From the NCBI GenBank assembly GCA_900315675.1, contig OMZY01000011.1:1-64000 (forward strand): DNA of 64,000 nt, read 5' to 3'. Numbering within the stretch: the stretch's first letter is position 1; the number at the start of each line of letters is the position of its first letter. The notes below the pieces were generated by a model. The model did no database searches. It saw only the letters and a list, made by a program, of their open reading frames with translations, and was not told the origin of the DNA. Position numbers and translations under genes: made by a program. This document shows positions 1 through 64,000 of the stretch, piece by piece. The stretch is from an uncultured Eubacteriales bacterium. Its GTDB lineage: Bacteria > Bacillota > Clostridia > Christensenellales > Aristaeellaceae.

Positions 1-91
1 CCACCTGTTCCCATACCGAACACAGAAGTTAAGCTCTTCAGTGCCGATGGTACTTGACTGGTAACGGTCCGGGAGAGTAGGTCGCCGCCGG
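1..91 (+). rRNA. rrf: 5S ribosomal RNA, 3' part (5' end outside window)
   Basis: The first ~91 bases match the conserved body and 3' end of bacterial 5S rRNA, including CCATACCGAACACAGAAG and the terminal GGGAGAGTAGGTCGCCGCC. About 25-30 nt of the 5' end are missing because the window starts inside the gene. It is presumably the last gene of an rRNA operon lying to the left. Confidence 0.95.
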
Positions 92-100
92 ATTCCATAT

Positions 101-172
<72 letters not shown>

Positions 173-180
173 CAGAAAAA

Positions 181-209
181 AGTCTGATCAATCGATCAGA
201 CTTTTTTTT
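181..209 (+). terminator. Intrinsic terminator after tRNA-Asn
   Basis: AGTCTGATC (181-189) pairs with GATCAGACT (194-202) across a 4-nt loop, followed by a run of eight T. It ends the 5S-tRNA transcript. The same hairpin is the core of a longer inverted repeat that reaches back into the tRNA acceptor stem (165-220). Confidence 0.9.
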
Positions 210-289
210 CTGCTCCCCAGCTTTTTATAAACGCAAGCACGAATCTGATGATCCGCACTTGCGTTTTGGTTCGAACCGGTTCGAACCCT

Positions 290-395
290 TCCGCAACCTC
301 AATCTTCGCTCTGCGGCCTTGGAGCGGCCGCATTGCTCGTTTCGGTTGACTCACTCGGTTCGTTTCCTGTTTCACAGGACAGCCCACTGGGCTGA
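290..395 (-). repeat. Dispersed hairpin repeat, copy A (inverted)
   Basis: The reverse complement of this segment aligns over its whole length with 21201-21307 and in part with 14429-14537. It has hairpins CAGCCC/GGGCTG (380-394) and CCTGT/ACAGG (366-378), then the shared words AGTCAACCGAAACGAGC and CGAAGATTGAGGTTGCGGA. The function is unknown. Confidence 0.8.
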
Positions 396-524
396 CACTC
401 ACCTCGTTCCCCCCCCCTGGGGGAGCAGATTTGGAGAAGTCAACAAAATGGATTCATACATATAACTAATAAATCATTATACTTTTTTATATTGAGCTAT
501 AAAGAAATGATGTCGTTCATCTGA

Positions 525-553
525 TTGTTTTCGCAGGGTCAATGAAGTATAAT
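525..553 (+). promoter_or_regulatory. Promoter of the DUF2804 gene
   Basis: TTGTTT (525-530), a 17-nt spacer and a perfect TATAAT (548-553) lie 32 bp before the start codon. No operator-like palindrome is evident. Confidence 0.6.
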
Positions 554-585
554 AGGCAAAACAATCAAAAACGGAGGCGGGACAG

Positions 586-1617
586 ATGCAGCGCCGAATC
601 ATAACACCCGGTCCGCTTCATGATGAACAGGGCCGGCTGATCGAAACCGGGTATGCCACGGAACTCCTGAAGACCTATGACCGTTCAAAAGTGGCGGCAA
701 GCCGTCTGAAGGTCAAGGAATGGGACTACTATGCCGTTGTGATGGATCGGTTTGCCCTTGCGCTGACCATTGATCATAACGGATATATGACCATGGACAG
801 CATTTCTCTGCTGGATTTTGAACAGAACACCCAGATCACAAAATCCGCCATGAACCTGCCCCTGTTTGCACCGCGGAAGCTGCCCGCTTCCAGCAAAAAG
901 GGAGACATCAGCGTCAAAGGGAAAGGGTATATGATTTCCTTTGAAAACGATGGGATATCCCGGCGGCTGACCGGGTTCATGAATAAATTCCGGGATGAGG
1001 AAACCCTGGTATTCGACCTGATTCTGAGTGATGAGCCGCAGGAATCCATGGTGATCGTCACGCCCTACAAGGATCATCCGGAAGCCTTCTATTATAATCA
1101 GAAGATCAACTGCATGCGGGTGGAAGGCGCCATTACCCTGGGGCAAAGGGAATACCGCTGCGATCCGGCGGAAACTTTCGCGGTGCTGGACTGGGGCCGG
1201 GGCGTATGGACCTATGACAATACCTGGTACTGGGGATCCGCTTCCGGGCTGGTGGACGGCGTTCCCTTCGGATTCAATATCGGATACGGATTCGGGGATA
1301 CGTCCGCGGCCAGTGAAAATGTACTGGTGTATGACGGGAAAATCCATAAGCTGGAGCAGGTTCATTTTGAGATCCCGAAAAAGGACGGGAAGGAAGACTA
1401 CCTGTCTTCCTGGGTTTTCACAAGCAGCGACGGCCGTTTTGAAATGAAATTTGAGCCTATCATGGATCGCAGCTCGAAAACAGACCTGCTGGTCATCTGT
1501 TCGGATCAGCATCAGGTTTTCGGACGGTTTTCCGGAACGGTGATCCTGGATGACGGCCGCAAACTGGAAATTGATCATCTGACCGGCTTTGCCGAAAAAG
1601 TCAGGAACAAATGGTAA
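586..1617 (+). CDS. DUF2804 family protein
   Basis: A 343-residue protein resembling the DUF2804 family (about 340 residues), whose biochemical role is not established. There is no signal peptide or membrane segment, so it should be cytosolic. The sequence is rich in aromatic beta-strand stretches, with motifs such as LDWGRGVWTYDNTWYWGS in the second half, which fits the lipocalin-like double sandwich expected for the family. The start at 586 is supported by GGAGG 10 bases upstream and by a 17-spacer promoter. The next gene follows after 19 bp and may be co-transcribed. The family call comes from recalled motifs; function is not claimed. Confidence 0.75.
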   Translation: MQRRIITPGPLHDEQGRLIETGYATELLKTYDRSKVAASRLKVKEWDYYAVVMDRFALALTIDHNGYMTMDSISLLDFEQNTQITKSAMNLPLFAPRKLPASSKKGDISVKGKGYMISFENDGISRRLTGFMNKFRDEETLVFDLILSDEPQESMVIVTPYKDHPEAFYYNQKINCMRVEGAITLGQREYRCDPAETFAVLDWGRGVWTYDNTWYWGSASGLVDGVPFGFNIGYGFGDTSAASENVLVYDGKIHKLEQVHFEIPKKDGKEDYLSSWVFTSSDGRFEMKFEPIMDRSSKTDLLVICSDQHQVFGRFSGTVILDDGRKLEIDHLTGFAEKVRNKW

Positions 1618-1636
1618 CAATGAAGGAGGAACCCCT

Positions 1637-2212
1637 ATGCTGAGCCTGGAACGAGCCACGGAACTGAACGCGACAATGGTGTCGGAGGAACACCTGATCA
1701 TTCACGCGAAAAACGTCTGCTATGCCATGGGTGCCATGGCGGATTATTTCGGAGAAAACAGGGAGCACTGGCAGGCGGTCGGAATGCTGCATGATTATGA
1801 TTATGAGAAGTATCCGGAGGAGCATCTTCAGCATACGGAAGAACCGCTGCTGGCAGCGGGCGTTCCTGAGGAGGATGTTCGGGCGATCATGAGCCATGGC
1901 TGGGGCATCTGCACGGACGTGAAACCGGAGAGCAATATGGAAAAAAGCCTGTTCACCGTGGATGAGCTGACCGGCATTATCCAGGCCTGCGCGCGGATGC
2001 GTCCGAACGGCATCAGCGATCTGGAAATCAAAAGCTTTATGAAGAAGTATAAGGATAAGAAATTCGCGGCCAAATGCGACCGGGAACTGATCCAGAAGGG
2101 CTGCGACCTGCTGGGCATGGAGGTCCGGCAAGTGGCGGAAATCTGCATTGAAGGAATGCGGCCCCATGCAGCGGAGATCGGCCTGGAGGGAACCGGAGCC
2201 GAACAAGCCTGA
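1637..2212 (+). CDS. HD-domain phosphohydrolase-like protein
   Basis: A 191-residue cytosolic protein with an HD-type metal-binding pattern: a histidine near residue 22 (EEHLIIHAKN), the HD doublet in GMLHDYDYEKYPEEH, and a later histidine in IMSHGWG. HD proteins are metal-dependent phosphohydrolases; the substrate cannot be read from the sequence. An ATG at 1637 preceded by AGGAGG (1624-1629) is a better start than the in-frame upstream ATG at 1589, which lies inside the preceding gene. It is the last gene before a hairpin terminator and probably shares a transcript with the DUF2804 gene. Confidence 0.75.
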   Translation: MLSLERATELNATMVSEEHLIIHAKNVCYAMGAMADYFGENREHWQAVGMLHDYDYEKYPEEHLQHTEEPLLAAGVPEEDVRAIMSHGWGICTDVKPESNMEKSLFTVDELTGIIQACARMRPNGISDLEIKSFMKKYKDKKFAAKCDRELIQKGCDLLGMEVRQVAEICIEGMRPHAAEIGLEGTGAEQA

Positions 2213-2230
2213 TTTCAGGGAACAGATAAA

Positions 2231-2259
2231 ACGAGCCTGTCCGTGACGGACAGGCTCGT
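2231..2259. terminator. Bidirectional hairpin terminator
   Basis: ACGAGCCTGTCC pairs with GGACAGGCTCGT between two convergent genes. A T-rich tail (TTTTATCTG) is present only when read on the minus strand, so it mainly serves rubrerythrin. Confidence 0.8.
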
Positions 2260-2273
2260 TGCTTTGACTGGAA

Positions 2274-2813
2274 TCAATAGTTTTCAGCCGCGATTTCGAA
2301 ATAGCTCTGGGGATGATTGCAGACCGGGCAGACTTCGGGAGCCTTGGTGCCCACAACAATATGACCGCAGTTACGGCACTCCCAGATCTTGACCTCGCTC
2401 TTTTCGAAGACCTGCTGCAGTTCAATGTTCTTCAGCAGGGCGCGGTACCGTTCCTCGTGATGCTTTTCGATGGCGGCAACACCGCGGAACTTGGCGGCCA
2501 GTTCCGGGAAACCCTCTTCCTCGGCGGTTTTGGCGAAGGACTCGTACATATCGGTCCATTCGTAATTTTCCCCGTCAGCGGCAGTGGTGAGGTTTTCAGG
2601 CGTGGAACCGATGCCCTTGAGTTCCTTGAACCACATTTTGGCATGTTCCTTTTCGTTTTCCGCGGTCTTCAGGAAAAGCGCGGAGATCTGTTCATAGCCT
2701 TCTTTTTTCGCGACGGAAGCAAAGTAGGTATACTTGTTCCGGGCCTGGGATTCGCCGGCGAAAGCGGCTTCCAGGTTCTTTTCGGTCTGGGTTCCGGCAT
2801 AGGGATTGGACAT
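2274..2813 (-). CDS. rbr: Rubrerythrin
   Basis: A 179-residue non-haem iron protein that reduces hydrogen peroxide in anaerobes. The N-terminal ferritin-like four-helix domain (about residues 1-140) carries the di-iron glutamate/histidine pattern ([32 protein letters not shown]). The C-terminal rubredoxin-like domain has CRNCG and CPVCNH, a complete set of four iron-binding cysteines. Length and order are typical. The start is preceded by AAAGGAGG. It sits 28 bp behind a membrane-anchored protein of unknown function on the same strand and probably shares its promoter. Confidence 0.97.
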
Positions 2814-2841
2814 GACATTTTCCTCCTTTGTTTTTTATGAA

Positions 2842-3429
2842 TTATGGGTCGTTCCGGATGGTATAAAGCTTCAGGAAACCGCAGATCTGGCTGACCTGCT
2901 TGCTGAGCCTGCGGGGCAGGAGCACTTCATACAGGGCCTGATCGGTGGTTGTGTGAAGCCGGATAAACTGATCGTTCTCCATACGGACGGAGATGCTTCC
3001 GAAGAATGTCGGACCGGAATAGGGCATGAAATGGAAGCCTTCTTCCAGTTCGTTCAAAGCGTCGGCGGGCCAGATGCTTTTCAGGACGATTTCCTCGCCT
3101 TCATTTGTCTGCCAGGTTGTGACGGCAACCCGTCCGTAACCGCCCGGTACAGAAAGATCGGCGCAGGTGGCTTCAATAAAGGTCATCCCGGAGGAATTCT
3201 GAAAGCACATGAGGGGTGCGGGAAAATCCAGGTGAACCAGATCGTTTTCATGATCAATCCGGATGGCCTGCCCGGCCTGTAAGGCGGGAGAAGGCGCTGC
3301 GGAGGCGGTTTTGTCCTCCTGGGGTTTCGCAAGGATGAGGGAAACGGCCAGAAGCACCAGCAGGGCAGCGGAGAACACGATCTCCAGGATCCTGATCAGA
3401 ACCTTACGGGTTTTCTTTCCGTCTGCCAA
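2842..3429 (-). CDS. Membrane-anchored protein of unknown function
   Basis: I do not recognise the family. Read from the TTG at 3429 it gives 195 residues: a basic N-terminus (ADGKKTRKVLIR), one membrane segment at about 13-33, then an extracytoplasmic domain of beta-rich sequence. The open frame continues upstream, but AAAGGGGTGG 5 bases before TTG 3429 and a strong promoter at 3484-3513 favour this start. The arrangement with rubrerythrin, 28 bp downstream, suggests one transcript; a functional link is not shown. Confidence 0.65.
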   Translation of the reverse strand: MADGKKTRKVLIRILEIVFSAALLVLLAVSLILAKPQEDKTASAAPSPALQAGQAIRIDHENDLVHLDFPAPLMCFQNSSGMTFIEATCADLSVPGGYGRVAVTTWQTNEGEEIVLKSIWPADALNELEEGFHFMPYSGPTFFGSISVRMENDQFIRLHTTTDQALYEVLLPRRLSKQVSQICGFLKLYTIRNDP

Positions 3430-3483
3430 GATGCCACCCCTTTCCGTTCCGGAATACAGCGGCGGGATTTTCCGCCGCAATCT

Positions 3484-3513
3484 ATTATATATGGGGCGGA
3501 AGAATGCTGTCAA
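3484..3513 (-). promoter_or_regulatory. Promoter for membrane protein and rubrerythrin
   Basis: On the minus strand, TTGACA (3513-3508), an 18-nt spacer and TATAAT (3489-3484) are both consensus hexamers. A GC-rich hairpin lies between it and the TTG start. Confidence 0.75.
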
Positions 3514-3647
3514 ATGGGGACGCATGCGTTTCCGGTACGGTTCGGGAGGAGAGAGAATGCAGGTTTTTACCGGCCGGATTCGTTTATTATACAGGGGCGG
3601 AAGGGTGCCCGTGAACGCCGGTAAACCGCGGCGGAAGGCGGCCTGAC

Positions 3648-3676
3648 TTGCTCCGGAATCCAAAAGGATGTAAAAT
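3648..3676 (+). promoter_or_regulatory. Promoter of the RsiV-like lipoprotein gene
   Basis: TTGCTC (3648-3653), 17 nt, TAAAAT (3671-3676), followed by GGAGGG and ATG 3700. Confidence 0.55.
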
Positions 3677-3699
3677 AATAGTTCACGGAGGGTAAGGAT

Positions 3700-4863
3700 A
3701 TGAAATTCTGTCGCCTGATTCGCCTGACGATCTGCCTGGTCGCGGCGATGCTGCTTTTCATCTCTGCCTGTCCGGCAGAGGAAGCATTTCTCGCAGAGGA
3801 TACCGGACTGGACCTGACTGAAACGGTCAGCGTTCATTATCCTGTGCTGTCCGGCGGAGAGCAGGAAGACCTGCTGAAACAGATCAACGCGCAGATTCAG
3901 GAAGACTGCCATATCGGGGCTTATCTGGCCCGGGCCGCAATGCTGATCGGCGGCGGGAACCTGAAGGTGAGCTGGCAGGGCGGGATCATGAACGATGTGT
4001 TCAGCTGTGCGGTCTCAGCCGCCGGCGCGGTGGAGAATTCCCGTTCAACGCATGTGTGGACCGCGTGCGCGGCGGATCTGCGGGACGGACACAGGATTGC
4101 TCTTTCGGAACTGTTTACGGATGAAGAGGCCGCGCGGGATATGATCCGCGGCTATCTGGAGGATGAGGTCCTGCCGGAGCTCAGCGCCCATCTGCAGAAC
4201 AGTGAACTGGAACCCCTGCCGGAGCTGTTTCAGCTGGAACCCTCCGGACTGACGCTGCTGTATCCCATCAGTCAGCTGAGCACCCTGGGAGACCGGGCGG
4301 GTGATATCCGGATCGGCTGGCATGTGCTGAAAGACGTGCTGGACCTGAAGGAAGACGGCATTGCGGACCGGATCGGCGCGCGGCAGATGATTGAACTGTC
4401 CGCTGAAAGCGCCGAGGAGCTGCTGGCAGCGGCGGCGGAAGGATCGCTGACCGGGATCCCGGTGAAGCTCGGAGACAGCGTACAGGAGATGACCGACCGG
4501 CATCACCTGCTGACGGATCCGGACGGCTTTGAGGGCGGACGTCTGTTCGCCCTGGAAGGCGGAAGCTTCCGCGGGGTTTATCTGATGACGGATGACCTGA
4601 GCCGGGACTGGCAGAACAGCCGGGTGGAAGGAATCCGGATGGATCAGGGCTGCCTGTGGGGGCTGTGTGTGGGCGATACCCTGCGGGAGGAATGGAAATC
4701 CGTGCTGGGTGAGCCGGACGGCTCGGCGGAAATCAATGAGGAAAAAGCGGAGGCAAACCGGCTGGTTCCGGGTGCCTGTGATTATTACAGCTGCGGACAA
4801 TACCAGCTGCGGCTGTACAGCGATGAAGCCGGATGCCTCGTCAGCATCGTGCTGACGGAGTAA
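3700..4863 (+). CDS. Lipoprotein with DUF3298/RsiV-like domain
   Basis: A 387-residue exported protein. Residues 1-24 form a signal peptide ending in a lipobox (FISAC, cysteine near residue 24). The next ~200 residues resemble the PdaC/DUF3298 region found in RsiV-type anti-sigma factors and some polysaccharide deacetylases: a strand-rich segment, then the DLRDGHRIALSELF and LEPSGLTLLYPISQL patterns typical of DUF3298. The C-terminal ~150 residues are unassigned. There is no transmembrane anti-sigma architecture and no sigma gene nearby, so an envelope role is the safest statement. FtsK starts 34 bp downstream. Confidence 0.65.
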   Translation: MKFCRLIRLTICLVAAMLLFISACPAEEAFLAEDTGLDLTETVSVHYPVLSGGEQEDLLKQINAQIQEDCHIGAYLARAAMLIGGGNLKVSWQGGIMNDVFSCAVSAAGAVENSRSTHVWTACAADLRDGHRIALSELFTDEEAARDMIRGYLEDEVLPELSAHLQNSELEPLPELFQLEPSGLTLLYPISQLSTLGDRAGDIRIGWHVLKDVLDLKEDGIADRIGARQMIELSAESAEELLAAAAEGSLTGIPVKLGDSVQEMTDRHHLLTDPDGFEGGRLFALEGGSFRGVYLMTDDLSRDWQNSRVEGIRMDQGCLWGLCVGDTLREEWKSVLGEPDGSAEINEEKAEANRLVPGACDYYSCGQYQLRLYSDEAGCLVSIVLTE

Positions 4864-4897
4864 CGGAGCAAAGAGAGAAAGGAACAGAGGGGAAAGA

Positions 4898-7813
4898 ATG
4901 GCTCAGAAAGGGAGCGGTAAAAGAAGACAGGCCCCCGCGTATTCCGCGGACGCGATGGCCATCCGGTATATGGCCGGACTGGCACTGATTGCGCTGGGCG
5001 TCCTGATCTTTATGGCGGCGGTGATGAGACTGCCGGGGAATATTTTTGAAGGCCTGCGCATTATCAGTTTCGGCCTGTGCGGGATTATGGCCTATGTGCT
5101 GCCCGTGCTGCCGGTGTGGGCGGGTGTGCTGGTGATCTGGTCCACCCAGCGCCGCGCGCCGGTGAAGCCCTGGCTGTATGCACTGCTGGCCTTCTTCGGT
5201 TTGTGCGCCTTCCTGATGATTACCGGAGCCATGCAGTACCTGAAGGATACCTACGGAAACAACTGGGGAGCCGTGATCAACGGAACCTATGCGGACAGCT
5301 CCGTCAGGCTGCGGCCCAGCGGCGGCGGCGCCGTCGGAACGATCCTGGCCTGGCCGCTGTGGAATTACCTGGGACCGGTACTCGGCACGCTGATCATCTT
5401 CGTGCTGACCGTGCTGTGTATTCTGATGGCGGTGAACCTGACGCCTTCCCGGATCCGGGATCTGGTCACAGGCCAGGCAGGTGCGCGGCGGGAGCAGCAG
5501 CGCCAGGAGCGGAGCCGGATGGAACAGCAGCAGCTGGCCTGGCAGCAGCAACAGGCGCTCTGGCAGCAGCAACAGCAGCAGATCCTGGAACAGCAGTATC
5601 AGATGCAGCAACAGCAGATACCGCCGGTACAGCAGCAGCCTGCGTATAACAGGCCGGAAATGCAGCAGTCCGTGCAGCAGCCGGCAATGCCCGGCGACGG
5701 CGGCGTACGGGAATGGCAGGAGCAGGCGGCCGCAGGTCAGCTTGTATCCGCGGCCACGGGACATCACAGCAGCATTTTCGGGCGGAAAAACCCGGCCGGT
5801 CAGGCACCCCGGGAGAAATCCTTTGCGAGCCGTATTTTCGGCCGCAATAAAAAGGAAGAGTATGACGGCCTGAGCGACGGATCCACGATTGCCGAGGAGG
5901 AAGCCCGCAGGGCGGCGGGTGGAAGACCCACGCGCCGGACCGCAACAGGAGCGGCAATCGGCCAGCCCCAGACCCACTGGCAGCAGGACGCGGAAGAGAT
6001 TCCGCCCGAAACGGATAACGGCCGTAAGCGCAGGCCCCAGCCGGTACAGCAGATGACGGCGGAGATTCCGGAGGAACCGGCGCCTGCCCGTCCGGAACCT
6101 GTTCGTCCGGAACCGGTACGGGAAAGAAAACCCGCGCCGGAGAAGGAACCGGTCCGGGACGATGCGCCGTACCGCCGTCCGGAACCGGCGGAGCGGAGAG
6201 CACCGGAGGCGACTCCCGTCCGGGTGGCCGTGCCTGCGGTGCAGCAGACCATCGGAACCGAAGCATACAACCCGCCGATTAAGGTGCCCGCGAAAAAGCA
6301 GGCGGAGACAGCGGAGGATGAGGGCGTATGGATGCCCACACCCTACAATTATCCGCCGATTACAGACCTGGCCAGGCCGCAGCAGAGTATGGAGGATACC
6401 CGGGCGGAGGACGAGATGCGTTCCCGTAAACTGGAGGAAACCCTGGCAAGCTTCCGGGTTCCTGCCCGGGTGGTGCATGTGACGCACGGCCCCGCCATTT
6501 CCCGCTTTGAGCTGGAACTGGAGGCAGGCACCAAGGTCAACAAGGTTTCGGAACTGGAAAAGGATATTGCCTACGGAATGTCCGCCACCTCTGTGCGGAT
6601 TGAAGCGCCGATTCCCGGCAAACGCCTGGTCGGCGTGGAAGTACCCAACCGCAAGGTGACCACCGTTACCCTGCGGGAGGTGATGGAAAGCGAACCGATG
6701 CAGAATGCCAAGTCCATCCTGACGGTGGCACTGGGCCGGGATATTGCCGGTACGCCGATTGTGTGCGACCTGGCAAAGATGCCGCATATGCTGATTGCCG
6801 GCCAGACCGGCAGCGGTAAATCGGTCTGTATCAACGCGATTATCAACAGCCTGCTGTACCGGGCCAGCCCCGACGAGGTGAAGCTGATCCTGGTTGACCC
6901 GAAGGTGGTCGAACTGCAGTGCTACAACGGCATTCCGCACCTGCTGATTCCCGTGGTGAACGATCCGCGTAAGGCGGCGGCCGCACTGGCCTGGGCCGTG
7001 GCGGAAATGATGGAACGGTATGACAAGTTTGCCGAGAAGAAGGTCCGGAACCTGGAAGGCTACAACCAGCTGGTTGAGAAGACGGGCGAAAAGCCCATGG
7101 CCCGGATTGTCATCATCATTGACGAGCTTGCAGACCTGATGATGGTCTGCAAGAAGGATGTGGAAGAATATATCTGCCGCCTGACGCAGCTGGCGCGCGC
7201 GGCGGGCATTCACCTGATTGTCGCAACGCAGCGGCCGTCGGTGGACGTTATCACAGGTCTGATCAAGGCGAATATTCCCAGCCGTATTGCGTTCAAAACC
7301 GCCAGTTCCGTGGACAGCCGGACGATCCTGGACCGCAACGGATCGGAACAGCTGCTGGGCTGGGGCGATATGCTGTATGCGCCTACCGGCTCCTTTGCGC
7401 CCACCCGCGTCCAGGGCTGCTTCCTGAGCGATGAGGAAGTCAACCGGATCGCAAAACATGTAAAGGAAGCGAATCCCAGCACCTATGATCCGGATATCCT
7501 GGAGAAACTGGATGAAATCGCCAACGGCGGTGAAACCGGAAACGCGGATATCATCATCAACAGTTCCGATATGAGCGGCGGAGACGGCGGCCTGTTTGAA
7601 CAGGCGGTGGAGTTTGCCATTCAGGACGGCCAGATTTCCACCAGCACCCTGCAGCGGCGGCTGAAGATCGGCTATGCCCGGGCGGGACGGCTGACGGATG
7701 AAATGGAAGAGCGGGGTATCGTGGCGGCCAAGGACGGCAGCAAACCCCGCAAGTGCCTGATTACCCGTGAAGAATGGGAAGAAATGAAGAAAGCAACGGA
7801 AGGAATGACGTAA
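4898..7813 (+). CDS. ftsK: DNA translocase FtsK/SpoIIIE
   Basis: A 971-residue membrane-bound ATPase that pumps double-stranded DNA during division or sporulation. It has about four membrane segments in residues 25-190, a long Gln-rich linker (about 195-260) passing into a Pro/Glu/Arg-rich linker to about 470, then the motor. Walker A GQTGSGKS is at 635-642 and Walker B IVIIIDEL near 737-744, followed by ARAAGIHLIVATQRPS. The winged-helix gamma domain that reads orientation sequences ends the protein (QISTSTLQRRLKIGYARAGRLTDEME). All parts of the family are present. The linker is longer than in Bacillus SpoIIIE. FtsK and SpoIIIE cannot be told apart from sequence alone. Confidence 0.95.
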   Translation: MAQKGSGKRRQAPAYSADAMAIRYMAGLALIALGVLIFMAAVMRLPGNIFEGLRIISFGLCGIMAYVLPVLPVWAGVLVIWSTQRRAPVKPWLYALLAFFGLCAFLMITGAMQYLKDTYGNNWGAVINGTYADSSVRLRPSGGGAVGTILAWPLWNYLGPVLGTLIIFVLTVLCILMAVNLTPSRIRDLVTGQAGARREQQRQERSRMEQQQLAWQQQQALWQQQQQQILEQQYQMQQQQIPPVQQQPAYNRPEMQQSVQQPAMPGDGGVREWQEQAAAGQLVSAATGHHSSIFGRKNPAGQAPREKSFASRIFGRNKKEEYDGLSDGSTIAEEEARRAAGGRPTRRTATGAAIGQPQTHWQQDAEEIPPETDNGRKRRPQPVQQMTAEIPEEPAPARPEPVRPEPVRERKPAPEKEPVRDDAPYRRPEPAERRAPEATPVRVAVPAVQQTIGTEAYNPPIKVPAKKQAETAEDEGVWMPTPYNYPPITDLARPQQSMEDTRAEDEMRSRKLEETLASFRVPARVVHVTHGPAISRFELELEAGTKVNKVSELEKDIAYGMSATSVRIEAPIPGKRLVGVEVPNRKVTTVTLREVMESEPMQNAKSILTVALGRDIAGTPIVCDLAKMPHMLIAGQTGSGKSVCINAIINSLLYRASPDEVKLILVDPKVVELQCYNGIPHLLIPVVNDPRKAAAALAWAVAEMMERYDKFAEKKVRNLEGYNQLVEKTGEKPMARIVIIIDELADLMMVCKKDVEEYICRLTQLARAAGIHLIVATQRPSVDVITGLIKANIPSRIAFKTASSVDSRTILDRNGSEQLLGWGDMLYAPTGSFAPTRVQGCFLSDEEVNRIAKHVKEANPSTYDPDILEKLDEIANGGETGNADIIINSSDMSGGDGGLFEQAVEFAIQDGQISTSTLQRRLKIGYARAGRLTDEMEERGIVAAKDGSKPRKCLITREEWEEMKKATEGMT

Positions 7814-7816
7814 GAC

Positions 7817-9031
7817 ATGGCGAACATGGTGGACTATCTGGCATGGCGGGGAGACGTTCCCTTCAGCATCTCGCCATGGAACGAGATTGACGGTCTGCTG
7901 GTTGCCAACATCAGTTATCTGGATTTTCACGGAGGCCGGGATCCCAAAGGCTGGACCCTGGAGGAAATGTCCCGGATTGACCTGATCCGGGAAGGAAACA
8001 GCGCCAGTTTTCCCGGACGCAAAGCCGCTTTTCAGGCCATGTCGTCGGGAGCGCGGTTCCGGGGCTGCCGGCTGCATCATGCCATTGCCCTGACAGATCC
8101 GGAAATCGGCATGCAGTTTTCCGCCATGTGCCTGGACCTGCCGGACGGCACCATGTGCGTGGCCTTCCGGGGAACGGACAACACCATCGTGGGATGGCGG
8201 GAAGATTTCGATATGGCTTATACGACCCGGGTACCGGCCCAGGAGGCGGCTATCCTGTACCTGAAGCGCGCCGCCGCGCTATCCAAAGCACCGCTGCGGC
8301 TGGTGGGGCACAGCAAGGGCGGAAACCTGGCGGTCTATGCCGCGGCGTATGCGACCAAACGGGTTCAGGACCGGATTGAGAGCGTCATGAGCTATGACGG
8401 TCCCGGCATGAACCGGGAAACTGCCCAGAGTGAAGGCTATCTGAGGATCAAGGACAAAATTCATTCCTTTATTCCCCAGACCAGTATTATCGGCCTGCTG
8501 ATGGATTACTACGAACCCTATACCGTGGTGCGCTCGACCGCCAGCGGCATCAGCCAGCACGATCCCATGACCTGGAAGGTATACGGGCCCCGGTTTGAAA
8601 CCCTGTCCTCTGTGGATCAGACGGCCATCGTGGTGCGGGATACCCTGCACGAGTGGCTGCAGAACAGCACACCGGAACAGAGGGCGGCTTTTGTGGACGC
8701 GCTGTTCGGCATGGTGGAAACCACCAAGGCCACCCGGATGAGCGAGCTGACCGGGGAAAAACTGAGGAGCATGCTGACCATGGTGGGCAACCGGAAGGAA
8801 GTGGATCCGGAGACCCGCCGGGTCTTTACCCGACTGATGGCCCAGGCGGTTACGCTGGGATTCGGCAATGTGATAGACTGGGTCCGCGGGCGGAGGGACA
8901 ACGACATCGCCGGCGGCTGGGAAACCATGTCGCCGGAAAAACGCAGGGAGATGCTGGACGCGGCCATGAACAGCCAGCAGCCCGGGGATGAACCCGATAA
9001 AGATCAATCCCGGGAACAAAAAGACCCTTGA
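7817..9031 (+). CDS. Mbeg1-like (DUF2974) alpha/beta-hydrolase
   Basis: A 404-residue cytosolic protein of the Mbeg1-like/DUF2974 family, predicted serine hydrolases common in Firmicutes. The nucleophile elbow GHSKGG places the serine at residue 166. Upstream is the lipase-like strand VAFRGTDNTIVGWREDF, and SYDGPGM follows in the expected position. The C-terminal ~130 residues are an unassigned helical tail. It starts 3 bp after ftsK and is surely translated from the same message. The substrate is unknown. Confidence 0.8.
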   Translation: MANMVDYLAWRGDVPFSISPWNEIDGLLVANISYLDFHGGRDPKGWTLEEMSRIDLIREGNSASFPGRKAAFQAMSSGARFRGCRLHHAIALTDPEIGMQFSAMCLDLPDGTMCVAFRGTDNTIVGWREDFDMAYTTRVPAQEAAILYLKRAAALSKAPLRLVGHSKGGNLAVYAAAYATKRVQDRIESVMSYDGPGMNRETAQSEGYLRIKDKIHSFIPQTSIIGLLMDYYEPYTVVRSTASGISQHDPMTWKVYGPRFETLSSVDQTAIVVRDTLHEWLQNSTPEQRAAFVDALFGMVETTKATRMSELTGEKLRSMLTMVGNRKEVDPETRRVFTRLMAQAVTLGFGNVIDWVRGRRDNDIAGGWETMSPEKRREMLDAAMNSQQPGDEPDKDQSREQKDP

Positions 9032-9056
9032 CAAGGAACGCTCCGTATGATAAAAG
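9028..9056 (+). promoter_or_regulatory. Promoter of the pyr operon
   Basis: TTGACA (9028-9033) overlaps the stop codon of the preceding gene; 17 nt later TAAAAG (9051-9056) is a weak -10. Transcription from here would begin just before the PyrR-type hairpin at 9068. Confidence 0.55.
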
Positions 9057-9067
9057 ATATACCGGTA

Positions 9068-9106
9068 CCGATCTTTAAGACGATACAGAGATATCGGCAA
9101 GATTGG
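9068..9106 (+). promoter_or_regulatory. PyrR-binding hairpin (anti-antiterminator) in pyr leader
   Basis: Lower stem CCGATCTT (9068-9075) with AAGATTGG (9099-9106), one G-U pair; purine-rich internal bulge TAAGA (9076-9080) opposite GC; upper stem CGATA/TATCG; hexaloop CAGAGA (9086-9091). This is the layout known for PyrR RNA sites, whose hexaloop consensus is CNGNGA. UMP-bound PyrR would stabilise it and favour the downstream terminator. No pyrR gene lies in the window. Confidence 0.8.
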
Positions 9107-9154
9107 ATTGGCGCGTATGCCGCTGTGCGGCAGACGCTGTATGCATGCGATCCG

Positions 9155-9185
9155 AACTCTGCCGATTCTCCGGCAGAGTTTTTTT
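9155..9185 (+). terminator. Attenuator terminator upstream of pyrC
   Basis: AACTCTGCCG (9155-9164) pairs with CGGCAGAGTT (9171-9180), with a run of seven T. It ends just before the pyrC ribosome-binding site, so it must act as a conditional terminator. CGGCAGA at 9128-9134 could pair with its 5' arm (TCTGCCG, 9158-9164) as an antiterminator. Confidence 0.85.
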
Positions 9186-9202
9186 GTAAGGAGGGTTGCA
9201 GG

Positions 9203-10384
9203 ATGACGGTCAGCCAGGAAATGAAACGGATTCCGTCCCAAGCGGCCCAGGGGTGCCTTGTCAGCAAAAAGGATAATGTCTTTACTTTTCCCGGCTTCTG
9301 TGATGTGCACGTTCACTTCAGGGAGCCGGGTTTTTCTTATAAGGAAACCATGCTTACCGGCAGCCGGTCGGCAGCCCGGGGCGGCTACACCGCCGTCTGC
9401 GCGATGCCGAACCTGAATCCTGTGCCGGACAGCCTGGCCCACTTAAAGGAAGAGGAAGACCTGATCCGGGCGGCCGGCGGGCTGGTGGACATCTATCCCT
9501 ACGCGGCGCTTACCGTCGGGGAAAAGGGAAAGGAAGCCGCGGCGCTGGAAGAACTGGCTCCCCGGGTGATTGCCTTCTCGGATGACGGCAAAGGCGTGCA
9601 GTCTGAAAGCATGATGCGTTCCCTGATGGAGCGGTGCAGGAAGCTGGGCAAGGTGCTGGCGGCTCACTGTGAGGATGAGGCGCTGGTCCGGGGCGGATAT
9701 ATACACGACGGCGTTTATGCCGCGGCCCACGGGCACCGGGGGATCTGCTCCGAAAGCGAATGGGGCCCCATCGCCCGGGATCTGAAGCTGGCGAAGGAAA
9801 CCGGATGCGCCTATCATGTGTGCCACATCAGCTGTAAGGAAAGCGCGGAACTGATCCGGCAGGCCAAAAAGGACGGCGTGAATGTGACCTGTGAAACCGG
9901 ACCGCATTACCTGCTGCTGGATGAGAATGACCTACAGGAGGACGGACGTTTCCGGATGAATCCACCCCTGCGGGCGAAGGAAGACCGGGAAGCGCTGCTG
10001 GAGGCGCTGCTGGACGGAACGATCGACATGATCGCCACGGACCATGCGCCGCACAGCGCGGAAGAAAAGAGCCGGGGACTGGCAGGCAGCGCCTTTGGCG
10101 TGGTCGGGCTGGAATGTGCGTTCCCGGTACTGTATACAGGACTGGTGAAAACCGGGATCCTGCCGCTGGAAAGGCTGATCAGCCTGATGGCGGTGGCCCC
10201 GCGGGAGCGGTTCGGAATCCCGCTGCGGGAGGATGACCTGTGTGAGTGGGACCTGGACGCGGCATACACCATTGATCCGGCGGAGTTTGAGAGCATGGGG
10301 AAAGCCACGCCCTTTGCGGGACAAAGCGTTTACGGACGGTGCCTGAAAACCGTGCATGCGGGCAGGACAGTCTTTGGCAAGTAA
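9203..10384 (+). CDS. pyrC: Dihydroorotase
   Basis: A 393-residue zinc enzyme that cyclises carbamoyl-aspartate to dihydroorotate, third step of UMP synthesis. The amidohydrolase metal site is clear: DVHVHFREPG near residue 30, a histidine in LAAHCEDE, another in VCHIS, and the catalytic aspartate in MIATDHAPH. The AFSDDGKGV segment fits class I enzymes. The ATG at 9203 has GGAGGG 8 bases before it; the open frame extends back through the terminator to 9047 but that part is leader RNA. First gene of the pyr cluster, 24 bp before carB, controlled by the leader attenuator. Confidence 0.95.
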   Translation: MTVSQEMKRIPSQAAQGCLVSKKDNVFTFPGFCDVHVHFREPGFSYKETMLTGSRSAARGGYTAVCAMPNLNPVPDSLAHLKEEEDLIRAAGGLVDIYPYAALTVGEKGKEAAALEELAPRVIAFSDDGKGVQSESMMRSLMERCRKLGKVLAAHCEDEALVRGGYIHDGVYAAAHGHRGICSESEWGPIARDLKLAKETGCAYHVCHISCKESAELIRQAKKDGVNVTCETGPHYLLLDENDLQEDGRFRMNPPLRAKEDREALLEALLDGTIDMIATDHAPHSAEEKSRGLAGSAFGVVGLECAFPVLYTGLVKTGILPLERLISLMAVAPRERFGIPLREDDLCEWDLDAAYTIDPAEFESMGKATPFAGQSVYGRCLKTVHAGRTVFGK

Positions 10385-10408
10385 GAAAAAAGAAGGGAAG
10401 AAAAGAAC

Positions 10409-13400
10409 ATGGCGAAGCGGACAGACATCAAAAAGGTACTGATCATCGGCAGCGGCCCCATTGTGATCGGCCAGGCGGCGGAGTTTGACTACGCCGGTAC
10501 CCAGGCGTGCCTTGCACTGAAAGAGGAAGGGTACGAGGTGGTGCTGTGCAACTCCAACCCGGCGACCATCATGACGGACACCTCCATCGCGGATAAGGTG
10601 TACATGGAGCCCCTGACGCTGGAATATATCGCGAAGATCCTGCGGTATGAACGTCCGGACGCCATCGTCCCCGGTATCGGCGGACAGACCGGCCTGAACC
10701 TGGCGGTGCAGCTGGAGCGCAAAGGCGTGCTGAAAGAGTGCGGCGTGGAACTGCTGGGCACCAGCAGCCGCAGCATTGAACGGGCTGAGGATCGGGAACT
10801 GTTCAAGGAAATGTGCGAGTCCATCGGGGAGCCGGTTATTCCCAGTGAAATTACCTATAATCTGGAAGAAGCGAAAAAGGCCGCGCTGGACATCGGGTAC
10901 CCGGTAGTGCTGCGCCCCGCGTTCACCCTGGGCGGCACCGGCGGCGGTTTCGCCAACAATGAGGAAGAGCTGGTGGAAATCGGCACCAACGCTTTCCGTC
11001 TCAGCCCTGTACACCAGGTGCTGGTGGAAAAGAGCGTCCGCGGCTACAAGGAGATCGAATTCGAAGTCATGCGGGACAGCAATGACAAGGCGATCACGAT
11101 CTGCGGCATGGAGAACGTGGATCCGGTGGGCGTGCATACCGGCGACAGCGTGGTGGTGGCGCCGATCCTGAGCCTGTCCGACCATGACCTGAAGATGCTC
11201 AATGACAGCGCGATCAAAATCATCCGGGAACTGAAGGTGGAAGGCGGCTGCAACGTGCAGTTCGCGCTGGATCCCAACAGCAGCAAATACTACCTCATCG
11301 AGGTGAACCCGCGGGTCAGCCGGTCTTCCGCGCTGGCCAGCAAGGCCAGCGGATACCCGATCGCCCGGGTGACCGCGAAGATTGCTCTGGGCATGGCGCT
11401 GGAAGAAATTCCGGTAGCCGGCGGCAACGCGGCGATGGAACCCTCCCTGGAATATATCGTGGCAAAGTTCCCTCGCTTCCCCTTCGACAAGTTCACTTCC
11501 GCCAGCAACCAGCTGGGCACCCAGATGAAGGCCACCGGCGAGGTGATGGGAATCGGCAGCACGCTGGAGGAATGCATGCTCAAGAGCGTGCGAAGCCTGG
11601 AAACCGGCGTATGTCATCTGCACCTGGCCAAGTTCGATTCCATGGGCACGGAGGAACTGCTGGAATATGTGAAGGAATTCCGGGCGGACACCCTGTACGC
11701 GGTCACGGAGCTGCTGCGCCGGGATGTGGCCATTGACGTGATCCATGAACAGACCATGATCACGGAGCTGTTCCTGGAAAGCATCAAAAAGATTACTGAA
11801 ATGGAAAAGCGCCTGAAAGCCGCGCCCGGGGATGTGGAGCTGCTGAAGGAAGCGAAGGTTATGGGCTTCGGGGATCTGACAATCTCCCGGCTCTGGAATA
11901 TGAAGGAAACGGACGTGTACGCCCTGCGGAAGGAAAAGGGCATTGTGCCGGTGTTCCGGATGGTGGATACCCTGCATACCGGCAAGTACATTGCCTACCT
12001 TTACTCCAGTTACAGCGGAAAGAACGAATCCATCCTGACGGACAAGAAAAAGATTGTGGTGCTGGGCGCCGGCCCGATCCGCATCGGCCAGGGCGTGGAG
12101 TTCGACTACTCCACCGTGCACGCGGTGCAGACCATCCGCCGCGCGGGCTACGAAGCCATCATTATCAACAACAACCCCGAGACGGTTTCCACGGACTACA
12201 CTACCGCGGACAAACTGTACTTTGAGCCCCTGACGCCGGAAGACGTCATGGCGATCATCGACTTTGAAAAGCCGGAAGGCGTCATCGCCTCTCTGGGAGG
12301 ACAGACCGCTATCAACCTGGCGGAGCCGCTCATGAAGCGCGGCGTGAAGATCATCGGAACCGACTGCGACGCTATCGAGCGGGCGGAAAACCGGGACAGC
12401 TTTGAAAAGATCCTGGAAGACCTGCACATTCCGCAGCCCCAGGGCCGGGCGGTCACCCGGATTGAGGACGGCGTGAAAGCTGCCGAGGAGATCGGATACC
12501 CGGTGCTGGTACGGCCGAGCTTCGTGCTGGGCGGCCGGGCCATGCAGATTGTCGGGGATGAGGAGCAGCTGCGCCACTACCTGCGGACCGCCGTGGAAAT
12601 CGACGCGGACAAGCCGGTGCTGGTGGACAAGTACATCCGCGGCAAGGAAGTGGAAGTGGACGCGATCTGCGACGGCCGGGATGTGTTCGTACCCGGTATC
12701 ATGGAGCTGGTGGAACGCACCGGTATCCACAGCGGCGACTCCATTTCCGTCTATCCCACCTTCTCCATCAGCAACAAAGTGAAGGGCATTATCCTCCAGT
12801 ACGCGAAGAAGCTGGGCCTGGGCATCGGCATCATCGGCCTGTTCAATATCCAGTTCATTGTGGATGAGAACGAAAATGTGTACATCATTGAGGTGAACCC
12901 CCGGTCCAGCCGGACGGTTCCCTTCCTGAGCAAGTCCACGGGCTACTCCCTGGCGGATATCGCCACGGAAGTCATCCTGGGCAAGAGCCTGAAGGAACAG
13001 GGTATCTTCGACCTCTATCCGGAAGAAAAGAAACGCTTCTATGTCAAGGTTCCGGTCTTCTCCTTCAACAAGATCAAGGGCCTGGACGCCTACCTGAGCC
13101 CGGAAATGAAATCCACCGGTGAAGCCATCGGTTACGATGACAAGCTGAACCGCGCCCTGTACAAGGCGCTGCAGGCCGGCGGAACCCGGCTGCAGAATTA
13201 CGGCACGGTGCTGGCTACGATTGCCGACCGGGACAAGGACGAAGCCCTGCCGCTGATCCGCCGCTTCTACAACCTGGGCTTCAACATTGAGGCGACAAGG
13301 GGAACTGCCCGCTTCCTGAAGGAAAACGGCATCCGCACCCATGCGATGCTGAAGCTCAGCCAGGGTTCCGATGAAATCCTGAACAGCATCCGCCAGGGCC

Positions 13401-13582
13401 ATGTGGCCTACATCATCAACACCCGGGAGATCGGGGAGGCGGAGAGCGAAAGCGACGGCCTGCAGATCCGTCGCTGCGCCACCGAGAACAACGCGACGAT
13501 CTTCACCAGTCTGGATACGGTCCGCGTGCTGCTGGACGTACTGGAGGAGACCACGCTGACGATCTCAACCATTGACGCTTAA
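10409..13582 (+). CDS. carB: Carbamoyl-phosphate synthase large subunit
   Basis: A 1057-residue synthetase making carbamoyl phosphate from bicarbonate, ATP and ammonia passed from the small subunit. Two homologous ATP-grasp halves can be seen: GSGPIVIGQAAEFDYAG at the start and GAGPIRIGQGVEFDYS near residue 550. Each is followed by a GGQT motif and NPR-type metal-binding motifs (EVNPRVSRSS, EVNPRSSRT). The C-terminal ~125 residues form the allosteric MGS-like domain. Length is normal. The glutaminase partner carA, usually just upstream, is missing from this cluster and from the whole window. Confidence 0.97.
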   Translation: MAKRTDIKKVLIIGSGPIVIGQAAEFDYAGTQACLALKEEGYEVVLCNSNPATIMTDTSIADKVYMEPLTLEYIAKILRYERPDAIVPGIGGQTGLNLAVQLERKGVLKECGVELLGTSSRSIERAEDRELFKEMCESIGEPVIPSEITYNLEEAKKAALDIGYPVVLRPAFTLGGTGGGFANNEEELVEIGTNAFRLSPVHQVLVEKSVRGYKEIEFEVMRDSNDKAITICGMENVDPVGVHTGDSVVVAPILSLSDHDLKMLNDSAIKIIRELKVEGGCNVQFALDPNSSKYYLIEVNPRVSRSSALASKASGYPIARVTAKIALGMALEEIPVAGGNAAMEPSLEYIVAKFPRFPFDKFTSASNQLGTQMKATGEVMGIGSTLEECMLKSVRSLETGVCHLHLAKFDSMGTEELLEYVKEFRADTLYAVTELLRRDVAIDVIHEQTMITELFLESIKKITEMEKRLKAAPGDVELLKEAKVMGFGDLTISRLWNMKETDVYALRKEKGIVPVFRMVDTLHTGKYIAYLYSSYSGKNESILTDKKKIVVLGAGPIRIGQGVEFDYSTVHAVQTIRRAGYEAIIINNNPETVSTDYTTADKLYFEPLTPEDVMAIIDFEKPEGVIASLGGQTAINLAEPLMKRGVKIIGTDCDAIERAENRDSFEKILEDLHIPQPQGRAVTRIEDGVKAAEEIGYPVLVRPSFVLGGRAMQIVGDEEQLRHYLRTAVEIDADKPVLVDKYIRGKEVEVDAICDGRDVFVPGIMELVERTGIHSGDSISVYPTFSISNKVKGIILQYAKKLGLGIGIIGLFNIQFIVDENENVYIIEVNPRSSRTVPFLSKSTGYSLADIATEVILGKSLKEQGIFDLYPEEKKRFYVKVPVFSFNKIKGLDAYLSPEMKSTGEAIGYDDKLNRALYKALQAGGTRLQNYGTVLATIADRDKDEALPLIRRFYNLGFNIEATRGTARFLKENGIRTHAMLKLSQGSDEILNSIRQGHVAYIINTREIGEAESESDGLQIRRCATENNATIFTSLDTVRVLLDVLEETTLTISTIDA

Positions 13583-13585
13583 ATC

Positions 13586-13614
13586 AATTCAGAATTCAGA
13601 ATTCAGAATTAATT
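13586..13614. repeat. Heptanucleotide tandem repeat (carB-pyrK gap)
   Basis: Three to four copies of the 7-mer CAGAATT, located directly behind the carB stop codon. It is one of several such arrays in the window. Confidence 0.75.
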
Positions 13615-13641
13615 GTAAAAACCCGGAATAAGGGGAATGTA

Positions 13642-14379
13642 ATGAAGCAGCAAGTATTAACAATCATGGAAAACGTGCCGGTGACAGGCAGCGTTTACCG
13701 GATGCGGCTGGAAGGCGCGGAACTGGAGGCGCAGAAGCCGGGCGGATTTGTGAACATCCGCCTGGACGGCCTCTTCCTGCGCCGGCCGATCTCCGTGTTC
13801 GATTCCGCTCCCGGCAGCCTGACCATCCTGTATAAGGTGGTAGGCAAGGGAACGGAGCAGATGAGCGGCATGAAAGCCGGGGAAACGCTGGACGTGCTCA
13901 CCGGACTGGGCAACGGATATGACATGGCGAAAGCCGGAGACCATCCGCTGCTGCTGGGCGGCGGCGTAGGCGTACCGCCGCTGTACCTGCTGGCGAAACA
14001 GCTGATTGCCGCCGGCAAAAAGGTGAGCGCTGTGCTGGGCTTCAACACGGCGGCGGAGGTCTTCGGGGAAGCGGAGTTCAGGGCGCTGGGCTGCGATGTG
14101 ACGGTGACCACCGCGGACGGAAGCTATGGCGTGAAAGGCTTTGTGACCGACGCCCTGCCGGCGGAGTACAGCTACTTCTATACCTGCGGACCGGAACCCA
14201 TGCTGAAAGCGGTATACCGCGCAGCGAAAACCTCCGGCCAGTTCTCCTTTGAGGAACGGATGGGCTGCGGCTTCGGCGCCTGCATGGGCTGCAGCTGCAA
14301 GACCATCACCGGATACAAGCGTATCTGCCGGGAAGGCCCGGTGCTGGAGAAGGAGGAGATCCTTTGGGCGAACCTCTGA
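13642..14379 (+). CDS. pyrK: Dihydroorotate dehydrogenase B, electron transfer subunit
   Basis: A 245-residue flavo-iron-sulfur protein that passes electrons from PyrD to NAD+. It has an FAD-binding beta-barrel (RRPISVFD near residue 50), an NAD-binding lobe with GGGVGVPPL, and a C-terminal [2Fe-2S] loop with the cysteines of MGCGFGACMGCSCK and RICREGP. The complete cysteine set argues for a working subunit. It is followed not directly by pyrD but by 184 bp of hairpin-rich repeat. Confidence 0.95.
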   Translation: MKQQVLTIMENVPVTGSVYRMRLEGAELEAQKPGGFVNIRLDGLFLRRPISVFDSAPGSLTILYKVVGKGTEQMSGMKAGETLDVLTGLGNGYDMAKAGDHPLLLGGGVGVPPLYLLAKQLIAAGKKVSAVLGFNTAAEVFGEAEFRALGCDVTVTTADGSYGVKGFVTDALPAEYSYFYTCGPEPMLKAVYRAAKTSGQFSFEERMGCGFGACMGCSCKTITGYKRICREGPVLEKEEILWANL

Positions 14380-14411
14380 CGACTGCCGGTGGCAGAAATT
14401 TCGTCAGAGGT
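14372..14411. repeat. Nested hairpin at the end of pyrK
   Basis: ACCTCTGACGA (14372-14382) pairs perfectly with TCGTCAGAGGT (14401-14411); its loop contains a second stem CTGCC/GGCAG. The 5' arm includes the pyrK stop codon. No T-run follows, so it looks like an RNA processing or stability element rather than a terminator. Confidence 0.7.
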
Positions 14412-14428
14412 GGGGTTTGGAGCGCCCG

Positions 14429-14537
14429 GAGAAAGAGCCAGTGGCTCTTTCTCAGCGAAAAACGGGCGGCAGCCCTGGGCAAACAACCGAAACAAGCGAG
14501 CTCCGCAGTGCGGAGTCGCGCCGATTGAGGTTGCGGA
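14429..14537 (+). repeat. Dispersed hairpin repeat, copy B
   Basis: Begins with an 11-bp hairpin GAGAAAGAGCC/GGCTCTTTCTC, contains AACCGAAACAAGC, a second hairpin CTCCGCA/TGCGGAG and ends in GATTGAGGTTGCGGA. It matches copies at 290-395 and 21201-21307, with the hairpin arms changed in sequence but still paired. Confidence 0.75.
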
Positions 14538-14563
14538 TAACGCTTGAGAATGGAGAATGAAGT

Positions 14564-15475
14564 TTGGAAAACAAATTAGTTGTGAACCTGTGCGGCATTG
14601 ATCTGGACAACCCGGTGATCCCCGCCAGCGGTACTTTCGGCTTCGGGTATGAGTTTGCCCAGTGGTACGATATCAATTGCCTGGGAACCTTCTCTTTTAA
14701 GGGAACCACAAAAGATCCCCGCTTCGGAAACCCCACGCCCCGCATCGCGGAATGCCCGGCGGGCATGATCAACGCCGTGGGCCTGCAGAATCCCGGGGTG
14801 GAAAAGGTGATCGCGGAGGAACTGCCGAAGCTGAAGGAAGTATTCCATAAGCCGGTGATGGCAAACGTCAGCGGCTTCAGCGTGGAGGATTACGCCTATA
14901 CCTGCGAACGCCTGGACGCGGAGGAGCAGGTGGGCTGGCTGGAGGTCAACATTTCCTGCCCGAATGTGCACGGCGGCGGCATGTCCTTCGGAACCGATCC
15001 GAAAGCGGCGGCGGAAGTGACCGCGGCGGTAAAAAAAGTGACAACCAAACCGGTAATCATGAAGCTGAGTCCGAACGTGACGGATATCACCGCCATCGCG
15101 AAGGCCTGTGAGGACGCGGGAGCGGACGGTGTATCCCTGATCAATACCCTGCAGGGGATGAGGATTGACCTGAAGACCCGGAAACCGGTCATCAAAAATG
15201 TGATGGGCGGCGTCAGCGGCCCGGCGGTGTTCCCGGTGGCCCTGCGGATGGTCTGGCAGGTATGCCGGGCGGTGAAAATCCCGGTCATAGGCATGGGCGG
15301 TGTGAGCACCGCGGAAGACGTGCTGGAGATGATGATGGCCGGCGCCACGGCTGTGGAAGTGGGCGCGGCGAACCTGACGGATCCCTGCGCCTGCAAAAAG
15401 ATCATTGAGGATCTGCCTGCTGCGATGGATCAATACGGAATCAGATCCCTGCAGGAATTGAAAGGAGAGATTTGA
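14564..15475 (+). CDS. pyrD: Dihydroorotate dehydrogenase B, catalytic subunit
   Basis: A 303-residue FMN TIM-barrel enzyme oxidising dihydroorotate to orotate. The class 1B signature is visible: substrate-binding NAVGLQNPG, the active-site cysteine in EVNISCPNVHGGG, and the FMN phosphate region GMGGVSTAEDVLEM. It works with PyrK. The most likely start is TTG 14564, preceded by GGAGAATGAAG; no ATG fits the conserved N-terminus (ENKLVVNLCGI). The preceding spacer holds the dispersed repeat. Confidence 0.95.
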   Translation: MENKLVVNLCGIDLDNPVIPASGTFGFGYEFAQWYDINCLGTFSFKGTTKDPRFGNPTPRIAECPAGMINAVGLQNPGVEKVIAEELPKLKEVFHKPVMANVSGFSVEDYAYTCERLDAEEQVGWLEVNISCPNVHGGGMSFGTDPKAAAEVTAAVKKVTTKPVIMKLSPNVTDITAIAKACEDAGADGVSLINTLQGMRIDLKTRKPVIKNVMGGVSGPAVFPVALRMVWQVCRAVKIPVIGMGGVSTAEDVLEMMMAGATAVEVGAANLTDPCACKKIIEDLPAAMDQYGIRSLQELKGEI

Positions 15476-15477
15476 AC

Positions 15478-16176
15478 ATGGGAAAAGACGTGATTGTGGC
15501 CTGTGACTTTCCGAACGCTGAGCAGACGCTGGCCTTTCTGGACAAATTCCAGGGCCGTAAACCGTTTGTGAAGATCGGCATGGAGCTGTTCTACGGAGCC
15601 GGTCCGGACATTGTCCGGCAGATCAAGGCCCGGGGGCACAAAATCTTCCTGGATCTGAAACTGCACGATATTCCGAATACCGTGAAAAAGGCCATGATGG
15701 TGCTGCGGGATCTGGACGTGGATATCTGCAACCTTCACGCCGCGGGTACCATCCGCATGATGGAAGCGGCGCTGGAGGGCCTGACCCGGCCGGACGGCAG
15801 CCGCCCGCTGCTGATTGCTGTGACCCAGCTGACCAGCACGGACCAGGAGGCGCTGGAAAAGGATCTGCTGATTGAGAAGCCCATCGACGAAGTGGTGATG
15901 CACTACGCCCTGAATGCCCGGAAAGCCGGACTGGACGGCGTGGTCTGCTCCCCGCTGGAAGCAGGGAAGGTGCATGATGTGTGCGGCGCGGACTTCCTGA
16001 CGGTGACTCCCGGCGTCCGCTTTGCCGACGGGGATGTGGGTGACCAGAAGCGGGTTATGACCCCGGCGGAGGCAAAGAAGGTCGGCAGCGACTATATTGT
16101 CGTCGGCCGTCCGATCACCGCGGCGGAGGATCCGGTGGCGGCATACGAACGGTGCGTTGCTGAATTCATTGGATAA
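15478..16176 (+). CDS. pyrF: Orotidine 5'-phosphate decarboxylase
   Basis: A 232-residue decarboxylase converting OMP to UMP, last step of the pathway. The catalytic charge network DLKLHDIPNT is intact, and the phosphate-binding end VTPGVRFADGD and IVVGRPI are typical of the short bacterial type. The ATG at 15478 is chosen; an in-frame TTG at 15472 is possible but is too close to AAAGGAGAG (15461-15469) and overlaps the pyrD stop. Tightly coupled to pyrD. Confidence 0.95.
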   Translation: MGKDVIVACDFPNAEQTLAFLDKFQGRKPFVKIGMELFYGAGPDIVRQIKARGHKIFLDLKLHDIPNTVKKAMMVLRDLDVDICNLHAAGTIRMMEAALEGLTRPDGSRPLLIAVTQLTSTDQEALEKDLLIEKPIDEVVMHYALNARKAGLDGVVCSPLEAGKVHDVCGADFLTVTPGVRFADGDVGDQKRVMTPAEAKKVGSDYIVVGRPITAAEDPVAAYERCVAEFIG

Positions 16177-16311
16177 AATCCAATGAATTCACAATGAAAA
16201 ATGGCAGATGGTTTAAACGTCCGGCGATATAATCCGGATATCGGAAGATTCATATGATTTCATTATGAATTATAAATTGTGAATTATGAATTGAGAGCGA
16301 GGAACGAGCGT
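16177..16311. repeat. pyrF-pyrE spacer with heptanucleotide repeats
   Basis: AT-rich words of the kind TGAATTA/TGAATTG repeat with 7-nt spacing at 16259-16294, and AATGAATTCACAATGAA occurs at 16183-16199. Between them lies an imperfect palindrome around GATAT/ATATC (16226-16244). No gene is present. Confidence 0.65.
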
Positions 16312-16959
16312 ATGAAACGGGAAGAACTGAATCAGCTGATTGCACGGGACCTGCTGAAGATCAAGGCAGTCTTTTTCCGGCCGGAGGAGCCCTTTACCTG
16401 GGCCAGCGGCATCAAGAGCCCTGTTTACTGCGATAACCGGCTGACCCTGACGGCGCCGGAAGTCCGCACGGATGTGGAGAAGGGCCTGGCCCAGCTGATC
16501 GGAGAGGAATATCCCTCTGTGGAAGTGCTTATGGGAACATCCACCGCGGGTATTGCCCACGCGGCGATCACAGCCCATATCATGGGACTGCCTATGGGCT
16601 ATGTGCGTTCCGGCACGAAGGACCATGGCCGGCAGAACCAGATCGAAGGCAGGCTGGAGCCCGGCCAGAAGGTTGTGGTTGTGGAAGACCTGATTTCCAC
16701 CGGCGGCAGCGTGCTGGAAGTGGTGGATGTGCTGCGGAAGGCCGGCGCGGAAGTACTGGGCATCGTAAGCATCTTTACCTACGGCATGCAGAAGGGCCTG
16801 GACCGGCTGGCGGCCGCGAATGTGAAGAATGTTTCCCTGACGAACTTTGACATCATTGCGGAGGAAGCCGCCAGGGAAGGATATATCCGTCCCGAGGATA
16901 TCTCCCGCCTGATCCGTTTCCGCAACAATCCGAGTGATGAGTCCTGGGCCAAGGTGTAA
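16312..16959 (+). CDS. pyrE: Orotate phosphoribosyltransferase
   Basis: A 215-residue enzyme joining orotate to PRPP to give OMP. The PRPP-binding loop VVVVEDLISTGGS is exact, and the N-terminal FTWASGIKSPVYCDNR is the family hallmark. ATG 16312 is preceded by GAGGAACG, a modest ribosome-binding site; an in-frame ATG at 16279 lies inside the repeat array and would add unconserved residues. The gene runs into pyrB with a 12-bp gap. Confidence 0.95.
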   Translation: MKREELNQLIARDLLKIKAVFFRPEEPFTWASGIKSPVYCDNRLTLTAPEVRTDVEKGLAQLIGEEYPSVEVLMGTSTAGIAHAAITAHIMGLPMGYVRSGTKDHGRQNQIEGRLEPGQKVVVVEDLISTGGSVLEVVDVLRKAGAEVLGIVSIFTYGMQKGLDRLAAANVKNVSLTNFDIIAEEAAREGYIRPEDISRLIRFRNNPSDESWAKV

Positions 16960-16971
16960 TTGGAGGATTAT

Positions 16972-17898
16972 ATGAAACGAAGCATCATTGACGTTCCGGA
17001 TCTGACCCCGGAAGAGCTGGACCGGCTCATGGATACGGCGGAGGACATTATTGCCCATCCGGATGATTATGCTGACGCCTGCCGCAGGAAGAAGCTGGCG
17101 ACGCTCTTCTTTGAGCCCAGCACCCGCACCCGCCTGAGCTTTGAGGCGGCCATGTACGAGCTGGGCGGAAACGTACTCAGCGTGACCGGCGCGGGGACAA
17201 GCTCTGCCGCAAAGGGCGAGAGTGTGGCGGACACGGCGAAGACGGTTTCCTGCTACGCGGATATTATTGCCATGCGCCATCCGAAGGAGGGCGCGGCGCT
17301 GGTGGCGGCGCGGAACGCCTCCGTGCCGGTGATCAATGCGGGGGACGGCGGCCACTGCCATCCGACCCAGACGCTGGCGGACCTGCTGACAATCCGGCGG
17401 GAAAAGGGAAGGCTCAACAACCTGACCGTAGGCCTGTGCGGCGACCTGAAATTCGGGCGTACGGTGCATTCCCTGATCAATGCCATGTCCCGCTACGAGG
17501 GACTGAAGTTCGTTCTGATCAGTCCGGAGGAACTGAAGGTTCCCAGCTATGTAAAAAACGACGCCCTGAAGAAAAAGAACATTCCCTATACCCAGACCAC
17601 GGATCTGGAAGAGGTGATCGGCGATCTGGATATCCTGTACATGACCCGGGTTCAGCGGGAACGCTTCTTCAATGAGGAAGACTACCTGCGCCTGCGGGAC
17701 AGCTACATCCTGACGCCGGAAAAGATGAAGAAAGCCCGGGCAGACCTGTGCGTCATGCATCCCCTGCCCCGGGTGAACGAGATCAGCGTGGCGGTGGACG
17801 ATGATCCCCGGGCCTGCTACTTCAAGCAGGTGCTGAACGGAAAGTATATGCGCATGGCACTGATCCTGAAACTGCTGAAGGAGGCGGGAACGATATGA
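16972..17898 (+). CDS. pyrB: Aspartate carbamoyltransferase catalytic subunit
   Basis: A 308-residue transferase that forms carbamoyl-aspartate, the committed step. The carbamoyl-phosphate loop [13 protein letters not shown] (about residues 48-60) is intact, as are HPTQTLADL and [13 protein letters not shown] 16972 is preceded by TTGGAGGAT; the in-frame TTG at 16960 would have no ribosome-binding site. It overlaps pyrI by 4 nt, implying translational coupling of the two subunits and an allosteric ATCase of the enterobacterial type. Confidence 0.96.
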
Positions 17899-18317
17899 AC
17901 GTTGACTCCATCCGGGACGGAATCGTCATAGACCATATTGCCGCCGGCTGCGGCATGAAGCTTTACCGCCTGCTGGGCCTGGAAACCCTGGAGGCTCCGG
18001 TGGCAATGATCACCAATGTGGTTTCCCGCAAGCTGGGACGCAAGGACATTATCAAGGTGGACGCGGACATCGACGTGGATCTGGATATCATCGGCTATGT
18101 AGATCCCGGCGCCACCGTGAATATCATCCGGAACGGGGAACTGATCGAGAAAAAGCGGATTGAAATGCCGGAGAAGCTGGTAAACGTCCTTTTCTGCAAA
18201 AATCCCCGGTGTATTTCCTCCTGCGAACAGGAACTGGACCAGGTTTTCTGCCTGACAGACCGGGAGAAAAAGGAGTACCGGTGCGCTTATTGCGAAACGA
18301 AGGCTTCCAACCTCTGA
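17895..18317 (+). CDS. pyrI: Aspartate carbamoyltransferase regulatory subunit
   Basis: A 140-residue regulatory chain. The N-terminal allosteric domain ([22 protein letters not shown]) binds nucleotides in the enzymes studied; the C-terminal zinc domain has the four cysteines in [10 protein letters not shown] and YRCAYC that dock onto PyrB. It is last in the cluster, just before a strong terminator. The presence of PyrI means UMP synthesis is likely controlled both by RNA attenuation and by enzyme feedback. Confidence 0.95.
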
Positions 18318-18372
18318 GCGGTGGATGGGGCTAAATAGCAAAATCTGCACCAGAATGCACAAAAACCGAAGA

Positions 18373-18410
18373 AACACGAACGTTTATTTCCGAACGTTCG
18401 TGTTTTTGTT
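18373..18410 (+). terminator. Terminator between pyr and pur clusters, with CGAAC motifs
   Basis: AACACGAACGTT (18373-18384) pairs with AACGTTCGTGTT (18393-18404), then T-rich sequence. The stem contains CGAAC/GTTCG words that resemble the core of the Bacillus PurR box, and GTTCG occurs again in the downstream promoter. Confidence 0.85.
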
Positions 18411-18440
18411 TAAAAATATCTGAATTTCCTTTGTTTTGGA

Positions 18441-18469
18441 TTGACAATGTTCGTGTTTTGAAGTATATT
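18441..18469 (+). promoter_or_regulatory. Promoter of the pur cluster with a PurBox-like motif
   Basis: TTGACA (18441-18446), 17 nt, TATATT (18464-18469). The spacer contains ATGTTCGTG, whose complement CACGAACAT is close to the PurR-box core (CCGAACWWT). A PurR-type repressor is therefore possible, but no purR gene is present and the pairing distance to the nearest CGAAC (18391) is longer than in Bacillus. Confidence 0.7.
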
Positions 18470-18508
18470 GGGATCGGTTTCAATGGAGAAATCAGGAGGA
18501 ACTTTATC

Positions 18509-18997
18509 GTGAGAAAAGTCGGTATCATCATGGGCAGCGACAGCGATCTGCCCGTGATTAAAAAAGCAACAGATCAGCTCAAAAGCCTGGGCATTCCCTT
18601 CGAGGTGCACGTTTATTCAGCACACCGTACACCGGAAGAGGCCCGGGCTTTTGCAGTCAATGCGCGGAAGAACGGATTCGGCGCGCTGATCGCGGCGGCA
18701 GGCATGGCGGCTCATCTGGCCGGGGCCATTGCCGCGAATACTACCCTGCCGGTGATCGGGATTCCCTGCCAGGGTCCCTGCCTGGAAGGGCTGGACGCGC
18801 TGCTGTCCACGGTTCAGATGCCCACGGGGATTCCTGTGGCGACCGTCGCGGTGAACGGCGGAGCGAACGCGGCGCTGCTGGCGGCGCAGATCCTGGCTGT
18901 GGAGGACGCGGAGCTGGCCGCGAAGCTGGACGCGAAGCGGAAGGCGGACGCGGACGCCGTACTGGCGAAGGACGCCGGTATCATGGAACGGCTCTGA
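18509..18997 (+). CDS. purE: N5-carboxyaminoimidazole ribonucleotide mutase
   Basis: A 162-residue enzyme of purine synthesis. GSDSD near residue 9, SAHRTPEE and GMAAHLAG are the catalytic signature of PurE. Class I enzymes need PurK to make N5-CAIR, and no purK is in the window; class II enzymes use AIR and CO2 directly. I cannot assign the class with certainty. The start is GTG 18509, preceded by AGGAGG (18494-18499); the longer open frame overlaps the promoter. Confidence 0.93.
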   Translation: MRKVGIIMGSDSDLPVIKKATDQLKSLGIPFEVHVYSAHRTPEEARAFAVNARKNGFGALIAAAGMAAHLAGAIAANTTLPVIGIPCQGPCLEGLDALLSTVQMPTGIPVATVAVNGGANAALLAAQILAVEDAELAAKLDAKRKADADAVLAKDAGIMERL

Positions 18998-19045
18998 GAA
19001 ACACTGCAAACCCTGAAATAAAGAAGATAGAGGAGAAAAAACACC

Positions 19046-19732
19046 ATGGAAAAGAAGCTCGTTTACACCGGAAAAACCAAGAATGTTTACGCCCTGGACA
19101 ACGGAAACTATGAACTGCTCTTCAAGGATGACTGCACCGGCAAGGACGGCGTGTTCGATCCCGGCGAGAACAGCATCGGCCTGACCATCGAAGGCGTGGG
19201 CGATGTAAACCTGCGGATGAGCATCTATTTCTTCGAGAAGATCAACGCGGCCGGTATCGCGACCCACTTTGTGAGCGCCGACCTGGCGAAGACCACCATG
19301 GAAGTGAAGCCCGCCAAGGTGTTCGGCAAGGGCCTGGAAGTGATCTGCCGCTACAAGGCGGTCGGCAGCTTCTTCCGCCGCTACGGTGACTACATCGCCG
19401 AAGGCGCTGATCTGCCCGCTTATGTGGAAACCACTTTCAAGGACGACGCCAAGGGCGATCCGCTGGTCACCAAGGATGCGCTGGTGGCGCTGGGCGTGAT
19501 GAGCGACGCGCAGTATGAAGATATCAAGACCATGACCCAGCAGATCACGAAGATCGTGGCGGATGATCTGAAGGCCAAGGGCCTGGATCTGTATGACATC
19601 AAATTCGAGTTCGGTTATGACGCGGACGGAAAGGTCATGCTGATCGACGAAATCGCCAGCGGCAACATGCGGGTTTACAAGGATGGCAAGTACATCGATC
19701 CCATGACCCTGAGCGAGCTGTTCTTTGCCTGA
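19046..19732 (+). CDS. purC: SAICAR synthetase
   Basis: A 228-residue ligase joining aspartate to CAIR with ATP. The N-terminal [14 protein letters not shown], the [11 protein letters not shown] region and the metal-binding end [14 protein letters not shown] are typical of the short bacterial PurC. Start and ribosome-binding site (AGAGGAGAA) are clear. Lies between purE and purF, in line with the order in many Clostridia. Confidence 0.95.
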
Positions 19733-19771
19733 TTCCGGTATTCTGAATGATATGACACAGGAGTAACGACC

Positions 19772-21202
19772 ATGGGTGGATTTTTCGGAATTACGTCCCA
19801 TAAGGACTGTATGCTGGATGTGTTTTTCGGTGTGGACTATCACAGCCATCTGGGCACCCGCCGTGCCGGTATGGCCGCGTGGGATGAGGAGATTGGTCTG
19901 CAGCGGAAGATTCACAACATCTGCAACGCGCCTTTCCGGACTAAGTTTGAACATATTTTTGAGGAAATGCGGGGCACTTCCGCCATCGGCTGTATTTCAG
20001 ACGCGGATCCCCAGCCCCTGCTGATCCGTTCCAACCTGGGTACCTACGCGATCTGCATGACCGGTGTGATCAACAACGCGGATGAGCTGATTGACCAGTA
20101 CCTGAGCTTCAGCGGCGGCCATTTTGATTCCATGACCGGCGGCAAGATCAACCAGACGGAGCTGCTCAGCGCCCTGATCAACCAGAAGAGTACTTTTGCG
20201 GAGGGCATCCGTTTTGCCCAGAAGTCCATTGTCGGTACCGCGTCCATCCTGATCCTGACGGATAAAGGATCCATCATTGCAGCCCGCGACCGGATGGGCC
20301 GCCTGCCGGTAGCGATCGGAAAGCGGGAGGACAGCTACGCCGTGGCGTTTGAATCCTTTGCCTTCCATAAAACCGGTTATGAAGACGTCTGCGAACTGGG
20401 ACCCGGGGAAATCGTTGAGCTGACACCGGATAAGATGACCCGGCTGGCGGCTCCCGGAAAGAAAAAGAAGATCTGCTCCTTCCTGTGGAGTTATTACGGC
20501 TATCCCACCTCCACCTATGAAGGTGTGAACGTGGAAGAGATGCGTTACCGCAACGGTGCGATCATGGCGGACAACGACAAGGAAGCCGGCCGGGACGATC
20601 CGATTGATTACATCGGCGGTGTGCCGGATTCCGGTACTCCCCATGCCATCGGCTATGCGAACCGCAGCGGCGTTCCCTTTGCCCGGGCCTTCATCAAGTA
20701 CACTCCCACCTGGAGCCGCAGCTTTATGCCGGCAAACCAGACAGACCGGGACAAGATTGCCAAGATGAAGCAGATTCCCGTGAACGAGCTGATCAAGGGC
20801 AAGAACCTGCTGTTTGTGGACGACTCCATCGTCCGCGGTACGCAGCTTCGGGAAACCGTTGAGTTCCTGTACGAGAGCGGCGCCAAGTCCGTGCATATGC
20901 GCAGCGCCTGTCCGCCTATCATGTATGCCTGCAAGTACCTGAACTTCTCCCGTTCCAACAGCGACCTGGAGCTGATTGCCCGCCGGGTGATCCTGGAGCT
21001 GGAAGGGGAGGAAGGCTTCAATCACATTGATGAGTACGCCGACGGTACCACTGAGCGCGGCAAGAGCCTCCGGGACTGCATCTGCAAGAAGTTCAATTTC
21101 GCCTCCCTGGAGTTCCAGACCCTGGAGGGTGTGGTGAAAGCGATCGGCATTGATCCCTGCGAGCTTTGCACGTATTGCTGGAATGGGGAGGAAGGCGAAT
21201 GA
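19772..21202 (+). CDS. purF: PurF-family amidophosphoribosyltransferase lacking the N-terminal Cys
   Basis: A 476-residue homologue of the first purine enzyme, which makes phosphoribosylamine from PRPP and glutamine-derived ammonia. The transferase half is intact: PRPP loop VDDSIVRGT at 349-357, preceded by FARAFIKYTPTWSR. C-terminal cysteines at 463, 466 and 469 suggest an iron-sulfur site as in the clostridial/Bacillus type. The glutaminase half is unusual: it begins MGGFFG instead of MCGI-G, so the catalytic N-terminal cysteine is a glycine, and the region of the RYPT motif reads CISDADP (74-80). Either it uses free ammonia, or a partner supplies it, or the function differs. No other purF is in the window. 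Confidence 0.85.
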   Translation: MGGFFGITSHKDCMLDVFFGVDYHSHLGTRRAGMAAWDEEIGLQRKIHNICNAPFRTKFEHIFEEMRGTSAIGCISDADPQPLLIRSNLGTYAICMTGVINNADELIDQYLSFSGGHFDSMTGGKINQTELLSALINQKSTFAEGIRFAQKSIVGTASILILTDKGSIIAARDRMGRLPVAIGKREDSYAVAFESFAFHKTGYEDVCELGPGEIVELTPDKMTRLAAPGKKKKICSFLWSYYGYPTSTYEGVNVEEMRYRNGAIMADNDKEAGRDDPIDYIGGVPDSGTPHAIGYANRSGVPFARAFIKYTPTWSRSFMPANQTDRDKIAKMKQIPVNELIKGKNLLFVDDSIVRGTQLRETVEFLYESGAKSVHMRSACPPIMYACKYLNFSRSNSDLELIARRVILELEGEEGFNHIDEYADGTTERGKSLRDCICKKFNFASLEFQTLEGVVKAIGIDPCELCTYCWNGEEGE

Positions 21203-21307
21203 CAGCCCGGTGGGCTGTCCGTCGAAGACGGAAATGAGCCGACCGAGTCAACCGAAACGAGCATCGAACCCGCTCCAAGGGTGAGAGGCGAAGATTGAGG
21301 TTGCGGA
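21201..21307 (+). repeat. Dispersed hairpin repeat, copy C
   Basis: Starts at the purF stop codon with GACAGCCC/GGGCTGTC (21201-21219), then CCGTC-gaa-GACGG, AGTCAACCGAAACGAGC, and ends in CGAAGATTGAGGTTGCGGA. The last 14 bases recur at 21341-21354 next to a small GCAACC/GGTTGC hairpin. Confidence 0.8.
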
Positions 21308-21389
21308 ACGAGGAGACCATTGTGCTTCCCTGCTGCAACCATTGAGGTTGCGGAGAGGAAGATTAATATCCTGTAAAGGAGCTAATACA

Positions 21390-22430
21390 ATGAATGAATC
21401 CAGATCTGAAGCCTACGCCGCCGCTGGCGTTGATATCACTGCCGGTTATAAGTCTGTTGAACTGATGAAAAAGCATATCCGGCGGACAGAGACCCCCGGG
21501 GTCTGCTCTGATGTGGGCGGATTCGGCGGACTGTTCCAGCCGGACATGACCGGAATGAAGGAACCGGTGCTGGTATCCGGCACCGACGGCGTGGGCACCA
21601 AGCTGAAAATTGCCCTGCTGATGGACAAGCACGATACCATCGGTATTGACTGCGTGGCCATGTGCGTGAACGATATCATCTGCTGCGGCGCACAACCCCT
21701 GTTCTTCCTGGACTACATTGCCTGCGGAAAGAACGTTCCGGAGCGTATCGAACAGATCGTGAAGGGCGTCTGCGAAGGCTGCGTCCAGGCCGGCTGCGCG
21801 CTGATCGGCGGTGAGACGGCGGAGCATCCCGGCATGATGCCCGAGGATGACTACGACCTGGCCGGTTATTCCACCGGTATCGTGGACAAGGCGAAGATCA
21901 TCGACAACAAGGCCATGAAAGCCGGGGACGTGGTGATCGCGCTGCCTTCCACCGGTGTTCATTCCAACGGATTTTCCCTGGTGCGGAAAGTGTTTGATGT
22001 GGAGAACGCCGATCTGAAAACCCCGGTGGAGAAGCTGGGCGGCAAAAGCCTGGGCGAGACCCTGCTGACCCCCACCCGTATTTATGTCAAGCCTGTTCTG
22101 GCCCTGCTGAAGGAAGTGGCCGTGAAGGGCATCAGCCACATTACCGGCGGCGGTTTCTATGAGAACATTCCGCGGAGCATTCCGGACGGCCTGGGCGCGA
22201 AGATTCAGCGCAGCGCTGTGAAGGTCCTGCCGATTTTTGATCTGATCGCCGAAAAGGGCGGCATCAGCGAGCGGGATATGTTCAACACCTTCAACATGGG
22301 TGTGGGCATGAGCATTGTTGTCGCGGCAGAGGATGCGGAGAAAGCCCTGCAGATCCTGAAGGACAATGGCGAGGAAGCCTACGTGATCGGTGAAATCATC
22401 GAGAGCGAGGATAAAATCACGATCATCTGA
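21390..22430 (+). CDS. purM: Phosphoribosylformylglycinamidine cyclo-ligase
   Basis: A 346-residue ATP-dependent enzyme closing the imidazole ring to give AIR. It shows [18 protein letters not shown] at the start, the [12 protein letters not shown] nucleotide-binding motif, [10 protein letters not shown] and [11 protein letters not shown], all diagnostic of PurM. ATG 21390 is preceded by AAAGGAG; the open frame upstream lies within repeat DNA. Follows copy C of the dispersed repeat and runs into purN after 20 bp. Confidence 0.96.
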
Positions 22431-22450
22431 TCGCAATAACGGAGGTGCTT

Positions 22451-23071
22451 ATGAGCGGAAAAGCCCGTATTGCCGTGCTGGTATCCGGAGGCGGAACCAA
22501 TCTGCAGGCGATTCTGGACGCCGCAGCCCGGGGAGAAATTCCGGACGGGGAAGTGGCGATGGTCATCAGCGACCGTGCCGGGGCTTATGCCCTGGAGCGG
22601 GCACAAAAGGCCGGCATTCCGACCCTGGAGATCAACAAGAAGGCCTGCGGCGGACAGGTGGCCTTTGAGCAGAAACTGATTGACGCCCTGACCATCAACC
22701 GGATTGACCTGATCGTACTGGCCGGATTCCTGAGCATCCTGACGGAGAATTTCACCACGCTGTATACCCGGCGGATCATCAACGTTCATCCGAGCCTGAT
22801 CCCCAGCTTCTGCGGCGAGGGTTTTTACGGCCTGAAGGTTCACCAGGCAGCCCTGGACCGGGGCGTAAAGGTGACCGGCGCGACCGTGCATTTTGTCAAT
22901 GAAATCCCGGACGGCGGAGAGATCATCGCCCAGAAGGCGGTGGAGATTCAGCCCGGGGATACCCCTGAAATCCTGCAGCGCCGGGTGATGGAGCAGGCTG
23001 AATGGATCATCCTGCCCAAGAGTGTTGAAATCATTTCTAAAGAAATAATTTCAACAATGAAGAATGAATAA
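22451..23071 (+). CDS. purN: Phosphoribosylglycinamide formyltransferase
   Basis: A 206-residue enzyme transferring formyl from 10-formyl-THF to GAR. VLVSGGGTNLQAIL binds the ribose phosphate, NVHPSLIPSF contains the catalytic Asn/His, and GATVHFVNEIPDGGEII the Asp. The catalytic asparagine-histidine-aspartate trio is therefore complete. ATG 22451 follows GGAGG by 5 bases. The last few codons (ISTMKNE) are read from a heptanucleotide repeat array, so the C-terminal tail is probably not conserved. Confidence 0.95.
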   Translation: MSGKARIAVLVSGGGTNLQAILDAAARGEIPDGEVAMVISDRAGAYALERAQKAGIPTLEINKKACGGQVAFEQKLIDALTINRIDLIVLAGFLSILTENFTTLYTRRIINVHPSLIPSFCGEGFYGLKVHQAALDRGVKVTGATVHFVNEIPDGGEIIAQKAVEIQPGDTPEILQRRVMEQAEWIILPKSVEIISKEIISTMKNE

Positions 23072-23086
23072 TGAAGAATGAAAAAT
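23052..23086. repeat. Heptanucleotide repeat at purN 3' end
   Basis: Repeats of AATGAAG/AATGAAT/AATGAAA with strict 7-nt spacing; the purN stop codon lies inside it. Confidence 0.75.
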
Positions 23087-23154
23087 GCTGATTACTTTTG
23101 CCCTGTGAAAGCCGTTGTGTGAGGAGCAAAAAGAAAAGCAGATCAAACAAAATA

Positions 23155-23192
23155 TAATTCTGAATTCTTAATTCTGAATTCTGAATTAAAAC
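23155..23192. repeat. Heptanucleotide repeat upstream of purO
   Basis: Four tandem 7-mers of the form CTGAATT/CTTAATT (23160-23188), ending just before the purO ribosome-binding site. Confidence 0.75.
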
Positions 23193-23204
23193 AAGGAGGA
23201 GCCT

Positions 23205-23924
23205 ATGGACATCTACAAGATCAACACCCCTGAGGAACTGCTGAAGGACAACACCTATCCCGGACGCGGCATCATCATCGGCAAGACGCCGGACGGCACC
23301 AAGGCCATGACTGCCTACTTCATCATGGGCCGCAGCGACAACAGCCGCAACCGGATCTTTACCGAGAAGAACGGCGAAGTCTTCACTGAGCCCTTCGACG
23401 TTTCCAAGGTCCAGGATCCCTCCCTGATCATTTATGCTGCGATCCGTTCCTATGAGAACAACCTGATCGTGACTAACGGCAACCAGACCGACACCATCTG
23501 GGACGGTCTGAAGGCCGGAAAGACCTTCTCCGCGGCGCTGGAAAGCCGTGAATTTGAGCCGGACGGCCCGAACTTCACTCCCCGCATCAGCGGCATGATG
23601 ACCTTCGCGGACGGTGACTTCACCTATCAGATGAGCATCCTCAAGAGCGCCGACGCGGAAGGCAGCGCCTGCAACCGCTACACCTACAGCTATGCGCCGC
23701 TGAACGGCCTGGGCCATTTCATCCACACCTATGTGTGCGACGGCAACCCGATCCCGACCTTCCAGGGTGAACCGGAGCGCATCGCTGTGAGCGACGATAT
23801 CGACGATATGACGGACATCCTGTGGAAGAACCTGAACGAGCAGAATAAGATCAGCCTTTATGTCCGTTACGTGGACCTGAAGACCGGTGCTGCCGAGAGC
23901 CGGCTGGTCAACAAAAATAAGTGA
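23205..23924 (+). CDS. purO: IMP cyclohydrolase, PurO type
   Basis: A 239-residue protein matching the archaeal-type IMP cyclohydrolase family (PurO, IMP_cyclohyd), which closes FAICAR to IMP, the last step. The N-terminal part (NTYPGRGIIIGKTPDG and AYFIMGRSDNSRNR) and the fold resembling Ntn hydrolases fit the family. It replaces the MGS-like cyclohydrolase domain of ordinary PurH, and the transformylase half is encoded separately just downstream. ATG 23205 follows AAGGAGG. This split arrangement is known in archaea and some bacteria. Confidence 0.9.
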   Translation: MDIYKINTPEELLKDNTYPGRGIIIGKTPDGTKAMTAYFIMGRSDNSRNRIFTEKNGEVFTEPFDVSKVQDPSLIIYAAIRSYENNLIVTNGNQTDTIWDGLKAGKTFSAALESREFEPDGPNFTPRISGMMTFADGDFTYQMSILKSADAEGSACNRYTYSYAPLNGLGHFIHTYVCDGNPIPTFQGEPERIAVSDDIDDMTDILWKNLNEQNKISLYVRYVDLKTGAAESRLVNKNK

Positions 23925-23927
23925 TGA

Positions 23928-23963
23928 GGACGTGTCAAAATCTCTGATTTTGGTAACACGTCC
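23928..23963. repeat. Long hairpin between purO and the AICAR transformylase gene
   Basis: GGACGTGT (23928-23935) pairs with ACACGTCC (23956-23963), and the inner CAAAATC pairs with GATTTTG, with a 3-nt bulge: 15 bp in all. There is no T-run, so it is not a classical terminator. Confidence 0.75.
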
Positions 23964-24047
23964 CATGCTACAGCCGTCAATGATCAGGAGCCGAAGGCGA
24001 ACGGAGCATTGGTAACGGCGATCGCAAGTAGAAAAGGAGATAAGATC

Positions 24048-25232
24048 ATGAAAGAATTTGAACTCAAATACGGCTGCAATCCCAACCAGAAGCCCGCGAA
24101 GATCTACATGAGCGACGGCAGCGAGCTGCCGATCAAAATTCTGTCCGGCCGTCCCGGCTTCATCAATTTCCTGGACGCCTTCAACAGCTGGCAGCTGGTA
24201 AAGGAACTGAAGGCCGCCCTGGGTATGCCCGCGGTAACCAGCTTCAAGCATGTGAGCCCCACTTCCGCCGCGGTCGGCATTCCGCTTTCCGCTGATCTGA
24301 AGAAAGCCTGCTTCGTGGATGATATTGAAGGCCTGGACGAATCCCCCCTGGCCTGCGCCTATGCCCGTGCCCGCGGCACCGACCGGATGTGCTCCTTCGG
24401 CGACTGGGTTGCCCTGAGCGATGTGTGCGATGTGACCACCGCGAAAATGATCAAGCGGGAAGTTTCCGACGGCGTGATCGCTCCCGGTTATGAGCCCGAA
24501 GCCCTGGAAATCCTGAAGCAGAAGCGCAAGGGCAACTACAACATCGTGGAAATCGATCCCGATTATGTGCCTGAAGTGCAGGAGCGCAAGCAGGTGTTCG
24601 GCATCACCTTCGAACAGGGCCGCAACAACTTTGAAATCAACCGGGAGCTGCTCTCGGATATCGTGACGAAGAATAAGGATCTGCCGGATTCCGCCGTGCG
24701 TGACCTGATCATCGCCCTGATTACCCTGAAGTACACCCAGTCCAATTCCGTCTGCTACGCGGTGGACGGCCAGGCCATCGGTGTGGGCGCCGGCCAGCAG
24801 AGCCGTATCCACTGCACCCGTCTGGCGGGTTCCAAAGCGGACACCTGGTTCCTGCGCCAGCATGAGAAGGTGCTGAACCTGCCCTTCCGCGCTGATCTGG
24901 GCCGCCCCGAACGGGACAATGTCATCGACGGCTACATTAACCAGAATGAGGAAGATGTCTGCGCCGACGGCAACTGGCAGAAGTACTTCACCGCGCAGCC
25001 CGCACCCCTGACCGACGCGGAAAAGCGAGCCTTCCTGGACACCCGGCAGAACGTGGCGCTGGGCTCCGACGCCTTCTTCCCATTCAGCGACAACATTGAA
25101 CGCGCCTACAAGAGCGGCGTGAAATACATTGCTGAGCCCGGCGGCTCCATCCGCGATGATGCAGTGATCGACTGCTGTGACAAGTACGGCATGACGATGG
25201 CGTTTACGCACATGAGACTGTTCCACCATTAA
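24048..25232 (+). CDS. purV: Stand-alone AICAR transformylase
   Basis: A 394-residue protein corresponding only to the AICAR formyltransferase half of PurH. It begins at FELKYGCNPNQKPAKIY and shows SFKHVSPTSAAVG, with the catalytic Lys-His, SNSVCYAVDGQAIGVGAGQQSRIHCTRLA cut short here as a signature region, and the C-terminal FPFSDNIERA. The ~200-residue IMP cyclohydrolase domain normally fused at the N-terminus is absent. With PurO it completes AICAR to IMP. ATG 24048 is preceded by AAAAGGAGATAAG. Confidence 0.9.
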   Translation: MKEFELKYGCNPNQKPAKIYMSDGSELPIKILSGRPGFINFLDAFNSWQLVKELKAALGMPAVTSFKHVSPTSAAVGIPLSADLKKACFVDDIEGLDESPLACAYARARGTDRMCSFGDWVALSDVCDVTTAKMIKREVSDGVIAPGYEPEALEILKQKRKGNYNIVEIDPDYVPEVQERKQVFGITFEQGRNNFEINRELLSDIVTKNKDLPDSAVRDLIIALITLKYTQSNSVCYAVDGQAIGVGAGQQSRIHCTRLAGSKADTWFLRQHEKVLNLPFRADLGRPERDNVIDGYINQNEEDVCADGNWQKYFTAQPAPLTDAEKRAFLDTRQNVALGSDAFFPFSDNIERAYKSGVKYIAEPGGSIRDDAVIDCCDKYGMTMAFTHMRLFHH

Positions 25233-25333
25233 GATCATAAGGTAGGAAGCAGGAGGAAGGAAGTAAAGTAACTTCAACCTCCCGCCTCCTCCCTTCTGCT
25301 TTTACCCCATTTTGTATACATAGGAGATCAGTT
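25233..25333. other. Purine-rich imperfect hairpin before purD
   Basis: GGTAGGAAGCAGGAGGAAGG and the later CCTCCTCCCTTCTGCTTTTA can form a long imperfect stem ending about 20 bp before the purD ribosome-binding site. No gene. It could influence purD expression, but no terminator T-run follows. Confidence 0.4.
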
Positions 25334-26605
25334 ATGAATATACTTCTTGTCGGCGGCGGCGGCCGGGAACATACTATTATCAAAAAGCTGAAGGAGAATC
25401 CGGCGGTCGAAACGATCTATGCGCTGCCGGGCAACGGAGGAATCGCGGCGGACGCGACCTGCGTGGACGTGAAGGCTACGGACATTGACGGCATTGTTGC
25501 TTTTGCCCGGAGCACGAAGATTGACTATGCGGTTGTCGCACCGGATGATCCGCTGGTGCTGGGCTGCGTGGACGCGCTGGAAGCCGAAGGCATTCCCTGC
25601 TTCGGTCCCCGGAAGAACGCGGCGATCATTGAGGGAAGCAAGGTTTTCTCCAAGAACCTGATGAAAAAGTACGGGATCCCCACAGCGGCCTATGAAGTGT
25701 TTTCCGATCCGAAAAAGGCGCTGGAGTACCTGGAAACCTCTCCGATTCCGACCGTGATCAAAGCGGACGGCCTGGCCCTTGGCAAGGGCGTTACCGTGGC
25801 CATGAACCGCTGGGACGCGCGGGCGGCCGTACGGGAATGCATGGAAGACAAGAAGTTCGGAAAGAGCGGCGACGAGATCGTCATTGAGGAGTACCTGGAA
25901 GGCCCGGAAGTTTCCGTGTTGGCTTTCACAGACGGAACAACCGTGAAGCCCATGGTTTCCAGCATGGACCACAAACGGGCGGAGGACGGCGATAACGGTC
26001 CGAATACCGGCGGAATGGGCACGGTTGCTCCGAATCCTTTCTATACCGAAGAGATCGCGAAGACCTGCATGGAAACCATCTTCCTGCCCACCATCCGCGC
26101 GATGAAGGCGGAAGGCCGGGAATTCCGCGGCTGCCTGTATTTCGGCCTGATGCTGACGAAGGACGGCCCGAAGGTGATTGAATACAACTGCCGCTTCGGC
26201 GATCCGGAAACCCAGGTGGTGCTGCCCCTGCTGGAGAGCGACCTGCTGACGGTGATGCAGGCAACCACCAACGGCACGCTGGCGGACTGCGAAGTGAAGT
26301 TCAAAGACGCCCATGCCTGCTGCGTGGTGCTGGCTTCCATGGGGTATCCGGTAAAGTATGAAAAGGGATATGAAATTACGATTCCTGACGCGGTGAAGGA
26401 TCACGTTTACGTAGCAGGCGCGGCGCTGAAGGATGGAAAACTGGTAACCTCCGGCGGCCGGGTACTCGGCGTGACCGCGGTGGCGGATACTCTGGCGGAC
26501 GCCGTGAAGGAAGCCTATGCCATGGCGGACACGATTGAATTCGGCAACAAGTACAGCCGGCGGGATATAGGGCTTCGCGCCTTAAGCGCGAAAGCCAATG
26601 CATAA
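25334..26605 (+). CDS. purD: Phosphoribosylamine-glycine ligase
   Basis: A 423-residue ATP-grasp ligase producing GAR, second step of the pathway. N-terminal GGGGREHTI, the ATP-grasp core with VIKADGLALGKGV, and the metal-binding GPKVIEYNCRFGDPETQ are all present in order. The start at 25334 follows TAGGAGATC. Flanked by hairpin and heptamer repeats on both sides. Confidence 0.96.
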   Translation: MNILLVGGGGREHTIIKKLKENPAVETIYALPGNGGIAADATCVDVKATDIDGIVAFARSTKIDYAVVAPDDPLVLGCVDALEAEGIPCFGPRKNAAIIEGSKVFSKNLMKKYGIPTAAYEVFSDPKKALEYLETSPIPTVIKADGLALGKGVTVAMNRWDARAAVRECMEDKKFGKSGDEIVIEEYLEGPEVSVLAFTDGTTVKPMVSSMDHKRAEDGDNGPNTGGMGTVAPNPFYTEEIAKTCMETIFLPTIRAMKAEGREFRGCLYFGLMLTKDGPKVIEYNCRFGDPETQVVLPLLESDLLTVMQATTNGTLADCEVKFKDAHACCVVLASMGYPVKYEKGYEITIPDAVKDHVYVAGAALKDGKLVTSGGRVLGVTAVADTLADAVKEAYAMADTIEFGNKYSRRDIGLRALSAKANA

Positions 26606-26690
26606 TGAAGAATTCATAATTCATTATGATGATTGCTTATTCAGATTGAATTCAATTATGAATTGTGAATTGTGAATTATGAATTAAAAC
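26603..26690. repeat. Heptanucleotide repeat array (purD-purL gap)
   Basis: AATGAAGAATTCATAATTCATTATG, shown here only in part, is followed by four 7-mers TGAATTG/TGAATTA (26658-26686). It spans nearly the whole 96-bp gap and ends at the purL ribosome-binding site. Confidence 0.75.
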
Positions 26691-26701
26691 GAGGTGTTAT
26701 T

Positions 26702-29700
26702 GTGGTCTATAGAATCTTTGTGGAAAAAAAGCCCGGCCTGGACAATGAAGCCCGGGCGCTGCTGGGAGACGCGAAAAAATTCCTGGGGATCAAAGGCCTG
26801 GAGAAGGTCCGGCTGCTGAACCGCTATGACGCGGAGAATATTTCGGAAGATATGTTCTCCCTGGCCGTGCGGGAAGTGTTCTCTGAGCCCCAGCTGGATA
26901 ATACAATGACGCAGTTTGACGCGGAAGGCGCCGCCGCCGTGTTCGCGGTGGAATATCTGCCGGGTCAGTTTGACCAGCGTGCCGATTCCGCGGCCCAGTG
27001 CGTTCAGTTCCTTTCCCAGGGCGAACGCCCCCTGGTCCGCAGCGCAAAGGTTTATCTGCTTTACGGCAGCCTGACTGACGAGGAAATCGCAGAAATCAAA
27101 AAGTACGTAATCAACCCGGTGGAAGCCCGGGAGGCTTCCATGGATATGCCGGAAACCCTGAAGACCGAGTATGCGGTGCCTACGGAAGTAGCAACGCTGG
27201 AAGGCTTCACCAGGCTGGACCGCGTCGGCCTGGAAAAGTTCGTGGCGGATTACGGCCTGGCCATGGATGTGGATGATATCACCTTCTGCCAGTCCTGGTT
27301 CCGGGAAGAGGGCCGCGAACCCACCATCACGGAAATCCGGATGCTGGACACCTACTGGAGCGACCACTGCCGCCACACTACCTTCCTGACGGAGATTGAC
27401 AGCGTCCGTTTTGAGGATCCGGTGCTGGAAAAGGCCTGGAAGCGCTACATGGACGTGCGTGCGGAACTGGGCAGGGAAAAGAAGCCCGTGTGCCTGATGG
27501 ATCTGGCGACCGTCGCCGTGAAGTACCTGAAGAAGCACGGAAAGCTGGAAAAGCTGGACGAGAGCGAAGAAATCAACGCCTGCACGGTGAAGATGGACGT
27601 GGAGCGGGACGGGGTCAAGGAGCCCTGGCTGCTGCTGTTCAAGAATGAAACCCACAACCATCCCACTGAGATTGAACCTTTCGGCGGCGCGGCCACCTGT
27701 ATCGGCGGCGCGATCCGGGATCCCCTGAGCGGCCGGGCCTATGTTTACGGCGCGATGCGCGTGACCGGTGCTGCGGATCCCACCAAGCCCGTTTCTGAAA
27801 CCATCCCCGGCAAGCTGCCCCAGCGCAAGCTGGTGACTACCGCGGCGGCCGGTTATGCTTCCTACGGCAACCAGATCGGCCTGGCCACCGGCATTGTGGA
27901 TGAAATCTATCATCCCGGCTACGCGGCCAAGCGTATGGAGATCGGCGCAGTGATTGCCGCGGCTCCCGCAGAAAATGTACGCCGCGAGCGTCCGGCTCCC
28001 GGCGACGTGGTGATCCTGCTGGGCGGCTCCACCGGACGTGACGGTATCGGCGGCGCGACGGGCTCCTCCAAGGCACACAATGCCCACAGCGTGGAAACCT
28101 GCGGCGCGGAGGTCCAGAAAGGCAACGCTCCTGAAGAGCGCAAGCTTCAGCGGCTGTTCCGCAATCCGAAGGCCACAAAGCTGATCAAGCGCTGCAATGA
28201 CTTCGGCGCGGGCGGCGTCAGCGTTGCCATCGGCGAACTGGCGGACGGCCTGGAAATCGATCTGAACGCGGTGCCGAAGAAGTACGAAGGCCTTGACGGC
28301 ACGGAGCTGGCCATTTCCGAAAGCCAGGAACGTATGGCTGTGGTGGTGGCCGCGGAGGACGCAGATGCCTTCCTGGCCCTGGCTGAGGAAGAAAACCTGC
28401 AGGCATGCATTGTGGCGGAAGTGAAAGCAGAGCCCCGCCTGCGCATGAACTGGAACGGAAAGACCATCGTGGATATCAGCCGTGAGTTCCTGAACTCCAA
28501 CGGTGCCCCGAAGCATACCGCGATTACGCCCGCGGCGTCCCGTCCCGTAGCGGAACTCGAAAAGCAGGCGCCGGCGGACTTCGGCGCCCTGCTGAAGGAA
28601 ACCGCGGCGGATCTGGCGGTCTGCTCCCGCCGGGGCCTGTCCGAGCGGTTTGACTCCACCATCGGCGCGGGCACGGTGCTCATGCCCTTCGGCGGAAAGA
28701 ACCAGCTGACTCCCATTCAGGCCATGGTCCAGAAGATCAGCCTGGAAAAGGGACATACGGATGACTGCTCCCTCATGGCCTGGGGCTATGATCCGGAGCT
28801 GACCTCCTTCAGTCCCTATCACGGCGCGTACCTGGCGGTGGTGGATTCGGTCACCAAGCTGATCGCGGCCGGTGCTTCCTTCGAGGATGTCTATCTGACC
28901 TTCCAGGAATACTTTGAGAAACCCGGAACGGACGGAAAGCGCTGGGGCAAGCCCCTGGCGGCGCTGCTGGGTGCCTTTGAGGCCCAGATGAACCTGGGCG
29001 TCGGTGCGATCGGCGGCAAGGACTCCATGTCCGGTTCCTTTGAGAAGCTGGATGTGCCGCCCACCCTGGTCTCCTTTGCGGTGACCACGGCCAAGACCGG
29101 CGACATCATCTCTCCTGAGTTCAAGCAGGCGGGCCATCCCGTGGTGGTGCTGGAGCCGGAACGTGATGCACAGGGCCTGCCGGTGACTGAATCCCTGCTG
29201 GCGCTTTACCGTCAGGTGACGGAGCTGATCCGCCAGGGCAAAATTGTTTCCTGCCGCACGGCAGAGGTCGGCGGTTCCCTGGCCTCCGTGCTGAAGATGG
29301 CGCTGGGCAACGGCCTGGGCTTTGCCTTTGAAGATGGCTGGGAACTGAAGGAGCTGGCGGAGGTCCGCTACGGAAGCTTCATCGCGGAGCTGTCCGAAGA
29401 GATGGATCTCGGCCGGAAACTCGGCGTTGTAACCGAAGAACCTGTGCTGACCTGGCGCGGCAGCGCGGCGGACGTGAAGGAGCTGCGCGTGATCGGCCGG
29501 GACAAGCTGGAGAAAGTGTATCCGACCCTGAATCCGGAGTGGACCGTGGAAGACCGTGCGGAGGCGGACGCCTGCTGGCCCGCAGCCCGGAAGGAAGACC
29601 GGACAGAGGAATTCAACTATAAGGCAACCGGCTGGAAAGCCCCGGCGCTGCATATCGCCAAGCCCGGCGTGCTGATTCCGGCGTTCCCCGGCACCAACTG

Positions 29701-30457
29701 TGAAGTGGACAGCGCCCGCGCGGCGGAGGACGCCGGCGCGAAGGCGGAAATCTTTGTGGTCCGGAACCGTTCGGCGGAGGACATTGTCCGCAGTGCGGAA
29801 GCCTTTGCCGCCAAGGTTCGGGAAAACCAGATGATCTTCATCCCCGGCGGTTTCTCCGGCGGCGATGAACCGGACGGCAGCGCGAAGTTCATTATCGCCT
29901 TCTTCCGAAACCAGGGCGTCACCGAAGCCGTGACTGAGATGCTCGACAGGCGGGACGGCCTGATGTGCGGTATCTGCAACGGCTTCCAGGCCCTGATCAA
30001 GCTGGGTCTGGTGCCCTACGGCAAGATCATCGAAACCGATGAGCACTGCCCGACCCTGACCTTCAACACCATCGGCCGCCACCAGAGCCGGATCGTCCGC
30101 ACCCGGGTGGCCAGCACCCTGAGCCCCTGGCTGCGCAACGCAAAGCAGGGCGAGGTTTACAGCGTGCCGATCAGCCACGGTGAAGGCCGCTTCCTGGCGG
30201 AGGAAAGCCTGATCCGCAAGCTGGCGGAGAACGGCCAGATTGCCACCCAGTATGTGGATCTGGACGACGAACCGACCATGGATCTGCGCTTCAACCCCAA
30301 CGGAAGCCTGTATGCCATCGAAGGCATTACCAGCCCGGACGGCCGCGTGTTCGGCAAGATGGGTCACAGCGAGCGGGTCGGGAAGGACCTGTACAAGAAT
30401 GTTCCCGGCAATTATGACATTAAGATGTTCGAATCCGCGGTCCAGTATTTCAAATAA
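26702..30457 (+). CDS. purL: Phosphoribosylformylglycinamidine synthase (single chain)
   Basis: A 1251-residue enzyme converting FGAR to FGAM with glutamine and ATP. The N-terminal PurS-like region, two AIR-synthase-like halves (DTYWSDHCRHTTF, ETHNHPTEIEPFGGAATCIGG; second half GLSERFDSTIGAG, GGKDSMSGSF) and the C-terminal glutaminase are all on one chain, the form found in Clostridia and Gram-negatives. The glutaminase nucleophile is C1092 in CGICNGFQ, and SHGEGRF supplies the catalytic histidine region. GTG 26702 with GAGGTG upstream is preferred to the ATG at 26672 inside the repeat. Confidence 0.95.
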   Translation: MVYRIFVEKKPGLDNEARALLGDAKKFLGIKGLEKVRLLNRYDAENISEDMFSLAVREVFSEPQLDNTMTQFDAEGAAAVFAVEYLPGQFDQRADSAAQCVQFLSQGERPLVRSAKVYLLYGSLTDEEIAEIKKYVINPVEAREASMDMPETLKTEYAVPTEVATLEGFTRLDRVGLEKFVADYGLAMDVDDITFCQSWFREEGREPTITEIRMLDTYWSDHCRHTTFLTEIDSVRFEDPVLEKAWKRYMDVRAELGREKKPVCLMDLATVAVKYLKKHGKLEKLDESEEINACTVKMDVERDGVKEPWLLLFKNETHNHPTEIEPFGGAATCIGGAIRDPLSGRAYVYGAMRVTGAADPTKPVSETIPGKLPQRKLVTTAAAGYASYGNQIGLATGIVDEIYHPGYAAKRMEIGAVIAAAPAENVRRERPAPGDVVILLGGSTGRDGIGGATGSSKAHNAHSVETCGAEVQKGNAPEERKLQRLFRNPKATKLIKRCNDFGAGGVSVAIGELADGLEIDLNAVPKKYEGLDGTELAISESQERMAVVVAAEDADAFLALAEEENLQACIVAEVKAEPRLRMNWNGKTIVDISREFLNSNGAPKHTAITPAASRPVAELEKQAPADFGALLKETAADLAVCSRRGLSERFDSTIGAGTVLMPFGGKNQLTPIQAMVQKISLEKGHTDDCSLMAWGYDPELTSFSPYHGAYLAVVDSVTKLIAAGASFEDVYLTFQEYFEKPGTDGKRWGKPLAALLGAFEAQMNLGVGAIGGKDSMSGSFEKLDVPPTLVSFAVTTAKTGDIISPEFKQAGHPVVVLEPERDAQGLPVTESLLALYRQVTELIRQGKIVSCRTAEVGGSLASVLKMALGNGLGFAFEDGWELKELAEVRYGSFIAELSEEMDLGRKLGVVTEEPVLTWRGSAADVKELRVIGRDKLEKVYPTLNPEWTVEDRAEADACWPAARKEDRTEEFNYKATGWKAPALHIAKPGVLIPAFPGTNCEVDSARAAEDAGAKAEIFVVRNRSAEDIVRSAEAFAAKVRENQMIFIPGGFSGGDEPDGSAKFIIAFFRNQGVTEAVTEMLDRRDGLMCGICNGFQALIKLGLVPYGKIIETDEHCPTLTFNTIGRHQSRIVRTRVASTLSPWLRNAKQGEVYSVPISHGEGRFLAEESLIRKLAENGQIATQYVDLDDEPTMDLRFNPNGSLYAIEGITSPDGRVFGKMGHSERVGKDLYKNVPGNYDIKMFESAVQYFK

Positions 30458-30502
30458 TCCCTGATTCCTGATGACGAAAGAAAGAAACCGGAGGTTACAG
30501 TC

Positions 30503-32179
30503 ATGGCGTATTTGTCCGACATCGAAATTGCCCAGCAGTGTGAAATGAAGCCGATCATGGAGATCGCGAAGAAAGCCCATGTGGACGAGAAGTATGTGGA
30601 ACAGTACGGCCGCTACAAGGCCAAGATTGATCCCGCTCTGATTGACGAGACTGACCGGAAGCCCGGCAAGCTGATCCTGGTGACGGCGATTACCCCCACC
30701 CCCGCGGGTGAAGGCAAGACCACCACGACCATCGGACTGGCGGACGGCCTGTCCCGGATCGGCAAGGATGTGACCGTTGCCCTGCGGGAACCGAGCCTCG
30801 GACCGGTTTTCGGCGTCAAAGGCGGCGCGGCCGGCGGCGGCTACGCCCAGGTGGTGCCCATGGAGGATATCAACCTGCACTTTACCGGCGACTTCCACGC
30901 CATCGGCGCGGCGAATAACCTGCTGGCGGCCATGCTGGACAACCACATCCAGCAGGGGAACGCCCTGGGGATTGACGTGAAGAAGATCACCTGGAAGCGC
31001 TGCGTGGACATGAATGACCGTCAGCTGCGCTTTGTGGTGGACGGCCTGGGCGGAAAGGCAAACGGCACACCCCGCGAGGACGGTTTCGACATCACCGTGG
31101 CCAGCGAAATCATGGCGGTGTTCTGCCTGGCTTCTTCCATGGCGGACCTGAAGGAACGCCTGTCCCGGATCATCGTTGCCTATACCTATGATGACAAGCC
31201 TGTTACCGCAGGCGACCTGAAGGCCACCGGCGCCATGGCAGCCCTGCTGCGCGACGCGCTGAAGCCCAACCTGGTGCAGACCCTGGAAGGAACCCCCGCC
31301 TTTGTGCACGGCGGTCCCTTCGCGAACATTGCTCATGGCTGCAACTCCGTGATGGCAACACGCATGGCCATGCGCATGGGAGACTATACCGTGACCGAAG
31401 CCGGCTTCGGCGCTGACCTGGGCGCGGAGAAGTTCCTGGACATCAAGTGCCGCATGGCGGGCCTGACCCCGGACGCGGTGGTTGTGGTCGGTACCGTCCG
31501 TGCCCTGAAAATGCACGGCGGCCTGGACAAGAAGCAGCTGGCAAATGAAGACCTGGCCGCGCTGGAAAAAGGCATCCCGAACCTGCTGCGCCATGTGAAC
31601 AACATCAAGAACGTCTATCAGCTGCCCTGCGTGGTGGCCATCAACCGCTTCCCCACGGATACGGACGCGGAAATTGACTTCATCATCCGCAAGTGCCGGG
31701 AGCTGGGCGTGAACACCGTGCTGTCCACCGTCTGGGCAGACGGCGGTAAGGGCGGCGAAGACCTGGCCCGCGAAGTGGTGCGCCTGTGCGAAGAGGAGCA
31801 GGGCAACTTCACCTTCTCCTACGAACTGGACGCTTCCATTGAGGAGAAGCTGGAAGCTGTGACAAAGAAGATTTACGGCGGTGCCGGCGTTGTGCTGACG
31901 CCCGCCGCGAAGAAGCAGGCGGAACGCCTGACCGCCCTGGGCTTTGACAAGGTGCCGGTCTGCGTGGCCAAGACCCAGTATTCCTTCTCGGACGATCCGA
32001 CCCTGCTGGGCGCGCCGGAAGGCTTTGTGGTGACCGTCCGGAACCTGAAGGTTTCCGCCGGTGCCGGCTTCCTGGTTGCCCTGACCGGTGAAATCATGAC
32101 CATGCCCGGCCTGCCGAAGTCTCCCGCCGCCGAACGGATTGATGTGGACGACAACGGTAAGATCAGCGGTCTGTTCTGA
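30503..32179 (+). CDS. fhs: Formate-tetrahydrofolate ligase
   Basis: A 558-residue ligase making 10-formyl-THF from formate, THF and ATP. The P-loop [13 protein letters not shown] (about residues 60-72), [18 protein letters not shown] and [14 protein letters not shown] are hallmarks of the family, and the length is typical. As last gene of the purine cluster it supplies the formyl donor used by PurN and the AICAR transformylase; it also belongs to the Wood-Ljungdahl methyl branch, but no other gene of that pathway is present. Confidence 0.97.
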
Positions 32180-32202
32180 TCAGCATAAAACAAAAAAAAC
32201 GA

Positions 32203-32229
32203 GCACCCCGGGATCAGTTCCCGGGGTGC
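32203..32229. terminator. Bidirectional terminator, fhs / response regulator
   Basis: GCACCCCGGGA (32203-32213) pairs with TCCCGGGGTGC (32219-32229). On the minus strand it is followed by eight T and overlaps the last codons of the response regulator. Confidence 0.85.
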
Positions 32230-32906
32230 ATTGTTTCGATGATGTGGTCGAACCGGATTTCCTTCAGGTGCCGGACCACGTCACTGACCGATTTCATGTC
32301 GAATTTCTTCAGGATGCTGTGGATCTGGGTTTTGACCGTTCCCTGGGACACATAGCGGGATTCGGAAATCTGCCGGGCGTTCATGCCCTGATAGAGGCAT
32401 TTCAGTACTTCGAATTCACTGTTGGACAGCATGGTGAGAATGTTCAGTCCGTAGAGCAGGCCGTTCTGCTCCTCCCGTACCCGTTTCAGCTCCTGGATGA
32501 TTTTCTCCGCGTATTTGGGCCGGAGGATCATCTGGTTCTGGAAGGCGTTCCGGATGGAGGTCAGGATCTGGTTGACGGAGTCGGTTTTGATGATATAGTC
32601 CGTAACGCCGGCGCAGTAGGCCTGGAAAAGCAGGTCGTCATCCTCGAGGATGGTCAGGATAATGATCTTGGTTCCGGGTATTTCCTTCAGAATCTGCTCG
32701 GAGGCGGAGATGCCGGCGATCCGGGTTTCCATCTGGATGTCCATCAGGATGATATCCGGGCGGAGATCCCGGGCCAGCTGGACCGCTTCCGCGCCTGAGG
32801 CGGCGGTTCCGGCCAGCTCCATATCCTCTTCATGGCTGATGATGTTGGAAAAATAGTTCCGGATTTCCGGACTGTCATCCGCCATCATGATTCGAATCTG
32901 CTTCAT
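32214..32906 (-). CDS. Response regulator, NarL/LuxR type
   Basis: A 230-residue two-component regulator. The receiver domain (1-120) has acidic D10/D11, phosphoacceptor D56 in DIILMDIQM and the conserved lysine in YIIKTDS. The C-terminal LuxR-type helix-turn-helix (about 155-215) reads LSNSEFEVLKCLYQGMN and SQGTVKTQIHSILKKF. Its start codon overlaps the kinase stop (TAATG), so the two proteins are translationally coupled. The target genes cannot be told from the sequence. Confidence 0.9.
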   Translation of the reverse strand: MKQIRIMMADDSPEIRNYFSNIISHEEDMELAGTAASGAEAVQLARDLRPDIILMDIQMETRIAGISASEQILKEIPGTKIIILTILEDDDLLFQAYCAGVTDYIIKTDSVNQILTSIRNAFQNQMILRPKYAEKIIQELKRVREEQNGLLYGLNILTMLSNSEFEVLKCLYQGMNARQISESRYVSQGTVKTQIHSILKKFDMKSVSDVVRHLKEIRFDHIIETMHPGN

Positions 32907-34444
32907 TATGAGTCAATCCTTTCTCTCGGAAGAAGAATATCCACCTGGGTATAGGATCTGCCTTCCTGGTCGCTGCTGCGGATCCGCATCTGCCCCAGCT
33001 GGGAATTGATGACGCGGAAGGCATAGGGCAGGCCGATGCCCCAGTTACTCGTTTTCGATTTGGTGGAAACAAAGGGCATCATGACCCGGCGCAGTTCCTG
33101 CCTGGGGATACCGGGGCCGTTGTCCCGGATGGACAGGCAGACCCAGGCGCGGCTGGCGTCCACGGTAACGGAGATGGTCTTGTTTTCCCGGCCGGACAGC
33201 TGCAGGGCGTCCACCGCGTTGACGAAGATGTTCTTCAGCGCGTTGCGGGTATGATATTCGTCTACCATACAGTGAACCGGGTCCCCGCAGAAATGCGTTT
33301 CACACCGGATGTCCTCCGGCAGGGCCAGGGTATCCAGGGCCTGGTTCACGATTGTCCGTATATCTGTGGGAACCGCGTGCAGGTGAAGCTCCCGGATCCG
33401 GTTCAGGGAGGATGTGATCATCTCCATGCGATCCTTCGCGATTTCGTTGAGGCGGTCCAGTTTTTCCAGGCCCTTCGGGGTACCGTAGGCGTCCCGGGCT
33501 TCATTGGCCAGGATCAGGATGCTGAACATCAGGTTTTTCTCGGAATGGAACACATCCTTCAGGTTCCGGTTCAGGTCTTCAATGCTGTTTTTCATAGCGC
33601 GCTTGCGGGACAGCAGCACCAGATCGCCGCTGAAAATGCGGTTGGCGCTCAGCACGATCAGGGTCAGCGTCAGAAGGGAGAACAGCAGGAAGAACGAGGT
33701 GATCCATCCCGGCAGCCAGGTGCCGTTGGCAAAGAACCAGAAGGCGCTCAGGAATACCGCCTGGCTGCTCAGGGTCAGGGGCTTGGTATAGAACACGATG
33801 AAGAACACCAGGCCGTACAGGCTGGTGATTCCCAGCAGCAGGAAAAAGGTGTCGCCGAAGCAGGTCACGTTTTTCCGGACATACTGGAAGGTCAGCAGCA
33901 GCGCCGGAGACAGGACGAACAGCAGGACCAGTCCTTTGAACAGGCTGCCCGCCAGGGAAACCAGCCGGACAAAAGAGGCGCGGGACGCCGCGTCCAGTGC
34001 GTAGTATCTCATATACAGGCGGAAGGCGGAGGCGGGGGAGAAGAAAATCAAATACGCCGCAAGGAACAGGAAGATGAGGGTGCCGCAGAGGACCTTCCAG
34101 ACCCGGGTGGAACGGATGTGCTTGATGTTCCGGACGATCAGCATCAGCATCAGGACGATGCCGAAGAAAAAGATCAGCGTACCGATGTTGCGCAGCGTCT
34201 GCGCCTGGGCCAGCGAAGGCCGGATCCGGCAGATCAGCTGGAAAATGTCCTGATCCAGCGAACGGAGCGGGAAGTACTGCGGCGTGGCATACATGGAGGT
34301 GCTGCTGGTCTGGAACAGAACAGCAACGGAAGTGATGCTGATCCCCGCGTTCATCAGGAACAGCGGCAGCCCGAAGCGGCTGCGGAGCGAATAGATCAGC
34401 AGCAGAACCGCGGCAATGACCAGAATGACGATGCTCAGCGCCAT
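32906..34444 (-). CDS. Membrane sensor histidine kinase
   Basis: A 512-residue kinase. About seven or eight membrane segments occupy residues 1-270 with little extracytoplasmic sequence, suggesting sensing within or near the membrane. The probable phosphorylated histidine is H300 in VFHSEKNLMFSI. The HATPase domain follows with N box NALKNIFVNAVDAL, DNGPGIP and GIGLPYAFRVI. ATG 34444 is preceded by GAGGAAGG; the upstream frame extension lacks a ribosome-binding site. Partner of the overlapping NarL-type regulator. Confidence 0.87.
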   Translation of the reverse strand: MALSIVILVIAAVLLLIYSLRSRFGLPLFLMNAGISITSVAVLFQTSSTSMYATPQYFPLRSLDQDIFQLICRIRPSLAQAQTLRNIGTLIFFFGIVLMLMLIVRNIKHIRSTRVWKVLCGTLIFLFLAAYLIFFSPASAFRLYMRYYALDAASRASFVRLVSLAGSLFKGLVLLFVLSPALLLTFQYVRKNVTCFGDTFFLLLGITSLYGLVFFIVFYTKPLTLSSQAVFLSAFWFFANGTWLPGWITSFFLLFSLLTLTLIVLSANRIFSGDLVLLSRKRAMKNSIEDLNRNLKDVFHSEKNLMFSILILANEARDAYGTPKGLEKLDRLNEIAKDRMEMITSSLNRIRELHLHAVPTDIRTIVNQALDTLALPEDIRCETHFCGDPVHCMVDEYHTRNALKNIFVNAVDALQLSGRENKTISVTVDASRAWVCLSIRDNGPGIPRQELRRVMMPFVSTKSKTSNWGIGLPYAFRVINSQLGQMRIRSSDQEGRSYTQVDILLPRERIDS

Positions 34445-34655
34445 AAGCGGTGCCTTCCTCTTTTCAGGTGATACTTGGACGGGAGAACCGCACTTGGGGT
34501 TTCGGCCCGTTTCCTTCAATGCTAACACAGACGCCCTTATGTTTCAAGGGACAGAAGCTTCGGCGGGCCGGGACGAATTTGGGAGAAAACCGCATGATCC
34601 GAAAAAAGCCCGCCGGAACGCGACATTCCGGCGGGTGTATGAATATGTTCCGGGT

Positions 34656-36416
34656 TTATTCTGCCTGCTGCAGGAAGGAAACCATGACGTAGCCTTCACA
34701 GACATCCGTTCTGACACGGACCCATCCGGTCACCTCGGCCTCCTCCAGCACAATCAGCTGCTGATGTTTATACAGCCTGCGGAGGACCTTCGATCCGGCG
34801 GAAGGCTTTTCCCGGAGGTTCAGGCTGCTGTCCTCGTCAATGTTTTCCACCACAGCCAGCCAGGCGCCTTCCGGCAGGGTCTCCGTAACGGGCATCAGCG
34901 TCGGACGGGGCGTGGCGGTGGGAATCGGTCCCGGGGTGTTTCCCAGTACCGGATCCGGCGTGGGCAGGGGAGCGGTCTGTCCGGTATAGCGTTTCAGCTT
35001 GGCGCCGGGATAATAGAAATTCAGGATTTCCGTATACTTCTTTTTGCCCTCGGAGGCCTGATACTGGGCGCCCCGCTGGCTCAGGCCGACGCCGTGGCCG
35101 AAGCGCCCGGCGGTCAGGGTGAAGCTTTCCTCCTCTTCGGATACGGTGACGATCTCGTTGTCTGCCCCGTAAACGCTCAGTCCCAGCAGGAACACGATTT
35201 CCGGGAACAGATCCAGGGTCACGGTAAAGGTTCCGGCGGGAATCAGTTCCGGATCCTGTTCGTCTTCCGGGGCGGAACCGGCAGGCGCGGGGGTGCGGTC
35301 CGGGTGCAGGATGTCGTCAATATCCAGTTCCGCGTCCATCCCGGTGGGACGGCTTCTGCCTTCCTTCAGGGCGGCGGAGACTGCCACGGTCAGCTCCAGC
35401 TTGGTCATCAGGCGGCTGGGCTCCTTGTACCGGGGCGCGGTCAGCTTTACCGCGCGGATGGCGTCCACGCGGAACGGGTCGTCGTCTTTCAGCCTGAAAT
35501 CATCCAGCTCCGGCTTCCTGGCCAGCGCGGACCGGATCTGTTTCAGGAAACCGGGGGAGAGGCCTTCGCCGGATTTGGCCAGGACAGCGGTGCGGACGGT
35601 GCTTTCCGGATTCTTCGCATCCCAGGGGTCATCGGTCATGGCGAAGCAGCCGGGAATATTGTCCCCGCTCCAGACATTGCCGGGCAGCTCGGTCTGTCCG
35701 CCATTGGAAGCACTGTACCAGGCGGTAATCAGCTTGTTGTTCCAGGTCAGCACCAGGCCTTCAGTTTCCTGTACGGCGAGGGCGGTGTTTTCGCTGTTAT
35801 CCGGTACTCCGCGGAAAACCTGGTCGTTGGTGTTGTCCACCACGTCCCATTCCGCGGAGGGGTTCATCTTGCTCAGGACATAGGTCCGGGCGCAGACGGC
35901 CTGGGATTTCAGCGCTTCCTTCGGGAAGGAGTCGTTCATTTCATACGGGACGACGCCCAGCAGGTAGGATTCCACCGGAAGCGTCAGGATGGGGCGGATG
36001 GCCCCGTCCTTTACGGAAAGGGTCAGGTCTCCGGGGTAAACGCCGGACTGGAGGTTGAAACGGATTCCGGGTTCTGTATCCCCGTCCCGGCGGCGGAGCA
36101 GGGCCAGTTCTTTTCCGGCGTTCAGGGAAAGGCCGTCGTGGAAAAGAACCAGTTTTCCGCCGCGCAGGAGCACGGTGAGCTGCGCACCGGGAGGCAGCAG
36201 GACTTCCGTCCCGTCGGATCCGCGGGCGAGATACCGGCCCTCCAGCGTCATCCATGCCTCATCCGCCAGATTCAGGCGGGTGAGCAGCACCCGGACGCTG
36301 GAAACAGTATTGTTTTGTGCTTTGGCTGCAAAGGAAGCCTGCGGTATCAGCAGTACCGCGCATACAAACAGCACGGCTGCCCTGAGCAGCAGGGAATGAT
36401 TTCGGTTTCTGATCAT
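34656..36416 (-). CDS. SpoIID/LytB-domain protein with C-terminal SH3 domain
   Basis: A 586-residue secreted protein. A signal peptide or anchor covers residues 5-30 (LLLRAAVLFVCAVLLIPQASFA). The SpoIID domain follows, with VESYLLGVVPYEMNDSFPKEALKSQ truncated here as a marker region and the end motif GRFGHGVGLSQRGAQ. A Pro/Thr-rich linker leads to an SH3b-like domain (LNLREKPSAGSKVLRRL). SpoIID proteins cleave denuded peptidoglycan glycans during engulfment; LytB-type relatives modify cell-wall enzymes. The ATG at 36416 overlaps the rarA stop by 4 nt, so they are co-translated although their roles seem unrelated. Whether it is sporulation-specific is open. Confidence 0.8.
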   Translation of the reverse strand: MIRNRNHSLLLRAAVLFVCAVLLIPQASFAAKAQNNTVSSVRVLLTRLNLADEAWMTLEGRYLARGSDGTEVLLPPGAQLTVLLRGGKLVLFHDGLSLNAGKELALLRRRDGDTEPGIRFNLQSGVYPGDLTLSVKDGAIRPILTLPVESYLLGVVPYEMNDSFPKEALKSQAVCARTYVLSKMNPSAEWDVVDNTNDQVFRGVPDNSENTALAVQETEGLVLTWNNKLITAWYSASNGGQTELPGNVWSGDNIPGCFAMTDDPWDAKNPESTVRTAVLAKSGEGLSPGFLKQIRSALARKPELDDFRLKDDDPFRVDAIRAVKLTAPRYKEPSRLMTKLELTVAVSAALKEGRSRPTGMDAELDIDDILHPDRTPAPAGSAPEDEQDPELIPAGTFTVTLDLFPEIVFLLGLSVYGADNEIVTVSEEEESFTLTAGRFGHGVGLSQRGAQYQASEGKKKYTEILNFYYPGAKLKRYTGQTAPLPTPDPVLGNTPGPIPTATPRPTLMPVTETLPEGAWLAVVENIDEDSSLNLREKPSAGSKVLRRLYKHQQLIVLEEAEVTGWVRVRTDVCEGYVMVSFLQQAE

Positions 36417-37744
36417 TTGCGTTGTTCCTTTTTCCATGCACGGATCTGCTCGAGACGCTCTTTGTAGCGGCTTTCCTGTCCCTGGTCCGTAGGATGGTAG
36501 AACTGTCTGTCTTTTAACGCGTCGGGCAGACACTGCATGGCGGTTATTTTTTCTTTGTAGTCGTGGGCGTACTGATAGCCTTTTCCGTAGGACAGATCCT
36601 TCATCAGGCGGGTGGGCGCGTTGCGGATCACCAGCGGCACGGGGGCGTCCGGCTCCTTTACGATCGCTTCCTGCGCCTCATTCACCGCCATCTCCATGGC
36701 GTTGGATTTGGAAGCAAGGGACATATATATAACGGCTTCAGCCAGGTGTACGTTGCATTCCGGTACTCCGATAAAATGACAGGCCTGGTAGGCGGCCACG
36801 CCGACCTCCATGGCCCTGGGGTCTGCCAGGCCTACGTCCTCCGCGGCAAAACGCAGCACCCGCCGGGCTATATACAGGGGATCCTCTCCGCCTTCCAGCA
36901 TCCGCATCATCCAGTAAACGGCAGCGTCCGGATCAGAATTGCGCATGGATTTGTGCAGGGCGGAGATCAGGTTGTAATGCTCTTCTCCGTCCTTGTCATA
37001 CATCAGATTTTTCCGACTCAGGCACTGGGCGACGATTTCGTCCGTCACGTGGATACCGTTTTCCCCCGCTTCGCCGTTGAGCACCACCATTTCCAGGGAG
37101 CTCAGGGCGCTGCGGGCGTCTCCGTTGCTGAAATCCGCGATAGCTTCCAGGGCGGTGTCGCTGATGGTGACCTGATCCCGGCCGAAACCGCGCTCATCCG
37201 TCAGCGCCCGGCGCAGCAGGGTCAGGATGTCCTCCCGGCTGAGCGCCTGGAGCACGAAGACCTTGCAGCGGGAAAGCAGAGCGCTGTTGACCTCAAAGGA
37301 GGGGTTTTCCGTTGTGGCGCCGATCAGGACAATGCTGCCTTTTTCCACGAAGGGCAGAAAGGCGTCCTGCTGCGCTTTGTTGAAACGGTGGATTTCATCC
37401 ACAAACACAATGGTACGGATGCCGTAAACCCGGTTTTCCTCCGCCTGGTTCATGACCTGGCGGATTTCCTTGATCCCGCTGTTGACGGCGGAGAAGTCAA
37501 TGAAGGAGGCTTTGGTCTGCAGGGCGATGACCCGGGCCAGGGTGGTTTTGCCGACGCCGGGCGGGCCCCAGAAGATCATGGAGCATATGCTGTCGGAGGA
37601 GATCAGCCGGCGCAGGACTTTCCCCGGACCCAGCAGGTGCTGCTGTCCCGCAATCTCATCCAGCGATGAGGGGCGCATCCTGGCAGCCAGGGGCTGGCCG
37701 AACATGGACGGCGCCTGTTCAGGGAGCAGGGAGTTCTCACTCAT
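36413..37744 (-). CDS. rarA: Replication-associated recombination protein A (AAA+ ATPase)
   Basis: A 443-residue clamp-loader-like ATPase of the RarA/MgsA family, acting at stalled replication forks. Walker [10 protein letters not shown] near residue 58, Walker [17 protein letters not shown], sensor [12 protein letters not shown] and the C-terminal tetramerisation region ([22 protein letters not shown]) are present. Ribosome-binding site ACGGAGGAA precedes ATG 37744. Upstream member of a two-gene unit with the SpoIID-like protein. Confidence 0.95.
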
Positions 37745-37822
37745 GGCATTTCCTCCGTACGAATTGAATCAATATGAATATTATACCGTAACTGAAAAGG
37801 AAAGAAAAGCGAACAAAGTCCG

Positions 37823-37868
37823 TTGACAAAGCAGGGGCCTTTCCGGATAATGGTTTGTAATCGATTAC
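37823..37868 (+). promoter_or_regulatory. Promoter and palindromic operator of the MATE exporter gene
   Basis: TTGACA (37823-37828), 17 nt, GATAAT (37846-37851). Immediately downstream is the perfect 12-bp palindrome GTAATCGATTAC (37857-37868), placed over the expected start of transcription, as for a LacI- or TetR-like repressor. Confidence 0.7.
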
Positions 37869-37899
37869 GCGGCAATGTCCTGTTTGCCCGGAGGAATTC

Positions 37900-39282
37900 A
37901 TGCAGATCAACAACCGTGCCTTTTACCTGAAGCTGAGGACGCTGGCAGCGCCCATCACATTCCAGAGCCTGATGCTGGCGGCCGTGGCCGCGGCGGACGC
38001 CCTGATGCTGGGAGGCGTGGCCCAGAATGAGATGACCGCGGTTTCCCTGGCCACCCAAATTCAGTTTGTGCAGAACATGTTCATCTTTTCGGCGGTTTCC
38101 GCCGGGTCCATTCTCAGCTCCCAGTACTGGGGAAAGGGAGACCGGGAGGCTGTGCGGAGCGTTTTCCATATCATGCTGCGCTGGTGCGGCATCATCTCCC
38201 TGATCTTCTTTGCCGCCTGTGAATGCTGCCCGGAGCAGCTGATGCGGCTGTTTTCCCATGACGATCCGATTATTGAGACCGGCAGCGCCTACCTGCGGAT
38301 TGCCGGCTGGTCCTATCTGATTGCCGGGGTTTCCCAGTGCTACCTGCTGATGATGAAGGTGACGAACCATGCCGTGGCCGGAGCCTGGATCTCCTCGGCG
38401 GCGGTGGTCGGCAACATCATCCTGAACGCCGTGTTTATTTTCGGACTGCTCGGGGCGCCGGCCATGAACGCCCGGGGCGCGGCGCTGGCGACAACGCTGG
38501 CCCGGGTGATTGAACTGGCGCTGTGCGTTGCGGTTTCCGCCGGAAAAACCTATATCCGCCCGGCCTGGAACAGGATCTTTAAACGCCGGAAGCAGCTGGC
38601 CGCGGATTTCCGCAGGCAGTGCATGCCCCTGCTGGGCGGCGGACTGCTCTGGGGCGTCGGGTTCACTTCCTATACGGCGATCATGGGGCATATGGGAACG
38701 GACGCGGCGGCGGCCAACGCAGTCGCGGCGGTGGTCCGGGACCTGATCTGCTGCGTGTGCAACGGCGTGGGGAACGCTGCCGGGATCATGGTAGGCAACG
38801 AGCTGGGCGCGGGCAACCTGGAAAGGGGAAAGGCCTACGGCATCAAACTGAAAAACGTTTCCTACGTGATCGGGTTTGCCTCCATGGCATTGGTGCTGGC
38901 GCTGACGCCGCTGGTGGTACAGGTCGTTATCCTCTCGGAGGAGGCGGGACGGTACCTGACCGGGATGATGATTATCATGGCGGTGTATATGATCGGCCGC
39001 TGTGTGAACACGGTCACGATCAACGGCGTGCTGGACGGCGGCGGGGATACGGTGTTCGACATGTATTCCCTGGCGGTATGCATGTGGGGCCTCGCGATCC
39101 CGCTGGCGCTGCTGGGCGCCTTTGTGTTCGGCTGGCCGGTGCTGGCGGTTTACGCCTGTACCTGCCTGGACGAGGTGGGCAAAATTCCCTGGGTGATGCT
39201 TCGCTTCAGGAAGTACAAATGGGTAAAGAACCTGACCAGGGACAATCCGGACGGCACGGCACTGCCTGCCGGGGAGAAATAA
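37900..39282 (+). CDS. MATE family efflux transporter
   Basis: A 460-residue membrane protein with about twelve hydrophobic segments arranged in two similar halves, typical of the MATE family that exports drugs or metabolites in exchange for Na+ or H+. The first half begins LAAPITFQSLMLAAVAAADALMLG and the second half LLGGGLLWGVGFTSYTAIMG. Substrate cannot be predicted. ATG 37900 follows CGGAGGAATT. It stands alone between its own promoter and a bidirectional terminator. Confidence 0.92.
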   Translation: MQINNRAFYLKLRTLAAPITFQSLMLAAVAAADALMLGGVAQNEMTAVSLATQIQFVQNMFIFSAVSAGSILSSQYWGKGDREAVRSVFHIMLRWCGIISLIFFAACECCPEQLMRLFSHDDPIIETGSAYLRIAGWSYLIAGVSQCYLLMMKVTNHAVAGAWISSAAVVGNIILNAVFIFGLLGAPAMNARGAALATTLARVIELALCVAVSAGKTYIRPAWNRIFKRRKQLAADFRRQCMPLLGGGLLWGVGFTSYTAIMGHMGTDAAAANAVAAVVRDLICCVCNGVGNAAGIMVGNELGAGNLERGKAYGIKLKNVSYVIGFASMALVLALTPLVVQVVILSEEAGRYLTGMMIIMAVYMIGRCVNTVTINGVLDGGGDTVFDMYSLAVCMWGLAIPLALLGAFVFGWPVLAVYACTCLDEVGKIPWVMLRFRKYKWVKNLTRDNPDGTALPAGEK

Positions 39283-39286
39283 TCAA

Positions 39287-39318
39287 AACCGCTGCCTGTA
39301 TGTTTTCAGGCAGCGGTT
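39287..39318. terminator. Bidirectional terminator
   Basis: AACCGCTGCCTG (39287-39298) pairs with CAGGCAGCGGTT (39307-39318) between two convergent genes, with TTTATT on the plus side and AATTTT-like A/T tracts on the other. Confidence 0.8.
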
Positions 39319-39324
39319 CTTTAT

Positions 39325-39876
39325 TCAGGGAAGCTTCATCAGTTTGCAGTTTTCAATGCCCGCGCTCCAGAACTGTGACCGGGGCAGCTGCCGGACCTGG
39401 CAGACGATGCTGGAGTTCATGGCGCCGTGACCGACAATCAGTACGTCTTTTCCTTCCTTCAGCAGCGGATCTGCCTTTTCCCGGAGGAACTCTCCGGTCC
39501 GGGCGAACAAATCGTCCAGGTCTTCGCCGCCGTCGGGCTCGGCGACATACTGTTCCGGGTGAAAGAAAAGCTCGTTGATCTGACAGTCCGGAATCTGAAA
39601 GCTGTTTTCGATTCCTTCAAAACGGCCGAAGCTCATTTCCATCAGCCGGTTATCCGTTACGATGGGAACGTCCCGGCCCCGGAGCAGGATCTCAGCCGTT
39701 TCCCGGGCGCGGATCAGCGGGGAGCAGAAACAGATATCAAAATGAACGTCCCTGTATTCCTCCCGGGCGGCTTCGGCCATCTGCCGGCCTTCCTCGTTGA
39801 GGGGGATATCGGTGCGGCCCTGCATTTTGTGCCGGACGTTCCAGTCGGTCTTTCCGTGCCGGATGATATACAGCAT
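39325..39876 (-). CDS. Histidine phosphatase family protein
   Basis: A 183-residue member of the phosphoglycerate-mutase-like histidine phosphatases. The RHG motif is at residues 6-8 with catalytic H7; the second histidine is in LIVGHGAMN and the acid in LMEMSFGRFEG. The small size fits phosphatases such as CobC or PhoE rather than glycolytic mutase. The substrate is unknown, and no cobalamin genes lie nearby. Confidence 0.9.
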   Translation of the reverse strand: MLYIIRHGKTDWNVRHKMQGRTDIPLNEEGRQMAEAAREEYRDVHFDICFCSPLIRARETAEILLRGRDVPIVTDNRLMEMSFGRFEGIENSFQIPDCQINELFFHPEQYVAEPDGGEDLDDLFARTGEFLREKADPLLKEGKDVLIVGHGAMNSSIVCQVRQLPRSQFWSAGIENCKLMKLP

Positions 39877-40037
39877 GTTTTCTGCTCCTTCCCTGCGCCG
39901 GTTTTCGGCACGGTAAGGATTATAGCATAACTTTTTTTCGGAGGAACAGATAAAATACGCAGTTTTCCCTGTTCAGCAGGGGGGCCTTCTGTTACAATAT
40001 CCCGTGATATACGGATGAAACATAAGGAGAACCGGAT

Positions 40038-41777
40038 ATGGACTGGATGTATCTGTTTTACTTTCTGCTGGCGGGGCTGATCTTCTGGGGCGCCCGCTAT
40101 GCCGGCCGCGGTGAATGGAATGAGGACTATACCTCCCTGAAACAGACAAAGATCCTGCAGGGTGTCGCCGCGCTTGGTATCGCGCTGCATCATATGTCGC
40201 AGAAAACCTGCGCGCCGTGGCATCCTTCCGCGTTTATCGTACACGGGATGGATCCCTTTATTCCGATGGGCTATATGCTGGTGGGCGTGTTTCTTTTCTG
40301 CAGCGGCCTGGGCCTGTATAAAAGCCTGAAGAGCAAACCGGATTATCTGAAAGGGTTTTTCCGGCACAGGGTTTTACCCATCATTATCGCCTTTTATCTC
40401 TCCGAGTTTCTTCATACCGGCGTCCGGCTGCTGATGGGGGAAAAGATGGATCTGACAAAGATCCTCTGGTACCTCTCCGGCCTGCATATGGCCAATGTCA
40501 ACTCCTGGTACGCGATTGTCATCCCCTTCTTCTACCTGGCGTTCTGGGCCGCCTTCCGTTTCTGCAAAAGGGAAGGGACGGCGATCTTCTGGGTTTTTGT
40601 GTTTACGCTGGGCTATACGGTGGCCGGGGCGTTTATTGACCATCAGGATGACTGGTGGATGAGGGGAGAATGGTGGTACAACAGCATCATCCTTTTCCCG
40701 CTGGGCCTGCTTTTCGGAAAGCATGAGAAGCGGGTGACCGGGTTCCTCAAAAAGGGATACTGGTTCTGGCTGATTGTTTCCTTTGCGGCCTTTTTCCTGC
40801 TGTTCCAGCAGTCGGAATGGCTGATCAACAACCGCTGGGGCTATTACGGCGAATGGGGTGATCCGCTGAAGGTGGTGCACCGGCTGATGAGCGCCGGAAT
40901 CCAGTGGCTGGTGGCGTTTGTATTTGTGGCTTGCGGTTTCCTGATGATGATGAAGGTGCGGTTCGGCAACAAGGCGCTGGCCTGGCTGGGCACGGTGACG
41001 CTGGATTTCTACCTGATCCACGGCATTTTTGTGGAGCTGTTCGGGTATAACTTCCTGGACATCTCCAAAAGTCTTTACTATATCCGGAAAGTGCCGCTGT
41101 ATATTGCTGCGGTGCTGGCCTGCACCGTTCCCGCGGTGATACTGTTCCGCCTGATCCGGACTGCGCTGACCGGATGTTTCCTGAAGAAGGGCGGGCAGAG
41201 CCCGAAGGATTCCGGAGAAGACGGACTGACCCGGAAGCAGAGACGGAAACAACGGAAGGCAGAGCTGGCGGAAAAGAAGGAGCGGTACGGAAAGATCGCG
41301 GTTCCGGTGCTGGCGTCGCTGCTCTTGCTGGGGGTTTACCTGATCCTTCCGGGACGGTCCAATGAGCGCGTCCGGGTCATGAACGGGCTGGAGTTTCAGA
41401 TTCCGGAACACTTTGTCCGCGGGTATACGGATACCCGGTACGTGATCTGGAAATATGAGGGAACAGACAAAAAACCGGCGACTTTGATCCTGGACGCCGA
41501 GATCCGGGACGGCAAGGCGCGTCATCTGAAAACGGCGGAGGAAGTGCTGGAAGCCTGCGACTGGATGACGGAAACGGAACTCTATGTGAATCCCCAGGGC
41601 GTCCGGATGGCGCGGGGGTTTGCGGAATTTCCGGACGGAAGAGAACGCCGCTATTATATAGAAAGCAAGGAAGCTGTCATCCTGATGTGCATGAAGGAAA
41701 ATGAACAGTACTATAATGCCAAAGACTGTGAGGAAATCCTGCTTCAGGTGGCGGACAGCGTCCGGAGGGTGAACTGA
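40038..41777 (+). CDS. Acyltransferase-3-like membrane protein with extracytoplasmic domain
   Basis: A 579-residue membrane protein. Residues 1-380 carry about ten membrane segments and the features of acyltransferase family 3: KILQGVAALGIALHHMS with the conserved histidines, SGLGLYKS, and GTVTLDFYLIHGIF. Family members O-acylate sugars, lipids or peptidoglycan. After a very basic linker (about 395-420) comes one more membrane segment and a ~150-residue soluble domain that should lie outside the cell; I do not recognise it. ATG 40038 follows AAGGAGAA. The next gene starts 16 bp downstream. Confidence 0.78.
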   Translation: MDWMYLFYFLLAGLIFWGARYAGRGEWNEDYTSLKQTKILQGVAALGIALHHMSQKTCAPWHPSAFIVHGMDPFIPMGYMLVGVFLFCSGLGLYKSLKSKPDYLKGFFRHRVLPIIIAFYLSEFLHTGVRLLMGEKMDLTKILWYLSGLHMANVNSWYAIVIPFFYLAFWAAFRFCKREGTAIFWVFVFTLGYTVAGAFIDHQDDWWMRGEWWYNSIILFPLGLLFGKHEKRVTGFLKKGYWFWLIVSFAAFFLLFQQSEWLINNRWGYYGEWGDPLKVVHRLMSAGIQWLVAFVFVACGFLMMMKVRFGNKALAWLGTVTLDFYLIHGIFVELFGYNFLDISKSLYYIRKVPLYIAAVLACTVPAVILFRLIRTALTGCFLKKGGQSPKDSGEDGLTRKQRRKQRKAELAEKKERYGKIAVPVLASLLLLGVYLILPGRSNERVRVMNGLEFQIPEHFVRGYTDTRYVIWKYEGTDKKPATLILDAEIRDGKARHLKTAEEVLEACDWMTETELYVNPQGVRMARGFAEFPDGRERRYYIESKEAVILMCMKENEQYYNAKDCEEILLQVADSVRRVN

Positions 41778-41793
41778 AACGGCGGAGGGGAAA

Positions 41794-42273
41794 ATGGCAA
41801 AAGTAATCATGACCTGCGGCAGGATCTGCTGCGGCAAAACCACCTACGCGCAGAAGCTGCGGGAGGAACGGAACGCGGTGATCCTGTCCATTGATGATAT
41901 AACGCTGACCCTGTTTCCGGAAGGGGCGGGCGAAATGCATGACACCTATGCGCTCCGGGCGGAGCAGTATCTTTGTTTCCTGTCGCTGCAGATCCTCCGG
42001 ACGGGCACGGACGTGATCCTGGACTGGGGTCTGTGGACAAGGGCGCAGCGGGAACGGCTGCACGCTTTCTATACGGAACACGGCGCGGAGCATGAGATCC
42101 ATTATCTGCGGATCAGTCCGGAGGAATGGGAAAGAAGAATCCGGAAGCGCAATGCACGGCAAAAGAAAGAGGAGCCCTCAGCCTATTTTGTGGATGAGGG
42201 GCTCCTCCGGAAAGTGGAGTCATTGTTTGAAGAACCTTCTGAGACAGAAATTGACCGGCTGGTCGAAGCCTGA
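41794..42273 (+). CDS. P-loop ATP-binding protein (zeta/AAA_33-like kinase)
   Basis: A 159-residue protein with a Walker A motif GRICCGKTT at residues 9-17, followed by ILSIDD and VILDWGLWTRAQRERL, the pattern of small P-loop kinases of the AAA_33 group. Such proteins phosphorylate small molecules or nucleic acids; the substrate here is not evident. It is probably co-transcribed with the acyltransferase gene. The stop codon abuts the stop of the convergent MFS gene. Confidence 0.75.
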   Translation: MAKVIMTCGRICCGKTTYAQKLREERNAVILSIDDITLTLFPEGAGEMHDTYALRAEQYLCFLSLQILRTGTDVILDWGLWTRAQRERLHAFYTEHGAEHEIHYLRISPEEWERRIRKRNARQKKEEPSAYFVDEGLLRKVESLFEEPSETEIDRLVEA

Positions 42274-43365
42274 TTACCAGAAGGAGAAAAACCATCCGGC
42301 CAGCGGTGAAAGAACGATCATGATGATTGAGAAAGTGAAACTCTCAATGGAGATGAGCGTAGCCCGCTGTTCGGAAGGGAACATGTCCTGCAGCCGCGTG
42401 TTGGTGCGTACCTGCAGGGCGTCGTCCGCCAGCGCGGCAATAAAGCCGCCGGCGGTCATCAGCAGGGGAATCCCGCTGTGTTCCAGACCGATACCGGCCA
42501 GTACAAGGATTCCGGTGACGGCAAAGATTGTCCGGTAGCTTTTCTTTTTGAAACGGAGAATGATCCGGGCACCGATAATGCCGCCCAGCTGCATCACAAA
42601 CAGTGCCGGGCCGAGCCACTGATCCGGAATACCGGCAGCGGGCAGTTTGGCCTGCAGGAAGAACAGCAGGAGGATATCCGCGGCACCGATCAGGGAATTG
42701 GTCATCATCAGCAGGAATGCCCGGGTTTCCTTTTTCAGAAAGCGCAGGCTGTCCCGGAAACAGTTCAGCAGGGCATTCGGGGCGGAAACGGAAGCGGAGC
42801 GGGCGTTGTCCGACCGGACTTCCTCCAGGGAAAACAGGAGGAAAAGCTGGATCAGGCAGGTTATGATTCCTGTGGCATAGGCAATCCGGTAGCCGATAAT
42901 CAGGGCAAATCCCGCGCACAGGGTGGAAATGCCGCTGCACAGCCGGTAGATAATCAGCTGAGTGGATTCGTACCGGTCGTAGACCTGCTCCTGCCCGGCT
43001 GATTTGAGTGAATCATAGGCGAGGGCTTCGCCGGAACCGGAGGCAAAACTGTCACAGACCGCGTAGAGCGCGATGGAGAGACAGACCAGGGCCAGGTTGT
43101 TGGAAAGGATCATGACAGCTCCGGCCAGGATGTGAATCAGGGTGCTGATGATCAGCATCTTTTTTCTTCCGTATACATCCGCCAGGGTGCCGGAGGGAAT
43201 CTCCATCAGCAGACTGGCGGCGTGGTAGGCGGTTTCCGCCAGGCCGATCTCCACCAGGGAGAAGCCGCGGGAGGCCAGGATAGCGACCCAGGCGCCGGTC
43301 AGGGACAGATTGCCGAGTATGGATGAAGCATAAAGCTTGCGAATCTGATTTTTGATTTTGGACAT
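42274..43365 (-). CDS. MFS exporter
   Basis: A 363-residue transporter of the major facilitator superfamily with 10-12 hydrophobic segments. The signature between helices 2 and 3, GTLADVYGRKKML, is intact and resembles drug-efflux members. Slightly short but with both halves present (second half from FLLMMTNSLIGAADILL). The 5' region strongly suggests antibiotic-type induction: a short leader ORF, an internal terminator and a hairpin covering AAGGAG lie upstream. The likely role is export of a toxic compound; identity of the compound is unknown. Confidence 0.88.
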   Translation of the reverse strand: MSKIKNQIRKLYASSILGNLSLTGAWVAILASRGFSLVEIGLAETAYHAASLLMEIPSGTLADVYGRKKMLIISTLIHILAGAVMILSNNLALVCLSIALYAVCDSFASGSGEALAYDSLKSAGQEQVYDRYESTQLIIYRLCSGISTLCAGFALIIGYRIAYATGIITCLIQLFLLFSLEEVRSDNARSASVSAPNALLNCFRDSLRFLKKETRAFLLMMTNSLIGAADILLLFFLQAKLPAAGIPDQWLGPALFVMQLGGIIGARIILRFKKKSYRTIFAVTGILVLAGIGLEHSGIPLLMTAGGFIAALADDALQVRTNTRLQDMFPSEQRATLISIESFTFSIIMIVLSPLAGWFFSFW

Positions 43366-43373
43366 AAAAATAA

Positions 43374-43404
43374 CTCCTTAACGTTGATTTTACTGGTTAA
43401 GGAG
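43374..43404 (-). promoter_or_regulatory. Hairpin sequestering the MFS ribosome-binding site
   Basis: Read on the minus strand, CTCCTTAAC (43404-43396) pairs perfectly with GTTAAGGAG (43382-43374) across a 13-nt loop. The 3' arm contains the whole AAGGAG site, 8 bases before the ATG at 43365, so translation would be blocked when the stem forms. Confidence 0.85.
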
Positions 43405-43453
43405 AACATACACCAGAGAACCGGTTATGAAGTGACGGATGTCAGCGCCGGCT

Positions 43454-43486
43454 AAAAAAAGGTATACTTCCCCCTTACAGGGAAGT
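43454..43486 (-). terminator. Attenuator terminator overlapping the leader ORF
   Basis: Minus strand: ACTTCCC (43486-43480) pairs with GGGAAGT (43472-43466), then five bases and a run of seven T (43460-43454). The 5' arm is made of the last codons of the leader ORF, so a ribosome near its end would prevent the hairpin. Confidence 0.75.
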
Positions 43487-43531
43487 CATTACGCCTTTAA
43501 ACAGCAGCACACCGATCATCTTCCAGAGCAT
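43475..43531 (-). CDS. Leader peptide of the MFS exporter gene
   Basis: An 18-codon ORF, MLWKMIGVLLFKGVMTSL, with a strong ribosome-binding site AAAGGAGG 9 bases before its ATG. It lies between a promoter and two hairpins upstream of the exporter. Size, position and overlap with a terminator are those of leader peptides that sense antibiotic-stalled ribosomes (as in erm, cat and several efflux genes). A short hydrophobic membrane peptide is an alternative, but the overlap with the terminator favours a leader. Confidence 0.75.
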   Translation of the reverse strand: MLWKMIGVLLFKGVMTSL

Positions 43532-43557
43532 GAAACCGATCCTCCTTTTATGATATA

Positions 43558-43586
43558 AGCCTACCCCCGCGGGCGGGTTTTGTCAA
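43558..43586 (-). promoter_or_regulatory. Promoter of the leader-MFS unit
   Basis: Minus strand TTGACA (43586-43581), a GC-rich 17-nt spacer and TAGGCT (43563-43558). Transcription would start only a few bases before the leader ribosome-binding site. Confidence 0.6.
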
Positions 43587-43668
43587 CTGCTGTGATGCGA
43601 TTTCGCGGAACCGGGTGTGTGCGCAGAGGCTCTTTCCGGACTGTGTTCCGGAGAGGGCCCGGTTTGTT

Positions 43669-43698
43669 TTGACGGAGACTTTTCGCATATGCTATCAT
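43669..43698 (+). promoter_or_regulatory. Promoter of the CotH-like gene
   Basis: TTGACG (43669-43674), 18 nt, TATCAT (43693-43698), within 50 bp of the start codon. Confidence 0.55.
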
Positions 43699-43742
43699 TA
43701 TTATAAATAGATACAGTACAGATGAAAGCACGGGGTATACGG

Positions 43743-45077
43743 ATGAAACGGCTGATCATGATCCTGTTTCTGGTTTTACTGGCGGTGATCTGGACGGGAT
43801 GCGCACTCTCTGAAGAGGTTGGAGCGGGAAAAGAGCATCCCTGCATTCATATTGTCACAGAGGAGGGGCGGCCTGTTCTGTCCCGGGAAACCTATGTCCC
43901 GGCGACTATCACAGTGTTCAATTGCGACGAAGCCTATGAGCTGACCGCAGAATGCGGGATCCGTGTGCGCGGCAATTCCACCGCGGAACAGGGGGAGGAA
44001 AAACCCTACCGGATCCGTTTTGAAAAGAAACAGAACATGCTGGGCCTGCATAACGGCCTGAAGTACCGGAACTGGGTGCTGCTGCGGACCTACTGGCATC
44101 TCTGCCCGGACTATATGGGCTTCCGGCTGGCGGAAACCATCTTTGAGGGGAAGTATTACAGCAGCGACTGTATGTTCGTGAACCTCTACCTGAACGGAAA
44201 GGACCTGGGCATCTATCTCCTGTGCGAACAGAACCAGGCGGCCCGGGACAGGATGGACGTCTATGAGCCGGAGGAGGGGGAAACCCGGACAGAGATCGGC
44301 TATCTGCTGGAGATGGACAACTATCCGGATGATGAGCATCCCGGTTTCGGCATTGGCGAAAAACCGTATGTGGAAGACATTGCCGGACGCAAGCGCGTGG
44401 TGAAGGGAACGTATTACGCGATCAAAAGCGACGTGCAGGATGAAAAGCAGGAACAGTATATTGAAAAATGGCTGAAGGGTGTTTACAGCGTGCTGTACGA
44501 AGCGGCGGCCAACGGGGAGGCTGTACGGCTGGATGAGGAACTGCGGCCGGTGCCGGCGGAGAACCTGACAGCCTTTGAGGCGGTGAATGAGCTGCTGGAT
44601 CTGGAATCCCTGGCGGATATGCTGATTCTGGAGGAGCTGGTTCAGAATTACGACGTGGGCGCCGGCAGTTTCTATATGGCGATTGATTTCTCCGCTGACA
44701 GCCGGTATAAGAAACTGACATTCCTGGGCCCCTGGGATCTCAGCTGGGGGTATATAGAACCACCGGACGGCGGGTTTTACGCAGGCACTTTCCAGAATCA
44801 TATCCAGGGAATGGATAATTCCAACCCCTGGTTTGTGCTGGCCATGAAGCTGGAGGGATTCCGGTCCATTGTGAGAGAAAGGTGGAAAGCATTGTCCGGC
44901 AGCGGCGTGCTGACGGAGACCACCCGGCAGGTGCTGGCGGACATTGAAGACCTGGCCGGTGACCTGGGAGAGGAAAACGCAGGCAAGCTGACGGAAGGAA
45001 AAAAGATCGTGGATTATGTCAATGCCCGGATCCGCTGGCTTGACGGGCAGTGGAACGCGGAGGACGGAACCGTCTGA
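43743..45077 (+). CDS. CotH-kinase family lipoprotein
   Basis: A 444-residue exported protein. The signal peptide ends in a lipobox (IWTGC, cysteine about residue 20). The body matches the CotH kinase family: RVRGNSTAEQGEEKPYRIRF, a hallmark of substrate placement, then WVLLRTYWHLCPDYMGFRLA, YLNGKDLGIYLLCEQ and the metal-site region LGPWDLSWG. CotH of Bacillus is a spore-coat protein kinase; many anaerobes carry secreted or lipid-anchored relatives of unknown role. ATG 43743 gives a clean signal peptide; ATG 43722 in frame would add seven residues. The GH3 gene follows after 83 bp. Confidence 0.8.
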   Translation: MKRLIMILFLVLLAVIWTGCALSEEVGAGKEHPCIHIVTEEGRPVLSRETYVPATITVFNCDEAYELTAECGIRVRGNSTAEQGEEKPYRIRFEKKQNMLGLHNGLKYRNWVLLRTYWHLCPDYMGFRLAETIFEGKYYSSDCMFVNLYLNGKDLGIYLLCEQNQAARDRMDVYEPEEGETRTEIGYLLEMDNYPDDEHPGFGIGEKPYVEDIAGRKRVVKGTYYAIKSDVQDEKQEQYIEKWLKGVYSVLYEAAANGEAVRLDEELRPVPAENLTAFEAVNELLDLESLADMLILEELVQNYDVGAGSFYMAIDFSADSRYKKLTFLGPWDLSWGYIEPPDGGFYAGTFQNHIQGMDNSNPWFVLAMKLEGFRSIVRERWKALSGSGVLTETTRQVLADIEDLAGDLGEENAGKLTEGKKIVDYVNARIRWLDGQWNAEDGTV

Positions 45078-45160
45078 CAGGTTTTCCCGAAGATGCATTG
45101 CCGGCAGAAATACAACAGGCAAAAAAGCGAGACAAACCAAACGAAAAGGAGAATGAACAA

Positions 45161-47425
45161 ATGGACATCAAGGCGCTGGTTTCACAGATGACCCTGGAGG
45201 AGAAGGCCGGTCTTTGCTCCGGCGATGATTTCTGGCATACCAAAGCCGTGGAGCGGCTGGGGATTCCGCGGACCATGGTCAGCGACGGGCCGCACGGACT
45301 GCGCAAGCAGGATGACAAGGCGGATCATCTGGGGATCAATGACAGTATCAAAGCGGTCTGTTTTCCCGCGGCCTGCGCGACGGCGGCTTCCTTTGATCCG
45401 GACCTGATCCGCAGGATGGGCGAGGCCATCGGGGACAGCTGCCAGCATGAGCAGGTTTCGGTGGTGCTGGGGCCGGCAGTGAACATCAAGCGCAGCCCCC
45501 TGTGCGGCCGCAACTTTGAATATTTCTCTGAGGATCCCTATCTGGCCGGCCGGATGGCAACGGCAATGATCCAGGGTGTTCAGAGCCGGAATGTGGGAAC
45601 CAGCATCAAGCATTTTGCCCTGAACAGCCAGGAACACCGCCGGATGAGCTCCTCTTCCGAAGCGGATGAACGGACGATCCGGGAAATCTATTTCCCTGCC
45701 TTTGAGATGGCGGTGAAGGAAGCGGACCCCTGGACAGTGATGTGTTCCTATAACCGGATCAACGGTGTTTATGCTTCGGAAGACCCCTGGCTCCTGACGG
45801 ATGTGCTCCGGAAGGAATGGGGTTTCAGGGGATACGTGATGTCCGACTGGGGCGCGGTGTCCGACCGCGTAGCCGGCGTCGCGGCGGGGCTGGACCTGGA
45901 AATGCCTTCTTCCGGCGGAGTCAACGACCGGAAGATTGTGGAGGCTGTCAAAGCAGGAAAACTGGATGAAAATCTGGTGGACCAGGCCTGCGAGCGGATC
46001 CTGAAGATTGTGTACCGGTACCTGGAAAAAGCGAAGCCGGACACTCCCTGGGATCAGGAAGCCCAGCACGCGCTGGCGGCGGATATAGCCGCGGAGTGCA
46101 TGGTGCTGCTGAAGAATGAGGATGACTTGCTGCCGCTGAACAAAGAGGATGAAATCGCCTTCATCGGCGAATTTGCGCAGAAGCCCCGGTATCAGGGCGG
46201 CGGGAGCAGCCATATCAACAGCTTCAGGACAACCGGCGCGCTGGAAGCGGCAAAGGACCTGAATATTACCTTTGCCCGTGGTTATTCTGTCGCGAAGGAC
46301 GAGGCGACGGACGCGGAGATCGCGGAAGCCGTGGCGGCCGCGAAGAAGGCGAAAGCGGCTGTAGTGTTTGCCGGTCTGCCTGACTCCTATGAGTCCGAAG
46401 GCTATGACCGGACGCACCTGCGGATGCCGGACTGCCAGAACAGACTGATTGAAGCGGTGGCAGAGGCCAATCCCAACACCGTGGTGGTGCTGCATAACGG
46501 CGCGCCGGTGGAGATGCCCTGGATCGGAAAGGTGAAGGCCGTGCTGGAAGCCTATCTGGGCGGCCAGGCGGTGGGCGAGGCTGCCGTGCGGGTGCTTTTC
46601 GGGGACGCGAATCCCTGCGGACGCCTGCCGGAAACCTTCCCGCTGAAACTGGAGGATAATCCTTCCTACCTGTTCTACGGCGGGGAAGGCAATGTGACGG
46701 AATACCGGGAAGGCGTCTTTGTCGGCTACCGGTATTATGACAAAAAGAAAATGGAGGTACTGTTCCCTTTCGGGTACGGCCTGTCCTATACCACCTTTGA
46801 ATACAGCAATCTGAAGCTCAGCGCGGATAAAATAAAGGATACGGAAACACTGACGGTCACCCTGACCGTGAAAAACACCGGCAGCCGCGCCGGCAAGACA
46901 GTGGTTCAGCTGTATGTGGGAGATCGGGAAAGCACGCCGATCCGCCCGGTACGGGAACTGAAGGGCTTCGCGAAGATTGCCCTGGTACCCGGCGAAAGCA
47001 AAGAGGTTTCCTTCACGCTGGATAAACGGAGTTTTGCTTACTGGAACGGACAGATCCATGACTGGCATGTGGAAACCGGCGTGTTTGACATCGAAGCGGG
47101 GGATTCCAGCCGGAATCTGCCGCTGAAGGCGGAGGTGACGGTGGAATCCACGGCGGAACTGCCCAGGCGTTATACCCTTAACAGTATCCTGATGGACATC
47201 ATGGCGGATCCGAAGGCGGCGCCGCTGATGCGTGAGTTTATGCGGAAAACCAGGGAGACCTTCGGGCACAGTGAAAAGGAAGGCGAATCGGACGCCGCGA
47301 AGGAAGCCATAACGGATGAGATGAACACGGCGATGATGAACTATATGCCCCTGCGGGGTGCCTTCAGCTTTGGCGGAACGTCGCCGGAAGAGGCGGAGGA
47401 GCTGCTGAAAAAGCTGAATCAGTAA
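45161..47425 (+). CDS. Glycoside hydrolase family 3, beta-glucosidase-like
   Basis: A 754-residue enzyme without a signal peptide, so probably intracellular and acting on imported oligosaccharides. The (beta/alpha)8 domain has the substrate site KHFALNSQEHRR and nucleophile D229 in YVMSDWGAV. The second domain carries VLHNGAPVEMPW and GRLPETFP, and a C-terminal fibronectin-like domain (VTLTVKNTGSRAGKTVVQLYV) completes the usual three-domain form. ATG 45161 follows AAAAGGAG; the frame is open further back without a good start. Most such enzymes release terminal beta-linked glucose or xylose. Confidence 0.9.
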   Translation: MDIKALVSQMTLEEKAGLCSGDDFWHTKAVERLGIPRTMVSDGPHGLRKQDDKADHLGINDSIKAVCFPAACATAASFDPDLIRRMGEAIGDSCQHEQVSVVLGPAVNIKRSPLCGRNFEYFSEDPYLAGRMATAMIQGVQSRNVGTSIKHFALNSQEHRRMSSSSEADERTIREIYFPAFEMAVKEADPWTVMCSYNRINGVYASEDPWLLTDVLRKEWGFRGYVMSDWGAVSDRVAGVAAGLDLEMPSSGGVNDRKIVEAVKAGKLDENLVDQACERILKIVYRYLEKAKPDTPWDQEAQHALAADIAAECMVLLKNEDDLLPLNKEDEIAFIGEFAQKPRYQGGGSSHINSFRTTGALEAAKDLNITFARGYSVAKDEATDAEIAEAVAAAKKAKAAVVFAGLPDSYESEGYDRTHLRMPDCQNRLIEAVAEANPNTVVVLHNGAPVEMPWIGKVKAVLEAYLGGQAVGEAAVRVLFGDANPCGRLPETFPLKLEDNPSYLFYGGEGNVTEYREGVFVGYRYYDKKKMEVLFPFGYGLSYTTFEYSNLKLSADKIKDTETLTVTLTVKNTGSRAGKTVVQLYVGDRESTPIRPVRELKGFAKIALVPGESKEVSFTLDKRSFAYWNGQIHDWHVETGVFDIEAGDSSRNLPLKAEVTVESTAELPRRYTLNSILMDIMADPKAAPLMREFMRKTRETFGHSEKEGESDAAKEAITDEMNTAMMNYMPLRGAFSFGGTSPEEAEELLKKLNQ

Positions 47426-47462
47426 CCAAATCCGATACCACTATATATTGTGGTGTAATTTG

Positions 47463-47491
47463 AACCCGGAACGTCTGTTTCCGGGTTTTTT
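47463..47491 (+). terminator. Terminator of the GH3 gene
   Basis: AACCCGGAA (47463-47471) pairs with TTCCGGGTT (47479-47487), followed by T residues. Confidence 0.85.
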
Positions 47492-47595
47492 CGTTGAATA
47501 GCTTGTATGGGAGGATCAAAATGAAACAAAACCGGAAAAAAACACACAAAAATACGAAAAAAAGCAAAAATTAACAAACGTTGGTTTACAAGGGA

Positions 47596-47609
47596 TGATA
47601 ACGATACCA
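47596..47609 (+). promoter_or_regulatory. Candidate cre (CcpA) site
   Basis: TGATAACGATACCA matches the cre consensus TGWAANCGNTNWCA at 12 of 14 positions. It lies about 60 bp upstream of the promoter of a sugar-binding protein gene, where catabolite control would make sense. A related LacI-family regulator could bind instead. Confidence 0.4.
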
Positions 47610-47667
47610 TAGCCCCCCAAACATGTCTAAAAAGGGGAAGAATGCCCATAAAACCTACATTTTGTGC

Positions 47668-47696
47668 TTGCAAAAACAGGGGAAGGGGGGTATACT
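47668..47696 (+). promoter_or_regulatory. Promoter of the first ABC binding-protein gene
   Basis: TTGCAA (47668-47673), a 17-nt G-rich spacer and TATACT (47691-47696). Confidence 0.7.
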
Positions 47697-47809
47697 GTTC
47701 ATCGCTTAAGAGAAATCGAATTTGATGAATTACACTGTCGATAACAGCGAGTGCGCTGTTTGAGAATATTGCGGTTGCATGCCGCAAAATAAAAAGGAGG
47801 ATACCCATC

Positions 47810-49177
47810 ATGAAAAAGGTCCTTTCCCTGGTCCTGGCTCTGGCTCTCGTGCTCGGCTGCATGAGCATCGCGACTGCTGAAGACGCCAAAATCAAACTGG
47901 TCGTTTATTCCTTCACCAACGAACTGCAGGGCATGATTGAGAAGTACTACGCTCCCAACCATCCTGAAATCGAGTTCGACTTCCAGATCTATCCGACCGA
48001 CGGTGATGCTTATACCACCAAGGTTGACACCCTGCTGGGCAGCGATGCCGCCAGCGACGAAGCTCCCGACATCTTCACTCTGGAAGCTGCTTTCGTGAAG
48101 CACTACGTCGAAATGGACTGGACCGGTGATCTGAAAGACATCGGCTTCACCGACGAAGAACTGTCTGTTGCCTTCCCCGTGATGGCTCAGATTGGTCAGA
48201 ATGCTGCCGGCGTCCAGAAGGGCCTGTCCTGGCAGTCCACCCCCGGCGTCCTGATGTATCGTGCCTCTCTGGCCGAGAAGTACCTGGGCGTGACCTCTCC
48301 TGAAGAAATGCAGGCGAAGGTTGCTGACTGGGATACCTTCCTCGAGACCGCTGAGGAACTGAAAGAGAAGTCTGAAGGCGCCTGCAAGATGGTCACCGGT
48401 TCCGGCGACATCTGGAACGCTTATCAGTATCAGCGCGCTGCTGGCTGGGTTGTCGATGGCAAGCTGAACATCGATGACGAGCTGCTCGACTTCGAAGAAC
48501 TGGTTAAGACCATGTATCAGGATGACCTGACCCAGAAGGCCAGTGCCTGGGGCGAGACCTGGTTCGCCGGTATGCAGGGCGTGAACGAAACGCTGTGCTA
48601 CTTCCTGCCCACCTGGGGTCTGCACTACACCCTGAAGCCCAACTGCGGCCAGGGCACCAACGACAAGATGACCGAAGAAGAACTGTCCACCTACAACCTT
48701 GAGAACGGCAACGGCACCTATGGTGACTGGCGCATCACGGACGGCCCCGTGGCTTACAGCTGGGGCGGCACCTGGATGGGCGTGAACGCTGCGAAGGTTG
48801 CTACCGCGGACGACGCCAAGAAGGCCGCTATGCACGACCTGATCAAGTTCTTCACCCTGGACGATGACTTCCTGACCCAGTATGCTGCTGACAGCGGCGA
48901 CTTCGTGGGCAGCGCGAAGGCTGTGGAAACCATCCTGGCCAACGGCGGCACCCCGAACCCCTTCCTGGGCGGACAGGATCATTACGCCATCTTCGCCAAG
49001 GCTGCGGCTCTGGCTAACGGCGCTCTGATGAGCCAGTACGATGCCACCATCAACGACCTGTGGAGCAAGAACGTTACTTCTCCCTACGAGGCCGGTGAAA
49101 TTGAAGACATCAACGAAGCGATCGCGAACTTCAAGACCGCTGTTGCTGCTGCCATCAACACCATCACTGTGGAATAA
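47810..49177 (+). CDS. ABC sugar-binding protein (system 1)
   Basis: A 455-residue extracellular solute-binding protein, family 1. Residues 1-23 form a signal peptide; LVLGC could be a lipobox, although cleavage after IATA is an alternative. The mature part begins KIKLVVYSFTNELQGMIEKYY and shows the two-lobe pattern of carbohydrate binders (GDAYTTKVDTLLGSDAASDEAPDIF shortened here; SWGGTWMGVNAAK). Codon use looks optimised for high expression. It has its own promoter and is separated from its permeases by a terminator, giving more binder than permease. Confidence 0.9.
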   Translation: MKKVLSLVLALALVLGCMSIATAEDAKIKLVVYSFTNELQGMIEKYYAPNHPEIEFDFQIYPTDGDAYTTKVDTLLGSDAASDEAPDIFTLEAAFVKHYVEMDWTGDLKDIGFTDEELSVAFPVMAQIGQNAAGVQKGLSWQSTPGVLMYRASLAEKYLGVTSPEEMQAKVADWDTFLETAEELKEKSEGACKMVTGSGDIWNAYQYQRAAGWVVDGKLNIDDELLDFEELVKTMYQDDLTQKASAWGETWFAGMQGVNETLCYFLPTWGLHYTLKPNCGQGTNDKMTEEELSTYNLENGNGTYGDWRITDGPVAYSWGGTWMGVNAAKVATADDAKKAAMHDLIKFFTLDDDFLTQYAADSGDFVGSAKAVETILANGGTPNPFLGGQDHYAIFAKAAALANGALMSQYDATINDLWSKNVTSPYEAGEIEDINEAIANFKTAVAAAINTITVE

Positions 49178-49215
49178 TTTATCCGCACAATAAGGTTGCT
49201 GAATAAGCAGTCTTG

Positions 49216-49249
49216 CGGGGCTGTCTCCTGCGAGGAGACAGCCCCGTTT
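49216..49249 (+). terminator. Intergenic terminator after binding protein 1
   Basis: CGGGGCTGTCTCC (49216-49228) pairs with GGAGACAGCCCCG (49234-49246), then TTTCTT. The short T-run suggests partial read-through. Confidence 0.75.
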
Positions 49250-49278
49250 CTTGCCAGGAGAAAACTTTTTTGCTTTCT

Positions 49279-49332
49279 CTTGCGTAAGCGCTTATCAACG
49301 GGTTATTATAATGTTATCAACGTTTACGCAAG
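49279..49332 (+). promoter_or_regulatory. Permease promoter flanked by inverted operators
   Basis: A -10 hexamer TATAAT (49307-49312) sits between CTTGCGTAA (49279-49287) and its exact inverted copy TTACGCAAG (49324-49332). The left arm continues into the palindrome TAAGCGCTTA (49285-49294), typical of LacI-family sites. No good -35 is visible, so an activator or a looped repressor is likely. Confidence 0.6.
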
Positions 49333-49380
49333 GGAAAGCGTTCTCTTGCTGTTTCTAAGACACAGAAAAGGGGTGGACGT

Positions 49381-50355
49381 ATGCAGGCTCAACCGGCGGT
49401 TAAGAAAAAGATCAAATCCGTCAGCTACAGCCACTGGGGCTATTTCTTTATAGCGCCTTTCTTCATCGTATTCCTGATTTTCCAGCTGTACCCGATTTTC
49501 TTCACGTTCAGGACGTCCCTGACGGACGCTATGGGATGGGAAAAAATCCTGAACAACAATATCATCGGCTTTAACAACTTCAAACAGCTGTTTGATTCAA
49601 ACAGCCTGGTTTTCGGAAAATTCTGGGGTTCATTGGGGAACACCATGATCATGTGGTTCTTCAACTTCGTTCCTCAGCTGGGCTTCGCCCTGATCCTGGC
49701 CAGCTGGTTTACTGACAGCCGGCTTCACCTGAAGGGCCAGGGTTTCTTCAAGACCACGATCTTCATGCCGAATATCATTACCGCTGCTACCATCGGTATG
49801 CTGTTCATGTCCCTGTTTGCTTTCCCGGTGGCGCCGATCAACACCTTCCTGCAGACTTCAGGCATTGTGAATATGCCCGTGAACTATTTCCGGTCTGTGG
49901 AATGGAGCCGCGGCCTGATTTCCTTCATCCAGTGGTGGATGTGGACCGGCAATACGATGATCATCATGATCGCCGGTATTTCCGGTATCAACCCCAGCCT
50001 GTTTGAAGCGGCGCTGGTGGACGGCTGCTCCAGCCGCCAGACCTTCTGGAAGATCACCCTGCCGCTGATCAAGCCCATCCTGGTCTACAACCTGACCACC
50101 TCTCTGGTCGGCGGTCTGACCATGTTCGACGTACCGCACATGATGACCCAGGGCGACCCGAACGAGACCACCAATACCGTGGCCCGGTTCATCTACACCC
50201 AGGGCTTCACCGGATCCCATAACTTCAACATGGCCAGCGCGGCTTCCATTGTGCTGTTCGGTATTATTATCATCGGCTCCCTGATCATCCGCTATGTGCT
50301 GAATGATCATGAACCCAAGCCCGGTAAGGCTGCGAGGAAGGAGGCGATCAAATGA
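49381..50355 (+). CDS. ABC sugar permease, MalF type (system 1)
   Basis: A 324-residue permease with six membrane segments. The EAA loop that contacts the ATPase reads EAALVDGCSSRQTFWKITLP (about 215-234). N-terminal helix FIAPFFIVFLIFQLYPIFFTF follows the usual positive stretch. It overlaps the second permease by 4 nt. No ATPase gene is nearby; such systems in Firmicutes usually share an MsmX-type ATPase encoded elsewhere. Confidence 0.92.
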   Translation: MQAQPAVKKKIKSVSYSHWGYFFIAPFFIVFLIFQLYPIFFTFRTSLTDAMGWEKILNNNIIGFNNFKQLFDSNSLVFGKFWGSLGNTMIMWFFNFVPQLGFALILASWFTDSRLHLKGQGFFKTTIFMPNIITAATIGMLFMSLFAFPVAPINTFLQTSGIVNMPVNYFRSVEWSRGLISFIQWWMWTGNTMIIMIAGISGINPSLFEAALVDGCSSRQTFWKITLPLIKPILVYNLTTSLVGGLTMFDVPHMMTQGDPNETTNTVARFIYTQGFTGSHNFNMASAASIVLFGIIIIGSLIIRYVLNDHEPKPGKAARKEAIK

Positions 50356-51833
50356 AATCCGCTACGAAAATTGCATTTGCGGTTCTGATGGTCATTACCC
50401 TCCTGGCGATGTTCCTGCCGATTGCCCAGTTCCGGGAAAACACTGCCGGCGCACTGTCGGGCGATATCGAGAAGCAGCAGGGCAAGGTGGACAGCGCCCA
50501 GACCCAGCTGCAGCGCTGGATTGACGGCGGCAAAAAGAGTGAAGCAGACATTGAAAAGCAGCGCAAGAAAGTCCAGAAGGAACAGGACAAGCTGGACGCG
50601 CTGCTTGCGCAGCAGGCGGAAGCCAGCAGCGCCGGCGGAGAAAGCCTGGGCTATTCTTTCCTGCCCGGACAGCTGCCTGCCGAACTGGAAATTGACCAGA
50701 GCGTGATCAATCAGTATAAGCTGTATGATACCAACTTCCCGGCGTATTACACATGCGTCTGGGTAGCGTTCGCCATGATCGCGATTGCGCTGATCCTGGT
50801 GATGCTGACAGGAAACAAACCGGTCAGCAAACTCTACACCTTTGCGAGCTTTGCCCATCTGATCGGTATCATCCTGATCATCTATAACCTGCTCCGGCTG
50901 GGCGCTTTTCCGATCAAGCTTCCTTATGCCAACGCGGAGATCAGCGGCCTCGTTGCCGCCCTGCTCGTGGCTTGCCCGATCGTGGCGTTTGCGATGCATA
51001 TTTCCTCCGTCCATAACAGCAAACGGAGCATGATCTACGTGTTCTGCACGGTGCTGAGCCTGCTGGCGATTGTTCCCTTCTGGATGATGATCGTGAATGC
51101 GACCCGCTCCAGCCAGGATATTCAGCGGAGTGTCAGCCTGATTCCCGGCAACTTTGTGGGAAGCAACTGGCAGGTGCTGACCAGTAAGAACTGGAACGTG
51201 GCCACCGGTTTCCGGAACAGCGCGATTATCGCCTTCGGTTCCACGATCCTCTCTGTATACTTCTCCGCCATGACGGCGTATGGCTTCAAGGTTTATCAGT
51301 TCAAGGGCAACAAGTTCCTGTATGCTGTGGTGATGGCGATTATCATGATCCCCGGACAGGTTACCGGTACCGGTTTCTTCATGTTCATGTATCAGATCGG
51401 CATGACCAACAATCTGCTGGCCCTGATTATCCCCTCCATCGCGGCTGCGGCGACCGTCTTCTTCTTCCGGCAGTACCTGGAAGCCAACTTCCAGATCTCC
51501 CTGGTGGAAGCAGCCCGGATTGACGGCTGCGGAGAGTTCAGTATCTTCAACAGGATTGTTATTCCGATCATGATCCCCGCTATGGCGACCATGGGTATCA
51601 TGGCCATGATCGGTGCCTGGAACAACTACCTGACCCCCCTGATGCTGCTGTCCGATTCCAGCCTGAAGACCCTGCCGATGATGGTTCAGGAATTGCGTGG
51701 CGATATCTACCGCACAGAGTACGGTTCCATCTACCTGGGCCTGACCCTGACGGCGGCGCCGCTGCTGATCGTGTACTTTGCCTTCAGCAAGTACATTATC
51801 GCGGGCGTTGCACTGGGCGGCGTCAAGGAATAA
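50352..51833 (+). CDS. ABC sugar permease, MalG type with long N-terminal extension (system 1)
   Basis: A 493-residue permease, about 200 residues longer than usual. The canonical MalG-like part starts near residue 215 (VFCTVLSLLAIVPFWMMIVN) and has the EAA loop EAARIDGCGEFSIFNRIVIP. The extension consists of a first membrane helix (5-24), an extracytoplasmic coiled coil rich in Lys/Gln/Glu (about 38-92), and three more membrane helices (about 133-210). The coiled coil would lie on the side of the binding protein. No frameshift or second start is visible, so the fusion is real in this sequence. Confidence 0.88.
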   Translation: MKSATKIAFAVLMVITLLAMFLPIAQFRENTAGALSGDIEKQQGKVDSAQTQLQRWIDGGKKSEADIEKQRKKVQKEQDKLDALLAQQAEASSAGGESLGYSFLPGQLPAELEIDQSVINQYKLYDTNFPAYYTCVWVAFAMIAIALILVMLTGNKPVSKLYTFASFAHLIGIILIIYNLLRLGAFPIKLPYANAEISGLVAALLVACPIVAFAMHISSVHNSKRSMIYVFCTVLSLLAIVPFWMMIVNATRSSQDIQRSVSLIPGNFVGSNWQVLTSKNWNVATGFRNSAIIAFGSTILSVYFSAMTAYGFKVYQFKGNKFLYAVVMAIIMIPGQVTGTGFFMFMYQIGMTNNLLALIIPSIAAAATVFFFRQYLEANFQISLVEAARIDGCGEFSIFNRIVIPIMIPAMATMGIMAMIGAWNNYLTPLMLLSDSSLKTLPMMVQELRGDIYRTEYGSIYLGLTLTAAPLLIVYFAFSKYIIAGVALGGVKE

Positions 51834-51852
51834 TCTCCATAAAGCATCCCCG

Positions 51853-51885
51853 GCTCCCCTCACAGTATGTGAGGGGAGCTTTTTT
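51853..51885 (+). terminator. Terminator of ABC system 1
   Basis: GCTCCCCTCACA (51853-51864) pairs with TGTGAGGGGAGC (51868-51879), followed by six T. Confidence 0.9.
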
Positions 51886-51992
51886 GCTGTCGGTCCGTGA
51901 TCCAGGATGAACAGTCCGGATGCGGCAGGCCTTGATACAAAACGGCTTGTGGCCGAAGCATGAAATGTATTCTGAAATATGTCCAAATTCTA

Positions 51993-52021
51993 TTGACAAG
52001 AACTGATCAGTCGGTTAGAAT
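51993..52021 (+). promoter_or_regulatory. Promoter of ABC system 2 with palindromic operator
   Basis: TTGACA (51993-51998), 17 nt, TAGAAT (52016-52021). The spacer contains the perfect palindrome ACTGATCAGT (52002-52011), well placed for a repressor that blocks RNA polymerase. Confidence 0.7.
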
Positions 52022-52177
52022 CAATTTGTCATCGGGAACGTTTTCAATAACCATTAATCACAAACAATACATATACAATACATAAAAATGACAATTATTT
52101 ATAAAGGGATTAAAACGGCGGAGATCCGTTTTAACAGGCGGTCATTGACTGCTAAATAATGAAGGAGGGTTTATCCC

Positions 52178-53410
52178 ATGAAGAAACTTATTGCTATCGT
52201 GCTGACCCTGGCGATGATGCTGACGGCCGTTTCTGCGCTGGCAGACATCGTAATCGTCCAGAACAAGGTTGAAATTACCTCCCAGATGGAAGATTTCGCC
52301 AAGCTGTATGAGGAAAAGACCGGCGTACCGGTGAAAGTCATCACCGGCGGCGGATCCTCCGATTACAACACCGTGCTGAAGGCTGAAATGCAGTCCGGCC
52401 GCGAACCTGACATCTTCGTCATCGAAGGCCCCAGCAGCTATGAGCTGTGGAAGGACAAGATCGCGGATCAGACCGGCGCGGAATGGACCCAGTACACCGC
52501 TGCCGCCTACATGGTGGACGGCAAGGCTGTCGGTTTCCCGGTAGCCGTGGAAGGCTACGGCCTGGCGTACAACAAGAGCATCCTGGACAAGGCCGGGATC
52601 GACCCCGCCACCCTGACCACCTATGACGCCTATGCCGCCGCGTTCGAAAAGCTGGACAGCATGAAGGCGGAGCTGGGCCTGGATATGGTCGTTTCCATGG
52701 TGGCCGGTACCACCACCGGTATGACCTGGGTTACCGGTCTGCATAACTTCAACGTTTACCTCACCGTGGGCAATGAACGGAACGACACCACCTACATCGA
52801 CCAGGTGCTGGAAGGCAAGGTGGATGAGGAACGGTTCCATCAGTACTGCCAGTACGTGGCGCTGATCTTCAAGTACAGCGATCCCGACATGCTGCTGAAC
52901 GGCACTCAGGACAGCCAGCTGGCCGCTTTCGCCAACGGCAAGGCCGCCTTCTATCATCAGGGCAACTGGATGGATCCGGCCCTGGTGGCGCTGAATCCTG
53001 ATTTCGAAATCGCCTACGCGCCCCATGCTTTCCTGCATGAGGAAACCGACGGCATCCTGGTCAATCCTCCGTCCTGGTACGTGATCAACGAGAACGGCAA
53101 CAAGGACGAAGCCCTGGCCTACCTGAACTTCCTGGCCACCTCTGAAGAAGGCGCTGACTACATGGTCAACAAGGCTGCCATGGTGCCCGCGTTCACCAAT
53201 GTGACGCTGACTCCTTCCGCCCCGCTGTCCAAGTCCGTTATGGAATGGAACGCCGCCGGCAAGACCTATGACTGGCAGCAGTACAAGCTTCCCGATGGCT
53301 TCGGCATGGGCACCCTCGGCCAGATCTACGAGCTGCTGGCTTCCGGCGCGATCGATGTGGACACCTTCGAAACCATGATGAAGGACGCGATTGCCGGCAT
53401 TGCCAAGTAA
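52178..53410 (+). CDS. ABC sugar-binding protein (system 2)
   Basis: A 410-residue extracellular solute-binding protein, family 1, of the maltose/oligosaccharide type. The signal peptide (MKKLIAIVLTLAMMLTAVSALA) ends near residue 22 without a lipobox cysteine, so anchoring is unclear. The mature protein shows ITGGGSSDYNTVLKAEM, GFPVAVEGYGLAYNKSIL and MVNKAAMVPAFTNV, standard for the family. It is followed by a terminator, then two permeases, as in system 1. A GH13 glucosidase downstream suggests alpha-glucosides as ligands. Confidence 0.9.
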   Translation: MKKLIAIVLTLAMMLTAVSALADIVIVQNKVEITSQMEDFAKLYEEKTGVPVKVITGGGSSDYNTVLKAEMQSGREPDIFVIEGPSSYELWKDKIADQTGAEWTQYTAAAYMVDGKAVGFPVAVEGYGLAYNKSILDKAGIDPATLTTYDAYAAAFEKLDSMKAELGLDMVVSMVAGTTTGMTWVTGLHNFNVYLTVGNERNDTTYIDQVLEGKVDEERFHQYCQYVALIFKYSDPDMLLNGTQDSQLAAFANGKAAFYHQGNWMDPALVALNPDFEIAYAPHAFLHEETDGILVNPPSWYVINENGNKDEALAYLNFLATSEEGADYMVNKAAMVPAFTNVTLTPSAPLSKSVMEWNAAGKTYDWQQYKLPDGFGMGTLGQIYELLASGAIDVDTFETMMKDAIAGIAK

Positions 53411-53427
53411 TCACGAATCTTTTCCCC

Positions 53428-53468
53428 GGGGATGGTTCCGGAGGCTCCTCCGGCGCCATCCCCTTTTT
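53428..53468 (+). terminator. Intergenic terminator after binding protein 2
   Basis: GGGGATGG (53428-53435) pairs with CCATCCCC (53456-53463), with an inner CCGGAG/CTCCGG stem, followed by T5. It would lower permease expression relative to the binding protein. Confidence 0.85.
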
Positions 53469-53524
53469 CAGCAATCAGGACAGCAGAAAAGCTGCCCGTT
53501 CATTAAAACAACGGGAGGGATTCC

Positions 53525-54424
53525 ATGACCAGCAGACAAAAGCGGAAGCTGACAGAATTTCTGTTCCTGCTCCCCACGCTGATCGCCTTTCTGATGGTGA
53601 TCATCATCCCCTTCATCTTTGGTATTTATTACTCCTTCACTGACTGGCAGGGGACCGGCGCGGTTTCCCAGTCCGTCGGGTTTGCGAACTACCGGGCGAT
53701 CTTCCAGGAGCCGGGCTTCCTGCATTCCTTCCTGGTGACGCTGCTCTTTACGGTGCTGAATATCATCACCGTGAACGTGGTTGCTTTTGTGATCTCCCTG
53801 CTGGTAACCAGCGAGATCCGGGGACGGAATGTTTACCGGGCAGGTTTCTTCGTACCGAACCTGATCGGCGGTATCGTTCTGGGCCTGGTATGGCAGTTTA
53901 TTTTCTCCAATATCCTGCCGTCCATCGGACAGAGCCTCGGCCTGTCCACGCTGAGCAAATCCCTGATTTCCAACAAGGATACGGTCATGATTACCCTGGT
54001 TACGGTCAATACCTGGCAGTATGCCGGCTATATCATGCTGATTTATGTGGCGGCCATTCAGGGAATCTCCAAATCGGTCATGGAAGCCGCGGAAGTGGAC
54101 GGAGCACGCTACTGGACCCGGGTCAGAAAGATCCAGATCCCGCTGATGGCCAACGCGTTCACGATCTCCCTGTTCCTGACGCTGACCAACTCCTTCAAAA
54201 TGTACGATGTGAACGTGGCCCTGACAAACGGCGGCCCGGTATCCATCTTTATGATGAAGCCGGTGCAGGCGTCCGAGCTGCTGGCCCTGAACATCTACAA
54301 TACCGCGTTCAAATATAACAACATGGCGCAGGGCCAGGCCAAGGCTGTGATTTTCTTCATCGTCCTGACGATCTTCTCTGTGATCCAGGTTACCTGGAAC
54401 AAGAGCAAGGAGGTGGAGGCATAA
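53525..54424 (+). CDS. ABC sugar permease, MalF type (system 2)
   Basis: A 299-residue permease with six membrane helices starting FLFLLPTLIAFLMVIIIPFIFG. The ATPase-contacting EAA loop is EAAEVDGARYWTRVRKIQIP. ATG 53525 follows CGGGAGGG. Its stop overlaps the start of the next permease (TAATG), giving coupled translation. Confidence 0.93.
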   Translation: MTSRQKRKLTEFLFLLPTLIAFLMVIIIPFIFGIYYSFTDWQGTGAVSQSVGFANYRAIFQEPGFLHSFLVTLLFTVLNIITVNVVAFVISLLVTSEIRGRNVYRAGFFVPNLIGGIVLGLVWQFIFSNILPSIGQSLGLSTLSKSLISNKDTVMITLVTVNTWQYAGYIMLIYVAAIQGISKSVMEAAEVDGARYWTRVRKIQIPLMANAFTISLFLTLTNSFKMYDVNVALTNGGPVSIFMMKPVQASELLALNIYNTAFKYNNMAQGQAKAVIFFIVLTIFSVIQVTWNKSKEVEA

Positions 54425-55323
54425 TGGCAAAGCAGGCTGCTGCCCCCATTGAACGGATGGCGGGTTACAAACCCCATAACGGCCGCAAGATTGCGCTGGA
54501 AATCGTGACCTTCCTCCTCTTTGTCCTCTTCATGATGCCCTTTGTCATCGTGGTGTTCAACTCCATGCGGACGAACCAGGACATCATCAATGCCCCGGTG
54601 GGAGTGCCGACGGATATCGGGCAGATCGGACGGAACGTCGCGGAAATCTGGAACAATCCGAACTTCAATTTCCTCTCGGCACTGCGTGACTCTGTGATCA
54701 TCACCGTGATCTCCCTGGCTGTGATTTCGATCTTCTCTTCCATGGCGGCATGGGTGCTGGTGCGGAACAAAACCCGGTGGTCCAACCTGCTCTTTATGAG
54801 CTATGTGGCAGCCATGGTGATTCCGTTCCAGGTAGTCATGTTCCCCCTGCTGACCTGGTTCAAGAGCGTGGGAGATTTCCTGGGCATTCCGATGCTCCGG
54901 TCCTACCAGGGCATCATCTTCGCCTACCTGGGCTTCGGCGAGGCCATGTCGATCTTCATTTTCCACGGCTTCATCAAGGGCGTGCCGCTGGAACTGGAGG
55001 AAGCGGCGGATATCGACGGCTGCTCCCGGGCGGGCACTTTCTTCCGGATTGTGCTGCCGCTGCTCCAGCCGGTGTTTGTGACGGTCCTGGTGCTTAACGG
55101 CCTGTGGATCTGGAACGACTACCTGCTGCCTCTGCTGGTGCTCGGTGCCAGCGGCAATATCCGGACCATCCCTCTGGCGGTGCAGGGCTTCAACGGCGCC
55201 TATGTGAAGCAGTGGCATCTGATTATGACCTCGACGCTGCTGGCTATGCTGCCGATCGTGATCCTGTACCTTTTCGCCCAGAAGTATATTGTCCAGGGCA
55301 TGGTGGACGGGTCCATCAAGTAA
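54424..55323 (+). CDS. ABC sugar permease, MalG type (system 2)
   Basis: A 299-residue permease of normal length, with six membrane helices and the EAA loop EAADIDGCSRAGTFFRIVLP. The C-terminus FAQKYIVQGMVDGSIK is typical of MalG-like proteins. It forms the import channel with the preceding MalF-type protein. Unlike its system 1 counterpart it has no N-terminal extension. Confidence 0.93.
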   Translation: MAKQAAAPIERMAGYKPHNGRKIALEIVTFLLFVLFMMPFVIVVFNSMRTNQDIINAPVGVPTDIGQIGRNVAEIWNNPNFNFLSALRDSVIITVISLAVISIFSSMAAWVLVRNKTRWSNLLFMSYVAAMVIPFQVVMFPLLTWFKSVGDFLGIPMLRSYQGIIFAYLGFGEAMSIFIFHGFIKGVPLELEEAADIDGCSRAGTFFRIVLPLLQPVFVTVLVLNGLWIWNDYLLPLLVLGASGNIRTIPLAVQGFNGAYVKQWHLIMTSTLLAMLPIVILYLFAQKYIVQGMVDGSIK

Positions 55324-55338
55324 TCATCGGTCTTCTTC

Positions 55339-55368
55339 GGCGGGCTGTGTGTTCAGCCTGCCGTTTTT
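55339..55368 (+). terminator. Terminator after ABC system 2
   Basis: GGCGGGCTG (55339-55347) pairs with CAGCCTGCC (55354-55362) with one G-U pair, then GTTTTT. Read-through into the GH13 gene is likely, because no promoter is visible in the short gap. Confidence 0.65.
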
Positions 55369-55396
55369 CACTCTGACAGCAATGAGGTGATCCGCT

Positions 55397-57076
55397 ATGA
55401 ACAATGAAAAACGCGTCTGGTGGAAGGAAGCGGTGGTCTATCAGATTTATCCCCGGAGCTTTGCGGATTCAAACGGCGACGGAATCGGGGATCTGAACGG
55501 GATTACGGCGCATCTGGACTACCTGAAGAACCTGGGAATCGATGTGATCTGGGTTTCCCCGGTCTATGCTTCCCCGAACCATGACAACGGCTATGACATC
55601 TCCGACTACCGGGCCATTATGAAGGAATTCGGCACGATGGAGGATTTCGACCGGATGCTGGAAGGAATCCATGCCCGGGGAATGAAACTGGTGATGGACC
55701 TGGTGGCCAACCACTCCTCGGATGAGCATGCCTGGTTTGTGGAAAGCCGGAAGGGGAAGGACAATCCCTACCGGGATTACTACATCTGGCAGGACGGAAA
55801 GAACGGCGGACCGCCCAACAACTGGGGCTCCTGCTTTTCCGGCTCCGCCTGGGAGAAGGATGAGGCCAGCGGCCAGTATTACCTGCACCTGTTTACCAAA
55901 GAACAGCCGGACCTGAACTGGGCCAATCCGAAGGTCCGGGAGGGCGTGTTTGATATGATGCGCTGGTGGTGCGACAAGGGTGTGGACGGCTGGCGCATGG
56001 ACGTGATCAGCATGATCGGCAAGGAGAATTATGACGACGGTCCGGTGGCACCCGGCGCGCTGTACGGAAGCTTTGAGCCTTCCTGCCAGCACACGGAAAC
56101 CACGCACCGCTATCTGCGGGAGATGCGCCGGGAGGTGCTGGACAGGTATAACCTGCTGACGGTGGGTGAAGCCGGCGGAACCGTGGAGGGCGCGATCCGG
56201 TATGCCAACGAGGACGGATCGGAGCTGGACATGATCTTCTCCTTTGAACACAATGACGGACTGAATGACGGCACGGAACTGGGCAAGTGGAGCGATCACG
56301 GCGCGCCGCTGAAGGATGTTCGGGCGGCCTTCAACCGCTGGCAGACGGGACTGCAGGGGAAAGCCTGGAATACGGTGTACCTGGGGAACCATGACCAGCC
56401 CCGGCAGGTCAGCCGGTACGGCAACGACAGTGAGCTTTTCCGGGCCGTCAGCGCCAAGATGCTGGCCACCATGATCCATATGATGCGGGGAACGCCCTAT
56501 GTGTACCAGGGAGAGGAGCTGGGCATGACCAACGCCTACTTTACCCGCCTGGATCAGTACGAGGATGTGGAAGTGCATAATGCCTGGCACCAGTGGGTGG
56601 AATCCGGCCTGGTGGACGGCCAGGACATGATGCGCTGGTTTGCCCGGATTGCCCGGGATAACGCCCGGACGCCCATGCAGTGGAACGCGGAGAAAAATGC
56701 CGGCTTTACCACCGGAACCCCGTGGCTGCCGGTCACCGGGAATTATCCGATCATCAACGCGGAACGGGAGGTCAATGATCCGGACAGCGTATATCACTAT
56801 TACCGGAAACTGATCGAACTGCGTCATCAGTATCCGATCGTTGTGTACGGTGAATTTGTCCCTCTGCTGGAGGAAGATCCGGATGTATATGCCTATGCCC
56901 GCGTGCTGGACGGGCAGCGCCTGACGGTGCTGCTGAACTGGACCGACAGAACGGTAGCCTGCCCCCTGGCCGGAGAACTGACAGGGCAGGAACTGATTTC
57001 CAATTATCCGACGCATCAGGCCGGTAAGCTGCAGCCTTATGAGGCAAGGGTGATCCTGAACAAGGGCATAAGCTGA
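55397..57076 (+). CDS. malL: GH13 alpha-glucosidase (oligo-1,6-glucosidase type)
   Basis: A 559-residue intracellular hydrolase of GH13 subfamily 31-like sequences. Start motif WWKEAVVYQIYPRSF, catalytic D202 in GWRMDVIS, E258 in TVGEAGG and D333 in GNHDQPR are all in place. DLVANHSSDEHAWF and the GDLNGI calcium-loop region are typical. The valine/alanine pattern next to the nucleophile (MDVIS) is that of enzymes preferring alpha-1,6 links, but maltase or trehalose-6-phosphate activity cannot be ruled out. It lies behind ABC system 2 and should cleave its imported sugars. Confidence 0.88.
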   Translation: MNNEKRVWWKEAVVYQIYPRSFADSNGDGIGDLNGITAHLDYLKNLGIDVIWVSPVYASPNHDNGYDISDYRAIMKEFGTMEDFDRMLEGIHARGMKLVMDLVANHSSDEHAWFVESRKGKDNPYRDYYIWQDGKNGGPPNNWGSCFSGSAWEKDEASGQYYLHLFTKEQPDLNWANPKVREGVFDMMRWWCDKGVDGWRMDVISMIGKENYDDGPVAPGALYGSFEPSCQHTETTHRYLREMRREVLDRYNLLTVGEAGGTVEGAIRYANEDGSELDMIFSFEHNDGLNDGTELGKWSDHGAPLKDVRAAFNRWQTGLQGKAWNTVYLGNHDQPRQVSRYGNDSELFRAVSAKMLATMIHMMRGTPYVYQGEELGMTNAYFTRLDQYEDVEVHNAWHQWVESGLVDGQDMMRWFARIARDNARTPMQWNAEKNAGFTTGTPWLPVTGNYPIINAEREVNDPDSVYHYYRKLIELRHQYPIVVYGEFVPLLEEDPDVYAYARVLDGQRLTVLLNWTDRTVACPLAGELTGQELISNYPTHQAGKLQPYEARVILNKGIS

Positions 57077-57104
57077 CCGGAAGAAAAAATCACACAGGAT
57101 CAGA

Positions 57105-57136
57105 CACCCGCCGGAACCTCCGGCGGGTGCTTTTTT
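57105..57136 (+). terminator. Terminator of the GH13 gene
   Basis: CACCCGCCGG (57105-57114) pairs with CCGGCGGGTG (57120-57129), then six T. Confidence 0.9.
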
Positions 57137-57207
57137 GCGCAAAAATGAAAAAGAAATGCAAAAATGTAAATAAACACGAAAAACGCAAAAGAATGTGAGC
57201 CGGTCTC

Positions 57208-57236
57208 TTGAAAAAGTAATGTTTAGACGGTACAAT
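57208..57236 (+). promoter_or_regulatory. Promoter of the GH1 gene
   Basis: TTGAAA (57208-57213), 17 nt, TACAAT (57231-57236), 34 bp before the start codon. Confidence 0.7.
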
Positions 57237-57270
57237 AGTCCAGATTTGTTTAAAAAAGGAGACTGTTTGA

Positions 57271-58629
57271 ATGAGTTTTCCGAAGAATTTTATCTGGGGC
57301 ACCGCAACAGCCTCGTTTCAGATAGAAGGCGCATGGGATGAGGATGGGAAAAGCCCGAGCAACTGGGACGAATTCTGCGAGCAGCCAGACGCAATCAGCG
57401 ATCACTCCAACGGCAGGATCGCCTGTGACCACTATCACCGTTTCCGGGAAGACGTGGCCCTGATGGCGGCCCATGGTATCCGGAATTACCGCTTCTCTGT
57501 TTCCTGGCCGCGGATTCTGCCGGAGGGAACCGGCAAGGTGAACGAAGCGGGCGTCGCTTTCTATAACCAGCTGATTGACTGCCTGCTGGAAAACGGGATC
57601 CGTCCCTGGATGACCATCTATCACTGGGATATGCCCGCCTGCCTGGAAAAGAAGGGCGGCTGGGTCAGCGAACAGATGCCGGACTGGTTTGCGGAATATA
57701 CCGGTGTGCTGGCAGACCGTTTCGGGGACCGGGTGAAGGACTTCTTCACCATCAACGAACCCCAGTGCATTATTGGCCTGGGCTATATGACCGGCGGATT
57801 TGCGCCGGGGCTGAAGCTGGGGCTGAAGGAACAGGTAACCGCCTGCCATAACCTGCTGAAAAGCCATGGCCGCGCCTGCCAGGTGCTGCGGGAAAAAGTA
57901 AAGGACGTCCGGATCGGCTACGCGCCCTGCGGCGGCGTGGTGATCCCGAAGGACGAAAACAATCCCGCGGACGTGGAAGCTGCGCGGAAAGCCTATTTTA
58001 CCGTGGAGAAGAGCAGCCCCGCTTTCTCCGTGGCCTGGTTCAGCGATCCGGTGGTCCTGGGGAAATATCCGGAAGACGGCCTGAAGTATTTCGGGCAGTA
58101 TCTGCCGGAGGGCTGGCAGGAGGACCTGAAGCTGATCTGCCAGAAGCTGGATTTCTACGCCCAGAATATCTATGAAGGACGGGAAGTCCGCGCGGCGGAA
58201 AATGAAGACGGGTATGAAACAGTACCGTACCCGGCGGGCCATCCCCGGACGGCCTGCGGCTGGCCTGTGACGCCCCGCGCCCTGTACTGGGGACCGCGCT
58301 ATCTCTGGGAGCGGTATCAGGTACCGTTCCTCATCAGTGAGAACGGTATGTCCAGCCATGACTGCGTGATGCTGGACGGGAAAGTGCATGATCCGCACCG
58401 GATTGACTACCTGCACCGCTACATCCGGGAATACCGGCGCGCGGGAGAGGACGGCGTGGACATCCGCGGCTATTTCTGCTGGAGCCTGATGGACAACTTC
58501 GAATGGGCCAGGGGTTATTCCGAACGCTTTGGCCTGGTGTATGTGGATTACCCGACCGGCAAGCGCATCCCCAAGGACAGCCTTGCCTGGTATGTGGAGA
58601 CGGTCCGCACCAACGGCGAAAACCTGTAA
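57271..58629 (+). CDS. bglA: GH1 beta-glucosidase
   Basis: A 452-residue retaining glycosidase of family 1, cytosolic. N-terminal FPKNFIWGTATASFQIEGAW, acid/base E163 in TINEPQ and nucleophile E357 in LISENGM define the family. The end SLMDNFEWARGYSERFGLVYVD forms the aglycone site; the residues there are of the type seen in glucosidases rather than 6-phospho-glucosidases, but this is tentative. It has its own promoter and terminator and probably hydrolyses cellobiose or other beta-glucosides. Confidence 0.92.
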   Translation: MSFPKNFIWGTATASFQIEGAWDEDGKSPSNWDEFCEQPDAISDHSNGRIACDHYHRFREDVALMAAHGIRNYRFSVSWPRILPEGTGKVNEAGVAFYNQLIDCLLENGIRPWMTIYHWDMPACLEKKGGWVSEQMPDWFAEYTGVLADRFGDRVKDFFTINEPQCIIGLGYMTGGFAPGLKLGLKEQVTACHNLLKSHGRACQVLREKVKDVRIGYAPCGGVVIPKDENNPADVEAARKAYFTVEKSSPAFSVAWFSDPVVLGKYPEDGLKYFGQYLPEGWQEDLKLICQKLDFYAQNIYEGREVRAAENEDGYETVPYPAGHPRTACGWPVTPRALYWGPRYLWERYQVPFLISENGMSSHDCVMLDGKVHDPHRIDYLHRYIREYRRAGEDGVDIRGYFCWSLMDNFEWARGYSERFGLVYVDYPTGKRIPKDSLAWYVETVRTNGENL

Positions 58630-58638
58630 GAACTGAAA

Positions 58639-58672
58639 AACCTTCCCGGCAGTATACCGGGAAGGTTTTTTT
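58639..58672. terminator. Bidirectional terminator
   Basis: AACCTTCCCGG (58639-58649) pairs with CCGGGAAGGTT (58657-58667), with T7 on the plus strand and A-rich sequence (Ts on the minus strand) on the other side; it serves both convergent genes. Confidence 0.9.
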
Positions 58673-58689
58673 GTATTGCTTTCCGCCGG

Positions 58690-59520
58690 TCAGATGCCGA
58701 CGCCGGCTTCCGCCGCCTTTGCCGCGACGTAATCATAGGCGCGCCGGTATTCTTCGAAAGTGGTCATGTGCTCCAGCAGGACGGGAGCGTCTGCGGGAAG
58801 ATACCTGTCAATGATCCGCAGTACGCGGACAAAGTCCAGGGAGCCTTCGCCGGGGGAACACTCATGCAGCACGGTGGTGAGCTGCATCGGATCCATCCGG
58901 GAATCCTTCAGGTGGGTGCTTTTGATGTACGGACCCAGCCTGCTGAAGCATTCCTCTATGAAGCCTTCCGCGTCCAGGAAGCGACGGGGGCAGTTGATCA
59001 TATTCACAAAATCCATATGGACCGCGAACTGCTTCCGGTCCACATCCCGCATCAGCTGCAGGCAGACGTCCGGGCTGTCCGGAATCATCCAGGGCATGGG
59101 CTCCAGGCAGTAGAAGGTTTTTTTCGGGTTCACCCGGTCGATGATCTCCCGGATGGAGGCAACCAGCCGCCGGTACATGGAGTCCGAGAAATTGCCGGGA
59201 TCCGCCGCGTCCCAGCCGAAGGGACTTTCCGTACCGGCAATGTTCACGCAGCAGGGAACGGACAGATTCTCGGCCAGCTGAAGCTGGCGGACGGCATAAT
59301 CCAGGTTGGCGGAACCTTCTGCCGGATCAAAAGGATTCCGCCAGACGCCGACCTCGGCGATGACTGTGTCATGCTTTTCGATGATCCGGAGAAGCCGTTC
59401 GGTCTCCTCCCGGGGAGTGTCGCAGGTAAAGGGCGCGGTAATGGCCCGGAAACCGGACTGAACCAGCCGGTTTTCCCATTCCGCCGGATGATCGCAGCAA
59501 ACTGTTCCGCCTAAACGCAT
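58690..59520 (-). CDS. Sugar phosphate isomerase/epimerase-like TIM barrel protein
   Basis: A 276-residue protein of the xylose-isomerase-like TIM barrel superfamily (AP_endonuc_2 type). The metal-ligand pattern is visible as EVGVWRNPFD, CLEPMPW, VHMDFVNMIN and STHLKDSRMD, with a final LLEHM, giving the usual Glu/Asp/His set. Members isomerise or dehydrate sugars and inositols; the substrate is unknown. ATG 59520 follows AAAGGAAT; the frame is open upstream through non-conserved residues. Confidence 0.8.
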   Translation of the reverse strand: MRLGGTVCCDHPAEWENRLVQSGFRAITAPFTCDTPREETERLLRIIEKHDTVIAEVGVWRNPFDPAEGSANLDYAVRQLQLAENLSVPCCVNIAGTESPFGWDAADPGNFSDSMYRRLVASIREIIDRVNPKKTFYCLEPMPWMIPDSPDVCLQLMRDVDRKQFAVHMDFVNMINCPRRFLDAEGFIEECFSRLGPYIKSTHLKDSRMDPMQLTTVLHECSPGEGSLDFVRVLRIIDRYLPADAPVLLEHMTTFEEYRRAYDYVAAKAAEAGVGI

Positions 59521-59798
59521 CAGATATTCCTTTCCGCGGCAAGCCGGCCATGACGCCGGGTTTTCCGCTGTCCGTCGGATCCTGTTATGAAACTGAGACC
59601 GTTTGCCCGTAGTATACCATAGATGCGGACAGCCGAAAAGCGCGGAAAGACTTGTGAAGGCCCCTGTTTTGTGGTAAGGTATCCATAACGTCAGGAAAGA
59701 GAATATACCCGGGATCGCAGAGAAACCGGAAGGCTTTTTCATGACATGCTGACAATGTTTTCAGCCGGAACCGATTACCGGATGAGGGGGATATTTCG
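59521..59798. other. 278-bp divergent intergenic region
   Basis: No gene is supported. TATACT at 59617-59612 on the minus strand is a possible -10 for the TIM-barrel gene; on the plus strand only weak hexamers precede the binding-protein gene, whose ribosome-binding site is GAGGGGG. Confidence 0.5.
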
Positions 59799-61322
59799 AT
59801 GCGGAAACTGACGGCACTGCTGCTGGTGCTTGTGATGCTGACCGGGCTGGTCTCCACCGCCGCGGCGAAAACGGCTTATACGCTGGATATCTACTGGATT
59901 GCGAACAAGGATGACCCGGCAATCCGCGCCGGGGTGGAGGAAGCGATCAACGAATATCTTGCCGAACTGTATGAAGGCCGGCAGGTGAAGGCCAACATGC
60001 GGGTTTCCTTCCATCTGGTTCCCTGGGATCCGGCCTGGACGGAGCAGGCGATCGGCGCGCTGCTGAATGACGAAAAGATCGACCTGATCTTTACCGCGGA
60101 CTGGGAAGGCTATGTGCAGGAGATCCAGGCGAGAAAGCTGGTACCGCTGGGGGACCTGCTGGACAATTACGGCGGGGATATCCTGGCCAGCCTGCCCGCG
60201 GATTTCCTCGAAGGCGTGAAGTATAACGGACAGATATACGGCATTCCCACCTACAAGGAGCTGTGCGTTCCCACCGGTCTGATCGTGAACAAAACGGCTG
60301 CGGCACAGATCGGCTGGGATCCGGACAAGGATCCGGTCAGGACCACGGAGGAGCTGGAGCCTTACCTGGCAAAATACAAGGCGCTGTATCCGGATAAGTA
60401 TCCCTACCTGATGGAGCAGGGCCGCTGGTCTGATGAACCCTGGGGCCATGACTGGATCGGGCTGAAGGGCGATGTGCTGTCCATGAAATATGCCGGTGAT
60501 GAAAACGGCCGGTTTGATGAGACGGTTTACAGTATTTATGAGACAGATGTTCAGGAAGCCCATATCCGCCTGATGTATCGCTGGGCGCAGCTGGGTTATA
60601 TCGCGCCGGACGCCGCCACCTATGACTATAACGGCATTTTCGGCACGGGAGATTTCCTGGTTTTTACCCAGCCGCTGAAGGGAAACGGGATCAAGTCCAC
60701 GGAAATGTATGCTGCCAACAAGGCGGCCGGCGTGCCTGATTTCGAGTGCACAGAGATTACGATGCAGGATCTTTACAAGGTAACCTGCCAGGCGGGCGGC
60801 TCCATGTTCGCCATTCCGAAGAGCAGCAAGAAAAAGGACGCTGCCATGCAGTACCTGAACCTGATGCACAGCGATCCGGTGCTGGTGAACCTGATGCTCT
60901 TCGGCCGGGAAGGGGTTAACTACTACAAGGTCAACGAGACACAGGTGGAGCTGGCAGCGGACGCCAACTGGTACGGGCTGCACGGCGGGGCCTGGACGGT
61001 CGGGGATACCGCGCTGCAGTATGTGCTGACGACCGAGAAGCCGGACAAGAATCTCCTGCTGCAGGAGTACGGCAACGACGCGCCGAAAACCGCTTCCTAC
61101 GGATTCCGGTTCAACAAGAAACCGGTGGCGGATATCGTGGACGCGGTGGAAGCGGTTGTGGAGGAATACCGCATTCCGCTGATGGTGGGCGCGGTGGATC
61201 CGGATGATCCGGTTAAGGGCCTGGAGGCTTTCCGCAAGGCCCTGAAGGACGCCGGGATTGAGGAGCTGAAACGGGAAGTGGAAGACCAGTACGAAATCTG
61301 GACGATCGAAACCAAGAAATAA
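59799..61322 (+). CDS. Orphan ABC substrate-binding protein, DUF3502 type
   Basis: A 507-residue binding protein. Signal peptide residues 1-23 (cleavage after AAA, no lipobox). The N-terminal part resembles family 1 binders; the C-terminal ~150 residues, with YGFRFNKKPVADIVDAVEAVVEEY and GIEELKREVEDQYEIW shortened here as landmarks, match the DUF3502 region of lipoprotein LipO-like binders. These usually pair with LplB/LplC-type permeases, but none follows: the next genes on this strand are absent and the iron genes are on the other strand. It may use permeases encoded elsewhere. Confidence 0.82.
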   Translation: MRKLTALLLVLVMLTGLVSTAAAKTAYTLDIYWIANKDDPAIRAGVEEAINEYLAELYEGRQVKANMRVSFHLVPWDPAWTEQAIGALLNDEKIDLIFTADWEGYVQEIQARKLVPLGDLLDNYGGDILASLPADFLEGVKYNGQIYGIPTYKELCVPTGLIVNKTAAAQIGWDPDKDPVRTTEELEPYLAKYKALYPDKYPYLMEQGRWSDEPWGHDWIGLKGDVLSMKYAGDENGRFDETVYSIYETDVQEAHIRLMYRWAQLGYIAPDAATYDYNGIFGTGDFLVFTQPLKGNGIKSTEMYAANKAAGVPDFECTEITMQDLYKVTCQAGGSMFAIPKSSKKKDAAMQYLNLMHSDPVLVNLMLFGREGVNYYKVNETQVELAADANWYGLHGGAWTVGDTALQYVLTTEKPDKNLLLQEYGNDAPKTASYGFRFNKKPVADIVDAVEAVVEEYRIPLMVGAVDPDDPVKGLEAFRKALKDAGIEELKREVEDQYEIWTIETKK

Positions 61323-61328
61323 AAAGCA

Positions 61329-61352
61329 AAGGCGCTCCGGAAGGAGCGCCTT
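61329..61352. terminator. Hairpin terminator, mainly for the feo genes
   Basis: AAGGCGCTCC (61329-61338) pairs with GGAGCGCCTT (61343-61352). The T-rich tail (TGCTTTTT) is on the minus-strand side, downstream of the feo unit. Confidence 0.75.
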
Positions 61353-61355
61353 CGC

Positions 61356-61398
61356 AATTAACAATGAATAATTAACAATTAACAATTCATAATGAATG
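61356..61398. repeat. Heptanucleotide repeat at the feo 3' end
   Basis: ACAATTA and AACAATG type 7-mers repeat through 61358-61386 and run into the end of the small feo gene. Confidence 0.7.
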
Positions 61399-61560
61399 CT
61401 CTGTTTTCTTTTGACAAACAGATTGGCTGCACAGGGAGCAGTTACCGCAGGAACCGCAGCAGCTGCTTTTTCCTTCCGCCTTCCGTTTCCGTGCGCGGAA
61501 GAAGGCAAAGCCGGCAATGCCGGCAATGGCCAGCAGGATCAGGATATCCCAGAGATTCAT
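61387..61560 (-). CDS. FeoB-associated Cys-rich membrane protein
   Basis: A 57-residue protein: a membrane helix (residues 3-22, LWDILILLAIAGIAGFAFF), a basic stretch RARKRK, and a cysteine cluster CCGSCGNCSLC plus a further Cys. This is the FeoB_associated family that accompanies feoB in Firmicutes; a role in iron handling at the membrane is presumed, not shown. ATG 61560 follows GGAGGAC. It begins 10 bp after the feoB stop codon. Its last codons come from the adjoining repeat array. Confidence 0.88.
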   Translation of the reverse strand: MNLWDILILLAIAGIAGFAFFRARKRKAEGKSSCCGSCGNCSLCSQSVCQKKTEHSL

Positions 61561-61570
61561 AGCGTCCTCC

Positions 61571-63901
61571 TCAGAACAGCAGTCCGATGAGCCGGATGAT
61601 CAGGGCGGCGGCCCAGGCAATGGCACACTGCCAGAGCACCACGCCCAGCGCCCACTTCCGGCCGAGCTCGCGCCGGATGGCGGCCACCGCGGCTACACAG
61701 GGGGTATACAGCAGGCTGAAGGCCAGCATGGAAGCCGCGGTCAGGGAGCCGAGGGCTGCCAGTCCGCCGCCGAAGAGGGTTTCCATTATGGAGACCACGC
61801 TTTCCTTGGCCATGAAGCCGCTGATCAGCGAAGTGACAATGCGCCAGTCTCCCAGACCCACGGGCGCCATGATCGGCGCCAGGAGTCCGGCCACCGCGGC
61901 CAGTATGCTGTCATGGGAATTATCGACCAGGTTCAGCCGGAAATCGAAGCTGGACAGGAACCAGACCACGATGGTGGCGATCAGGATAACGGAGAAGGCG
62001 CGGTGCAGGAAATCCTTGGACTTTTCCCACAGCAGCAGGGCTACATTCCGGGGGCTGGGGAACCGGTAATTCGGCAGCTCCATCACAAAGGGAACGGCTT
62101 CTCCCTTGAACAGGGTATTCTTGAACAGGAAGGCTACGGCAATTCCGGTGAGGATGCCCAGCAGGTACAGGCCGGTAATGATCAGCCAGCCGTACTGCGG
62201 GAAGAAGGCGGTGACAAAGAAACCGTAAATCGGCATCTTGGCTGTGCAGGACATGAATGGGGTCAGCAGGATGGTCATCCTGCGGTCCCGTTCGCTGGGC
62301 AGGGTGCGGGTGGACATGACTGCCGGCACCGTGCAGCCGAAACCGATCAGCATCGGGACGATGCTCCGGCCGGACAGGCCGATGCGCCGCAGAAGCTTAT
62401 CCATGACGAAGGCCACACGGGCGATATAGCCGCTGTCCTCCAGCAGGGACAGGAAGAAGAACAGGATCACGATGATCGGCAGGAAGCTGACCACGGTGCC
62501 CACGCCTTCAAAGATTCCGTTCAGCACCAGGCTCTGGATCGTCTCGTTGATGTGAACCGCTTCCATTCCCTGTTCCGTTGCATTTCTCAGGGCGTCAATG
62601 CCGCTCTGGAGCAGGTCCTGGAAGAAAGGCCCGATCAGGAAGAAGGTCAGGAAGAAGACCAGGCCCATGATCAGGATAAAGAGCGGGATTGCGGTATGTT
62701 TTCCGGTCAGGATCCGGTCAATCTTCTCGCTCCGGACCCGTTCCCTGCTTTCCCTCGGCTTGATGACAGAGGCATCACAAACCTTCCGGATGAAAGCGAA
62801 ACGCATATCGGCAACGGACGCGCTGCGGTCCATGCCCCGCTCCTTTTCCATCTGCAGGACCAGGTGGTCCAGGGTTTCCCGTTCGTTCTGATCCAGTTCC
62901 AGCTGGTCAGCCAGCAGCGGATCGCCCACAATCAGCTTGCTGGAAGTGAAGCGGACGGGCAGTTCCGCCCGTACGGCGTGGTCTTCAATCAGGTGTTCGA
63001 CAGCGTGCAGGGCGCGGTGAACGGCGCCATTATGATCTTCCGGACCGCAGAAATCCTGTATCAGGGGCTTTTCCTGATATTTGGCTACGTGAATGGCGTG
63101 GCGGATCAGTTCGTCCACGCCTTCGTTCTTGGCGGCGGAAATCGGCACGACCGGAACACCCAGCATGGCTTCCATGGCGTTTACGTCCACGGTGCCGCCG
63201 TTGCCGCGCAGCTCGTCCATCATGTTCAGGGCAACGACCATCGGGATGTTCATTTCCAGCAGCTGCATTGTCAGATACAGGTTGCGCTCAATGTTGGTGG
63301 CGTCTACAATATTGATAATCGCTTTCGGATGTCCCCGCAGTACAAAGTCCCGGGAGACCAGTTCTTCGCTGGAATAGGGGGACATGGAATAGATGCCCGG
63401 CAGGTCGGTGACCAGCGTGTCGCTGTGGCCGCGGATGACGCCGTCCTTCCGGTCTACGGTAACGCCGGGGAAATTGCCCACATGCTGGTTGGAACCGGTC
63501 AGCTGGTTGAACAGGGTGGTTTTGCCGCTGTTCTGGTTTCCCACCAGCGCAAAGGTCAGCTTGGTGCCGTCCGGCAGGGGATCACCGCTGCCCTTGGGAT
63601 GGAAGCGGCCTTCTTCGCCCAGGCCGGGATGCTCCGGAGAGCGCTGAGCTTGCTTTTCCTCTTTGCCTTCCTGCCTGCTCACGGGGACGATCCCGATCTT
63701 TTCCGCGTCTGCCAGGCGGAGGGTCAGCTCGTATCCGTGGATCTGCAGCTCCATGGGGTCGCCCAGGGGAGCGAGCTTGATGACGCTGACCTCGGTGCCG
63801 GGAATGACGCCCATATCGAGGAAGTGCTGGCGCAGGGCACCCTCGCCGCCGACAGTTTCAATGACGCCGGACTGGCCGGGCTTCAGTTCATTCAGATTCA
63901 T
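61571..63901 (-). CDS. feoB: Ferrous iron transporter FeoA-FeoB fusion
   Basis: A 776-residue Fe2+ importer. Residues 1-75 are a FeoA domain (LKPGQSGVIETVGGEGALRQ shape, SH3-like), joined by a charged linker (75-110) to FeoB. The G domain has G1 GNQNSGKTT from residue 121, where the usual proline is Gln, G3 DLPGIYSMSP, and G4 NMMD. The membrane part contains the pore motifs GFGCTVPAVMSTRT and MSCTAKMPIYGFF with the conserved cysteines. ATG 63901 follows GAAGGAG. The small Cys-rich partner lies just downstream on the same strand. Confidence 0.95.
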   Translation of the reverse strand: MNLNELKPGQSGVIETVGGEGALRQHFLDMGVIPGTEVSVIKLAPLGDPMELQIHGYELTLRLADAEKIGIVPVSRQEGKEEKQAQRSPEHPGLGEEGRFHPKGSGDPLPDGTKLTFALVGNQNSGKTTLFNQLTGSNQHVGNFPGVTVDRKDGVIRGHSDTLVTDLPGIYSMSPYSSEELVSRDFVLRGHPKAIINIVDATNIERNLYLTMQLLEMNIPMVVALNMMDELRGNGGTVDVNAMEAMLGVPVVPISAAKNEGVDELIRHAIHVAKYQEKPLIQDFCGPEDHNGAVHRALHAVEHLIEDHAVRAELPVRFTSSKLIVGDPLLADQLELDQNERETLDHLVLQMEKERGMDRSASVADMRFAFIRKVCDASVIKPRESRERVRSEKIDRILTGKHTAIPLFILIMGLVFFLTFFLIGPFFQDLLQSGIDALRNATEQGMEAVHINETIQSLVLNGIFEGVGTVVSFLPIIVILFFFLSLLEDSGYIARVAFVMDKLLRRIGLSGRSIVPMLIGFGCTVPAVMSTRTLPSERDRRMTILLTPFMSCTAKMPIYGFFVTAFFPQYGWLIITGLYLLGILTGIAVAFLFKNTLFKGEAVPFVMELPNYRFPSPRNVALLLWEKSKDFLHRAFSVILIATIVVWFLSSFDFRLNLVDNSHDSILAAVAGLLAPIMAPVGLGDWRIVTSLISGFMAKESVVSIMETLFGGGLAALGSLTAASMLAFSLLYTPCVAAVAAIRRELGRKWALGVVLWQCAIAWAAALIIRLIGLLF

Positions 63902-63966
63902 GCGGGAAACTCCTTCTCTGTTATTCCGGGCAAAGTGAGGAGAGTATCTGCCTCAATGCCGAATGC

Positions 63967-63995
63967 ATTTTACTACAATTGACCACAGATAGCAA
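63967..63995 (-). promoter_or_regulatory. Promoter of the feo unit
   Basis: Minus strand TTGCTA (63995-63990), 17 nt, TAAAAT (63972-63967). A clear Fur or DtxR/IdeR box cannot be seen in the part of the region that lies within the window. Confidence 0.6.
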
Positions 63996-64000
63996 TATCT

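Follow-up and report, generated by a model that had tools for sequence, protein, structure and literature searches.

Organisation of the locus

A gene for an MFS exporter-like protein of 363 amino acids (42274-43365, minus strand; Pfam MFS_1, E 6.7e-21) lies in the window, a stretch of 64,000 nucleotides from the genome of an uncultured Eubacteriales bacterium (contig OMZY01000011.1), and is preceded by a compact leader region on the same strand. The elements that the initial annotation had read from the sequence (a promoter, an 18-codon leader ORF with a ribosome-binding site, a terminator-like hairpin followed by seven T residues, and a 9-bp hairpin over the Shine-Dalgarno (SD) sequence of the exporter) are all present at the positions that it gave. 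The promoter (43558-43586) consists of a -35 box TTGACA (43586-43581), a spacer of 17 nt and a weak -10 box TAGGCT (43563-43558), and was recognised from the sequence and from relatives. The leader SD sequence AAGGAGG is found at 43541-43547, where the majority of aligned relatives have AGAGG, and the leader ORF MLWKMIGVLLFKGVMTSL extends over 43475-43531.

Four segments of the leader RNA, all on the minus strand, are involved in pairing. Segment 1 (43480-43498) comprises the final leader codons (AAAGG...ACTTCCC) and forms the 5′ arm of the terminator-like hairpin, the stem of which spans 43486-43466. Segment 2, the core, has the sequence GGGGGAAGUAUACC (43461-43474); it is both the 3′ arm of this hairpin (helix 1:2) and the alternative partner of segment 3 (helix 2:3), and the T7 run follows directly 3′ of the hairpin (43454-43460). 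Segment 3, GGUGUAUGUUCUCC (43401-43414), shares a CUCC motif with the anti-SD arm CUCCUUAAC (43396-43404), which in turn pairs with segment 4, the SD arm GUUAAGGAG (43374-43382), in helix 3:4. The exporter SD, AAGGAG (43379-43374), is contained in segment 4. The pairing of the core with segment 3 had been missed in the initial annotation. As a whole, the region from 43340 to 43560 folds at -65.9 kcal/mol (z -4.6), a value matched by none of 200 shuffles. At the start of the window, positions 1-172 contain a tRNA gene and a 5S rRNA gene truncated at the window edge.

Distribution of the leader and its exporter

Relatives of the exporter were collected from the genus of the window and from GTDB, where the best 80 of 123 loci were taken. 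The gene start is included in 89 of these 93 loci; the remaining four are two partial loci (L089 and L092) and two without a close orthologue (L090 and L093). By pattern, the leader was detected at 80 of the 89 loci, and inspection by eye added four more (L024, L052, L064 and L065). Three loci (L018, L057 and L067) are unusable for the leader count because their contig ends within 182 nt upstream. The leader therefore precedes the orthologous MFS exporter at 84 of 86 usable loci, in Clostridia and in Treponema. At the other two, L004 and L070, leader and core are absent and the SD hairpin remains; both sit in clades whose other members have the leader, and its absence reflects either natural loss or an assembly fault. 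The exporter proteins are identical within each of the pairs L001/L082, L002/L085 and L049/L084, so that each pair is probably one genome counted from two collections.

Exporter matches are present in 10 of 45 genomes of the window's genus, with nine full-length close copies in eight genomes. Two of these nine belong to the window's own genome, where the second copy (L091; G000 contig C12, 8545-9639) is 78% identical and has a leader of its own. A covariance model (R1) built solely from leader and core, and so without segment 3, gave nine matches in eight of the 45 genomes, each adjoining one of the nine close copies. Among 40 genomes of the studied loci, R1 found one real copy per genome, before the MFS gene, in 38, the exceptions being the genomes of L004 and L070; a 39th match (E 0.03) lay on the strand opposite to a genuine one. 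R1 also matched 13 of 200 genomes from the family to which the genome of L046 (G337) belongs, 12 of them new. The next gene in 11 of these 12 encodes a member of the same MFS family, at 34-59% identity, and the leader is thus kept before exporter relatives down to 34% protein identity. At the twelfth, L228, leader and SD hairpin are present and the MFS gene breaks off within a few codons of its start. A search of 200 genomes of that family with the exporter itself (E ≤1e-30) returned 17 genomes, 12 of which have an R1 match; the other five are the genome of L004, two with a second leader type, that of L245, where a W-K leader was seen by eye, and that of L247, where the exporter locus has no recognisable leader. 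Across 398 genomes of the phylum, searched under strict filters and with 10 candidates scored per genome among the matches listed, R1 identified only the window's own genome.

Neighbouring genes were compared at 88 loci. The exporter groups all of them, and the largest other non-overlapping gene group spans 14 of the 88, which does not amount to a conserved neighbourhood.

A sister MFS subfamily (L244/L252, L246/L250 and L259) has a different conserved leader, MNGLGY(T/I)P(V/I)CSSSSxSKT, which is followed by GGGAUUACUGCG and a run of T residues, with a complementary strand visible by eye further downstream. At L246 the SD arm GGGAUUAC repeats the core. Of the 10 matches to a pattern for this sister type in 200 genomes, only 3 are such leaders.

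Searches outside the exporter loci

A first guess, that the leader is shared with other resistance genes of the tet(W)/tet(O) type, was rejected after searches of plasmids and genomes. The leader of one relative gave seven short matches in plasmids at E 3 and none in E. coli genomes at E up to 1 (blastn), and the leader peptide had no match in plasmids (tblastn). Carriage of the switch by phages was likewise rejected. The 14-nt core occurs in 79 IMG/VR stretches, none of which has the leader context by pattern, and its five matches in 297 genomes of the order also come without that context. Five records of a phage collection matched, among them two human faecal contigs (L178 and L179) with the leader and an MFS relative, which are unannotated and probably bacterial DNA. 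Relatives of the exporter itself were found neither in IMG/VR, nor in plasmids at E up to 1e-20, nor among solved structures at E up to 0.001. Rfam returned nothing above the gathering threshold at the leader in the window and nothing in nine loci at E up to 5. Strings of the leader peptide were found in none of the papers searched, and the papers listed for tet leaders yielded nothing on this one.

Promoter and translation of the leader

With three of six consensus letters, the -10 box of the leader promoter is poor, and the promoter is absent from a pattern scan of the window, the rule of which requires four of six letters per hexamer. At the same position L001 has TAAGCT and L002 TATGCT. 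A promoter-like pair of boxes is present within 75 nt upstream of 58 of 79 orthologous leaders, compared with 4.2% of letter shuffles.

The leader peptides share the consensus M-x-W-K-x-x-N-(L/V)-(Q/L)-L-x-K-G. Codon 3 is TGG (Trp) in all 44 Bacillota-type representatives and codons 7-10 are likewise conserved, whereas the 15 Treponema-type leaders start M-W-K. Over codons 2-11 of the 44 representatives, in counts that ignore relatedness, 46 of the single-step codon differences in the leader frame are synonymous and 79 are not, a synonymous fraction of 0.37 where 0.18 is expected. This approximately twofold excess is confined to the leader frame: the other two frames have synonymous fractions of 0.15 and 0.17 and contain 51 and 13 stops, as against none in 440 codons of the leader frame. 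Because of the in-frame synonymous excess and the lack of stops, the leader ORF is very likely translated. The codon table of the 44 representatives has a single conserved Trp codon and lacks any run of codons for the same amino acid. The position of the leader stop varies among the 80 loci; it precedes the core in 32, falls inside it in four and lies past it in 44.

At Treponema loci (L005, L015, L020 and others), the -10 box by eye seems to lie a few nucleotides before ATG TGG, and no SD sequence was seen. The Treponema leader may thus be a leaderless ORF at the 5′ end of the transcript.

Helices 1:2 and 3:4

The helices were assessed in an alignment (A2) of 40 of the 52 representatives that were left from 80 loci after removal of near copies; eight Treponema-type sequences and L019, L063, L071 and L080 had been dropped before counting. 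The 9-bp hairpin around the exporter SD (43404-43396/43382-43374) folds at -10.2 kcal/mol (z -4.5) in the window, as well as which only one of 200 shuffles folds. In the 40 Bacillota sequences helix 3:4, with the exporter SD inside it, is 97.8% paired and has no double changes; it is too invariant to covary in this set. Other pair types appear at stem positions 7-9 once distant loci are included, among which L179, L220, L222 and L229 fall below the 3:4 stem score used.

Taken alone, the terminator-like hairpin of the window is not striking, since its -15.5 kcal/mol (z -1.5) is equalled by 14 of 200 shuffles. A terminator pattern scan nevertheless calls the hairpin with its T7 run as one of two sites in the window, where 0.3 would be expected. 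In A2, 94.2% of the cells of helix 1:2 are paired, and its covariation score of 0.225 is reached by none of 500 shuffles, slid registers scoring 0.035-0.112. Double changes affect 4 of 13 pairs (as many in 6 of 500 shuffles) and six cells (1 of 500); they prove little, because slid registers have up to four double-changed pairs and 12 such cells. RNAalifold on a leader-only alignment returned an uninformative helix of four pairs. The longest T run measures 4-7 in the 80 loci, with at least five T residues in 61 and four in 19, and three T residues of the U-run are invariant in alignments A1 and A2.

Given that the leader ORF extends past the core at 44 loci, a ribosome translating without hindrance would of itself disrupt the terminator there. 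Strong termination may be confined to some lineages, that of the window included: the short U-run at 19 of 80 loci points to a general translational layer and a possibly lineage-limited transcriptional one. Since the SD hairpin is near-universal in the Bacillota set and the U-run variable, the translational layer appears to be the constant one of the two.

The core and the alternative helix 2:3

The core reads GGGGAUAGUGCGCC in most Bacillota relatives. It is conserved wherever the leader stops, whether before, inside or past it, which indicates that the constraint acts on the RNA. In the window the core (43474-43461) can pair with the strand that contains the anti-SD sequence (43414-43401) at 13 of 14 positions, a duplex matched by one of 200 shuffles of the core. 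Across the 40 Bacillota sequences helix 2:3 is 92.3% paired. Seven of its 14 pairs have changed on both sides, a number that none of 500 shuffles reaches, and 18 cells are double-changed where shuffles have 4.4 and, again, none of 500 reaches 18. Slid registers are 37.5-65.9% paired and contain 0-10 double-changed cells, the best being register -2 with five double-changed pairs and 10 such cells. Compensating changes can be followed from UAUACC/GGUGUA in the window to UAUGCC/GGCAUA in L002 and GUAUAC/GUAUAC in L041.

Examined locus by locus, the 2:3 duplex is matched by at most 4 of 200 core shuffles at 58 of 65 Bacillota-type loci; L008, L040, L060, L063, L080, L087 and L088 miss this level. 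Treponema support is weak, as one of 15 loci reaches the same level and five are not beyond chance, with 10 at up to 27 of 200 shuffles. In 13 further loci, made up of the 12 new R1 loci minus L230 plus L178 and L179, the duplex is matched by at most 6 of 500 shuffles at 10 and is weaker at L221 (25), L229 (69) and L179 (134). Eleven of the 13 were found with the model that lacks segment 3. Not all of the 13 are independent, since the leader of L219 is almost identical to that of L066, and leader DNA had served to find L178 and L179. When the 2:3 region of the window is folded alone, minus the first G residues of the core, it reaches only z -1.6. The initial annotation had named conserved leader codons with covarying stems near orthologues as the pattern to look for; this is what the Bacillota forms display, the terminator stem being the less clear part.

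The core of several relatives resembles their SD arm (AAGGGGAUA and AAGGAGAU, respectively) and may therefore serve to lure the anti-SD strand away as a decoy.

Folding and the proposed switch

RNA up to segment 3 was folded with ViennaRNA for 40 Bacillota loci (4 of 44 were skipped), with the ribosome represented as a block on the leader. Without a block, the median pairing of the core is 0.76 with segment 1 and 0.03 with segment 3; with a ribosome at codon 6, these values become 0.00 and 0.84. The corresponding values in the window are 0.86 and 0.00 without a ribosome, 0.12 and 0.67 with one at codon 6, and 0.01 and 0.79 with one at codon 10. During transcription the switch is thus predicted to be near-binary over the 40 Bacillota loci. 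In the full-length RNA at equilibrium, opening of the exporter SD is predicted to be no more than partial and to need a ribosome near codons 13-15. Mean SD openness reaches 0.28-0.37 at these positions (0.47-0.65 in the window) and 0.01-0.04 at the others tried (0.16 at codon 12 in the window). As helix 3:4 otherwise wins at equilibrium, the order of synthesis or binding of the 30S subunit would have to matter. A coarser folding gave the same picture in 40 Bacillota loci (7 of 52 loci were skipped); in five Treponema loci it gave an SD openness of 0.39 unblocked and 0.56 with a block at codon 14, and no clear switch.

The leader's own SD (43541-43547) also becomes less accessible in the full-length fold, its unpaired probability dropping from 0.86 to 0.30 in the window and from 0.50 to 0.35 on average over 64 loci. 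Such occlusion, as modelled, could limit repeated translation of the leader.

We consider it likely that a cis-acting, ribosome-sensing RNA switch controls the MFS exporter. Comparison of the relatives argues for its putative parts, namely the leader peptide, helices 1:2 and 3:4 and the competing helix 2:3. The two layers of attenuation proposed in the initial annotation are upheld in a refined form, as one switch whose core would serve both as 3′ arm of the putative terminator and as partner of the anti-SD strand. In the absence of stress, the leader would be translated and released, or RNA polymerase would outrun the ribosome, and helix 1:2 would form; transcription would then tend to end at the U-run, with helix 3:4 silencing whatever RNA is read through. 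A ribosome stalled inside the leader would cover segment 1 and prevent formation of 1:2. The cause of the stall would most likely be a small molecule that acts on the ribosome and that the exporter can remove. Without helix 1:2, RNA polymerase would read on, and the core would pair with segment 3 immediately upon its synthesis, when segment 4 has yet to be made; this pairing would weaken helix 3:4 and expose the exporter SD.

Alternative explanations

One alternative is a purely translational attenuator of the ermC type, in which helix 1:2 does no more than sequester the core and the U-run forms the A-U foot of this stem, with no working terminator. The near-universal SD hairpin fits such a device, as do the variable U-run, which pairs with the conserved AAAGG, and the passage of translation through the 1:2 hairpin at 44 of 80 loci. 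Set against these are the clean T7 run behind the window's hairpin, which the scan calls as a terminator, and the three U-run residues invariant in A1 and A2; we regard this explanation as less likely than not. Less probable again is a leader that senses not a drug but an amino acid or general translation stress, for instance Trp limitation at codon 3. The TGG found there in 44 of 44 Bacillota-type representatives would suit such a sensor, and a block at codon 4 in RNA up to segment 3 gives a median 2:3 pairing of 0.81. The same block leaves helix 1:2 in place in the window (0.76), however, and a single conserved Trp codon without a run of codons for a regulating amino acid argues against amino-acid attenuation; moreover, codons 7-10 are conserved too, and the target is an exporter rather than a biosynthetic gene.

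A riboswitch, with the core binding a molecule directly and the ORF incidental, could explain why the core sequence is conserved even where the leader stop precedes it or the frame differs, and a new class is conceivable where Rfam has no match. Its two pairing partners largely account for the conservation of the core, however, the ORF has its in-frame synonymous excess, and the consensus fold consists of the 1:2 and 3:4 hairpins only, all of which makes a riboswitch very improbable. That a chance terminator and hairpin happen to precede an ordinary gene might be suggested by the z of -1.5 for the 1:2 hairpin alone, but is contradicted by the conservation of the leader and by the 2:3 covariation (0 of 500 shuffles), and can be practically dismissed.

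Relationship to known attenuators

In the translation attenuators of ermC and cat genes, helices 1:2 and 3:4 alternate with helix 2:3, and the SD is hidden in 3:4. The present switch has the same topology, and comparison likewise supports a translated leader, a hidden SD and, in Bacillota-type loci, a mutually exclusive 2:3 helix; it differs in the U-run behind 1:2, in its leader peptide and in its MFS target.

Transcription and translation attenuation are combined, under one stalled ribosome, in the Bacillus subtilis genes vmlR and tlrB (PMC9226507, PMC6851288). Like the window, the vmlR leader has a uORF and an SD-sequestering hairpin, and its intrinsic terminator has a putative counterpart in the window; the induced fold proposed by its authors is incompatible with terminator and hairpin alike (PMC9226507). 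The vmlR system has a separate anti-antiterminator hairpin, an ABC-F target and another leader peptide, whereas here the 3′ arm of the putative terminator would itself attack the SD hairpin. Shared with tlrB (yxjB) are a leader peptide and an SD-sequestering structure, and the tlrB terminator again has a putative counterpart here; in tlrB, terminator and SD-sequestering structure are both relieved by one stalled ribosome. In contrast, no overlapping antiterminator was identified in tlrB, which encodes an rRNA methylase; there, tylosin causes stalling at an RYR motif at the leader C terminus, and NusG pausing is needed (PMC6851288). In E. coli, the topAI uORF (toiL) responds to ribosome-targeting antibiotics of several classes and links translation to a termination that is Rho-dependent and occurs inside the gene, with a toxin-antitoxin target (PMC12121999).

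The initial annotation had considered that this might be an undescribed induction system. Stacked attenuation as such is already published for vmlR and tlrB, and for this reason we rank the system as a version of known attenuation rather than as a new class; what is new is a widespread version with its own leader, which has no Rfam match and whose peptide strings are in none of the papers searched.

Identity and history of the exporter

Against NCBIfam, all listed matches of the exporter lie far below the curated cut-offs (TIGR00900, 57 of 319.6 bits), and the same holds for the tetracycline families TetA(P) (34 of 750 bits) and Tet(40) (22.6 of 800). By analogy alone, a small molecule that acts on the ribosome is our leading guess for the inducer.

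In a protein tree of 101 rows with a midpoint root, the 16 Treponema genes all group in a single clade nested within Bacillota (support 99/97), and a second clade (100/99) unites the 12 genes from the genus of the window; long branches near the root make the deeper joins unsure. The nested position of the Treponema clade suggests one transfer into Treponema, in which gene and leader appear to have moved together.

Biological significance

In its fullest form, our reading is tentative and falls a little short of an even call: a new, widespread family of leader-peptide switches would have a conserved nascent-peptide sensor (M-x-W-K...L-x-L-x-K-G) that occurs only before one MFS family, a single SD-mimicking strand would be both terminator arm and anti-SD decoy, and switch and exporter would have been transferred as a unit between Bacillota and Treponema. 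It would sense a translation inhibitor, perhaps a natural product of the gut or rumen, for which no induced gene is known so far. If this is true, many gut and rumen Clostridia and Treponema would possess an exporter that is induced through its leader, an inbuilt sensor of a ribosome-targeting compound. The use of one strand to couple termination to release of the ribosome-binding site would be a compact design in which the order of the two layers is testable, and the conserved leader peptide would offer a direct handle for finding the inducing compound.
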